A program made the position numbers and the translations under genes. A DNA stretch of 38,577 nucleotides from NCBI GenBank assembly GCA_021203365.1, contig JAJQBI010000055.1, positions 1 to 38,577 on the forward strand. The letters are read 5' to 3'. This DNA is from Clostridiales bacterium (GTDB lineage: Bacteria > Bacillota > Clostridia > Lachnospirales > Lachnospiraceae). Below the pieces are notes generated by a model. The model had not been told where the DNA came from and did not search any database. It saw only the letters and a program-made list of their open reading frames with translations. Shown piece by piece: positions 1 to 38,577 of this stretch (positions are counted from its first letter, which is position 1; each line of letters starts with the position of its first letter).

Positions 1-2
1 TT

Positions 3-683
3 GACCGAATCAGGGAGCTTGTGACCGAATCCATGCAGAAATGGGGACGAAAATATCCCTATGCCGGATATGGCGGCCGGTTCCGTGTCTGGCTGACGCA
101 GAAAAATCCTGCGCCGTATGGAAGTTACGGAAATGGTTCCGCAATGCGTGTGTCGGCCGCGGGATGGCTGTATGGTACGCTGGAGCGGACCAGAAAAGTT
201 GCCAGGGCAACCGCTGACGTAACGCACAACCATCCGGAGGGAATCAAAGGTGCTGAATCTGTTGCTGCTGTTATTTTCCTGGCACGGACAGGAAACAGCA
301 AGGAACAGATCAGAAAATATGTGACAGAGGAATTCGGATACGATTTGAGCAGGACCTGCGACGAGATACGTCCTCACTATCATCATGTGGAAAGCTGCCA
401 GGAGACAGTACCGGAGGCAATTACCGCTTTCCTGGAAGGAAATAATTTTGAGGATGTCATCCGCACAGCGGTTTCTCTTGGCGGCGACTGCGATACCCTG
501 ACTGCTATTGCCGGGAGCATGGCGGAAGCTTTTTACGGAATACCGGCGTTGCTTATGGCAGAGTGCAGAGCGCGTATCCCGGAAGATATGCTGCGTATAT
601 TAGACTGGTTTGATGAATTATGTAGAGCTCTACATAATTCATCTCCATTACCGGTTTTTGAAGCCTTTTTCCCAAACTGTTAG
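3..683 (+). CDS. ADP-ribosylglycohydrolase family protein, 5' end outside window
   Basis: The frame is open from the left edge, so only the C-terminal 226 residues or so are present. The GGDCDTLTAIAGSMAEA stretch is the C-terminal metal-binding signature of the DraG/ARH fold. Enzymes of this family remove ADP-ribose from protein side chains or from small ADP-ribosyl compounds using two divalent metals. The N-terminal metal-binding half is not visible. The last 25 or so codons run through a perfect 32-bp palindrome (612-643), which suggests the original stop was lost and the C-terminus extended by an inverted duplication. Family assignment is firm; substrate is unknown. It is one of several ADP-ribose-related genes in the window. 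Confidence 0.88.
   Translation, partial: DRIRELVTESMQKWGRKYPYAGYGGRFRVWLTQKNPAPYGSYGNGSAMRVSAAGWLYGTLERTRKVARATADVTHNHPEGIKGAESVAAVIFLARTGNSKEQIRKYVTEEFGYDLSRTCDEIRPHYHHVESCQETVPEAITAFLEGNNFEDVIRTAVSLGGDCDTLTAIAGSMAEAFYGIPALLMAECRARIPEDMLRILDWFDELCRALHNSSPLPVFEAFFPNC
612..643. repeat. Perfect 32-bp palindrome inside the 3' end of the ADP-ribosylglycohydrolase gene
   Basis: The 16-base left arm (612-627, ending TGTAGAG) is followed directly by its exact reverse complement (628-643, starting CTCTACA), with no spacer. The reading frame passes through it. There is no T-run after it, so it is not a standard terminator. Confidence 0.9.
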
Positions 684-926
684 AAAGGTTTTGGTTGTGA
701 AGAAAGTTTTAGAAAACTCAGGTTGATAATCCTGACAGTTTATGCTATTCTTCTGACAACTCAGAAATGATACTGCCGGTTCCCGACTAGAATTGCAGAA
801 CGATTTGAAGACCGTCTGGGAACGTGCAAATGATCTGGAGCTTGAATATGAAATGTAAGCTTTTCTTTTGCTGCTGGGAGATTTACTTGCACACTCGGCT
901 TTTCCTCCTCTGTTCCCGCGAAGCCA

Positions 927-1142
927 ATGTCCCTGCTCAAAGGTAACGAATTAGATCCTGGAAAATCGCAGTATTTGGATCTGGTATTACGTCGTCCGGC
1001 TGGAGAATCACAATTCGATGAAATTATTGTCGGAAACAATGAAATGCTTTCGGAATATCTGGAACAGGTACGCACTCTTTTGTCAGGTAGCCTCTTAGCT
1101 TCCCTGACTCCAACGAGTGAAGACGAATCGAGTTTCACATGA
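927..1142 (+). pseudogene. Unidentified coding remnant (71 codons)
   Basis: An open frame encoding a hydrophilic, probably helical peptide (KSQYLDLVLRRP, IIVGNNEMLSEYLEQVRTLL). No convincing ribosome binding site precedes the ATG, and the frame begins abruptly after non-coding sequence. An overlapping minus-strand frame (761-1138) is also open, so the coding strand is not certain. I do not recognise the family. It is probably a fragment of a larger gene. Confidence 0.25.
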
Positions 1143-1412
1143 GAAATCTCGCAAAATGAAGATTTTTCAAATTATAAGCAGCTCTGTATCGGCATGGAGA
1201 TTTCGTTACATGCCTTAAATATACTTTATTAGTGACGCCTTACTGTCCCATTTTTTACTGTTAATGATGCGGTCAAATTTAAAAAAAATAAATGCGATAT
1301 AAGAAGGAGCGGCACGGGATTAAACTTGTGCTGTTTTTGCGTCAGAACAAGAATCTCTTAAAGCGTACTTTTCGATCGTGTATAAAACTTGCCGATTTGG
1401 AAATGATATATA

Positions 1413-1544
1413 ATGGCCTTACTTAAGATGATACCGATGGAATGGGAATACAGCATTCCCTATGGAATTCTGCATTTCCCGACTCCTTCAAAGACAGTGG
1501 AACCGTTTTTGGCTGCTGCGAAGCAGGCGGCAGATGAAACGTGA
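1413..1544 (+). pseudogene. Possible LysR substrate-domain C-terminal remnant (43 codons)
   Basis: The short frame reads MALLKMIPMEWEY then SIPYGILHFPTPSKTVEPFLAAAK. The order 'hydrophobic - PYG - I/L - P-x-PSKTVEPFL-A' is like the last strand and helix of LysR-type effector domains. Nothing upstream encodes the rest of such a protein. The match is by eye and weak. Confidence 0.3.
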
Positions 1545-1931
1545 TAAGACATAATCTTTCTGTTTCTTCCTTCATCGCTGTAACCTCCCCTTATAATTTA
1601 CACGCAGCAATTTTTCTGTACTGCTCAGCTTCGTTCCCGCGTGATTGCCCTATTATAAATCATTGTTCAGATGAAAGCTACACGGCAGCGTCCCGATATT
1701 TTCCCGATTTCTGACTAATTATCATCCGGAGATCATCTGGGAAAAGCCCGGGAAACTCCCGGTGAGCGCCTGAAAACGATCCGGTAAACGCCCGGAAATC
1801 ACCCGGCAGCTGTTTGGAATAACAGTAACTGGTTTTCGAATTTTCTCCAATCATCGAATCAAAAATGCGTATATACGCAAAAACATTTTATGTGCTGTTT
1901 GACTAGTACACAAAAGTTAAATGTTACCGTT

Positions 1932-2030
1932 AAAAGTCCTTTGAAAAAGTTTTCACTTTATATAAAAAGTCGCTTTGGAAAATTTGCACTTTCATTTAAA
2001 AGTCCCTTGAAAAAATCAACGTCTGTGAGT
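1932..2030 (+). repeat. Three 33-bp direct repeats upstream of the AAA ATPase gene
   Basis: AAAAGTC recurs at 1932, 1965 and 1998, exactly 33 bp apart. Units 1 and 2 share AAAAGTCnCTTTG-GAAAA, then TTTnCACTTT. Unit 3 keeps AAAAGTCCCTTGAAAAA and then diverges. The TTGAAA of unit 3 serves as the -35 box of the predicted promoter, so the array sits where a repressor or the gene's own product could bind. Function is inference. Confidence 0.8.
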
Positions 2031-2035
2031 ATACT
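2007..2035 (+). promoter_or_regulatory. Sigma-A promoter of the AAA ATPase gene
   Basis: TTGAAA (2007-2012), a 17-bp spacer and TATACT (2030-2035). Transcription would begin near 2042, about 24 bp before the chosen start codon. The -35 box lies inside the third 33-bp repeat. Confidence 0.7.
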
Positions 2036-2065
2036 ATATGACAGATGACAGGGAGGTGGCTATCA

Positions 2066-3385
2066 ATGCTGAAAAGAAAAATTGAACAGACTCTTTTGGA
2101 GTGGAAAAACACTGCGAATCGTAAGCCTCTGATTGTGAAGGGCTGCAGACAATGCGGAAAAACTTTTTCCGTGCTGGATTTTGCCCATAAGAATTATAAA
2201 AATGTGATTTACCTGAATTTCTTTGAAAATCCGGATTATGCTTCTGTATTTGCCGGATCTCTGGAGATTGATAATATCGTTATGATGCTTACTGCTTTGT
2301 TGGGAAGTTCCGCTGTATTTGAAGCCGGAAAAACCGTGCTGGTGCTGGATGAAATTCAGGATTGTCCGGAAGCGAGAACGGCCTTGAAATTTTTCCGAAT
2401 CGACGGACGATATGATGTGATTGGAACAGGCTCTCTGCTGGGAGTTAAGGGATACGGCAAAGAACCGAAGTCTATTCCGGTAGGGTTTGAAACGATAGCA
2501 GATATGTATCCTTTGGATTTTGAAGAGTTTTTGTGGGCCAATGGCATTACTGATGGCATCATAGATATGCTTATAAAAAGTATGGACACAGAATCTCCCG
2601 TGCCGGAAGCGCTTCATAATCGTATGCGTCAGCTCCTGCTGCAGTATACGGTTGTTGGCGGTATGCCGGATGCCGTGCAAACCTTTGTCGATACCCGGCA
2701 GATGAATGAGGTATTGCAAATACAGCGGGATATTGTACGATCCTATGAAGATGATATGGTTAAATATGCCGAGAGGAAAGATAAATCCAGGATCAAAGAG
2801 TGTTTTCAATCAATTCCCAGGCAGCTTGGCAAGGAAAATAAGAAGTTCCAATACTCTGTAGTAAAGAAGGGTTCTACCGCTGCCAAGTATGCCGGCAGTT
2901 TGCAGTGGATCGAGGATGCAGGTATTATTTCCCGGTGCTACAATCTCTCCATTACTGAATTGCCCCTGGACGGTAATGCAGAAGAAGACTGCTTCAAAGT
3001 CTATATGCGTGACTGCGGTTTATTTGTCAGTATGCTGGAGGATGGCACACAATACGACATTCTGCAGGGCAATCTCTATGGATACAAGGGTGCTATATTT
3101 GAAAATCTGGTTGCAGATATCTTTGCCAAAATGGGCAGAAAGCTATATTATTTCCATAAGGATAGCGGTTTGGAGGTGGATTTTGTGATTCGCTATCATG
3201 GCGAATGTGTGCTTGTAGAAGTCAAGGCCAATACCGGCAATACCAAAAGCACAAAAACCATCCTGCGGCATCCTGAAAAATATCATGTACAGCAGGCCAT
3301 TAAACTGGGAGATTACAATGTAGGTCGTAACGGACAAATCCTGATCCTGCCACTATATATGGCTTTCCTGCTGAGAAGTCTTTGA
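2066..3385 (+). CDS. AAA family ATPase with C-terminal DUF4143 domain
   Basis: This 439-residue protein has an N-terminal AAA_14 domain and a C-terminal DUF4143 domain. The Walker A loop KGCRQCGKT is at about residues 25-33 and Walker B VLVLDEIQD at about 91-99. The C-terminal GLEVDFVI...VLVEVKA resembles the core of PD-(D/E)XK nuclease folds, as is usual in DUF4143. I start at ATG 2066, 10 bases after GGGAGG, rather than at the in-frame ATG 2045, which has no such site. It appears to be monocistronic. The physiological role of these ATPases is poorly understood; proposals include mobile-element or toxin-antitoxin-like functions. The 33-bp repeat array in its promoter suggests specific control. 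Confidence 0.85.
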   Translation: MLKRKIEQTLLEWKNTANRKPLIVKGCRQCGKTFSVLDFAHKNYKNVIYLNFFENPDYASVFAGSLEIDNIVMMLTALLGSSAVFEAGKTVLVLDEIQDCPEARTALKFFRIDGRYDVIGTGSLLGVKGYGKEPKSIPVGFETIADMYPLDFEEFLWANGITDGIIDMLIKSMDTESPVPEALHNRMRQLLLQYTVVGGMPDAVQTFVDTRQMNEVLQIQRDIVRSYEDDMVKYAERKDKSRIKECFQSIPRQLGKENKKFQYSVVKKGSTAAKYAGSLQWIEDAGIISRCYNLSITELPLDGNAEEDCFKVYMRDCGLFVSMLEDGTQYDILQGNLYGYKGAIFENLVADIFAKMGRKLYYFHKDSGLEVDFVIRYHGECVLVEVKANTGNTKSTKTILRHPEKYHVQQAIKLGDYNVGRNGQILILPLYMAFLLRSL

Positions 3386-3400
3386 TTTAGCATAATCGAT

Positions 3401-3449
3401 GTTTATATGCCACAAATCAAGAATTTTTTTGAATTTGTGGCACATAAAC
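3401..3449. terminator. Long imperfect inverted repeat after the AAA ATPase gene
   Basis: GTTTATaTGCCACAAAT on the left pairs with ATTTGTGGCAcATAAAC on the right, with an AT-rich loop containing a T7 run. It lies 16 bp past the stop codon and could end transcription. The right-arm text recurs in similar form at about 10977 (ATTTGTGGCATATAAAC), so it may instead be a remnant of a dispersed sequence. Confidence 0.45.
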
Positions 3450-3491
3450 GCAATACTGAAGAAACGATGGGGCTGCTGGAAACGGCAGTGT

Positions 3492-3734
3492 CTACATTTT
3501 CTGAATCATAGCAACCAATTCTTCCTTCTGGGTTGCCGATAAGATAGAATCATTCTCTTCCAGGAGCCTGAAAACCATGTCCAGGCGCTTCATCCCGATA
3601 ACTGCTTTTATATCCCAGTAGGCCAGGGAACGGGTCAGCGTCCTGCCGAGGGAAATATTACAGATAAAGTCATGCATCCTGACATATAATCCGAGATCGT
3701 ACATGAAAGAAATACATTCAAGCTGCGCAATCAT
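3492..3734 (-). CDS. Small hypothetical protein or fragment, related to the piece at 10871-10990
   Basis: An 80-codon frame that begins MIAQLECISFMYDLGLYVRM. The segment ISFMYDLGLYVRMHDFI recurs almost unchanged at 10871-10990 with about 75 bases of clear nucleotide similarity. There, EEKRKITQLER precedes it, so this copy has probably lost its own N-terminus. The C-terminal part (KRLDMVFRLLEENDSILSATQKEELVAMIQKM) looks like a real helical C-terminus. No family is recognised. It is probably a truncated copy of a small family associated with accessory regions. Confidence 0.4.
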   Translation of the reverse strand: MIAQLECISFMYDLGLYVRMHDFICNISLGRTLTRSLAYWDIKAVIGMKRLDMVFRLLEENDSILSATQKEELVAMIQKM

Positions 3735-3784
3735 AACTATATGAAAAAAACAGAGTTGTGAATTTTACAGCATGAATGCTCTTT

Positions 3785-3890
3785 TTAACTATGACTTGAC
3801 AGGTGATTCCTTGTAAATCCTGCAGGCAGGAACTCCAGGGCGGCACAGTATTTATCCGCGACGCAGACAATCCAGGCCTCTTTGTATTTA
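3785..3890 (-). pseudogene. C-terminal remnant with EAWIVC...YCAALEFL motif, copy 1
   Basis: Read on the minus strand the frame gives YKEAWIVCVADKYCAALEFL and then a short tail and stop. A second copy at 26484-26630 gives EYREAWIVC and, after a one-base deletion, YCAALEFL again. Recurrence at two distant places shows these are pieces of one protein-coding sequence. I do not recognise the family. Confidence 0.4.
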
Positions 3891-3892
3891 GA

Positions 3893-4102
3893 ATGAAGAA
3901 TATCCCCCCTCTTTATATAGGAGTTCTGCAGAAGATCAGCTATGTGGAATATATTCTCGATGAAGTGTTTCTGAATGGTAGCGTAGAGGAAAAGACAGAC
4001 TTTGTTCGGGCGAATGAGAACAAAATAGCAGAACTCGAAAACAGAATTCAGAGGCTCGATCCAGAAGAAGAGAAACTATCAGATCTGAGTATTGCAATAT
4101 AA
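3893..4102 (+). CDS. Small hypothetical protein or fragment (69 codons)
   Basis: From ATG 3893 the frame encodes MKNIPPLYIGVLQKISYVEY and then a strongly charged helical tail (EEKTDFVRANENKIAELENRIQRLDPEEEK). The frame is open further upstream, but that part is antisense to the EAWIVC remnant and is unlikely to be coding. No good ribosome binding site is seen. The tail could form a coiled coil. Function is unknown; a decayed fragment is as likely as a real small protein. Confidence 0.35.
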   Translation: MKNIPPLYIGVLQKISYVEYILDEVFLNGSVEEKTDFVRANENKIAELENRIQRLDPEEEKLSDLSIAI

Positions 4103-4207
4103 ATGTGCAGGCGATTTACAGTCCAGGGCTGTCGGTTAATTCTGGGGGTGTGGACTGTATTTTATGCCAGTCTCTGCGACTTTATATTTAAAGTTTTGGA
4201 TAACATC

Positions 4208-4236
4208 TTTTCAATCCGAAAAGAAAGAACTATAAT
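4208..4236 (+). promoter_or_regulatory. Promoter for the EamA transporter gene
   Basis: TTTTCA (4208-4213), a 17-bp spacer and a perfect TATAAT (4231-4236). The -35 box is weak. It lies 48 bp upstream of the start codon. Confidence 0.5.
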
Positions 4237-4283
4237 ATTGCCGTAAAGCAAATGAAAAGCTTACAAATGGGAGGTAATATTGT

Positions 4284-4697
4284 ATGTGGATGTTATTTGC
4301 ACTACTGTCTGCCATTTTCGCAGCACTTACTTCTATTTTGGCTAAAATCGGTATTGAGGGTATTAACTCAAACCTGGCAACAGCAATCAGAACAGTAGTT
4401 GTTGTGATTATGGCCTGGGGAATGGTATTTCTGACTCATGCCCAGAATGGACTGGCCGATATCAGCAGAAAAAGCTGGATATTTCTGATTTTATCCGGTC
4501 TCGCAACAGGAGCATCCTGGTTGTGTTATTATCGTGCACTGCAGATGGGCGACGCGTCAAAGGTAGTTCCGATTGACAAATTGAGCGTTGTTATTACTCT
4601 GGTACTGGCGTTTGTGTTTCTGCATGAAGAATTTACTCCAAAATCACTGATCGGATGTATTTTAATTGGGGCAGGAACTCTTCTTATGGTAATCTGA
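4284..4697 (+). CDS. EamA/DMT-family transporter, single-domain (137 aa)
   Basis: A small, very hydrophobic protein with about five membrane segments. It carries the EamA pattern: an N-terminal ALLSAIFAALTSILAKIG, a central LSGLATGASWLCYYRALQMG, and a C-terminal VVPIDKLSVVITLVLAFVFLHE. At 137 residues it is one half of a typical ten-segment drug/metabolite transporter, so it would act as a dimer in the membrane. The substrate cannot be read from the sequence. The start follows GGGAGG, and a TATAAT-type promoter precedes it. A 7-bp inverted repeat (CAATACA...TGTATTG) just after the stop may close the unit. Confidence 0.85.
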   Translation: MWMLFALLSAIFAALTSILAKIGIEGINSNLATAIRTVVVVIMAWGMVFLTHAQNGLADISRKSWIFLILSGLATGASWLCYYRALQMGDASKVVPIDKLSVVITLVLAFVFLHEEFTPKSLIGCILIGAGTLLMVI

Positions 4698-4858
4698 GAG
4701 CCAATACATAACAAAAAGATTGGTCTTTCTGTATTGAAAGACATACCCAGACAGGATATAAAAATGTGAAAGGTAAAAGGAATGTAAGCTATCTGCCGAT
4801 TGAAAAAGCCCGCGTTGAAGGCTAATGACCACACTGCAAACGAAAGGGGAACGACAAT

Positions 4859-5383
4859 ATGACACATGAAGAATATAAAGCAGCGGCAAATCACTGGATT
4901 GAGAAAGACGCTGCTTCCAAAAAGATGCCTGCGGCTCAGCTGTGGGTAGCTATTGAGAATTATATCCAGACCAACAACACCTGCGCTCTCGCGACTGGGA
5001 GCGGCAGCTTCATTCGCTGCACGCCCATCGAATATGCCTGGCATGACGGTGCATTCTGGATGTTCTCGGAAGGCGGGCGGAAATTTGTTGGCCTGGAGGA
5101 GAATAAATCCGTTTGTCTTGCCATTTATGACCGATACGATGGATTTGGTAAATTAAAGGGACTGCAGGTTTCCGGCACAGCGGAAATCGTAGAGCCGTTT
5201 TCTGCAGAATACATCCATGCGGCTGAGTGGAAGAAAATCCCGGCAGATGCGCTGAAAAAGCTGCCATTCATCATGAACCTGATCAAAATCACACCGGCAG
5301 AGATCGATTTTCTGAATTCTGATTTCAAAGAGAACGGTTATGACAGTCGTCAGCACTATGACTGCGGCAGGGAGGAATCCTGA
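4859..5383 (+). CDS. Pyridoxamine 5'-phosphate oxidase-family (flavin-binding split barrel) protein
   Basis: This 174-residue protein matches the small PNPOx-like split-barrel group. After a helical N-terminus come NTCALATGSGSFIRCTPIEY, GAFWMFSEGGRKFVGLEENK and a GLQVSGTAEIVEP strand, the usual FMN-binding layout. Members bind FMN, heme or F420, and many reduce small molecules or have no known substrate. True vitamin B6 oxidase activity should not be assumed. The stop codon overlaps the next start by one base, which implies translational coupling with the membrane protein downstream. Confidence 0.8.
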   Translation: MTHEEYKAAANHWIEKDAASKKMPAAQLWVAIENYIQTNNTCALATGSGSFIRCTPIEYAWHDGAFWMFSEGGRKFVGLEENKSVCLAIYDRYDGFGKLKGLQVSGTAEIVEPFSAEYIHAAEWKKIPADALKKLPFIMNLIKITPAEIDFLNSDFKENGYDSRQHYDCGREES

Positions 5384-5964
5384 TGTTTTCAGATTTTGAT
5401 GCGCAGACCCGTCAGATGCTGACGGGGAATCTGCTGATGATTGGCTGCTGTGTCTTTTACCTGGCATGGTGGCTGATCGCGTTTAAGCCGCAAGGCGCAG
5501 TTAAGGGTCTGCGGAGCGGTTGGCTTCTGATCCCGGCTCTGCTGTTTGGCGTGGCTGCGGTGATTCAGATTGTTCAGGGCAGCGGCGCTGTGGAGAGCAG
5601 TGCGTTGTTGTTTCCGCGAAATATGGTGCTGATCGGCGGCGTAGTCGTTTATATTGTCCTGCTGGTGGGAACCAGTGTCCTTTTAAAGCGGCAGGTGACG
5701 ACGGAACTGTTCCTCATTGTCGGCTGGACGGCTCTGATGTTTCTGGAGCTGAATGCTTTGTTTGCGCAGGGACAGTTTCCGAAATCAACAGTGATCGTAC
5801 TTCTGGTCATAACACTGATCTTCGCCGTTGTCAGTATGATCTGTTATCTGCTCTATTATGGCCTGGATAAGGTGAAAGGCTATGCAGACGGCATGATACC
5901 GCTTCTTCTGGTAGCTGTCATGATGGCTGTGGTCACGGCCGGGGCAGTGCTCTCCCACAACTGA
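5383..5964 (+). CDS. Hypothetical integral membrane protein (about six segments)
   Basis: A 193-residue protein with about six evenly spaced hydrophobic helices, starting with MLTGNLLMIGCCVFYLAWWL. Short loops carry a few positive residues (LLKRQ, DKVKGY). No known catalytic or transport motif is visible. It begins on the last base of the preceding PNPOx-like gene and so is surely co-translated with it. The pair may form a membrane-linked redox unit, but that is inference from position only. Confidence 0.75.
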   Translation: MFSDFDAQTRQMLTGNLLMIGCCVFYLAWWLIAFKPQGAVKGLRSGWLLIPALLFGVAAVIQIVQGSGAVESSALLFPRNMVLIGGVVVYIVLLVGTSVLLKRQVTTELFLIVGWTALMFLELNALFAQGQFPKSTVIVLLVITLIFAVVSMICYLLYYGLDKVKGYADGMIPLLLVAVMMAVVTAGAVLSHN

Positions 5965-6013
5965 CTTTTACTAAAAAGTACTTCGAAATGAAGGGAATGA
6001 TGAGGGGCGTTAT

Positions 6014-6224
6014 ATGACTGTCAGAAGAGTAAAAACGACAATGAGCAAGGTGCAGAAAGCAATCTCCCCGTATGTACATAAACATATATTTGGCCGGGAT
6101 ACAGTTGATGCAAATGATATCGAGCGGATTGCTGTCCGGCTATTGGGGCAATATAATAACGTTTCGATTTCCCAGGGACTGGATCGACCACATAGAGGAA
6201 TTTGAGGCTTTTATGGATGATTAA
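6014..6224 (+). pseudogene. Small hypothetical gene with a probable frameshift
   Basis: An ATG opens a frame beginning MTVRRVKTTMSKVQKAIS and reaching DIERIAVRLLG. In this frame it ends as ...DRPHRGI at 6205. The +1 frame is open from the GGGG run near 6148 and reads more like a protein: ITFRFPRDWIDHIEEFEAFMDD, ending at 6224. A one-base change at the G-run would join the two into a 69-residue protein. I do not recognise the family. It is either a decayed gene or an assembly error. Confidence 0.45.
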
Positions 6225-6259
6225 CCATCTTTTCAGAATTTGACGGGAGGAAAATCAGA

Positions 6260-6841
6260 ATGAACGAAATGCTGCAGACAATCATGGAACGCCGTTCCAC
6301 ACGAAAATACAATGACAAACCGGTCACGGAGGAACAGCTTACTGATATCCTGGAAGCCGGGCGCTATGCCCCGACCGGCGGCAACTGCCAGACAGTTCAC
6401 TTTGTTGTGCTTATGAATGCGGAAATCAGGGAGAACCTGCGGGGGCTGGTTCAGGAAGCTTTTTTACAGATGGAGCTTTCCGATGATCAATACGCCAGCA
6501 TCCAGAATTCCATTAAACTGTCCAGGCGCGGGAATTATGCGTTTGATTACCATGCACCGATCCTGGTCGTGGTCGCAAACCGGAAGGGATACCCGAATGC
6601 GGTCGCGGACTCGGCCTGCGCATTGCAGAATATGATGCTGGAAGCGGAAAGCCTGGGCGTCGGCTCCTGCTGGATCAATCAGCTGCACTGGCTGGATGAA
6701 AATCCGTCTATTCGTGAGTTCCTGGAGCCGTTGGGAATTACCGCAGACGAAACGATATGCGGCGCGCTGGCACTGGGAAATTATGATGAGAAGCAGCCTG
6801 TAAAGCCAAGAACCGGAATGCAGGTGGACTATATCAGATAA
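6260..6841 (+). CDS. Nitroreductase-family protein (FMN-dependent)
   Basis: 193 residues with nitroreductase landmarks: the N-terminal MERRSTRKYNDKPV phosphate-binding segment, ILEAGRYAPTGGNCQTVHFVV, an AVADSACALQNMMLEAESLGVGSCW helix region, and a C-terminal GALALGNYDEKQPVKPR. Such enzymes are homodimers that pass electrons from NAD(P)H through FMN to quinones, nitro compounds or other acceptors. GGGAGG lies 11 bases before the ATG. It is followed by a GNAT acetyltransferase 65 bp on. The physiological acceptor is unknown. Confidence 0.88.
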   Translation: MNEMLQTIMERRSTRKYNDKPVTEEQLTDILEAGRYAPTGGNCQTVHFVVLMNAEIRENLRGLVQEAFLQMELSDDQYASIQNSIKLSRRGNYAFDYHAPILVVVANRKGYPNAVADSACALQNMMLEAESLGVGSCWINQLHWLDENPSIREFLEPLGITADETICGALALGNYDEKQPVKPRTGMQVDYIR

Positions 6842-6906
6842 TTTGCGGCCGATAACGGAGTAATCTCCGAAAAGGATTCCGCAGCTGCATAGGAAAAGGT
6901 AATGCT

Positions 6907-7497
6907 GTGAAACAGATAAAAGAACTGCAACTGGATGAACTGAAGCAGATTTACAAAGCGCATGTCAGGGAAGATTTCCCCCGCAGTGAGCGCCGCCCTT
7001 ATTCGTCCATGAAGAAAATGACAAACGCTGGAAAATACATAAGCTTTGGCTATTATGACAATGACAGCCTGCTGGCTTATGCCTGTTATATTCTGACTGA
7101 GAATGGAATGTATGCGTTATTGGATTATTTCGCTGTCGTGCCTGAACTGCGCGGCCGCGGAACCGGCAGCGAATTCCTGCAGAAACTGGAAGGTACACTT
7201 CCGGCAAAAAACGGCGCGTTTATTGAGGCGGAAAGCCCCGATTCGGCAAAGACCGAAGGGGAAGTAGCACTCCGCCGGAGGAGAATACACTTTTATCTTT
7301 CAAACGGCGCTGTGCTGACAAATACAAAGTGCCTGCTGTTTGGCGTGGATTATAATATTCTGTATATCGACAGGGCGGACAACACGGATCCTGCACCGGA
7401 ACAGCTGCACTGCGTGATAGAAGATTTGTATCGGGAAATCTATCGACCGGTTTATGGCCGGCTGTGCAAGCCTTATGTGCAGGAAGCAAACCAGTGA
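6907..7497 (+). CDS. GNAT-family N-acetyltransferase
   Basis: A 196-residue protein with the acetyl-CoA-binding GNAT core: YALLDYFAVVPELRGRGTGSEFLQKL contains the V-x-P-x-x-RGRG-x-G pyrophosphate loop. The C-terminal half departs from the plainest family members. I chose GTG 6907, 7 bases after AGGAAAAGG; the first in-frame ATG is far inside. It follows the nitroreductase by 65 bp, and a small hairpin (CGGAG-TAAT-CTCCG, 6856-6869) sits between them. Substrate is unknown. Confidence 0.82.
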   Translation: MKQIKELQLDELKQIYKAHVREDFPRSERRPYSSMKKMTNAGKYISFGYYDNDSLLAYACYILTENGMYALLDYFAVVPELRGRGTGSEFLQKLEGTLPAKNGAFIEAESPDSAKTEGEVALRRRRIHFYLSNGAVLTNTKCLLFGVDYNILYIDRADNTDPAPEQLHCVIEDLYREIYRPVYGRLCKPYVQEANQ

Positions 7498-7566
7498 CCT
7501 GGACTTCAGTGGCCTTCTGGCCCGATTTTGGATGGCCACGAAGCTCAAATACAAAGGGTGACGCGG

Positions 7567-8313
7567 ATGAAAAATCACGAAATGATAGACGGGAAGCTAC
7601 TGCAGACGAATAAAAAGTATTCCCAGCTGAAGAAGAAGCAAAAGGACAAAATAGCGGTCTGGATGTACGAAGAGACCAGAAAATACTATGAGCGAACCGG
7701 CAAATACCCGATGGAACATCATGACGATGAGGTTGTGGATGCGGTCTATGAGCGGATCACGGAGGCGGATATCTGGGTTCCTTATGGAGAAGTAGCCAAA
7801 CACTACCATGGTGTGAGAACCAAAATCACACGCCGTATCCGCCGCGAGGAGGCTGAGAAACAGCATCCACCGGAAAAGGTAATCTTTATGAATATGTGTA
7901 TGCTCTGTGATGGCGATCAGGTGCTTGCTCTGGATAAGACAGGAAGCAGCTACAACGGCACCACCTTCCCCGGTGGGCATGTGGAAGCTGGCGAGACATT
8001 CTCAGAAGCGGTTGTCCGTGAAATGAAAGAAGAAACCGGACTGACCATTCACCATCCGGTACTGAAAGGAATCTATCACTGGTACCGCGATGGTTTGCAT
8101 AATGTTGGACTGCTTTATCGTGCTGACACTTATGAAGGGGAATTGAAAAGCTCCGAAGAAGGGCGGGTTTACTGGATCTCGCGGGAGGAATACGAGGCAA
8201 AAGAACTGGCCGCCGGGATGCCGCGTGTCCTGCAGATCATGGATGATGACAACCTGACAGAATGTTTCGAGGAACTGCAGCCGGATGGCAGCTTTCTGGA
8301 GCACCTGTTCTGA
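7567..8313 (+). CDS. Nudix hydrolase with an N-terminal helical/winged extension
   Basis: The Nudix box GGHVEAGETFSEAVVREM, continuing KEETGL, is complete with all acidic metal ligands, at about residues 136-158 of 248. Such enzymes hydrolyse nucleoside-diphosphate-linked compounds, for example oxidised dNTPs or ADP-ribose. The first 100 residues form a separate, basic, helical domain (DDEVVDAVYERITEADIWVPYGEVAKHYHG, then RTKITRRIRREEAE) that could be a nucleic-acid-binding or dimerisation module. Start ATG 7567 is preceded by AAAGGGTGA; an in-frame TTG at 7528 has no comparable site. Substrate cannot be fixed from sequence. Confidence 0.87.
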   Translation: MKNHEMIDGKLLQTNKKYSQLKKKQKDKIAVWMYEETRKYYERTGKYPMEHHDDEVVDAVYERITEADIWVPYGEVAKHYHGVRTKITRRIRREEAEKQHPPEKVIFMNMCMLCDGDQVLALDKTGSSYNGTTFPGGHVEAGETFSEAVVREMKEETGLTIHHPVLKGIYHWYRDGLHNVGLLYRADTYEGELKSSEEGRVYWISREEYEAKELAAGMPRVLQIMDDDNLTECFEELQPDGSFLEHLF

Positions 8314-8328
8314 GGGGAGATGGTCATC

Positions 8329-8499
8329 ATGGGACAAAAGTCTACAAGCAAATGGAAAGAACGGACGAGAAGGCTCAAATCGGATGTCCCCGCGGTTTTT
8401 CTGGCACTGAAGGATGAAAAAACTCCTGTACTCGCCAGACTGTTTGCCGGGCTTATTGTGGTTTATGCACTTTCTCCGGTCGATCTTATCCCCGAGTAA
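8329..8499 (+). pseudogene. YkvA-family (DUF1232) protein, truncated
   Basis: The 56-codon frame has the YkvA core DVPAVFLALKDEKTPVLARL and VVYALSPVDLIPE, where family members normally continue with a D-F-I-P-x-x-G-x-x-D-D motif and a membrane helix. Here a stop codon falls right after DLIPE, so the C-terminal third is missing. GAGGGGAG lies 9 bases upstream of ATG 8329. This start codon is 16 bp after the Nudix stop. It may be a recent 3' truncation of a co-transcribed gene. Confidence 0.65.
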
Positions 8500-8521
8500 A
8501 ATACGGGAGTGATTATGTGAT

Positions 8522-8809
8522 ATGAAGCCAAAATCGAAAGTCAGTCAGGAACTGTACAAAATAATGCTGGACAGAGGATATCAGGAGCGATTCTGTGATC
8601 TGGTCACGCAGAATCTGAATACAGACTTTACCGCGCAGAGGATGATTTACTATCTCTCTCACTACAGTGAACTGCCGGAAGGAGAAATTGTGGATGAGAT
8701 GCTTGCAATCCTCAGTGACAGGAACCAGATCATGCAGAAGAAAGAACTGGAGTATAACAACGCGAAATATAACGAGTATCTGAATCGGAAAAGAACGGAA
8801 GAAGAATGA
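8522..8809 (+). CDS. Small conserved hypothetical protein (95 aa)
   Basis: A hydrophilic, mainly helical protein beginning MKPKSKVSQELYKIMLDRGY and ending with a charged helix (QIMQKKELEYNNAKYNEYL). I recall similar short proteins in Clostridia, with the phrases DLVTQNLNTDFTA and RMIYYLSHYSELP, but know no function for them. It lies just downstream of the broken YkvA gene and just upstream of the RecD2 remnant. There are no membrane segments or cysteines. Confidence 0.7.
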   Translation: MKPKSKVSQELYKIMLDRGYQERFCDLVTQNLNTDFTAQRMIYYLSHYSELPEGEIVDEMLAILSDRNQIMQKKELEYNNAKYNEYLNRKRTEEE

Positions 8810-8825
8810 CAGGAGGCTGATTTTC

Positions 8826-8985
8826 ATGGATCATCTCCGCTGTGTCGTGGAACGAATTACATATCAGAATACGGAAAACGGTTTCTCTGTAATCAAGTGC
8901 CGTGCCAAAGGATTTCAAGACCTGGTAACGGTGGTCGGGAATATGCCGGATGTGCATGTCGGCTCTGTCCTGACCATGCAGGGGC
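8826..8985 (+). pseudogene. RecD2-like helicase, N-terminal fragment only
   Basis: The frame has a good AGGAGG site and reads MDHLRCVVERITYQNTENGF, then SVIKCRAKG, DLVTVVGNMPDVHVGSVLTMQG. This matches the N-terminal OB-fold of RecD2/YrrC-type ATP-dependent helicases, normally over 700 residues long. Similarity stops at about 8985, where the text changes frame and becomes RtcB. The helicase domains are absent, so this is a dead fragment. The family call is by recognition of the N-terminus. Confidence 0.7.
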
Positions 8986-9150
8986 AATGCAGAATGGAAT
9001 TATTCCGCACCCCATGGTGCAGGACGTCTGATGTCGCGCAGGAAAGCGAAAGAAACCCTTTCCATGGAGGACTACTGTCATCTGATGGAAGGAGTATACA
9101 CCACTTCTGTCAATGAATCGACACTGGATGAAGCGCCGATGGCATACAAG
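8983..9150 (+). pseudogene. RtcB RNA ligase, internal fragment
   Basis: In the frame starting at 8983 the text reads GNAEWNYSAPHGAGRLMSRR, then KAKETLSMEDY and YTTSVNESTLDEAPMAYK. This is the well-conserved C-terminal core of RtcB tRNA-splicing/repair ligases, including the SAPHGAGR active-site segment. It is joined upstream to a RecD2 fragment in another frame. It is joined downstream, after DEAPMAYK, to an XRE regulator tail in the same frame. Only about 56 codons of a protein of roughly 400-480 residues remain. Confidence 0.8.
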
Positions 9151-9270
9151 TGGCAGTATGGAATAGCACTGCCAACGATTGATAATATGGTAGTGCTGGC
9201 CGCTGTGTTTGGCGTAAAGGTGGATGATATTCTGGTAATTGCAGGCGATAATGTTGTTGCCAGTGCATAA
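9151..9270 (+). pseudogene. XRE-family regulator, fragment fused in frame to the RtcB fragment
   Basis: After DEAPMAYK the frame changes character to WQYGIALPTIDNMVVLAAVF and GVKVDDILVI. This is the recognition-helix end and last helix of an XRE (Cro/C1) DNA-binding domain, usually seen as KWE-x-G-x-x-x-PTIDNLV...FGV-x-DDIL. The helix-turn-helix proper is absent. The fusion point falls at AAG-TGG, where both parents would encode K followed by their own sequence, consistent with joining at short homology. Confidence 0.7.
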
Positions 9271-9277
9271 GAGAAAC

Positions 9278-9302
9278 GGAGCGGATGAAATTTATCCGCT
9301 CC
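9278..9302. terminator. Hairpin after the RtcB-XRE chimera
   Basis: GGAGCGGAT (9278-9286) pairs perfectly with ATCCGCTCC (9294-9302) around a 7-base loop. No U-tract follows, so termination would be weak. Similar ATCCGCTCC text recurs at about 9496, near the end of the convergent EFR1 gene. Confidence 0.45.
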
Positions 9303-9308
9303 AGATAT

Positions 9309-9334
9309 GGCTCCGTGGTCTAAATGGTCAGGAC
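9309..9334 (+). other. tRNA-like 5' half (acceptor strand and D arm), remnant
   Basis: The 26 bases GGCTCCG-TG-GTCT-AAATGGTCA-GGAC-G lay out as the 5' acceptor strand, positions 8-9, and a D stem (GTCT/GGAC) with an AAATGGTCA loop, as in Glu-type tRNAs. No matching anticodon stem, T arm or CGGAGCC 3' strand follows, so it is at best a tRNA fragment, perhaps a relic of an attachment site. An 8-bp inverted repeat (TCTACGCT...AGCGTAGA) follows. Confidence 0.3.
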
Positions 9335-9484
9335 GTCGATCTACGCTTCCAGTGGGACATCTCTGTTTAGCGTCGACCGAAGCGGAGCGTAGACTAAATC
9401 CCGCCAATCACCTTTCTCCTGCAGAGGTCTTCTTTCAAAATATCATTTCACAGTTTTCTGTGTTTTCCAGCGGATCAGTCAGTC

Positions 9485-10513
9485 CTACACTTCATCCGCT
9501 CCACTGCCACAGCAGTTTTTCTTCCCACCGCAACAGCATTTCTTCATCACCTTCCATAACCCGGCAGCAATACCGACAATAATAAGTGTCGTGCCCACTG
9601 CGATAAATGTACTGTGTTCCTTCTTGAACTTTCTGAGTTCCTCTTTGTCCATCTTACAAATCTTACACATGCTGTTTCGCCTTCTTTCTTTCATACATGG
9701 TTCATCCATATGGAATTCTGATTGCATCATATCATCCAGAGTGACGTTCGGATTTTGATAGCGTCTGCGCTTCTCAGGGACATTAGGATGACGAATGGCC
9801 TTGTTTGGACACCACATGATGCAGGCCATGCATTGCTGGCAGTCGTGGCCCCAGACCGGACCGTCTTCCGTCAAATGGATGTTACCGTTTTTACAGAGTT
9901 TCTCACAGACGCCGCACTTTGTGCAGGCATCGGAGGTGTAAAAACCGCCCTCAACAGAGTCCCGGTCAACCCCCAGTAATTTTTTATTGCCAGTTGCTGA
10001 TACCCACGAAAGAAACTTGCGGTTGACGCCCTTTCGGTTTTTAGTGGGCGTATCCGATTGGATTTTCTCCGCTATTTTAACAGAAGCTTTGGCTTCATGA
10101 TTCAGGTAGATACGATTGATCCAGTCCGGCATGGGAGAAAACCCCACAATGTGATTGGGCGGCATGGGCAGCATAAAGGTCTGAACAGCAAAGTCCGTTT
10201 TCGGCTGCAAAATAGCTTTCAGGTCAATGCAGACATGACCGTCATAGCCGCCGCAGGTGGCAAGAATAAAGATCTTCTGCTGTCTGGAGCAGCAGAGTTT
10301 TTCACAGACCTCCTTCACCACTCTCGGCGGGCGGACAAACCAGGTAGCGGTCACAATACCGATTCTGGCGTAATCTGCCGGAACCTCCGGGTCATCCCGC
10401 AGGGTGTAGATGGACAAAAGCGTTGTATTTCCCAGCGCCCCGCCTATGTGTTTTGCCACAGAGAGGCTGTTTCCGGAACCAGAGTAATAATAAATGACTG
10501 TTTTTTCCGCCAT
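9485..10513 (-). CDS. EFR1-family flavodoxin-ferredoxin fusion with a Cys-rich membrane tail
   Basis: 342 residues. An N-terminal flavodoxin-like domain opens with VIYYYSGSGNSLSVAK, a phosphate-binding loop. It is followed by two 4Fe-4S clusters (CTKCGVCEKLC and CQQCMACIMWCPNKA). Beyond the usual EFR1 end there is a further CKICKMDKEELRKFKKE segment, one membrane helix (FIAVGTTLIIVGIAAGLW) and a tail rich in cysteine (KKCCCGGKKNCCGSG). The tail could bind metal or anchor the protein to the membrane face, which is inference. GGAGG precedes the start. Likely role: intracellular electron transfer with an unknown partner. The gene stands alone among fragments. Confidence 0.85.
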   Translation of the reverse strand: MAEKTVIYYYSGSGNSLSVAKHIGGALGNTTLLSIYTLRDDPEVPADYARIGIVTATWFVRPPRVVKEVCEKLCCSRQQKIFILATCGGYDGHVCIDLKAILQPKTDFAVQTFMLPMPPNHIVGFSPMPDWINRIYLNHEAKASVKIAEKIQSDTPTKNRKGVNRKFLSWVSATGNKKLLGVDRDSVEGGFYTSDACTKCGVCEKLCKNGNIHLTEDGPVWGHDCQQCMACIMWCPNKAIRHPNVPEKRRRYQNPNVTLDDMMQSEFHMDEPCMKERRRNSMCKICKMDKEELRKFKKEHSTFIAVGTTLIIVGIAAGLWKVMKKCCCGGKKNCCGSGADEV

Positions 10514-10808
10514 TTGACACCTCCATTTGCGTTGTTATTTCATTGTTGTTATTTCAGTTCAGCTTTTTGCAACAAAGAGTCTGCAAATAGTTTTACTGTT
10601 TTTTATTTTACCACTTAAACCGTGGCAATCACAACCACACTTTAGCACAGAGTGTAGGATTATTTTCTGAAATTTTGGTTAAATGAACTGCAGCCAGCGG
10701 CAGACTTTGTTCATCGACAAGGCGGTGCTGCCTTTACTCCTTCTTGCTATCCGCATTATCCGTCTCAACTGCTCTTTTAATCCGACATAACCATCTGCTG
10801 AACCTGCT

Positions 10809-10878
10809 ATGACGCATTTGAACGATATGGATTTAGTATCCCGTATAGAAGAACTGATGCATGAACGCGGGTGGACAA
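10809..10878 (+). pseudogene. XRE-type regulator N-terminal remnant
   Basis: The frame MTHLNDMDLVSRIEELMHER and GWT fits the first helix of Cro/C1-type regulators (D-L-x-x-R-I-x-E-L-x-x-E-R-G-W-T). It then changes to unrelated text at the start of the next fragment. Only about 23 codons survive. Confidence 0.35.
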
Positions 10879-10990
10879 ACTGTACGAGGAGAAACGTAAG
10901 ATTACACAGCTTGAACGTATTTCTTTCATGTATGATCTCGGGTTATATGTCAGGATGCATGACTTTATCTATAATATTTGTGGCATATAA
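10871..10990 (+). pseudogene. Small-protein fragment related to 3492-3734
   Basis: In the frame from GTG 10871: VDKLYEEKRKITQLER, then ISFMYDLGLYVRMHDFIYNI, stop. The second half is nearly identical to the minus-strand frame at 3492-3734. The end of this copy is cut by the joined AbiEii fragment. Family unknown. Confidence 0.45.
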
Positions 10991-11278
10991 ACCTCGATTA
11001 TGTGGACACAAGAGCGACTATGGATTTGGATACGACCATTAAAGGGTTTACGTTAACCCATGAAACAATTCATACAATATTTTCGGAGATATGTGCAGTG
11101 GAGGTGGCTGACGATGTAACATTTGAAATAGCAGGAATTTCTGATATCCGTGAAGGGGATGATTATCCAGGGATTCTGGAGGAGATATCAAAGAGATTTT
11201 GACTATGCAGGAGATATCTCGTTTGAAGATGTATGCGGCACAATTCAGCAGCTTATGGAGCAAATTATGGTTAGCTGA
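10978..11278 (+). pseudogene. AbiEii/AbiGii-type nucleotidyltransferase toxin, internally deleted
   Basis: Two pieces of one gene remain. In the first frame: LDYVDTRATMDLDTTIKG and VTFEIAGISDIREGDDYPGI, the conserved nucleotidyltransferase core of AbiEii toxins. From about 11178 a second frame gives YQRDFDYAGDISFEDVC and GTIQQLMEQI, matching the family's C-terminal end. The large middle part is missing and the two halves are out of frame. The cognate antitoxin is not present, apart from the short XRE-like N-terminus just upstream. A dead type IV-like toxin-antitoxin relic. Confidence 0.65.
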
Positions 11279-11495
11279 AGATATAAACAACTGAAATATT
11301 TTATTCTGAACGTTCTGATTTATGGAGATGGCAATATGACTAACGCAAGTCTATTGCAGAGAATGAAAACATTTCGTAAAAGGATTTGCCATTTCGCCTG
11401 TCTCGATATAAAATAGGAAAATAGAGACGTATCTGCAAAAAATGATGACTGCAGGTAATCGGAAAACATAAGCCAAAAAGATACGGGTGGACGAA

Positions 11496-12758
11496 ATGAA
11501 TGATCAGGAATATTTGTTCAGGCATCTGGCAGGCATTTTTCATACGGGTGTTTTTTACCTTTGTGAGAATCAACTGATATCTTATGAAGAAAACCCGGAA
11601 TATAATCCTCTCTACAATAATGAAGTGCTTCGTCTTAAAATAGCGGATTCTTCCGATTCTCAGAGAGAACCGCTCATTGTGAGAGATAATTTCCATATGT
11701 TTTATATCTGCGTGAAGGGGATGCCGGAAGCAGAAACTGCCGCTGCTTCACATCCCGAAAAGTCTGTGCCGCTGGAAGAACAGCTGCCTTTCAGGTCTTA
11801 CTACATAATGGGACCGCTGTGCACAAGGGTTATGACCAGAACGGAACGGCACCGTTTCTATCGTTTTTATGGCATTGCTGAGGAATGGGAAAAAGGCCTG
11901 CATTACCATACTCTGATGGAGATTTTGCAGATTACAGGTGTGTTTGCAAAGATGATTACCGGGGAGGAATATACGGATCAGCAGCTGGTGGATGCGAACT
12001 ATCATGCTGTCACAGGTGAAAAGGAGCATCAGGAGCAGATCCGCTTTGACATTATCTCTGAGAATGAAGATATATACCGGCACACCTATCAGGAAGAACG
12101 CCAGATTATGGATGCGGTAAGGCTGGGCGATCCGGATGAGGCTGTGCGCCTGTCCAAGGAGATGGACGCGAGTGTAGGGCGGCTGGGAGAAAGTGAGATT
12201 GAACACTGGCGGAATCTGGCGATCGTGGCGGCGACATTATGTGCCAGAGCCGCGATTGAGGGGGGCGTCCTGCCTTCCGTTGCGTACCGGCTCAGTGGTT
12301 TTTATATCAACAAAAGCACCGCGTGCAGGGATATTACACAGATTCTGATTTATCGGAATCATGCGGTGGAAGAGCTGGCAAAGCGGGTGCGGGAGCAGAA
12401 GGAAAAGGTACATACATCCAGCTATACGGAACAGTGCAGGGATTATATTTACGGACATTACAGGGAAAAGATTTATCTTGGTGATATGGCTGAAACAATT
12501 GGAATCAGCGAAGGATATCTCTCTCGTTTGTTTAAAAAGGAGACGGGGATCAGCATTCAGGATTTTATCAGTGATGTCCGGGTGGAGAAGGCTGCAAATC
12601 TGCTGCGTTATTCGGAGGAAAGTCTTTCCAAGATTGCGGAATATGTGAATTTTCCTACACAGAGTTATTTTGGAAAGATTTTTAAGAAAAAAATGCAGAT
12701 GACGCCCAAACAGTACAGGGAATTGTACAAACCGGCGGAATTCCAGGGCTTGTCATGA
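11496..12758 (+). CDS. AraC-family transcriptional regulator
   Basis: A 420-residue regulator. The last 100 residues hold two helix-turn-helix motifs of the AraC type: YLGDMAETIGISEGYLSRLF, then KKETGISIQDFISDVRVEKA, and IAEYVNFPTQSYFGKIFKKK with MTPKQYRELY. The long N-terminal part is not a standard cupin and is probably a ligand-sensing domain. I start at ATG 11496, 5 bases after GGGTGG; GTG 11487 is an alternative. A hairpin terminator follows. The glycoside hydrolase and GPH transporter just downstream are its likely targets, so it may respond to a plant-derived sugar. That is inference. Confidence 0.87.
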   Translation: MNDQEYLFRHLAGIFHTGVFYLCENQLISYEENPEYNPLYNNEVLRLKIADSSDSQREPLIVRDNFHMFYICVKGMPEAETAAASHPEKSVPLEEQLPFRSYYIMGPLCTRVMTRTERHRFYRFYGIAEEWEKGLHYHTLMEILQITGVFAKMITGEEYTDQQLVDANYHAVTGEKEHQEQIRFDIISENEDIYRHTYQEERQIMDAVRLGDPDEAVRLSKEMDASVGRLGESEIEHWRNLAIVAATLCARAAIEGGVLPSVAYRLSGFYINKSTACRDITQILIYRNHAVEELAKRVREQKEKVHTSSYTEQCRDYIYGHYREKIYLGDMAETIGISEGYLSRLFKKETGISIQDFISDVRVEKAANLLRYSEESLSKIAEYVNFPTQSYFGKIFKKKMQMTPKQYRELYKPAEFQGLS

Positions 12759-12816
12759 TTTATTGCAATTTTGGTCAAAATAAAGACAAATTTATCAAAA
12801 TAATAATATACAAAAA

Positions 12817-12852
12817 AGCTCTCTGGTGGTAGTTTATAGACACAAGAGAGCT
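12817..12852 (+). terminator. Hairpin terminator after the AraC gene
   Basis: AGCTCTCT (12817-12824) pairs with AGAGAGCT (12845-12852), followed by CTTTT. It lies between the regulator and the hydrolase gene and ends 34 bp before the latter's start, so it could also act as an attenuator for it. Confidence 0.65.
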
Positions 12853-12886
12853 CTTTTACATTTAACGGAGAAGGAGGAACAATGAT

Positions 12887-14098
12887 TTGCTGTCGGAACG
12901 GTTTTATGGAATGGGGGAACCTTTAATTCAGAGAGAGAATGACACTGGTGTGATGGCGGCGGAATATCTGGATTTGGTGAAAGCCCTGGGGTGTACGTCA
13001 TACCGCTCCTGGATGCATCTGACTGAAACGCTGAAGGATCCGGTGACACCGAATGAGGAGATTGTGGCCGCGCACAGACGGCTGCTGGAGAGGGCAGCTG
13101 AGTTGGACCTGGAAGTGACTGGGATGAGCCATGAATGGTTTCTTCCGGAAGGATGCAAACAGAAAATGGGACATGCCATGCCAAAGCGCGATCTTACGGA
13201 AGGCAGCCTGTATATGGAAGCACTTCATATGCTGGAGGAATCCTGGTGCACGCAGGCGAAGCTTTTCCCGCAGGTAGGAAACTGGGAGGTCGGAAACGAG
13301 TGGAATCTGAATGCCTTTTTGCATCCGGACGGATTCCTGGATGAAGAAGGCGCAGAACCCTTTACGGCGGATGAGAAGATGGATATCGCGATCGACCTGA
13401 TGTATTTTTCCGCAAAAGGAATCCGCAAAGGAAACCCGAACGCGAAGGTCACCTGCTTTTCACCGGCGCTGTCCACACCGTGGCTGGGCGGAGACCTGCC
13501 GGATTATCTTCCGCCGATGTACGGCATTGCCTGGACGCTGGATAAGATGTACTGCCGGATTAAATCCGGGGAATTCTGGTCGGACAATACCGATGACTAT
13601 TTTGATCTGTTGTCCTGGCATCCTTATCAGATGAGCGTGGATCAGAGCAAGGTCGGGATGGATCTGTTCCTGGATATCTTCGAACCAGACCATCTTTGGA
13701 AGGATTACAATGATGCGGCTTACCGGGTGATGTGTAAATACGGGGACGGACATAAACAGGTGATTCTGACGGAGACCGGATTTACAGACTGTGGAGATGA
13801 AAAGGAAGAGGAAAAGCGGGCGGAATATACGCGGAAAATCCTGACGATGGCAGCCGAGCTTCCCTATGTGCGGACGATTTACAATTTCCGTCTGCTGAAC
13901 GAGGAAGGAATGCTGAAAAAAGCCGGGATCGAGGACAATCAGATCGGTGGACTTGCGGAAGTATACTTTGGATTTTTCGAGGAGCCGTGGCATGAGTGCC
14001 GCCCGAGAAAGAAAGCTTATGTCATGCAGCAACTGACCGGGAGTACGGCGGATCTGGTCGTAGTCGGCAGGAAGGTTGCGGCGACACGCACGGAATGA
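12887..14098 (+). CDS. Glycoside hydrolase, clan GH-A-like (family not assigned)
   Basis: This 403-residue soluble protein has the two-glutamate layout of (beta/alpha)8 retaining glycosidases: GNEWN with Glu138 as likely acid/base and TETGF with Glu296 as likely nucleophile. No signal peptide is seen, so it works in the cytoplasm on an imported glycoside. The start is unusual. The strong AAGGAGG (12871-12877) is followed first by ATG 12882 in a different frame (14 codons) and then by TTG 12887 in the right frame at ideal spacing. I take TTG; ATG 12911 is another option. It is followed by a GPH symporter and two esterases, suggesting use of an acetylated or feruloylated plant glycoside. Confidence 0.75.
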   Translation: MLSERFYGMGEPLIQRENDTGVMAAEYLDLVKALGCTSYRSWMHLTETLKDPVTPNEEIVAAHRRLLERAAELDLEVTGMSHEWFLPEGCKQKMGHAMPKRDLTEGSLYMEALHMLEESWCTQAKLFPQVGNWEVGNEWNLNAFLHPDGFLDEEGAEPFTADEKMDIAIDLMYFSAKGIRKGNPNAKVTCFSPALSTPWLGGDLPDYLPPMYGIAWTLDKMYCRIKSGEFWSDNTDDYFDLLSWHPYQMSVDQSKVGMDLFLDIFEPDHLWKDYNDAAYRVMCKYGDGHKQVILTETGFTDCGDEKEEEKRAEYTRKILTMAAELPYVRTIYNFRLLNEEGMLKKAGIEDNQIGGLAEVYFGFFEEPWHECRPRKKAYVMQQLTGSTADLVVVGRKVAATRTE

Positions 14099-14129
14099 GG
14101 TTTCCGGACAGGAAACGCAATGGTAAACA

Positions 14130-14202
14130 GAATTCGCATAGCGGATTCGTAAACAGGATTTGCAGTTTAGATTTGCAATTGGAATTCGTACATAGAATTA
14201 CG
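14130..14202 (+). repeat. Six degenerate 13-bp direct repeats before the GPH symporter gene
   Basis: The word RATTYG recurs about every 13 bp: GAATTCG at 14130, GGATTCG at 14143, GGATTTG at 14156, GATTTGC at 14170, GAATTCG at 14182 and GAATTACG at 14195. The array fills most of the 115-bp gap between the hydrolase stop and the symporter start and ends at the ribosome binding site. Confidence 0.65.
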
Positions 14203-14213
14203 GAGGAAAAGAA

Positions 14214-15623
14214 ATGTTTAGTTTTGCTTCAAAGACAAATGACCCGAACACGAAGCTTGGGTGGAACGACCGGATTGGTTACGGAATTGGCAACTTTGGT
14301 ATGGCCTGGGTAAATGGCATGATGTCGGCCTTCCTTATGAAGTATCTGACCGACGTGTCGCTGGTAGATGCGGGAGTGGTGAGTATGATCATTGCCGTTT
14401 CCAAGCTGTTTGACGGTGTGTCCGACCTGTTTATGGGAAGAATTGTAGATGGAACGCATTCAAAGATGGGAAAAGCCAGAGTATGGCTGGTGCGAATGTG
14501 TATTCCGATGGCACTGTCCACAATTTTACTGTTCAGTATTCCATCGTCGATGCAGGGAATGATCAAATATGTATATGTATTTATTCTTTATAATCTTGTA
14601 AACGCTGTGTTCTACACGGCAATGTTTGTTCCGTACAATTCGCTGATCTCACTGAGTACAACGGACAGTTACGAGCACGGTATGCTCGGAAATATCAGCA
14701 TGATTTTCCAGACGATTGCGAATATTTGCATGAATACATTCTTTATGGCAATGGTGGTGAAATTCTCCGGCGCGGCAGAGCCGTATGTGACAGAGGCACA
14801 GAAAGGCTGGACGATGGCGACGATCGTTGTGGGTATTATCATTGTGATTTCCGCATTGATCTGTGTATTTGGTACAAAAGAGCGGACGGCTGCACAGGTG
14901 GAAAACGGGGAGCAGCCGAAGGATGAGGTTTCGACCGGAAAGGCTCTGAAATCTTTGTTTACGAACCGGTACTGGCTGACTATGATTTTTGCGATGTTCG
15001 TAATTTTCTTCATTATTGTTATGTATTCAGCTGGGGCGATTTATTACTGCGCAGATGTTCTTGGAGATTACGCACTCTATACACCGGTCAATAACGCCCT
15101 GTCGATCGCGCAGTTTGCCACCATGTTCTTCACCCCGTTCTTTATGAAGAAATTCGGCAAGCACATGACCTACATGGTCGGACTGGTTGGTATGGGGATC
15201 GGATTCCTGGGTACTGGATTTGCAGGTACCAGCGTAGCACTCCTGATTGTGTTCAACGCCCTGAAGGGCATCGGTCTCGGTGCTGCAGGTGGCATGGCGT
15301 TCGGTATGGTTGCAGATACGCTGGAGTATGGTGAATGGAAAGACGGATTTAAGGTGGTTGGTATGGGCAACGCAGCCATTTCAGCGGCACAGAAGCTGGG
15401 TCTTGGCATCGGGCAGGTTGTGCTCGGATGGATTCTGGCGTTTGGCGGATATGACGGATCAGCGGCGGTGCAGAGTGCTTCTGCGAAGGCTGCGATTTCC
15501 TTCCTTTATAACTGGCTGCCGGTGGCTATGATTGTGGTTACGTTCATCATCATGCTGAGCTATAAGCTGGATAAGGAGCTTCCGGGAATTCAGAAGGATC
15601 TGGAAGAGCCTAATAAAAGATAA
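14214..15623 (+). CDS. GPH-family (glycoside-pentoside-hexuronide) cation symporter
   Basis: 469 residues with 12 predicted membrane helices. It shows MFS/GPH traits: the N-terminal LGWNDRIGYGIGNFGMAWVN, the KLFDGVSDLFMGRIVDGTHSKMGKAR loop after helix 2 (the family's D-x-x-x-D-x-x-x-G motif), and a large cytoplasmic loop after helix 6 (KERTAAQVENGEQPKDE). These symporters import di- or oligosaccharides, glucuronides or xylosides with H+ or Na+. GGAGGAAAAG precedes the ATG. It lies between the hydrolase and the esterases, so its substrate is probably the glycoside that those enzymes attack. The exact sugar is unknown. Confidence 0.88.
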   Translation: MFSFASKTNDPNTKLGWNDRIGYGIGNFGMAWVNGMMSAFLMKYLTDVSLVDAGVVSMIIAVSKLFDGVSDLFMGRIVDGTHSKMGKARVWLVRMCIPMALSTILLFSIPSSMQGMIKYVYVFILYNLVNAVFYTAMFVPYNSLISLSTTDSYEHGMLGNISMIFQTIANICMNTFFMAMVVKFSGAAEPYVTEAQKGWTMATIVVGIIIVISALICVFGTKERTAAQVENGEQPKDEVSTGKALKSLFTNRYWLTMIFAMFVIFFIIVMYSAGAIYYCADVLGDYALYTPVNNALSIAQFATMFFTPFFMKKFGKHMTYMVGLVGMGIGFLGTGFAGTSVALLIVFNALKGIGLGAAGGMAFGMVADTLEYGEWKDGFKVVGMGNAAISAAQKLGLGIGQVVLGWILAFGGYDGSAAVQSASAKAAISFLYNWLPVAMIVVTFIIMLSYKLDKELPGIQKDLEEPNKR

Positions 15624-15674
15624 TTAGAATCCTTTTCATGAATCAGTTTTGAAGGAAAGTAACGATTCAGAAAG

Positions 15675-15699
15675 GTACCTCGCATTCGCTGCGAGGTAC
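15675..15699. repeat. Perfect 10-bp-stem hairpin next to the truncated MITE end
   Basis: GTACCTCGCA (15675-15684), loop TTCGC, TGCGAGGTAC (15690-15699). It replaces the left part expected of the 206-bp element and may be an insertion into or a variant of that element. It could also act as a terminator for the symporter gene, although no T-run follows. Confidence 0.6.
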
Positions 15700-15749
15700 G
15701 GAGGAATTCTCAGGTATCATAGGGGTCAGATACTTTTGACCCCAACATC
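15698..15749 (+). mobile_element. Right-end remnant of the 206-bp MITE-like element (copy 3)
   Basis: From ACGGAGGAATTCTCAGG onward the sequence matches the right quarter of the full copies and ends in the same CTTTTGACCCCAACATC terminus. The last hairpin is kept (GGGGTCAGA-TAC-TTTTGACCCC). The left three hairpins are missing. It ends 27 bp before the start codon of the esterase gene. Confidence 0.75.
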
Positions 15750-15776
15750 TTAAGATACATGGAACAGGAGTCGAAA

Positions 15777-16619
15777 ATGGCATTTATAGAAATGAATTTT
15801 ATGTCTGAAGCTCTGATGCGGACGGTCCCTGTAAATGTGATTCTCCCGGCGGACAAGCTGGTGCCGCCGGGGGCTCCAAAGCCAGAATGCAGGCCATTTC
15901 AGACCCTGTATCTGTTGAATGGGGTCATGGGGAATCATACGGACTGGATGAACGCGACGGCGATTCAGGCTCTGGCTGAAGAGAGAGACCTGGCGGTGAT
16001 AATGCCGGGCGGAGAAAACATGTTTTACCTCGATCATGAGCCGACCCATGCGCTTTATGGGGAATTTGTCGGAAAAGAGCTGGTGGAATTCACGAGAAAG
16101 ATTTTCCCTCTTTCACAGAAACGAGAGGATACTTTTATTGGCGGGCTTTCTATGGGAGGCTACGGGGCATTGCGGAACGGACTGAAATACAGTGATCACT
16201 TTGGGAAAATCGTCAGCCTGTCCGCTGCGATGATGCTTTATACGCTGGAAGAGAGGACGGATGACCATCCAATGTTTATGGAGCGCCGGAGCTTTGCCAT
16301 GGAGATTTTTGGAGACTTTGACAAAGTGATGGAAAGCGACAGAAATCCGGTATGGCTGCTGCGTCAGCTAAAGGAGCAGGGAAGGGAGATTCCTGAGATT
16401 TATCAGGCAGTCGGAACAGAGGATTTTCTTCTTTCGGCAAACCGCCAGCTTCATCAGGAACTTGTGGAAGCTGGTGCAGACGTTACATACGCAGAGATGC
16501 CGGGCGGACATGACTGGAGCTTCTGGAGAAGCCAGCTGCCCAAATTGCTGGATTGGCTTCCTCTTGATGATGTCAGTCCTGGTATCAACAGTGGAAATAT
16601 AGGGGTGAATGAATCATGA
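15777..16619 (+). CDS. Esterase-family alpha/beta hydrolase (tributyrin-esterase/EstA-like)
   Basis: 280 residues. GGLSMGGYGALR carries the nucleophile Ser125 in a G-x-S-x-G elbow. The C-terminal YAEMPGGHDWSFWRSQLP carries the catalytic His, typical of the esterase D / EstA / feruloyl-esterase-like group. There is no signal peptide, so it is cytoplasmic. I start at ATG 15777, 6 bases after AGGAG, not at ATG 15759. It overlaps the next gene by four bases (ATGA). Members remove acetyl or feruloyl groups from sugars, which fits the surrounding glycoside locus. Confidence 0.85.
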   Translation: MAFIEMNFMSEALMRTVPVNVILPADKLVPPGAPKPECRPFQTLYLLNGVMGNHTDWMNATAIQALAEERDLAVIMPGGENMFYLDHEPTHALYGEFVGKELVEFTRKIFPLSQKREDTFIGGLSMGGYGALRNGLKYSDHFGKIVSLSAAMMLYTLEERTDDHPMFMERRSFAMEIFGDFDKVMESDRNPVWLLRQLKEQGREIPEIYQAVGTEDFLLSANRQLHQELVEAGADVTYAEMPGGHDWSFWRSQLPKLLDWLPLDDVSPGINSGNIGVNES

Positions 16620-18175
16620 GCGAATACATTGTAAATACGAAAAGCGGAAAGGTGAGAGGGTATCTTCGGGAAGAACGGATTGAGTATCTTGGAATCCCAT
16701 ACGCAAAGCCGCCGGTAGGTCCTCTTCGCTTTAAGCGGGCGCAGGAAATGGAACCCTGGGACGGTGTGTTTGACGCAAAAGAATACGGCCCGGAGGCCAT
16801 TCAGAATGACGAGGGCGTCAATAAGGGTTCTGAGGATTGCCTGACAATTAATATCCAGCGGCCGGTATACGGAGAAAACCTGCCGGTGTTTGTCTATATC
16901 CACGGCGGCGGCTATACCACAGGAGCGGCGAATGTACCGCTTTATAATGGAAAGCATTTTGCGGATGATGGTCTGGTGTTTGTTTCTTTCCAGTATCGGA
17001 TGAGTGTGCTTGGCTTTTATGATTTTACGACCTATCCGGGGTGTGAAGAATTTGAGAGTAACTGTGGGATTTCTGACCAGATTCTGGCGATGCGCTGGAT
17101 TCATGAGAATATCAGTGCCTTCGGCGGCGATCCGGATAATGTGACGATTAATGGTGAATCCGCCGGCGGGGCGACGGTTGTGAACATGCTGGCGATGCCG
17201 GCTGTAAAAGGGTATTTTCAGAAGGCCATCGCACAGAGCAGCCTGTCAAACTGTGTATGCACACACGAGATGGCCAGACAGAATATAGATCTGTATCTGG
17301 AAGCGATGGGAATGACAGAAAAGGATATTCCAAAGCTGAAAGAAATGGATCCGTTTGAGATGCTGAAAGGACACGCTTATGTCTCGGAAGTCCATCAGTA
17401 CAAAAATCCGGGAATCTTCCTGCCGGGTCCGGTGATTGATGACCTGCTTCCTGAGCGCCCGATTGACGCGATCCGCAAGGGCAGCGCGGAGGGAGTCAAG
17501 CTCATCATCGGTACGAATCTGCAGGAAGGGACGATGTTTGTGCATCCGGAGAAGACCGGATTCCCGAATTCCTGGGCGATGGTCGCGGAAATGCTGGAAA
17601 AGAATGATCATGCCGATGCAATCCCGCGGGTGATTGACTATTATCATCCGTCGGTAAATGACCGATTTACAAAATTTAAGGCACAGACGGAGTTTTCTAT
17701 GAGTGCAGTACCGCCGGTGGAGGAGCATTTTGAGCAGGAGGGTGCCTACCCATTCATAGCGTTTGCAACAGATTATGCATTTCAGATGCCATCCATCAAG
17801 GTTGCAGAGGCGCAGAGAAAATACACAAAAGATGTCTGGATGTACCGCTATGAATGCATCACCAAATCCGGCTGGGAAACCGGATGGCTGGCATCTCACG
17901 CATTTGAGCTTCCGCTTTCCTTCGGAAACATGGATTTTCATTTCAGCCAGTTTGTGTTTAAGGACGAGTCCCAGGAGATGATCCAGAAGTTAATCGACGA
18001 GATCCACGGCTCCTGGGTGCAGTTTGCAAAGACTGGAGATCCCAATCCCGAGTGGCTGCGGTTTGCCGGATACGATTCACCGGTGCGCATTTTTGACAGA
18101 GAGAGCAGGACCACACGCCTGGACCGGACGGAGCTGATGCGTGTGTGGGATGATATGAGATTTTATGAGGATTAG
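16616..18175 (+). CDS. Type-B carboxylesterase/lipase family protein
   Basis: 519 residues, full length for the family. The oxyanion-hole HGGGY is at residues 96-100, the nucleophile Ser182 is in NGESAGGATV, and ASHAFELPLSFGN near residue 427 carries the catalytic His. GSEDCLTINI near the N-terminus is the family's second signature. There is no signal sequence. The start overlaps the preceding esterase stop (ATGA), so the two are co-translated. Two different esterases side by side suggest stepwise removal of ester groups from one imported glycoside. Confidence 0.9.
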   Translation: MSEYIVNTKSGKVRGYLREERIEYLGIPYAKPPVGPLRFKRAQEMEPWDGVFDAKEYGPEAIQNDEGVNKGSEDCLTINIQRPVYGENLPVFVYIHGGGYTTGAANVPLYNGKHFADDGLVFVSFQYRMSVLGFYDFTTYPGCEEFESNCGISDQILAMRWIHENISAFGGDPDNVTINGESAGGATVVNMLAMPAVKGYFQKAIAQSSLSNCVCTHEMARQNIDLYLEAMGMTEKDIPKLKEMDPFEMLKGHAYVSEVHQYKNPGIFLPGPVIDDLLPERPIDAIRKGSAEGVKLIIGTNLQEGTMFVHPEKTGFPNSWAMVAEMLEKNDHADAIPRVIDYYHPSVNDRFTKFKAQTEFSMSAVPPVEEHFEQEGAYPFIAFATDYAFQMPSIKVAEAQRKYTKDVWMYRYECITKSGWETGWLASHAFELPLSFGNMDFHFSQFVFKDESQEMIQKLIDEIHGSWVQFAKTGDPNPEWLRFAGYDSPVRIFDRESRTTRLDRTELMRVWDDMRFYED

Positions 18176-18189
18176 AAGCTGACGGACAA

Positions 18190-18297
18190 ATGACACGGGA
18201 TCTTACGGGCTGAAAAGTTGGCTGTGAAATCTTTTTCCATTTTGCGCTGGACTGATACGTAATCATTGGACTCGGGCCGTAATGACCTGTGTGTCAT
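18190..18297. other. Imperfect long inverted repeat after the carboxylesterase gene
   Basis: The left arm (18190-18210: AATGACACGGGATCTTACGGG) is an imperfect match to the reverse complement of 18275-18297 (GGGCCGTAATGACCTG-TGTGTCAT). About 65 bases separate the arms. A further TGTCATCTG / CAGGTGACA pairing lies just downstream. This may be a terminator region or a decayed small element. Confidence 0.35.
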
Positions 18298-18400
18298 CTG
18301 TGCTTCGTCTTCCTGGCGGAGACAGGTGACATGTGCGGGACAATCGGAAACTGGCAAGAAATCTTTAATCTTGATTTTTAGAACAGGGAGGCATTTTCGT

Positions 18401-18649
18401 ATGATTATGAAAATGCGGCTTGATACTATTTATAAGGTGAAAGAGTTTGTGGGACTTGCGGACCGTTATGACGGAAAAGTAGAAGTGTCTTCAGGAAGAT
18501 GCACAGTGAACGGAAAATCAATTCTGGGTATTCTTTCGCTCGATCTCTCAGGCGACCTGTTCGTGAAGATGGAGGAAAAAGAAGATTCGTATTGTTTTGT
18601 AAAGGAATTACAGATTTGGGGCCTGTGCATGGAGGGAATGCAGAGATGA
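18401..18649 (+). CDS. HPr-like protein lacking the phosphorylatable histidine
   Basis: 82 residues with the HPr fold pattern: YKVKEFVGLADRYDGKVEVS, then GRCTVNGKSILGILSLDLSG. The KSILGILSLDL segment matches the Ser46 region of HPr. The His15 region has no histidine (VKEFVGLADRY), so it cannot pass phosphate in the PTS; such proteins are common in Clostridia and may be regulatory. AGGGAGG lies upstream at good spacing. I start at ATG 18401; ATG 18407 is possible. Confidence 0.75.
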   Translation: MIMKMRLDTIYKVKEFVGLADRYDGKVEVSSGRCTVNGKSILGILSLDLSGDLFVKMEEKEDSYCFVKELQIWGLCMEGMQR

Positions 18650-18777
18650 TGTTTAAAAGCCATTACGGGGAAACAACAGCGGTGGTGTTCTCGATTGTGA
18701 TGCTGCAAACATTTTTTCCATATGTAAAGAAATATCCGCTGAACCCGTGGGAATCCGTAGATTTATCATATGAATAA
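18649..18777 (+). CDS. Very small open frame of unknown nature (42 codons)
   Basis: Starts on the last base of the HPr-like stop codon and reads MFKSHYGETTAVVFSIVMLQ, then TFFPYVKKYPLNPWESVDLSYE. A short hydrophobic centre could span a membrane. No family is recognised. It ends just as the MmcQ/YjbR remnant starts, so it may be a degenerate piece rather than a gene. Confidence 0.3.
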   Translation: MFKSHYGETTAVVFSIVMLQTFFPYVKKYPLNPWESVDLSYE

Positions 18778-18892
18778 AACGAACTGGCTCAGCGTCCTGT
18801 TTGATGGGACGGTATCGGACGATCAGATTCTGGATTTACTGGATATGAGCTATCAGCTGACGGCAAAGAAAAAGAAACAGCGGGTGGAATAA
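18770..18892 (+). pseudogene. MmcQ/YjbR-family protein, C-terminal remnant
   Basis: The 40-codon frame MNKTNWLSVLFDGTVSDDQI, then LDLLDMSYQLTA, matches the C-terminal end of MmcQ/YjbR proteins (x-W-x-x-V-x-L-D-G-S-V-x-D-x-x-I-x-x-L-x-D-x-S-Y-x-L). The N-terminal two thirds are missing. A clear terminator follows about 70 bp later. Confidence 0.6.
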
Positions 18893-18961
18893 ATTATGTC
18901 ACCGCAGAGTACGAGCAGTGTTTTAATCTCCACTCATACAATGTAAATAACGATGATATAT

Positions 18962-18995
18962 AGCTCACATGATTTTGCGCATGTGGGCTTTTTTC
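18962..18995 (+). terminator. Intrinsic terminator
   Basis: AGCTCACATG (18962-18971) pairs with CATGTGGGCT (18980-18989), one G-U pair, 8-base loop, followed by TTTTTTC. It closes the HPr-like / MmcQ remnant unit. Confidence 0.85.
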
Positions 18996-19068
18996 TTTTA
19001 TGGAGGTGATGAAGAAAGTGGATCAGGGTTCACGATATTCTGTGACAGCGAGGCAGGCTGCGGAAGCT

Positions 19069-19965
19069 TCAGGACGGTTTTTGGGGACTTCCGATGATAT
19101 TTCGTACTGACTGCAGAAACCTGTCTGCCGCCCTTGTAAGCACCTGATATTTTTTCCAGACAATATGCATAGGAAGATCATGTGAACCTGCCAGTGGTCG
19201 GTAACACAGACGGCTGTCACCGGAAACATTGACAATATGGTCAAAGCAGATGGCGTAACCCATTCCCTCCTCTACCATAACAGAACCGTTGAACAGCAGA
19301 TTATAGGTTGCTACGACATTGACCTTCTCTTCACAGCAATGAAGAAGGCTCAGCAGATTATTGTCATGAACGGACTGACGAGAGACAATTAATGGCTTCT
19401 CCCATAGATCCTGCGGCTGGACCAGATCCTTTTGGGCCAGCGGATCGTCACGGCACATAAGGACTCCAAAGCTGTCCGTGGATGGAACCTCAAGACTGTT
19501 GTATTTCGATGAATCGATATCGCCGAAAAGCAAGCCAAAATCAAGGAGTCCGCGTTCCAGATTTTCCGTCACGCTTACCCTGTCTCCGCTGACAATATGG
19601 AAATGGACGAGGGGATATTCTGCCCGTAAAGACTGCGCCGCTTTTGCAAGAAAACGAATCCCTTCTGTTTCACCGGCTCCGATATGGATGTCTCCGGCAA
19701 TGATCTGGTCCGACATGGCAATCTCGTCTTCTGTTTTCCTTACTAGTTCCATGATTTCCTCTGCTCGTTTGCGGAGGATCATCCCTTCTTCTGTCAGAGT
19801 GATTTTTCGATTGCTGCGGATGAACAGCTGTTTTCCCAGTTCTTCCTCCAGGTCTTTGAGCTGCCGAGAGAGCGTCGGCTGGGAAAGATGCAGAGATTCT
19901 GCGGCACCGAGAATACTCTGTTCCCGTGTAACTGCCAGAAAGTATTGCAATACTCTTAATTCCAC
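19069..19965 (-). CDS. LysR-family transcriptional regulator (1)
   Basis: About 298 residues: an N-terminal winged helix (VELRVLQYFLAVTREQSILG, then AAESLHLSQPTLSRQLKDLE), and a periplasmic-binding-like effector domain. I start at the GTG that encodes the V of VELRV (19965), because GAGGAGG lies 8 bases upstream and the paralogue at 30915-31805 begins MELRV at the same place. It points away from the small-protein / DUF3737 / MalY / aldo-keto reductase run, which it probably controls. The short tandem repeats in its upstream region could be binding sites. The effector is unknown. Confidence 0.88.
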   Translation of the reverse strand: MELRVLQYFLAVTREQSILGAAESLHLSQPTLSRQLKDLEEELGKQLFIRSNRKITLTEEGMILRKRAEEIMELVRKTEDEIAMSDQIIAGDIHIGAGETEGIRFLAKAAQSLRAEYPLVHFHIVSGDRVSVTENLERGLLDFGLLFGDIDSSKYNSLEVPSTDSFGVLMCRDDPLAQKDLVQPQDLWEKPLIVSRQSVHDNNLLSLLHCCEEKVNVVATYNLLFNGSVMVEEGMGYAICFDHIVNVSGDSRLCYRPLAGSHDLPMHIVWKKYQVLTRAADRFLQSVRNIIGSPQKPS

Positions 19966-20000
19966 TTCAGGTTCCTCCTCGTCTGTTACCATCTATAATC

Positions 20001-20015
20001 TGCTGATCCTCAGCA
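20001..20015. promoter_or_regulatory. Small palindrome upstream of LysR 1
   Basis: TGCTGA-TCC-TCAGCA, 36 bp upstream of the LysR start. The size suits an operator or a short hairpin in the LysR leader. Confidence 0.4.
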
Positions 20016-20030
20016 GGCTATCAATCTGTT

Positions 20031-20069
20031 TATCAGTAGGTTTCAGTGGTTTCAGTAGGTTTCAGTATA
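20031..20069 (+). repeat. Four short tandem repeats upstream of LysR 1
   Basis: TATCAGTAGG, TTTCAGTGG, TTTCAGTAGG and TTTCAGTATA follow one another directly (unit 9-10 bp, close to one DNA turn). They sit in the divergent region between LysR 1 and the DUF3737 run. Confidence 0.8.
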
Positions 20070-20160
20070 TAACAATCCTTTATAACTTTCAAGCATATCT
20101 GACAATTCAAACTAAGTATTTGCTATAAGCATTGCAGGAAACTATAATGTGAACTGAAGG

Positions 20161-20235
20161 GATATTCGCTGCTCGCAGCAGAAAATCACGAGGCCGGGCG
20201 AGCAGCTATGCTGCGAGTAAGCAGTGTGCCTGAAG
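20161..20235. other. GC-rich structured sequence with competing hairpins
   Basis: GCTGCTCG (20168-20175) can pair with CGAGCAGC (20199-20206), or the overlapping CTCGCAGCA (20172-20180) can pair with TGCTGCGAG (20209-20217). A local CAGC-TAT-GCTG hairpin competes with both. It lies just before copy 1 of the MITE-like element. It may be part of a dispersed palindromic repeat. Confidence 0.4.
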
Positions 20236-20267
20236 CTATGCGCGGACAGACAAACATGGTATGCTAT

Positions 20268-20473
20268 GATACCAGGGTCAAAAGGTTATGAATGGAACAT
20301 TTATGTTCCAATTCATAACCTCTTGACCCGCCCAAAACATGAGGAAGTAGCCATTTGGGCTAATATATTAGCCCAAATGAGCGGATTCCGAATGCTTTTG
20401 AGAATTCCGGGAGTGCGAAGCACGGAAGAATTCTCAGGTATCATAGGGGTCAAATGCTTTTGACCCCAACATC
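20268..20473 (+). mobile_element. 206-bp MITE-like element, copy 1, four hairpins
   Basis: Ends are GATACCAGGGTCAAAAG and, on the opposite strand, GATGTTGGGGTCAAAAG (13 of 17 identical). A 7-bp duplication ATGCTAT flanks it (20261-20267 and 20474-20480). Inside: H1 20275-20329 (GGTTATGAAT/ATTCATAACC core), H2 20352-20379 (28-bp perfect palindrome around TAATATATTA), H3 20400-20435 (GAGAATTCC/GGAAGAATTCTC with GTGC-GAA-GCAC on top), H4 20446-20467 (GGGGTCAAA/TTTTGACCCC). No protein is encoded. Copy 2 has the same length and order. It would be transcribed as the leader of the next gene. Confidence 0.85.
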
Positions 20474-20651
20474 ATGCTATTTGAAATCAGGAAACAGATC
20501 GCAGCAATGAAGAGAGGAGCTGCTTACATGAAACACAAAAAAAATACCTGTCTTTTTGTCAACCTGGGTGCTGACACTTCTGCTCATGGGAGGCCAGGGG
20601 ATAAATACAGCGTCTTATGATGAGAAGACAGAGAAAAAAGGAATGGCTATT

Positions 20652-20885
20652 ATGGAATACAGTGAGAAAGAAATGATTCAGAATATGAAAGATGCCGGAT
20701 GTGACGCTGCCTGTATCCAGGAATTTCTTGAGGAATACAGGCAGGGGGCTCAAAAGAAATGTGATATGGTTTTAAGCCGTCACCGGCGGGAACTGCTGGA
20801 GCAGCTGCACCAGGAGCAGAAAAAAATCGACTGTCTGGATTATCTCAGTTATCAGATACAGCGAAACAGGAAAGGAAATGGATGA
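20652..20885 (+). CDS. Small conserved helical protein preceding DUF3737, with a frameshifted upstream leader
   Basis: From ATG 20652 the protein reads MEYSEKEMIQNMKDAGCDAA, followed by a charged helical body and KKIDCLDYLSYQIQR. This form is familiar from Lachnospiraceae as a 70-80 residue protein; no function is known. AAAAGGA lies 10 bases upstream. The frame is open further back to a hydrophobic stretch (LSTWVLTLLLMGGQG). That stretch could be reached from ATG 20528, which has a fine AGAGAGGAG site, only by a one-base shift in the A8 tract at 20537-20544. The product may therefore exist in a short and a signal-bearing form. The stop overlaps the DUF3737 start. Confidence 0.65.
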   Translation: MEYSEKEMIQNMKDAGCDAACIQEFLEEYRQGAQKKCDMVLSRHRRELLEQLHQEQKKIDCLDYLSYQIQRNRKGNG

Positions 20886-21790
20886 TGAAGAGCACACAGA
20901 AAAACAGTAAGGAAATCAGGAACCAGTATCTGACAGGCGAACGGGCTCTTTTTCAGGGGCATGATCTGCAGATCATTGATACCATCTTCGCAGACGGGGA
21001 ATCCCCGCTTAAGGAGAGCCATGATATCGAATTACTTGGCTGCATGTTTAAGTGGAAGTATCCACTTTGGTATGCACAGAATATTACCGTAACAAAAAGC
21101 ACCTGGTTTGAAATGGGACGTGCGGGCGTCTGGTATACCGATCATATCAGCGTAACAGATTCTGCGATTGAAGCGCCGAAGAACTTCCGCCGCTGCCGCG
21201 ATGTGACTTTGTGTAATGTATCATTTTCAAATGCCGCAGAGACTCTCTGGAGCTGCGACAGGGTAAAGATGGACCGGGTGACAGCAAAGGGTGATTATTT
21301 CGCCATGAACAGCCAGAATATGGAAATCACCGGACTGACTTTGTATGGCAATTATTCCTTCGACGGAGCAAAAAATGTGGTAATCCGCAACTCTCACCTG
21401 CTCTCCAAGGATGCTTTCTGGAACAGTGAAAATATAACGGTATACGATTCCTTTATTTCCGGAGAATACCTGGGATGGAACGCAAAAAATCTGACCCTTG
21501 TAAACTGCACCATTGAAAGCCTGCAGGGGATGTGCTACATTGATAATCTGGTCATGAAAAACTGCAAACTGCTGAATACAACGCTCGCTTTCGAGTATTC
21601 CACCGTAGATGCACAGATTGACAGTTCCATCGACAGTGTGATGAATCCGACAGGCGGGGTGATCCGGGCAGAGTCCATCGGAGAACTGATTATGGATCGG
21701 GATAAAATTGATCCTGCAAAAACAACGATCATCTGCAATCAGGAAGCGCGTTCCGCACAACCCTGTGTATTTAGATCAGTGGCTGTGTGA
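20882..21790 (+). CDS. DUF3737 family protein (right-handed beta-helix)
   Basis: 302 residues, full length for the family. After LTGERALFQGHDLQIIDTIF the sequence is a series of short strand-turn repeats (ITVTKSTWFEM, ISVTDSAIEAP, VVIRNSHLLSK, ITVYDSFISGE, LTLVNCTIESL), as expected for a beta-helix. The biochemical role is unknown. It overlaps the preceding small gene by four bases, so the two are co-translated. The nearby MalY lyase and Fe-S aldo/keto reductases and the LysR regulator suggest a stress or redox role, which is inference. ATG 20885 is an equally possible start. Confidence 0.9.
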   Translation: MMKSTQKNSKEIRNQYLTGERALFQGHDLQIIDTIFADGESPLKESHDIELLGCMFKWKYPLWYAQNITVTKSTWFEMGRAGVWYTDHISVTDSAIEAPKNFRRCRDVTLCNVSFSNAAETLWSCDRVKMDRVTAKGDYFAMNSQNMEITGLTLYGNYSFDGAKNVVIRNSHLLSKDAFWNSENITVYDSFISGEYLGWNAKNLTLVNCTIESLQGMCYIDNLVMKNCKLLNTTLAFEYSTVDAQIDSSIDSVMNPTGGVIRAESIGELIMDRDKIDPAKTTIICNQEARSAQPCVFRSVAV

Positions 21791-21846
21791 ATTTCAGAAC
21801 AAATCTGAAAACGGCCTGATATACAGGAATGTAAGGAGAGTGAAAA

Positions 21847-22440
21847 ATGGCCAGGAAAATCTTATCGTCCGTTTTGATTGTTGCCATGATGTTTGTCCTG
21901 GTTGCCTGTGGAAATGAACAGGCAGCGGAAAAAACTTCTGCCATGTCTTTGACAGAAACGGACAATATGGAAAAAACAACAGAGGAAATGGAAGAAAACG
22001 GAACGGAAAGGGATACGAATCATTCTGAAGAAAACGAAGAAGCACTCGTATCGGAATCCGAAACAGATGATTTAACACAGGAGGAAGAAACTATGAAGAT
22101 GAATGTTCAGGTTGAAACCAGCACGTTTACCGCGACATTGGAAAGCAATGAGGCTGTAAATGCACTGATAGAGATGATGGAGAGCGGTTCAGTTACGATC
22201 CGTATGAGTGATTATGCCGGATTTGAGAAAGTGGGGGCTTTGGGAACCAGCCTGCCGGCGAACGACCGTCAGACGACAACGCAGGCAGGTGACATTGTCC
22301 TTTATAACAGTAATCAGATCGTTATCTTTTATGGCTCTAATTCCTGGGCCCATACCCGTCTGGGGCATATCGATGATCTGACCGGATGGGAAGATGCTCT
22401 GGGAAGCAGCGATGTGGAAGTTACATTTTCACTGGACTAA
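21847..22440 (+). CDS. Lipoprotein with cyclophilin-like fold domain
   Basis: 197 residues. A short signal ends in a lipobox (MFVLVAC, Cys20 or so), so it is anchored outside the membrane. An acidic linker of about 55 residues (EETEEMEENGTERD-type) follows. The C-terminal domain of about 110 residues has the cyclophilin-like pattern: MKMNVQVETSTFTATLESNE, GSVTIRMSDYAGFEKVG, QAGDIVLYNSNQIVIFYGSN and WAHTRLGHIDD. These domains lack proven prolyl isomerase activity. It follows DUF3737 by 56 bp and is probably in the same transcript. Confidence 0.85.
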   Translation: MARKILSSVLIVAMMFVLVACGNEQAAEKTSAMSLTETDNMEKTTEEMEENGTERDTNHSEENEEALVSESETDDLTQEEETMKMNVQVETSTFTATLESNEAVNALIEMMESGSVTIRMSDYAGFEKVGALGTSLPANDRQTTTQAGDIVLYNSNQIVIFYGSNSWAHTRLGHIDDLTGWEDALGSSDVEVTFSLD

Positions 22441-22534
22441 ATGAAAGACCCTGGCGAAGAAACCTGGAGTCAGGATAAACTGTCCGGATTCAACCATTGC
22501 TCGATGGATCGTTTTGATAAATGGAGACAGACAG

Positions 22535-23716
22535 ATGACATATAATTTTGACAGGCCGGTCAACAGAAGGAATACTTATTCTCTGAAATGGGATGTGGGA
22601 GAAAATGAACTTCCCATGTGGGTGGCGGATATGGATTTTGAAACTGCGCCTGAAATTAAAAAGGCAATTCTGGAAAGAGCAGCGCATGGCGTGTTTGGTT
22701 ATACGAATGTACCGGATGCGTGGTATGAAGCGTATATCCACTGGTGGAAAGAGCGTCATGATTTTGCGATTCAAAGAGAATGGATGCTGTTCTGCACGGG
22801 AGTTGTCCCCGCTATTTCCAGTATCGTGCGGAAGCTTACGACTTCTGCTGAAAAAGTGCTGATTCAGACGCCGGTGTATAACATTTTTTTCAACTCCATC
22901 GTGAACAATGGAAGGCAGGTGCTGGAAAGCCCGTTACATTATGATGGGAAGAATTATCATATTGATTTCACGGATTTAGAGCAAAAGCTGGCGGATCCAC
23001 AGACGACACTGATGATCCTGTGTAATCCGCATAATCCGATCGGGAAGATCTGGGATCAGGAATCCCTTGCCCGTATCGGACATCTGTGCCGGAAACATCA
23101 TGTGATCGTTGTTTCTGATGAGATCCACTGTGATCTGACGGCTCCCGGACGCAGCTATGTTCCTTTCGCTTCGGTTTCTGAGGAGTGCCGGGAAAACAGC
23201 ATCACCTGTATCGCGCCGACGAAAACCTTCAATCTTGCAGGATTGCAGACGGCTGCCGTGATGATACCGAATGAGTTACTGCGCCATAAAGTCTGGCGCG
23301 GACTGAATACAGATGAGGCGGCGGAACCGAATGTATTTGCCATAGATTCTGCCATCGCTGCCTATGAGCATGGAGGAGAATGGCTGTATGCGCTCCGCTC
23401 CTATATTCACGAAAATAAAGAAACGGCATCTCAGTATATTGAGGCAAATATCCCGCAGACCAGGATGATTTCGTCGGAGGCTACTTATCTGCTGTGGCTG
23501 GATATCAGCAACATGGTCTCTTTCAGTATTGAAGCTGCCGGATTTATCCGGGAGAAAACAGGGCTTTATTTATCTGAAGGCAGTCAGTATGGTAAGGCTG
23601 GAGATGGCTTCTTGCGCATGAATGTTGCCTGCCCCAGAAGCACTCTTATGGATGGCCTGGCAAGATTGAAGGATGGTCTTTCTGCCTATGAAAAATATTT
23701 GGAAACTATGTGTTGA
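22535..23716 (+). CDS. MalY/PatB-family pyridoxal-phosphate C-S lyase/aminotransferase
   Basis: 393 residues with the MalY/PatB opening YNFDRPVNRRNTYSLKWD and LPMWVADMDFETAPEI. The PLP lysine is Lys230 in APTKTFNLAGLQ. VSDEIHCDL carries the aspartate that contacts the pyridine nitrogen. Members cleave cystathionine or cysteine conjugates to give pyruvate, ammonia and a thiol, and some act as regulators. I start at ATG 22535, 8 bases after GGAG. It sits in the DUF3737/aldo-keto run 94 bp after the lipoprotein, so it may serve thiol or sulfur handling under stress (inference). Confidence 0.88.
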   Translation: MTYNFDRPVNRRNTYSLKWDVGENELPMWVADMDFETAPEIKKAILERAAHGVFGYTNVPDAWYEAYIHWWKERHDFAIQREWMLFCTGVVPAISSIVRKLTTSAEKVLIQTPVYNIFFNSIVNNGRQVLESPLHYDGKNYHIDFTDLEQKLADPQTTLMILCNPHNPIGKIWDQESLARIGHLCRKHHVIVVSDEIHCDLTAPGRSYVPFASVSEECRENSITCIAPTKTFNLAGLQTAAVMIPNELLRHKVWRGLNTDEAAEPNVFAIDSAIAAYEHGGEWLYALRSYIHENKETASQYIEANIPQTRMISSEATYLLWLDISNMVSFSIEAAGFIREKTGLYLSEGSQYGKAGDGFLRMNVACPRSTLMDGLARLKDGLSAYEKYLETMC

Positions 23717-23756
23717 CAGTAATCATTAAAGTAAATGTTTCTGGGAGGAATTGAAG

Positions 23757-24875
23757 ATGCAGTATAAGAAATATAAGGAAATTCAAAATTTATCACGTCT
23801 TGGTATGGGGCTGATGCGTCTTCCTGTGCTGGATGGAGATTATGGCAGAATTGATTACGAAAAGGCAAAGGCCATCGTTGACTGTTGCATGAAAAACGGG
23901 ATTAATTACTATGATACTGCCTATATTTATCACAATGGAAAGTCAGAGGAATTCGTGGGAAAAGCACTGGCAGAGTATCCGCGGGGGGACTATTATATTG
24001 CAGATAAGTTTAATTTCCAGGCAGAACCGGATTATGAAAAGCAGTTTGAAGAGCAGCTTCGTCGCCTGCAGATGGATTACATAGACTTTTATCTGCTCCA
24101 TGGCATTCAGGATAACTTCCAGGATGATATTCTGGCAGGCGGCTGTATCGACTATTTTGATGAGCAAAAGAAAAATGGCAGGATTCATTATCTGGGCTTC
24201 TCCTTTCACGGAAATACCGAAAATCTCCGGAAAATGCTGGAACAGTATCCCTGGGATTTTGTCCAGATACAGCTGAACTATTACGACTGGTATTTTGGGG
24301 ATGCAAAAGAACTGTATGAGATTCTGGAAACGGCTCAGATTCCGGTCATGGTCATGGAGCCGGTTCATGGCGGGCTTCTGGCGAACCTTACGGACGAGGC
24401 TGCTGCTGTTTTAAAGGAATACTCCCCGGATGCTTCGCAGGCTTCCTGGGCGATGCGCTGGGTTATGGGACTTCCAGGAGTACAGGTGGTATTAAGCGGG
24501 ATGTCGGATACTGCTCAGGCGGAGGATAATCTGACTACATTTGATCAGGCTGTCGCCTTGTCTGACGAAGAACAGCATCTGCTTCATCAGGCGGCAAATA
24601 TCCAGCGGAAAGCGGTGGCGGTTCCCTGCACTTCCTGCCGATACTGCTGTGCGGACTGTCCGGCAGGTCTGGATATCCCGGAACTGCTGAAGTATTATAA
24701 CGACTATAAACTTGGCGGGGCGTGGAGGCTGGCTGGTATTTCAGCCATGCCGGAAGAGAAAAGGCCGACCGCCTGTATCGGATGCGGGTCATGTACCCGG
24801 CATTGTCCGCAGGGACTGGAAACACCGAAGTACATGGAAGAACTGAAAAAGGTATTGAATGAGATGGCACATTAA
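23757..24875 (+). CDS. Aldo/keto reductase with C-terminal 4Fe-4S clusters (1)
   Basis: 372 residues. The N-terminal TIM barrel has the AKR catalytic set in place: Asp and Tyr in YYDTAYIYHNGKSEE, Lys in YYIADKF and His in FYLLHGIQ. The C-terminal domain has two cluster motifs (CTSCRYCCADCPAG and CIGCGSCTRHCPQG). Such ferredoxin-tailed AKRs are widespread in anaerobes; the clusters may feed electrons in place of NADPH. I start at ATG 23757, 9 bases after GGGAGG. The next gene is a divergent paralogue 25 bp downstream. Confidence 0.9.
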   Translation: MQYKKYKEIQNLSRLGMGLMRLPVLDGDYGRIDYEKAKAIVDCCMKNGINYYDTAYIYHNGKSEEFVGKALAEYPRGDYYIADKFNFQAEPDYEKQFEEQLRRLQMDYIDFYLLHGIQDNFQDDILAGGCIDYFDEQKKNGRIHYLGFSFHGNTENLRKMLEQYPWDFVQIQLNYYDWYFGDAKELYEILETAQIPVMVMEPVHGGLLANLTDEAAAVLKEYSPDASQASWAMRWVMGLPGVQVVLSGMSDTAQAEDNLTTFDQAVALSDEEQHLLHQAANIQRKAVAVPCTSCRYCCADCPAGLDIPELLKYYNDYKLGGAWRLAGISAMPEEKRPTACIGCGSCTRHCPQGLETPKYMEELKKVLNEMAH

Positions 24876-24900
24876 ATGAACGAAATGTCAGGAGGAACAT

Positions 24901-25995
24901 ATGGAATATCGTATTTTACCTCATGGAGGCGAAAAAATCAGCATCATCGGGATGGGCTCTTCCGTGATCGGGGAGCGGCCGGAGAAAGAAATCATTGCAA
25001 CCGTTCAGTCTGCGATGGAAAACGGCATCAACTATTTTGATATGGCTGGCGGCCATGCGACTATTTTTGATGCCTATGGAAAAGCTTTGGAGGGAAAACG
25101 GGATCAGGTCTATCTGCAGGTACACTTCGGGGCGGATTACACATCCGGAGAATATGGCTGGACGATCAGTCTTAAGAAAATCCGGAATTCTGTTCAGTGG
25201 CAGCTGGAAAAACTGCGGACGGACTATATTGACTTTGGTTTTATCCATTGCATGGATGAGGAAAAGGATCTGGACACTTACATCAAAAATGGTGTCCTTG
25301 ATTACATTCTGGATTTGAAAAAGAAAGGGATCATCCATCATATCGGGATGTCCTCACACACACCGGCGGTTGTTCATAAAGTCCTGGATATGGGCATTCT
25401 TGATATGCTGATGTTCAGCATCAATCCGGTATATGACTACGGGAAGGGTGACTACGCCATCGGAAGCAGCAGCGAGCGTTATGAAATGTACCGCCGCTGT
25501 GAAAAGGAGGGCGTCGGCATTGTTGTCATGAAGCCTTTCTGCGGCGGCCAGCTTCTGGATGCGGAAAAGTCTCCGTTCGGCGCGGCGCTTGGAAAGCATC
25601 AGTGCATCCAGTATGCGCTGGATAAACCGGGGGTATTGACCGTTGTTCCCGGATACGGCAGCGAGGCTGAACTGATGGAAGTTCTGGACTATTTCCATGT
25701 TTCTGACGAACAGAAGGATTATTCCGTAATAGCAGGGTACACGCCCAAAGAAACTGAAGGTGTCTGTGTTTACTGCAAGCACTGCCACCCCTGCCCTGCA
25801 GGCCTTGATATTGCGTTGATCAATAAGTATTACGATCTGGCCATGTTGGGAGACAATCTGGCACGGGAACATTACCTGACGCTGGAGAAAACAGCCGGGG
25901 ACTGCATTGGCTGTGGCCATTGCGATAAGCGCTGTCCATTCCATGTCCGCCAGAGTCAGCGGATGAAAATGATCTGCGAGGCATTTGGAAAATAA
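24901..25995 (+). CDS. Aldo/keto reductase-like 4Fe-4S protein (2), altered active site
   Basis: 364 residues with the same barrel-plus-ferredoxin layout as the gene before it (clusters CVYCKHCHPCPAG and CIGCGHCDKRCP). The AKR tetrad is changed: the Asp remains in YFDMAGG, but the Tyr position reads GGHATIF, and the Lys position reads YLQVHFGAD. The His is kept in FGFIHCMD. It therefore may not do classical carbonyl reduction. I recall the same MAGGHA and QVHFGADY wording in other Clostridia, so this is a subfamily trait rather than decay. AGGAGG precedes the ATG. Confidence 0.87.
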   Translation: MEYRILPHGGEKISIIGMGSSVIGERPEKEIIATVQSAMENGINYFDMAGGHATIFDAYGKALEGKRDQVYLQVHFGADYTSGEYGWTISLKKIRNSVQWQLEKLRTDYIDFGFIHCMDEEKDLDTYIKNGVLDYILDLKKKGIIHHIGMSSHTPAVVHKVLDMGILDMLMFSINPVYDYGKGDYAIGSSSERYEMYRRCEKEGVGIVVMKPFCGGQLLDAEKSPFGAALGKHQCIQYALDKPGVLTVVPGYGSEAELMEVLDYFHVSDEQKDYSVIAGYTPKETEGVCVYCKHCHPCPAGLDIALINKYYDLAMLGDNLAREHYLTLEKTAGDCIGCGHCDKRCPFHVRQSQRMKMICEAFGK

Positions 25996-26483
25996 TACGA
26001 GTAAATGCATAAGAAATTGCGGCAATTGTTACTCATGTTTCCTTTTACGCAGGCTGGCCGAAGGGTTGGGCAGTATGCAATATGGAAGGATCTCTTGATT
26101 ACAGCTGCAAAATGGCAATAAAAATCTAAAACGCAGCCCTCATGGATTGCTCCACTCCTGGGTTGCAGCTTGCCTTATCCAGTAGGCAGCTGATTTTATT
26201 CCGTTGTTTCAACAAACCGCACTGGATCATTCGTGGCCAGCGAATGTACGGAATGTTGGGTTAAGCGGCTGAAAAATCACTATCAAGCGATGGCTCATTT
26301 GCAGCAAATCTTCTGCTTGCTTAAAAATTGCTTTGGACAAATGTTTTTCTCTTTTCGCAAATATCAAATTGCGCTGAGAGAATTCTTGTGCTATAGTGTC
26401 GACATAATGTGTACGTAGGAGACATTTACTGGTTGAATTGGCTAAACACTGTTTAGCCAATTCGGAGGAGACTTTATGATCAG
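25996..26483. other. Intergenic stretch without a recognisable gene
   Basis: It contains an imperfect hairpin at about 26130-26170 (GCAGCCCTCATGG with CCACTCCTGGGTTGC) and the 29-bp palindrome at 26435-26463. A 179-codon minus-strand frame (26227-26766) crosses several unrelated pieces, including the end of the EFR1 gene, and is not convincing as a gene. Confidence 0.5.
26435..26463. promoter_or_regulatory. Near-perfect 29-bp palindrome
   Basis: GAATTGGCTAAACA, one central C, TGTTTAGCCAATTC. It is followed by GGAGGAG and ATG 26477, but no lasting frame follows in that sense. It may be an operator left behind when its gene was lost, or an inverted duplication like the one at 612-643. Confidence 0.6.
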
Positions 26484-26630
26484 TCAATTCAAAAATCTGC
26501 CTGCATGATTTATTGACAGGAACTCCAATGCGGCACAGTATTATCCGTGATACAGACAATCCACGCCTCTCTGTATTCAGGCGGAATGGGTGGCAGTGGA
26601 AACATTGTGCCGCGGTCATATCCAGGCACT
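26484..26630 (-). pseudogene. C-terminal remnant with EAWIVC motif, copy 2, frameshifted
   Basis: On the minus strand: CEVPGYDRGTMFPLPPIPPE, YREAWIVCITD, then after a one-base deletion relative to copy 1 at 3785-3890, YCAALEFLSINHAGRFLN and a stop. The upstream part runs straight into the end of the EFR1 gene. Family not recognised. Confidence 0.4.
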
Positions 26631-27392
26631 TCACAGAAACAGTTCGCACCCTTTTCTGTTCGTACAGAGTATTCCAAGCGCCATGCCGCCTAAGCTGGTG
26701 ATAGCTCTCCCCAGCTTTTTTGCGCCGACGTGACAGACTGAAATGCACCGCATACAGCTGATGCATTTTTTTGAATCCGGATTCATGGATACCGGATCAA
26801 TCGCACCAACCGGACATTTCGCTGCGCAGAGACCACATTTCACACAGGCGTCTGAAGCACCCGGCCCCATACCGGGAGTCCGGAGACCCGGTTTTTCCGG
26901 AACTTTTCCCGGCACGTCAGGAGACGAAACATCTTCTCCGGCAATCTTTTTGTGAATTTGTGCGGCCATCTTCTTTAAGACCTTTTCATCCTCTGCATCC
27001 GGTCGGCCTGCCGCAACCTTTCTCGCGATCGAGTGTTCGGCCAGAGCGGCAACGGCCGCAACCGGTCTGAAACCGGCTTTGCAGGAGACATCCAGCAGCT
27101 CAGCCAGTGTATTGTCATAAGCACGGTTTCCATACACACAGACAAGAACCGCCCTTGCCTGTTTTCCGGATAAATCGTTTAATTTTTCAACAGCCGTCCG
27201 CGGAATACGTCCGCCATAGGACGGAACCGCGATCAGCGCGATATCATCTTCTTCCAGGCCAATTTCTGCAAAATCAGTATTCCGGTCGCACAGATCGATT
27301 TCCGAAAGCTGCTCTGACAGTTCATGACTTAAAATGTCAGCAGCCTTCTTAGTTCCTCCGGTCGGACTGAAAGTAATTTCATAGAATTTCAT
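26631..27392 (-). CDS. EFR1-family flavodoxin-ferredoxin protein (2)
   Basis: 253 residues: an N-terminal flavodoxin-like domain (FYEITFSPTGGTKKAADIL phosphate loop; ALIAVPSYGGRIPRTA), a Pro-rich linker and two 4Fe-4S motifs (CVKCGLCAAKCPVGAI and CISCMRCISVCHVGAK). The second motif ends C-H-V-G rather than C-P. The last residues (NRKGCELFL) abut a gene remnant, so the natural C-terminus may have been replaced. GGAAGGGAG precedes the start. A minus-strand frame upstream (ending EFKIIFNQKKPGL...KGVER) overlaps its start codon by four bases, but lacks a clear start. Confidence 0.85.
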   Translation of the reverse strand: MKFYEITFSPTGGTKKAADILSHELSEQLSEIDLCDRNTDFAEIGLEEDDIALIAVPSYGGRIPRTAVEKLNDLSGKQARAVLVCVYGNRAYDNTLAELLDVSCKAGFRPVAAVAALAEHSIARKVAAGRPDAEDEKVLKKMAAQIHKKIAGEDVSSPDVPGKVPEKPGLRTPGMGPGASDACVKCGLCAAKCPVGAIDPVSMNPDSKKCISCMRCISVCHVGAKKLGRAITSLGGMALGILCTNRKGCELFL

Positions 27393-27580
27393 CGTTCGAC
27401 TCCCTTCCTTTGGTAAGATAAAGTTAATCCGGGTTTCTTTTGATTGAATATTATTTTAAATTCACTGCGTTCAAAAATCAATAGCCGGGTCTCTTTGTCT
27501 TCCTGAGATCCCTTTTTCAAATGGCGATCCTGCAATTCCTCTTCAATGATTATATCAAGAATATAGAATATATGTCACTC
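27393..27580 (-). other. Open minus-strand stretch leading into EFR1 (2), no clear gene
   Basis: The minus strand is open from about 27555 to 27389 (IEEELQDRHLKKGSQEDKE, then TRLLIFERSEFKI), with its stop overlapping the EFR1 ATG as ATGA. No ATG/GTG start with a ribosome site is seen; a TTG is possible. I do not recognise the peptide. It may be the tail of a lost gene. Confidence 0.3.
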
Positions 27581-27694
27581 CTATTCGTATCTTCTGTTTT
27601 CATTTCCCCAATCGCACAGTTTATCCAATACGCGAACCAGCGAATGCCCTCTTTCCGTGAGTGAATACTCTACCTTTGGAGGAATTTGCTGTTT
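27581..27694 (-). pseudogene. HxlR-family regulator, C-terminal remnant
   Basis: The minus frame reads QQIPPKVEYSLTERGHSLVR, then VLDKLCDWGNENRRYE, the wing and last helix of HxlR regulators (P-x-x-V-E-Y-x-L-T-x-x-G-x-S-L...W). Just upstream on the same strand, GGAGG and ATG open MNNIETA in another frame, as if the gene's first codons survive and the middle has been deleted. Confidence 0.7.
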
Positions 27695-27723
27695 CTATAT
27701 TATTCATTTCACTTACCTCCGGG

Positions 27724-27752
27724 CAAGTACCTTACGTTCATGTTGGTACTTG
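27724..27752. promoter_or_regulatory. HxlR-type operator palindrome
   Basis: CAAGTACC (27724-27731), 13 bases, GGTACTTG (27745-27752). AAGTAC-N-GTACTT inverted repeats are typical of HxlR/MarR-like operator sites. It lies between the start of the HxlR remnant and the flavin reductase gene, so it probably once controlled both. Confidence 0.65.
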
Positions 27753-27778
27753 TTTTTAAACTGACACTATGATAGCAT

Positions 27779-27984
27779 GATACCAGGGTCAAAAGGTCAT
27801 GAATGGAACATTTATGTTCCAATTCATGACATCTTGACCCGCCCAAAACATGAGGAAGTAGCCATTTTGGCTAATATATTAGCCAAAATGAGCGGATTCC
27901 GAATGTTTTTGAGAATTCCGGGAGTGCGAAGCACGGAGGAATTCTCAGGTATCATAGGGGTCAAATACTTTTGACCCCAACATC
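27779..27984 (+). mobile_element. 206-bp MITE-like element, copy 2
   Basis: Same length, orientation and order of four hairpins as copy 1, with a few substitutions. Several are paired and keep the stems: GGTTATGAAT/ATTCATAACC became GGTCATGAAT/ATTCATGACA, and TTTGGGCTAA/TTAGCCCAAA became TTTTGGCTAA/TTAGCCAAAA. Target duplication ATAGCAT flanks it (27772-27778 and 27985-27991), the reverse complement of the copy 1 duplication. It ends 51 bp before the flavin reductase start. Confidence 0.85.
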
Positions 27985-28035
27985 ATAGCATTAGTACAGC
28001 CCAAGGGCAATCAAAAAAACAGGAGGTTTATCACA

Positions 28036-28599
28036 ATGAGAAAAGATATAAAAACTACGGAAGCTATTTTTCCGATGCCGGTGCTGATGATTGCAACCTA
28101 TAATGAGGATGGAAGTGTCAACGTCATGAACGCCGCATGGGGGACTATGCTCGAAAGGGATCAGGTAATTTTGAACCTGACGGAATCACATAAGACGGTA
28201 AAGAACATCAAATCAAGAAAGGCTTTTACGGTAAGTATTGCGGATGCAGTGCACGTAGTGGAAGCAGATTATTTTGGTGTCGTATCCGGGAACAATACGG
28301 CGGATAAATTTGAAAAAAGTGGTTTGACCACCACAAGGTCTGAGCATGTGGATGCCCCGATTATCAACGAATTTCCCCTGTGCATGGAATGCGAATTTAT
28401 CGAATACCAGGACGGAGAATACGGGTGCGGGGTGATAGGTAAAGTAGTCAACACGACTGCGGATGAATCCGTTATGGATGGTGACAGGGTGAACATCACA
28501 AAAGTTTCGGCAATCGCCTTTGACCCGTATACGCATGGATATTATAAGGTTACGGAGCGAGTCGGCGAAGCGTTCAGAGATGGTTTGAAACTGAAATAA
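28036..28599 (+). CDS. Flavin reductase-family protein (FMN-binding split barrel)
   Basis: 187 residues, full length. The order is typical of flavoredoxin-like proteins: FPMPVLMIATYNEDGSVNVM, NAAWGTM, ILNLTESHKTVKNIKSRKAF, VEADYFGVVSGNNTADKFEK and a C-terminal AFDPYTHGYYKV. They bind FMN and pass electrons from NAD(P)H or ferredoxin-type partners. AGGAGG lies well placed upstream. The TSUP permease follows 15 bp later, so the two are one unit. Control by an HxlR-type regulator is likely given the operator-like site at 27724, but the adjacent regulator gene is broken. Confidence 0.88.
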   Translation: MRKDIKTTEAIFPMPVLMIATYNEDGSVNVMNAAWGTMLERDQVILNLTESHKTVKNIKSRKAFTVSIADAVHVVEADYFGVVSGNNTADKFEKSGLTTTRSEHVDAPIINEFPLCMECEFIEYQDGEYGCGVIGKVVNTTADESVMDGDRVNITKVSAIAFDPYTHGYYKVTERVGEAFRDGLKLK

Positions 28600-28614
28600 C
28601 TGCGGAGGCGTTGT

Positions 28615-29376
28615 ATGGAAATAACTGCGCTGCAGTTTATGATTATATGCCCGCTGGTGTTTCTGGCGGGTTTTGTGGATGCCGTTGCCGGCGGGGGCGG
28701 ATTAATCTCTTTGCCTGCATATATGATTGCCGGGCTTCCAGTGCATATGGCGATTGGGACAAACAAACTCAGTTCAGGCATGGGAACCTCGCTGGCAACC
28801 TGGCGATTCGCCAGAAAGGGATATATCATCTGGAAACAGGCCGCCCTGTGCGTTTTATGTGCTTTGCTGGGATCCAGTTCCGGGGCAAATCTGGCATTGC
28901 TCATCAGCGATGAATATTTCAAAATCATCATGCTTGTCATCCTTCCGGTTACTGCGTTTTATGTGATGCGCTGTCATTCGCTTGAGGTACAGAAGGCCTC
29001 TTATAGCGAGAGGAAAACCACCGTTTTAAGTATGATGGTAGCCGCAGTGATTGGCGTTTACGATGGCTTTTATGGTCCGGGAACGGGTACATTTCTGTTG
29101 CTGCTGTTGACTGCGATTGCTCATATGCCGCTTACATCAGCAAATGGAGTTGCAAAGGTAATTAATCTGACAACGAATCTAACTGCGCTTGCTGTCTATC
29201 TTTTGAATGGAAAAGTGATTTTAATTCTGGGGTTGACAGCAGGGTGCTTCAGCGTAGCGGGAAACTATGCAGGCACATGGTTCTTTGCGCGGTGGGGTGC
29301 AAGATCTGTGAAGCCGCTGATGCTGGTTGTTCTGGTTATATTCTTCATAAAAATATGTCTGGATTTGATCGCCTGA
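28615..29376 (+). CDS. TSUP-family (TauE/SafE) anion permease
   Basis: 253 residues, about eight membrane helices. VFLAGFVDAVAGGGGLISLP and the HMAIGTNKLSSGMGT stretch are the first TSUP signature, and VIGVYDGFYGPGTGTFLLL is the repeat-related second one. Members move sulfite, sulfoacetate, taurine-derived anions or similar across the membrane. It is 15 bp after the flavin reductase, so a link with sulfur-compound reduction is possible (inference). The start ATG 28615 has GGAGG 7 bases upstream. Confidence 0.9.
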   Translation: MEITALQFMIICPLVFLAGFVDAVAGGGGLISLPAYMIAGLPVHMAIGTNKLSSGMGTSLATWRFARKGYIIWKQAALCVLCALLGSSSGANLALLISDEYFKIIMLVILPVTAFYVMRCHSLEVQKASYSERKTTVLSMMVAAVIGVYDGFYGPGTGTFLLLLLTAIAHMPLTSANGVAKVINLTTNLTALAVYLLNGKVILILGLTAGCFSVAGNYAGTWFFARWGARSVKPLMLVVLVIFFIKICLDLIA

Positions 29377-29475
29377 ATTATTAGAAGGTTTCTGTTTTTC
29401 TAAAACGGATTTGAAGGAAAAAGCTGTTTGAATTTAATAGATAGAGAAACCGCCTGCTTTGCAAAAAATGTGTAG

Positions 29476-29504
29476 TTGACATGGGTATTTCTCATGATTA
29501 TAAT
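29476..29504 (+). promoter_or_regulatory. Strong sigma-A promoter before DegV
   Basis: TTGACA (29476-29481), 17-bp spacer, TATAAT (29499-29504): consensus in both boxes. The transcript would first cross the cation-efflux remnant and then reach the DegV gene. Confidence 0.88.
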
Positions 29505-29564
29505 TAAAAGGTAGCAATTTAAGAGTAACAGTTTTTTATGGGGCAGAGATGGTTATTTCACCTG

Positions 29565-29668
29565 TCAGGCATTGCAGTGAATGACTGCTTTCCAGGATGA
29601 AAATGATTGTGGGCAAACTGAGTGGTTCTATAGCGATTCTACTGGATGCTGTCAACAACCTGTCGGAT
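29565..29668 (+). pseudogene. Cation diffusion facilitator (CDF) transporter remnant
   Basis: Two frames hold one short match: SGIAVN, then after a frame change and stop, KMIVGKLSGSIAILLDAVNN followed by LSD. This is the first membrane helix region of CDF metal-efflux proteins (G-x-A-V-N...G-x-x-S-G-S-x-A-x-x-x-D-A-x-N-N-x-x-D). The text then joins the DegV ribosome binding site. The strong promoter upstream may have belonged to this lost gene. Confidence 0.65.
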
Positions 29669-29688
29669 GAAAGGGAAGGAGAAAAACT

Positions 29689-30579
29689 ATGGATCGAAAA
29701 TATGTATTGAGCTGTTGTTCGACGGTTGATCTGACGAAGGAGCATCTGGATGGGCGGGGGATTCATTATGTCTGTATGCACTATTCGCTGGATGGGAAGG
29801 AATATTTCGATGATCTGGGACAGTCGATGCCGTTTGATGTGTTCTATCGTAAGATGCAGGAAGGAGCCGAGACAAAGACGTCCCAGGTGAATGTAGAGGA
29901 GTTTATGAAGTATTTTCGCCCTTTTCTGGAGAAGGGGCTGGATGTTCTGCACGTCAGCCTTTCCAGCGGCATTTCGGGCACATGTAATTCGGCTTTTATC
30001 GCGCGGGATATGCTTCTGGAGGAGTTCCCGGACCGAAAACTTCTGGTGGTGGATTCCCTCGCTGCATCTTCGGGCTACGGGCTGCTCATGGAACTGCTCG
30101 CGGATCGCTGCGATGCCGGGGCGTCGCTGGAGGAGCTGTATGACTGGGCGCTGGCAAATCGTCTGACTATCCATCACTGGTTCTTCTCAACGGATCTGAC
30201 CTTTTATATCAAGGGAGGGCGCGTTTCAAAGACTTCCGGTTTCATAGGAAATCTGTTGAATATCTGCCCGCTTTTGAATGTGGACGATGAGGGAAAGCTG
30301 ATCCCTCGCAGCAAGATCCGGGGGAAGCGGGCGGTCATCCGCCAGATTGTGGAGCGAATGAAGGAGCATGCCGAGGGCGGAATGAACTACAGCGGAAAAT
30401 GTTATATGTGTCATTCTGCATGCTACGAAGACGCCCGGGCGGTCGCGGACCTGGTAGAGGCGGCATTCCCGAATCTGGCGGAGCCTGTCCAGATCAATGA
30501 CATCGGCACGACCATCGGAAGCCATACCGGCCCGGGGACAGTGGCGCTGTTTTTTGTGGGAGATGAGAGGGTGCATTAA
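29689..30579 (+). CDS. DegV family protein (fatty-acid binding)
   Basis: 296 residues. The family pattern is clear: VLSCCSTVDLTKEHLDGRGI, MQEGAETKTSQVNVEEFMKY, VLHVSLSSGISGTCNSAFIA, VVDSLAASSGYGLLM, FYIKGGRVSKTSGFIGNLL and a C-terminal IGTTIGSHTGPGTVALFF. DegV/FakB proteins hold one fatty acid for phosphorylation by FakA kinases. Phospholipid recycling is therefore a possible role, though many paralogues have unknown ligands. AAGGAG is 6 bases before the ATG. It appears to have taken over the promoter of a lost cation-efflux gene. Confidence 0.9.
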   Translation: MDRKYVLSCCSTVDLTKEHLDGRGIHYVCMHYSLDGKEYFDDLGQSMPFDVFYRKMQEGAETKTSQVNVEEFMKYFRPFLEKGLDVLHVSLSSGISGTCNSAFIARDMLLEEFPDRKLLVVDSLAASSGYGLLMELLADRCDAGASLEELYDWALANRLTIHHWFFSTDLTFYIKGGRVSKTSGFIGNLLNICPLLNVDDEGKLIPRSKIRGKRAVIRQIVERMKEHAEGGMNYSGKCYMCHSACYEDARAVADLVEAAFPNLAEPVQINDIGTTIGSHTGPGTVALFFVGDERVH

Positions 30580-30914
30580 CTTTGTCATAGCGCAGCCGCT
30601 GGACAATATTACCGTGATGGAAAAGCAGATTCTTTCATTCCTGGAAAATGAAATCCGAAGTCTCTCGGATGTGTACAGGGATTTGTTCCGCCTTCACTAA
30701 ACAGATGGATAAAATGATTCAGATCTATAATCATACCTCACAGATTTATTTAACTGCCTGAGCCGCATGGCATTGAAAATAATACTGTAAATCAACAGCG
30801 CCCGTTGAAAGAACTCAGCGGACGTTTTGATTATTTTATGGAGAAGCGAATCGTAAAAAAATTAAAAATGAAAATAGCGAAGCACTCGAATTTCCATAAA
30901 ATACCTCGTTTCAG
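30580..30914. other. Intergenic stretch with short coding-like pieces
   Basis: A plus-strand frame from ATG 30617 to 30700 reads MEKQILSFLENEIRSLSDVY and RDLFRLH, and a second one follows in another frame (KQMDKMIQIYNHTSQIYLTA). Both look like pieces of helical proteins but are not recognised. No terminator was seen between DegV and the convergent LysR gene. Confidence 0.4.
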
Positions 30915-31805
30915 TCAGATCCCCTGGTTTTCAGAAAAACGTGTTTTCAGCAGATCCACCAGTCTCTCTGCAATCGGCGTAAAGACCTGATACTTCTTCC
31001 AGATGATATACATTTTTGTTTCCAGTTTCGGAGACAGCGGCCGGAAGCACAGGCCACTCTCCGGACTGACATCGGCCAGACGGTCAAAGACCAGCAGACA
31101 CCCTAACCCTTCCCGGACAAACACCGAACCATTGTAAAACAGATTGATGGTTCCAATCATGTTTAACTGATCGACAGCTTCCCCACACCATCGCGGAAGA
31201 TCGACGCGGAGAGACTGGGGAGAACTGATGAGAGGGACACCCTGTAAATCCTCCGGGTGTATGGCGGCTTTCTGTGCCAGCGGGTTATCTTCCCGCATCA
31301 GGAGTCCCCAGGTATCGCTGCCCGGCAGGGAGAGATAGTTGTATTTTGAAAGGTCAGGCGGTTCTACGATGACCGCAAAATCAGACAGCCCCTGTTCCAG
31401 ATCATTCACTACCACACGGGTATCCCCACTGGTGATATGAAACCGCAGCCCCGGATATTGCAGGCGAAATTCCTTAATGACATCGGCCAGATAATGAATC
31501 AGCCAGGATTCTGCACAGCCAATCCGCACGTCCCCGCCAGTAACGTCATTCAGGGAATGGAACTCATCTATGGTTTTGTCTGTCATATTCAAAATGTCCT
31601 CTGCTCTTTTGCGCAGCAAAATCCCTTCTTCGGTCAAATGCACATTGTAATTTCCCCGGACAAATAACTTGCACCCAAGCTCTGCTTCCAGCTCCTTAAG
31701 TTGTTTCGATAAGGTTGGCTGGGAAATGTGCAGCGTTCTGGCTGCACCCGTGATGCTGCCTTCTCTGGCCACTTCGATAAAATATCGTAACACTCTCAGT
31801 TCCAT
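30915..31805 (-). CDS. LysR-family transcriptional regulator (2)
   Basis: 296 residues. The start is at ATG 31805 (MELRVLRYFIEVAREGSITG), preceded by GGAGGGG; an upstream in-frame ATG would add 24 unlikely residues. The helix-turn-helix (AARTLHISQPTLSKQLKELE) and effector domain are complete. It is clearly a paralogue of the LysR at 19069-19965. It is divergent from the nitroreductase-flavodoxin-sirtuin operon across about 210 bp, the classic layout for a LysR and its target. The words TGTAGCT at about 31944 and 31981, on both sides of the -10/-35 boxes, are candidate half sites. Confidence 0.9.
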   Translation of the reverse strand: MELRVLRYFIEVAREGSITGAARTLHISQPTLSKQLKELEAELGCKLFVRGNYNVHLTEEGILLRKRAEDILNMTDKTIDEFHSLNDVTGGDVRIGCAESWLIHYLADVIKEFRLQYPGLRFHITSGDTRVVVNDLEQGLSDFAVIVEPPDLSKYNYLSLPGSDTWGLLMREDNPLAQKAAIHPEDLQGVPLISSPQSLRVDLPRWCGEAVDQLNMIGTINLFYNGSVFVREGLGCLLVFDRLADVSPESGLCFRPLSPKLETKMYIIWKKYQVFTPIAERLVDLLKTRFSENQGI

Positions 31806-31951
31806 AGGATTTCCCCTCCTTTCCGGACTTTGAAAAGATCCCGCCCGATACCAACTTGTTAACTTCGCTTTTGCCATGCCGGTCTATAAGAAAATTTTAC
31901 CCGGATTAGATAAAAAGTGCAATCAAAACGTGGAAAAAACAAATGTAGCTC

Positions 31952-31980
31952 TTGACATTACTTTTATATCGCAATATAAT
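31952..31980 (+). promoter_or_regulatory. Consensus sigma-A promoter of the nitroreductase-sirtuin operon
   Basis: TTGACA (31952-31957), 17-bp spacer, TATAAT (31975-31980). AATGTAGCT occurs just before the -35 box and again overlapping the -10 box, which fits regulator binding across the promoter. Confidence 0.88.
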
Positions 31981-32013
31981 GTAGCTACTTAAATTACATT
32001 AAGGAGGGTAATA

Positions 32014-32553
32014 ATGATGCAAACTTTAGAAGCGATTGCCAAAAGAAAATCAACACGGGATTTTGACCCGGATAAGGCAGTTCCAGAGGAGATTATTGAT
32101 ACAATTGTAAAGGCAGGCTGCCAGGCTCCCATCGGTGCGAATAAAAGAGACTCTCTTCATCTGACCGTATGCCGGAATAAAGAAATTCTGAACGAGATTA
32201 ATCAGTCCACCGCCGCGGCCATGAAAATGGAGACGCCCAGAGATTTCTTCTATGGCGCGCCTGCTGTGATCATTGTTTCCGCTTCAGAGAAACAGATGGC
32301 GCCGGGGATTGAATATGCGAACGCCGCGTGTGTGATCGAAAATATGCTGATTGCTGCGACGGACGCCGGTGTTGACAATATTTATCTCTGGGGTGGCATA
32401 CAGGCTCTGGCAAAGAACGCAGACATGTGTGGGAAGCTGGGAATTCCGGAAGGGTTCAGACCGGTTTCCGCTGCAGCAATCGGATACAGCAAGAGCGGCA
32501 GCGCCGAGCCGAGAGAATTATCAGTCTCACTTGCAGTGAATTACATCGATTAA
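32014..32553 (+). CDS. Nitroreductase-family protein, first gene of the sirtuin operon
   Basis: 179 residues (ATG 32014, with 32017 as alternative; AGGAGG upstream). Nitroreductase features: IAKRKSTRDFDPDKAVPEEI, IVKAGCQAPIGANKRDSLHL, a YANAACVIENMLIAATDAGV helix and the C-terminal AAAIGYSKSGSAEPRE. It likely binds FMN and takes electrons from NAD(P)H. As the first gene after a LysR-controlled promoter, it may sense or remove an oxidant. The flavodoxin follows 93 bp on, across a probable attenuator. Confidence 0.88.
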   Translation: MMQTLEAIAKRKSTRDFDPDKAVPEEIIDTIVKAGCQAPIGANKRDSLHLTVCRNKEILNEINQSTAAAMKMETPRDFFYGAPAVIIVSASEKQMAPGIEYANAACVIENMLIAATDAGVDNIYLWGGIQALAKNADMCGKLGIPEGFRPVSAAAIGYSKSGSAEPRELSVSLAVNYID

Positions 32554-32570
32554 ATCATTGACGAAACAAG

Positions 32571-32616
32571 GGCACCCATTGAAGATATCACCTCTCTTTG
32601 ATGGGTGTTGCCGTTT
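32571..32616 (+). terminator. Probable attenuator between nitroreductase and flavodoxin genes
   Basis: CACCCAT (32573-32579) pairs with ATGGGTG (32601-32607); GG/CC extends the stem at its base. A short TTTT follows. It could reduce expression of the downstream genes relative to the nitroreductase. Confidence 0.5.
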
Positions 32617-32645
32617 TATGCGTGACGCGGAGAAAGGAGGGCATC

Positions 32646-33104
32646 ATGAAAACACTGATTGCTTATTATTCAAGAGCAGGCGCAACGAGAAAAGCTGCGG
32701 AGGGACTGCAAAAGATTACGAACGGAGAACTGTTTGAGATCAGGGGCGAGAAAAACTATGGAAATTATTTCACCGCGCTTGGAATTTCCAGAAAGGAATT
32801 TTCTGAAAATGAGCTTCCCAAAGTTGTGGACCAGGTAAAGGACTTTGATTCTTATGACCGCATTCTGATCGGTTTTCCAATCTGGTACAGTAAATGTCCT
32901 CAGCTGGTTCTGTCATTTATATCGCAGTATGATTTCAGAGGAAAAGAAGTTTATCCTTTCTGCACCAGCGGGATGAGCGGGCCTGAAACTGCGGCAGAGC
33001 AGCTGACGAAGGCCTGTGTCGGCGCGGCCGTTCATTCCGGTCTTCGTTTAAATAAAATCAATGAAGAGACAGTCCGGAAATGGCTTGATGGAGGCGGTAA
33101 ATAA
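32646..33104 (+). CDS. Flavodoxin (1)
   Basis: 152 residues. MKTLIAYYSRAGATRKAAEG carries the FMN phosphate loop (Y-S-R-A-G-A-T). YDRILIGFPIWYSKCPQLVL is the second flavin-contact strand, and FCTSGMSGPETAAEQL follows. This is the NAD(P)H:quinone/flavodoxin-4 type. AAAGGAGG precedes ATG 32646. The stop overlaps the first sirtuin ATG (TAATG), so both are translated together. It probably carries electrons between the nitroreductase and other partners; that pairing is inference. Confidence 0.87.
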   Translation: MKTLIAYYSRAGATRKAAEGLQKITNGELFEIRGEKNYGNYFTALGISRKEFSENELPKVVDQVKDFDSYDRILIGFPIWYSKCPQLVLSFISQYDFRGKEVYPFCTSGMSGPETAAEQLTKACVGAAVHSGLRLNKINEETVRKWLDGGGK

Positions 33105-33829
33105 TGAAGAGTGAATACAGTCAGTTAAAAGAATATATGGATCAGAGTAAGAAGACGGTCGCCGTAACAGGCGCGGGAATTTCTTATCTCTATGGCGTGA
33201 GCAGACTGAAACAAAGCGTCGGCAGGCTGAATGCCGGACGAATTTTTTCGGCTTCCTATGTCCGCAAAAAGCCGGAGGAGTTTTACAGGGTTATGAAGAA
33301 TGCTTTTCTGGACGCAACTTTTGTCAAGGGGCCGAGTCCTGTTCATAAGCAGCTGGCGGAGCTGGAAAAGCAGGGGAAGCTCTATGGCATCGTCACTCAG
33401 AACCTGGATTGTCTGCATACCATCGCCGGTTCTCAGAATGTGATAGAATTCCAGGGGAGTTTTCGGGACAATATCTGCACAGATTGTGGAAGCCGTTATT
33501 ACGATTATCAGATATGGAATGAAGGACAGGAGCCGCGTTGTGAAAAATGTGGAGCGCCGCTTATGCCAACAGGCTTCTGCAGGGATTTCAAAACCGGGGA
33601 AGAGGTATCGCGGGAGAGCATGAACAAAGCGGCCACTATGATATCTGAGGCGGATTTGGTGATTGTGATCGGCACGACCGGATTTCGCAGCAATGAATAC
33701 TTAAGCCGCATGAAGGCCGGGACAAAGCTTGTGCAGATCAACCCGTCTGAGACGCTGTTCGACCGGATGGCAGACCTGAATATCCGGGCAGATGCGGCGG
33801 AAGTCCTGGATGCTGTCATGAATGGATAA
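33104..33829 (+). CDS. Sir2-family protein (1), divergent sirtuin
   Basis: 241 residues. NAD-binding GAGIS (23-27) and the catalytic TQNLDCLHTIAGS with His105 are present. The zinc site has Cys125, Cys128, Cys146 and Cys149. The usual G-I-P-D-F-R loop after GAGIS is replaced by YLYGVSRLKQSVGRL. Sirtuins missing that loop, such as the macrodomain-linked SirTM class, act as protein ADP-ribosyltransferases rather than deacylases. With a PARG-like gene two genes on, ADP-ribosylation is a reasonable guess, but only inference. Translational coupling with flavodoxin before it and with the second sirtuin after it. Confidence 0.87.
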   Translation: MKSEYSQLKEYMDQSKKTVAVTGAGISYLYGVSRLKQSVGRLNAGRIFSASYVRKKPEEFYRVMKNAFLDATFVKGPSPVHKQLAELEKQGKLYGIVTQNLDCLHTIAGSQNVIEFQGSFRDNICTDCGSRYYDYQIWNEGQEPRCEKCGAPLMPTGFCRDFKTGEEVSRESMNKAATMISEADLVIVIGTTGFRSNEYLSRMKAGTKLVQINPSETLFDRMADLNIRADAAEVLDAVMNG

Positions 33830-33842
33830 GGGGTTGGTGTTT

Positions 33843-34559
33843 ATGCGATTTGCCAGGGGAAACCGGAACGTGGATAAAATACAGCAGCTGGCAGACTATA
33901 TTGATCAGAGTCACAGCATGGTCGCCATTACCGGGGCCGGCATTTCTCTTGCCGGCGGAGGCATTACATATGGCCAGCTTTCTAAAACGGTTCGTTCGGG
34001 TGGCTTTGGGAGTGACGATTTTCTGCGCTCTTATGTCAAGGCCATGCATAACTATAAACCCAGTTTCAGCCATTACGCGCTGCGAGATCTGGAGACAGCC
34101 GGAAAGCTGACGGGGATTATTACGACAAATGAAGATTGTATGCATACCATGGCGGGGTCCAGAAACGTAGCGGAAATCCAGGGAGGATTTCAGATCAACC
34201 GCTGCTCGAAATGCGGCCGTCACTATGACGGATATGAAATCTGGGAGCAGGAGGAACTGCCAAAGTGTGAATCATGCGGAGGCAGAATCCTGCCATGGGA
34301 GCTTTACAGTCATATCAGCCTCTGGGAGGAAGGCGTCCGGAAAGCACAGGAATGGATCTCCGGGGCAGATCTGATCCTTGTGATCGGAACCAACGGCTAT
34401 TACAGCAGCGCGTACTGGAATTACAGGAGAAATGATGCGGTCATTGTCCAGATCAATCCGGGACATACCGGTTTTGACCGTGCCGCAGATTTGAATATCC
34501 GGGAAGGCTCTGATGATGTATTTCATAAGCTGATAGAAAGGTGGAACGGGAATGTCTGA
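33843..34559 (+). CDS. Sir2-family protein (2), divergent sirtuin with altered TQN motif
   Basis: 238 residues from ATG 33843 (AAGGGG 9 bases upstream; ATG 33822, overlapping the previous stop, is an alternative). It is a paralogue of the gene before it. GAGIS is followed by a Gly-rich LAGGGITYG instead of G-I-P-D-F-R. The catalytic stretch is ITTNEDCMHTMAGS, so the usual TQN reads TTN, while His101 is kept. Zinc ligands are Cys121, Cys124, Cys142 and Cys145. The altered glutamine implies a different NAD chemistry or substrate from the first copy. It overlaps the PARG-like gene by eight bases. Confidence 0.87.
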   Translation: MRFARGNRNVDKIQQLADYIDQSHSMVAITGAGISLAGGGITYGQLSKTVRSGGFGSDDFLRSYVKAMHNYKPSFSHYALRDLETAGKLTGIITTNEDCMHTMAGSRNVAEIQGGFQINRCSKCGRHYDGYEIWEQEELPKCESCGGRILPWELYSHISLWEEGVRKAQEWISGADLILVIGTNGYYSSAYWNYRRNDAVIVQINPGHTGFDRAADLNIREGSDDVFHKLIERWNGNV

Positions 34560-35634
34560 TGAGCAGACAAACAGAGAATTATCCGAAGAAGAGCGCATGA
34601 AGCAGATGGCGGCGCAGATGCGTGCTTCGGAATACAAAGGACTTTCCGAAGAAGAAATTCAGGAAAGAGAGCGGCTAATAGAAATGCGCAGAAAAAAGAA
34701 TATCGGGATACTGGAGGACACTCTGGGGATTCTGGAGAAGGGAAGTTTTGAAAAAGACGGGCAGGAGGTAAAACTGCGGTGTTCTTCAGAACAGATGCAG
34801 GAAATCCAGGTGTTTTTGCCGGAGGACATTGATGCTCTGCGGACAGAGGCAGCTTCTGCTTCTGAAATTGTCCTTGCCGCAGACGATGCGGGAAGTGATG
34901 AAAACCGGACGCGGACGACAGCAGGCTGCGCGTTTAGCTGTGAAAACGTGGATGCTCTGGTTCTCGCACAGAAGAGATATCACAAATTAAAAGAAAACAA
35001 AGAATCAGACCCCAGGGTTCTGGTACTGAATCTGGCAAGCTCCACGCATCCGGGGGGTCAGACCCGCAAAGGTGCCAGCGCACAGGAAGAGGATCTCTGC
35101 CGCAGGACTTCTCTTCTGGTTTCTCTGGAAAGTGACGAAGCAAAAAAATATTATGATTATAACAATGCCCGGAAGACACACATGGGTTCTGACGGTGTGA
35201 TGATTTCACCCTGTGTGGAAGTCATCAAGGATGCTTCCTCAGAGACGCTTTCTGATCCATTCCCGATTTCTGTCATGAGCTGTGCGGCTCCAATGATCCG
35301 TCTGGGACTGGAAGGAATGTCGCAGCAGGAATACGAAATAATGCTGTATCGACGCATTCAGGGAATGCTTCTGGTGGCGGCATCTCAGAATTATCGCCAC
35401 CTGATTCTGGGGGCGTTCGGCTGCGGCGTATTCGGCAACGATGCCGCAGTTGTCTCAGATCTGTTTTATCATGTGATACAGAAACTGACCTTCTGCGGCA
35501 AAGGGAGCGGCCAGCTGTTTGACTCCATTGATTTTGCTGTGCTCTGCCGCCCGGGAAAGGATTACAACTACAGAGAATTCTGCAGAAATTTCGCACAGAA
35601 GGAAGACTCCTGCGTGGCCGGGAGTGTTGAATAA
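34552..35634 (+). CDS. TIGR02452-type PARG-like macrodomain protein
   Basis: 360 residues. An N-terminal helical region (about 1-95; RKKNIGILEDTLGILEKG) is usual for this microbial PARG-like group. The macro/PARG core has LNLASSTHPGGQTRKGASAQ and EED: the PARG signature G-G-G-x(6-8)-Q-E-E appears as GGQ (168-170)-x7-QEE (178-180), so the catalytic Glu pair is intact while the third Gly is Gln. ILGAFGCGVFGNDAAVVSDL is the second ADP-ribose-binding loop. It most likely hydrolyses ADP-ribose from proteins or polymers. It overlaps the second sirtuin, implying a writer-eraser set. A strong terminator ends the operon. Confidence 0.88.
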   Translation: MSDEQTNRELSEEERMKQMAAQMRASEYKGLSEEEIQERERLIEMRRKKNIGILEDTLGILEKGSFEKDGQEVKLRCSSEQMQEIQVFLPEDIDALRTEAASASEIVLAADDAGSDENRTRTTAGCAFSCENVDALVLAQKRYHKLKENKESDPRVLVLNLASSTHPGGQTRKGASAQEEDLCRRTSLLVSLESDEAKKYYDYNNARKTHMGSDGVMISPCVEVIKDASSETLSDPFPISVMSCAAPMIRLGLEGMSQQEYEIMLYRRIQGMLLVAASQNYRHLILGAFGCGVFGNDAAVVSDLFYHVIQKLTFCGKGSGQLFDSIDFAVLCRPGKDYNYREFCRNFAQKEDSCVAGSVE

Positions 35635-35655
35635 TAAAGAAAAGCAATTGCTCAC

Positions 35656-35702
35656 AAGCCTGTAACTGCCCTTTTTCAGCAGCTGCGGGCTTCAGTTTTT
35701 TA
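35656..35702 (+). terminator. Intrinsic terminator of the nitroreductase-sirtuin-PARG operon
   Basis: AAGCCTGTAACTG (35656-35668) pairs with CAGCTGCGGGCTT (35680-35692), with two G-U pairs and one mismatch, followed by T6 (35696-35701). Confidence 0.8.
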
Positions 35703-35782
35703 TGGTAAAATCTAACAGCCTGTCCTGTTATTTCTTTGGATGTTGTGTTAAAAACCGGATTCAGACTGAATTCAATACGAGA

Positions 35783-35811
35783 TTGATTTCGGGTGCTATG
35801 ATTGCTATAAT
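35783..35811 (+). promoter_or_regulatory. Sigma-A promoter of flavodoxin (2)
   Basis: TTGATT (35783-35788), 17-bp spacer, TATAAT (35806-35811). It lies 52 bp before the flavodoxin start and after the terminator, so this gene is separately controlled. Confidence 0.72.
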
Positions 35812-35863
35812 AAAAATGATCGTCAGAGGCGGAATGCAGTTGTATAGAAAGGAGATTTTTATT

Positions 35864-36340
35864 ATGGCAAAGAAAACATTGGTGGCATATTTTTCGGCAA
35901 GTGGGGTGACTGCATCCCTTGCAAAGGAATTGGCGGATGGGATTGGAGCGGACCTGCATGAAATACGGCCGGAGATTCCTTACACGAAAGCTGATCTGGA
36001 CTGGACAAACAAAAACAGTCGCAGCAGCGTGGAAATGAAGGATAAGTCTTTCCGCCCGCCGATTGCAAATAGTGTGGAAAATATGGATGAGTATGAAAAA
36101 ATCTATCTCGGCTTTCCGATTTGGTGGTATGTAGCTCCAACCATCATCAACACGTTTTTAGAGCAGTATAATCTGACTGGAAAAGAGATTATCCCTTTTG
36201 CAACGTCAGGCAGCAGTGGAATGGGGCGGACAAACGAAGAATTGAAGGCCTCCTGTAAGGGTGCGGTTTTAAAAGAGGGCAGACGTTTTGCTGCCAATGC
36301 CAGTGCAGCAGAGCTGAAGGCCTGGGCAAATAAAAACTGA
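35864..36340 (+). CDS. Flavodoxin (2)
   Basis: 158 residues from ATG 35864 (AAAGGAG 9 bases upstream). KKTLVAYFSASGVTASLAKE is the FMN phosphate loop; YEKIYLGFPIWWYVAPTIIN and IIPFATSGSSGMGRTNEEL supply further flavin contacts. It is the same flavodoxin type as the one at 32646-33104, but the two differ substantially, so this is not a recent copy. It has its own promoter. The rhamnosidase gene follows at once, but probably has separate meaning. Confidence 0.87.
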   Translation: MAKKTLVAYFSASGVTASLAKELADGIGADLHEIRPEIPYTKADLDWTNKNSRSSVEMKDKSFRPPIANSVENMDEYEKIYLGFPIWWYVAPTIINTFLEQYNLTGKEIIPFATSGSSGMGRTNEELKASCKGAVLKEGRRFAANASAAELKAWANKN

Positions 36341-36365
36341 CAATATGGAAACGGACGATATAAGT

Positions 36366-38577
36366 ATGAAGATTTATGATATGAAAGTCAATCATCTGAC
36401 AAAACCACTTGGGTTTCGTATGCCGCGCACGGTGTTTTCATGGAAGGTGGCGGATGCAGATGGAAAAAAACAGACAGAGGCCAGAATACAGGTGGCTGCA
36501 GATGCGCAGATGCGTGAGACGGTATTTGACTCCGGATTTGATCCAAAGGCAGACAGCCTTGGCTATCGGGCGGATTTTGAGCTGCTGCCTTACACACGCT
36601 ATTACTGGACGGTAACGGTGCGCACAGATAAAGGAGAAGAAGCGACTGGCGGGACGCAGTGGTTTGAGACAGCAAAACGGGAGGCACCGTGGGTTGGAAA
36701 ATGGATTACCTGTAATAGTGAAGAGAAACGCCATCCGGTTTTTGAAAAGAAGATTTGCCCGGCAAAACCCGTTAAACAGGCACGGCTTTATATCTGCGGC
36801 CTGGGGCTGTATGAGGCTTATTTTGACGGAGTGCGTGTGGGAGACGAATATCTGACACCCTACAGCAATGATTATAAAGAATGGATACAGTATCAGACCT
36901 TTGATGTGACGGAGCAGATAAAACGACCCTGCTGCCTTTTCTCGGTTTTGCTTGGAAATGGCTGGTATAAGGGCAGATTTGGGTTTTCCACAAAGGAGGA
37001 TATCGGTTTTTACGGAAATTCGTGGAAGCTGATCGCGGAGCTGCGCCTGACCTATGAGGATGGGAGCGCAGATACGATCGGTACGGATGAGAACTGGACG
37101 GTGCGCCGCAGCAACATTACGTTTTCGAATCTGTATGATGGGGAGTATGTGGATGATACTCTGCTGGAGCTGCCGGTGGAGAGCGCTGTGCTCTGCGGGG
37201 AATCGATGGAAGGACTCCTGACGGAGCGAATGAGCCTTCCGGTTACGATTCACGAAGTGTTTACGCCTGCAGAACTGCTCCATACTCCTGCGGGGGAAGA
37301 GGTTTTTGATATGGGGCAGGAATTTACGGGAATCTTCTCGCTTAATGTCCATGAGCCTGCAGGAACGGTTATTCACATACAGACCGGCGAGATTCTGCAA
37401 AACGGTAATTTCTATAACGAGAATCTGCGATCCGCGAAGTCTGAATATTATTATGTTTCAGACGGGACCAGGAAGACGATTGTCCCGCATTTTACCTTTT
37501 TTGGATATCGCTATGTAAAGGTGGAGGGTGTGACGGGCCTGAAGACGGAGGATTTCAAGGGCCTTACGCTGTATAGTGACCTGGAATTTACCGGTCAGAT
37601 GGAAACCGGACATGCGCTGGTCAACCGTTTTATCAAAAATGTTCAGTGGGGACTGAAAAGTAATTTTGTGGATGTGCCCACCGATTGCCCGCAGCGGGAC
37701 GAGCGGATGGGCTGGACCGGAGACGCGCAGGTGTTTTCTCCGACGGCTACCTATCTGTCAGACACCTATGCTTTTTACGCAAAATATCTTTATGATATGG
37801 CGAAAGAGCAGAGCGTGCTGGATGGCAAGGTACCGGATGTGATTCCGTCCTGCGGCGTGGAGAGTACGGCCTGTGTCTGGGGAGACGCGTCCTGTATCAT
37901 CCCGTGGAATCTGTACCTGTTTTATGGGGACAGGAGCATTCTGGAAGACCAGTTCGAAAGTATGAGGAGCTGGGTGGACTATATTCACAGGGTCGATAAC
38001 GGAGCGGTTCCTCATAACTGGCGTAATGTGTTCCATTATGGGGACTGGCTGGCACTGGATAATCCGGCTGGCGGTGCGGAGCAGGTGATGGGAGGTACGG
38101 ACGAGGAATTTATCGCCAACCTGTATTACGCGGTCAGCGCCGGACTGGTGGCCAATGCCGCCCATGTGCTTGGAAAAGAAGCGGAGGAAGCAAAGTATCG
38201 TGCGCTTTCCGACGAACAGTTCTCTGTGGTAAAGAACGAATACTACAGCGCGACGGGCCGATGCTGCATCAAGACACAGACCGCGCTGATCCTGACGCTG
38301 AAATATCACCTGTCTGAGAATGAGGAGCTGACCAAAAAGCAGCTGCAGAAGCTGTTTGAACTCAGCAACGGCAAACTGCGGACCGGCTTTGTCGGTACTC
38401 CGCTTTTAAATAATGTGCTGACCGAAAATGGATTTGAGAAGCTGGCTTACGAGCTGCTGCTTAACGAGGACTATCCGGGATGGCTTCATGAGGTGAAGCT
38501 TGGCGCGACCACCGTCTGGGAACGCTGGAACAGCCTGCTTGACGACGGGACGATCTCCGGCATCAGCATGAACAGCA
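36366..38577 (+). CDS. GH78 alpha-L-rhamnosidase, 3' end outside window
   Basis: About 737 residues lie in the window and the frame stays open to the edge. N-terminal beta-sandwich domains (NHLTKPLGFRMPRTVFSWKV; ARLYICGLGLYEAYFDGVRV; LTPYSNDYKEWIQYQTFDVT) precede the (alpha/alpha)6 domain with VDVPTDCPQRDERMGWTGDA, the GH78 signature containing catalytic-site acids. WERWNSLLDDG near the edge is also typical. No signal peptide, so it removes terminal rhamnose from imported plant glycosides. An in-frame ATG at 36345 is an alternative start; neither has a strong ribosome site. It lies 25 bp after flavodoxin (2) and may be read through from it. Confidence 0.9.
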   Translation, partial: MKIYDMKVNHLTKPLGFRMPRTVFSWKVADADGKKQTEARIQVAADAQMRETVFDSGFDPKADSLGYRADFELLPYTRYYWTVTVRTDKGEEATGGTQWFETAKREAPWVGKWITCNSEEKRHPVFEKKICPAKPVKQARLYICGLGLYEAYFDGVRVGDEYLTPYSNDYKEWIQYQTFDVTEQIKRPCCLFSVLLGNGWYKGRFGFSTKEDIGFYGNSWKLIAELRLTYEDGSADTIGTDENWTVRRSNITFSNLYDGEYVDDTLLELPVESAVLCGESMEGLLTERMSLPVTIHEVFTPAELLHTPAGEEVFDMGQEFTGIFSLNVHEPAGTVIHIQTGEILQNGNFYNENLRSAKSEYYYVSDGTRKTIVPHFTFFGYRYVKVEGVTGLKTEDFKGLTLYSDLEFTGQMETGHALVNRFIKNVQWGLKSNFVDVPTDCPQRDERMGWTGDAQVFSPTATYLSDTYAFYAKYLYDMAKEQSVLDGKVPDVIPSCGVESTACVWGDASCIIPWNLYLFYGDRSILEDQFESMRSWVDYIHRVDNGAVPHNWRNVFHYGDWLALDNPAGGAEQVMGGTDEEFIANLYYAVSAGLVANAAHVLGKEAEEAKYRALSDEQFSVVKNEYYSATGRCCIKTQTALILTLKYHLSENEELTKKQLQKLFELSNGKLRTGFVGTPLLNNVLTENGFEKLAYELLLNEDYPGWLHEVKLGATTVWERWNSLLDDGTISGISMNS

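Follow-up and report, generated by a model that had tools for sequence, protein, structure and literature searches.

Two QG-type sirtuins and a PARG-like protein in a conserved clostridial gene cluster resembling a reversible ADP-ribosylation module

Does an operon in which two sirtuins are followed by a protein of the PARG type encode a reversible ADP-ribosylation system, and is such a system distinct from the one already described? According to the accessible parts of two papers (PMC4518038, PMC11490716), reversible ADP-ribosylation made by sirtuins has so far meant class M sirtuins (SirTM) together with zinc macrodomains. The question is raised by a stretch of 38,577 nucleotides from a Clostridiales genome, analysed as a whole and referred to here as the window. 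Open reading frames and matches to family profiles reveal on its forward strand the order nitroreductase, flavodoxin, first sirtuin (SirA), second sirtuin (SirB) and TIGR02452/PARG-type protein (Table 1), as a preliminary description had proposed, and the tight packing reported there from the flavodoxin to the PARG-like gene corresponds to stop/start overlaps of 1, 8 and 8 bases. The flavodoxin frame is nested in a longer, TTG-started one, and the true start of SirB may sit some codons inside the called reading frame, because a 92% identical relative begins with MTLMRFARG.

Table 1. Features of the sirtuin-PARG locus, in window coordinates
Feature	Position	Strand	Basis
LysR-family regulator, divergent	30915..31877	-	PF03466/PF00126
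Conserved promoter/operator element	31930..32003	+	TTGACA-17-TATAAT, GTAA/TTAC half-sites on flanks (TAATGTA...TTACATTA)
Nitroreductase-family protein	32014..32553	+	PF00881, 63.5 bits
Hairpin, nitroreductase-flavodoxin gap	32572..32608	+	folding z -2.15
Flavodoxin	32646..33104	+	PF12682, 97.4 bits
SirA, QG-type sirtuin	33104..33829	+	PF02146, 93.9 bits
SirB, second QG-type sirtuin	33822..34559	+	PF02146, 65.3 bits
PARG-like protein with PGGQTRKGASAQEE, candidate ADP-ribose eraser	34552..35634	+	PF10021, 87.8 bits; TIGR02452, 150 bits

The synteny of the sirtuins with TIGR02452 proteins was surveyed in 80 related SirA loci, and in 49 of them the contig continues for 4 kb downstream of SirA. 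In this subset a SirB-type sirtuin follows SirA in 45 loci and a PARG in 43, and the association of the three genes is not due to chance. Control loci, scored within about 1.5 kb against ten partner proteins and thus over a narrower stretch than that used for SirA, matched any of these partners in 0/25 cases for canonical sirtuins and in 2/20 for class M sirtuins. The gene order recurs among relatives as distant as 67% SirA identity (genome G500), with two or three sirtuins per cluster and a variable number of cluster copies. The redox genes are less constant: a nitroreductase is encoded in the 3 kb ahead of SirA in 29/50 loci and is the gene immediately before it in 28/80, the corresponding values for the flavodoxin being 8/50 and 17/80. 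No single candidate target protein is therefore conserved throughout, and the flavodoxin, which had been put forward as a possible substrate, is unlikely to be a general one since it is optional across the related loci. A third kind of QG sirtuin, SirX, adjoins nitroreductases in other settings, where profile scans give the orders MarR-flavodoxin-nitroreductase-SirX (G201) and nitroreductase-MarR-SirX (G560); sirtuins of this kind are found with no PARG nearby. The spread of the cluster is patchy, SirA being present in 4/250 genomes of the family. In a phylum sample an A3 match at E<=1e-55 was obtained in 1/398 genomes, namely the genome under study (G000), and in a class sample matches at E<=1e-50 were obtained in 4/391 genomes, its own included, one of the four (G560) being of the SirX kind.

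The two sirtuins are indeed unlike each other, sharing 40.8% identity and falling into separate clades. Both have the fold, the zinc cysteines and the NAD-site Asn and Asp of the canonical CobB/SIRT deacylases (SirA retaining all of these residues), and their identity to the CobB of the same genome amounts to 31.7 and 32.5%, respectively. In contrast to the canonical enzymes, the catalytic histidine is replaced by glutamine in every sequence examined (80/80 for SirA, 94/94 for SirB; the aligned position is His in 26/26 canonical rows), and the VVLYEE and IPDFR segments are lost in the SirA and SirB rows displayed. The same His-to-Gln replacement characterizes the class M sirtuins of the SirTM/zinc-macrodomain operons (PMC4518038, PMC11490716, accessible parts). 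Nevertheless, class M membership of SirA and SirB is ruled out. In the phylogenetic tree, class M, SirA, SirB and canonical sequences each occupy one side of a supported branch; the tree includes no His-type sirtuins close to class M and the program warns that long branches may have met, which bears on whether the QG sirtuins had one origin or two. Moreover, the GVGx[NT]TP loop is absent from 13 SirA, 18 SirB and 1 SirX rows, NTP being present in 16/16 class M rows, and the arginine of the class M MNLR motif (16/16) is Phe in 13/13 SirA and Leu or Ile in 18/18 SirB sequences. This arginine is equated with Arg192 by position and motif, in an alignment that does not contain SpySirTM itself; the available part of Rack et al. 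2015 (PMC4518038) describes the class M arginine as necessary.

The last gene of the cluster belongs to the TIGR02452/PARG type, as had been stated, its score lying well above the curated cut-off of 50 bits. Its AF2 model (pLDDT 88) finds as best match the PARG of T. curvata (3sih, E 3.9e-22, TMt 0.88), and both the fold and the QEE catalytic motif are common to the cluster protein and the microbial PARGs of T. curvata and D. radiodurans (5zdb). Unlike these, the cluster copies lack the third glycine of the GGGx6-8QEE signature, carry an N-terminal helical extension and are linked to QG sirtuins. In the window the signature reads PGGQTRKGASAQEE, with QEE kept; the third glycine is Gln, His or Arg in 57/57 cluster copies, and GGG is retained in 29/29 TIGR02452 proteins examined from outside the cluster. 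This loss could also mean that the PARG is inactive.

Comparison with the SirTM operons, as presented in the accessible sections of PMC4518038 and PMC11490716, reveals common traits beyond the glutamine: a sirtuin gene stands together with a gene of macrodomain fold, the extended operons keep company with flavin-type redox enzymes, and a link to oxidative stress has been proposed. On the other hand, the SirA/SirB cluster has two or three sirtuins, which lack the Arg192 equivalent and the GVGx[NT]TP loop and form clades of their own, and its candidate eraser is of the PARG class (TIGR02452/PF10021) and not a zinc-dependent MacroD. A genuine class M sirtuin/zinc-macrodomain pair is encoded elsewhere in the same genome (G000:C19), and the cluster is separate from this SirTM system. 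Likewise, no GcvH-like or lipoate-ligase gene is found at the locus, as noted before: PF01597 gave no match in the whole genome (83.7% complete), and the two genes of the lipoate/biotin-ligase type (PF03099; LplA/BPL-type) are on other contigs, C41 and C6. As markers of class M systems, NF001755 was of no use (0/120 genomes over its cut-off), and the zinc-macrodomain model NF003163 exceeded its cut-off in 48/120 genomes and pointed to real SirTM pairs.

The promoter proposed ahead of the operon matches the consensus at 12/12 positions (31952-31980). Since the scan as a whole returned 6 promoter-like sites against 6.0 expected, the case for it comes from this perfect match and from conservation: among 42 related nitroreductase genes, 31 have a near-consensus promoter in the 250 bases ahead of them. 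Genome-wide, the promoter/operator element has two copies free of mismatches, at C8:31952 and C10:27991. The 92-base gap between nitroreductase and flavodoxin holds a hairpin which 4/200 shuffled sequences equal in folding and in which 5/10 pairs have changes on both sides, as judged from 21 hand-picked stretches; it is a possible attenuator or processing site. Control by LysR did not hold up as a general feature. The divergent LysR gene is present in the window, but the 80 related loci showed no LysR gene in the 3 kb ahead of SirA, a length of contig that 50 of them have; what recurs instead is the conserved promoter and an opposite-strand Rrf2 gene. Where the first upstream gene is on the contig (67 loci), it is this Rrf2 gene in 31 and a TetR-like gene in 8. 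Similarity of the linked Rrf2 protein to the redox regulator HypR is weak (41.1 bits against a cut-off of 180). In this genome the cluster has a second copy, now decayed, about 12 kb further downstream, and an Rrf2 gene adjoins it.

Taken together, the cluster resembles a switch, not described so far, for adding and removing ADP-ribose, and to its interpretation as a separate reversible ADP-ribosylation module linked to redox or electrophile stress we assign an even chance. From the earlier proposal of a redox-gated system there thus remain a conserved unit, often accompanied by redox enzymes and distinct from SirTM; the LysR control is what falls away. We infer that redox or electrophile stress would lead to transcription from the strong promoter, with the linked Rrf2 protein probably in control in many relatives. 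Because their histidine base is replaced by glutamine, SirA and SirB would then not deacylate lysine but transfer ADP-ribose from NAD to a target, either a protein or a small molecule, and the PARG-like protein, with its altered glycine loop and intact QEE, would remove the ADP-ribose. The nitroreductase and flavodoxin would be partners in the same stress response and not obligatory targets; the tie to redox stress is suggested throughout by the company these genes keep. The chemistry of class M may not carry over to SirA and SirB because they lack its arginine and loop. According to the accessible part of a review (PMC7050489), PARG itself cleaves the bonds between ribose units and is unable to act on the bond that joins ribose to protein. 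Also weighing against the module are the lost third glycine, the lack of a target protein common to all loci and the SirX sirtuins with no PARG nearby. If the two or three sirtuins acted in series, the first attaching ADP-ribose and the next adding ADP-ribose to it, a short chain made by sirtuins with no PARP would account for the linkage to an eraser of the chain-cutting PARG class rather than of the MacroD class; we regard this as a long shot.

A different view, which we consider unlikely, is that the sirtuins ADP-ribosylate, or otherwise modify with NAD, a plant-derived or self-made metabolite in a detoxification or biosynthetic pathway, whose other enzymes would be the nitroreductases and the adenylation domain, GNAT and esterase encoded downstream in some relatives. 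An amino-acid adenylation enzyme follows the PARG in 19 loci, 17 of these at a distance of -24 to 104 bases (one representative scores 346.9 bits with TIGR01733, cut-off 317.4), and among the 46 loci with 6 kb downstream it is found in 17, GNAT and esterase genes often being next; furthermore, two of the 80 records (Zagget) come from koala, whose diet is eucalypt (PMC5697889, accessible part). However, the adenylation gene is missing from the other 29 of these 46 loci, neither the window nor the C10 stretch gave a match for adenylation, GNAT or esterase genes, and the pathway has no known carrier protein or product.

Less probable still is that SirA and SirB are unusual deacylases, in which the glutamine permits deacylation of a slow or special kind, with the PARG-like protein clearing the O-acyl-ADP-ribose that they produce. 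Their alignment scores are higher with the CobB of the genome (266 and 265) than with its class M sirtuin (71 and 80), GNAT genes lie near some loci, and the best structural matches listed are mostly deacylases; no SirTM structure occurs among the best 60 of 103 sequence matches or the 50 fold-comparison matches listed, an absence that does not count as evidence. Against this stand the replaced histidine and lost segments described above, and class M sirtuins with the same His-to-Gln change showed ADP-ribosylation and no deacylation, according to the available part of PMC4518038.

Other sirtuin-fold proteins function in anti-phage defence, and a NAD-consuming defence or toxin-antitoxin module with the PARG as protective partner would suit the patchy spread and variable copy number, but the frequent coupling to nitroreductases, the conserved promoter and the lack of any PADLOC match (2023 library) for 7 proteins make it highly improbable.

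In the accessible portions of the literature, subscription papers and the Aravind-group neighbourhood surveys of NAD systems aside, no description of a sirtuin-TIGR02452/PARG pairing was found. The cluster ties a different sirtuin lineage, devoid of the catalytic histidine, to a different class of eraser with an active-site change of its own, in many gut Clostridia. If the activities are confirmed, it would represent a new writer-eraser pair, ADP-ribosylating sirtuins would require neither the class M arginine nor its loop, and bacterial PARG would gain a plausible partner.

Open reading frames and family searches placed the genes of the preliminary description, a nitroreductase, a flavodoxin, two unlike sirtuins with glutamine for the catalytic histidine (QG sirtuins SirA and SirB) and a PARG-like protein (TIGR02452/PF10021), in the order proposed there. 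The tight packing was likewise confirmed, with overlaps of 1, 8 and 8 bases from the flavodoxin to the PARG gene, as was the consensus promoter, which matches sigma-70 at 12/12 positions with a 17-base spacer. Nitroreductase and flavodoxin are 92 bases apart, and a hairpin lies in this gap. A second flavodoxin (PRK07116, 225.2 bits, cut-off 198) is found downstream of PARG.

Positions of the features in the window, elsewhere in its genome (G000) and in other fetched loci (L numbers)
Feature	Sequence	Position	Strand
Promoter	window	31952-31980	
Nitroreductase	window	32014-32553	+
Flavodoxin	window	32646-33104	+
SirA	window	33104-33829	+
SirB	window	33822-34559	+
PARG-like protein	window	34552-35634	+
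Second flavodoxin	window	35864-36340	
Decayed second cluster copy	G000 contig C10, ~26.6-28.5 kb (L073)	9657-11566	
YcgN-like protein	L073	9657-9971	
Class M sirtuin/Zn-macrodomain pair	G000 contig C19 (L199)	681-1550, 1501-2274	
Decayed SirA copy	L070 (genome G130)	10084-10545	
PARG_cat_microb fusion	L022	108-2222	
PARG_cat_microb fusion	L030	1474-3552	
Amino-acid adenylation enzyme	L107	10290-11798	

Scanning the sirtuin alignment against 84,980 species, one genome each, yielded 282 pattern matches and 244 relatives, the best 80 of which underlie the locus counts; by accession prefix these loci come from 73 assemblies and hence are not 80 independent genomes. In 49 loci the contig extends at least 4 kb beyond SirA; within that distance 45 of them carry a sirtuin of the SirB type (SirB or SirX, a third kind of QG sirtuin) and 43 carry PARG. 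Neither was counted in L082, L098 and L160, a PARG gene lying ~5 kb upstream in L082 and another extending beyond the 4 kb limit in L098; L088 is without SirB, and L081, L084 and L085 are without PARG. Within 3 kb upstream of SirA, the 50 loci with that much contig contain nitroreductase (29), divergent Rrf2 (24), a YcgN-like cysteine protein (13) and flavodoxin (8). In control stretches narrower than those for SirA, any partner gene occurs near 0/25 canonical and 2/20 class M sirtuins. All 80 records are MAGs, titled Lachnospiraceae, Oscillospiraceae, Ruminococcus, Clostridiales and similar Bacillota; the available text of PMC5697889 documents two as koala, and a link to eucalypt diet is a lead only.

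The window promoter sits in a longer conserved element, approximately AATTGTAA-n-TTGACATTAC-n13-TATAATGTAA...TTACATTA, upstream of nitroreductase in the listed loci, a near-consensus promoter preceding this gene in 31 of 42 cases. G000 holds two mismatch-free copies of the element (window and C10) and five with three mismatches; a backward control pattern gave one match. The proposed LysR control does not hold generally, LysR being absent within 3 kb upstream of SirA from all 80 loci (50 with that much contig). The first upstream gene is an opposite-strand Rrf2 in 31 and TetR-like in 8 of 67 loci, 13 others ending at the contig edge; we infer that Rrf2 controls the cluster.

In the C10 copy, nitroreductase and SirA survive as C-terminal remnants of 23 residues (78%, E 1e-6) and 21 residues (71%, E 3e-4), respectively; the copy also carries the promoter element, Rrf2, a YcgN-like gene and an intact SirB of the other kind. 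C10 shares 55 identical bases with the window's right end, which puts this copy, in the same orientation, ~12 kb downstream.

Within a 250-genome sample of the family, TIGR02452 occurs in 39 genomes and SirA, at no less than 71% identity, in four (G000, G198, G196, G130), the next best being G201 at 39%. G196 shows divergent Rrf2, then nitroreductase, SirA, SirB and PARG. In G198 one contig bears SirA-SirB, the sole PARG match there being short and broken, and a second contig bears SirB-PARG. In G130 the genes are spread over three contigs: PARG, SirA and SirB together, PARG with a truncated SirA, and SirB alone. By eye, the end of the truncated G130 copy in L070 runs into an adenylation-protein-like stretch.

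An amino-acid adenylation gene follows PARG in 19 loci, often succeeded by GNAT and esterase genes, none of which has a match within the window; in L107 and similar loci the enzyme comes right behind PARG and is free-standing, and the esterases are enterochelin-esterase-like. The small YcgN-like protein (CxxCxxxCC), without a Pfam match, often adjoins the cluster, HXXEE-motif membrane proteins lie upstream in L113, L128 and L119, and a TM1586-type nitroreductase recurs nearby in other loci. In G201, SirX has MarR, flavodoxin and nitroreductase genes as neighbours; in G560 its neighbours are nitroreductase and MarR. PARG is absent from the stretches read, indicating that the association of QG sirtuins with redox genes extends beyond their link to PARG.

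The predicted fold of the PARG-like protein resembles T. curvata PARG. The available text of PMC7050489 gives the catalytic motif of PARG as GGGx6-8QEE and puts the protein-ribose bond beyond its reach; on that account, removal of mono-ADP-ribose by a PARG would call for altered specificity; alternatively, something other than mono-ADP-ribose is produced, or the enzyme is no longer active. QEE is invariant across a 35-row PARG alignment. Position three of the glycine motif is occupied by Q in 35, H in 14 and R in 8 of the 57 complete cluster copies; for comparison, 30 TIGR02452 loci were fetched from the 39 genomes with a match, and GGG is intact in 29/29 proteins outside the cluster. A sirtuin lies within up to 1.5 kb in one of these 30, the cluster locus L033. 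In L022 and L030, PARG_cat_microb is fused to ADP-ribosylglycohydrolase (PF03747) in a single protein of ~700 aa.

G000 also encodes, apart from the window cluster, a class M sirtuin/Zn-macrodomain pair; compared with SirTM/Zn-Macro, the window module differs in both sirtuin lineage and eraser class. The sirtuin-PARG module is real and conserved and, as far as literature searches outside subscription papers show, undescribed. Its most likely reading, to which we give roughly an even chance, is that it works as a reversible ADP-ribosylation switch.
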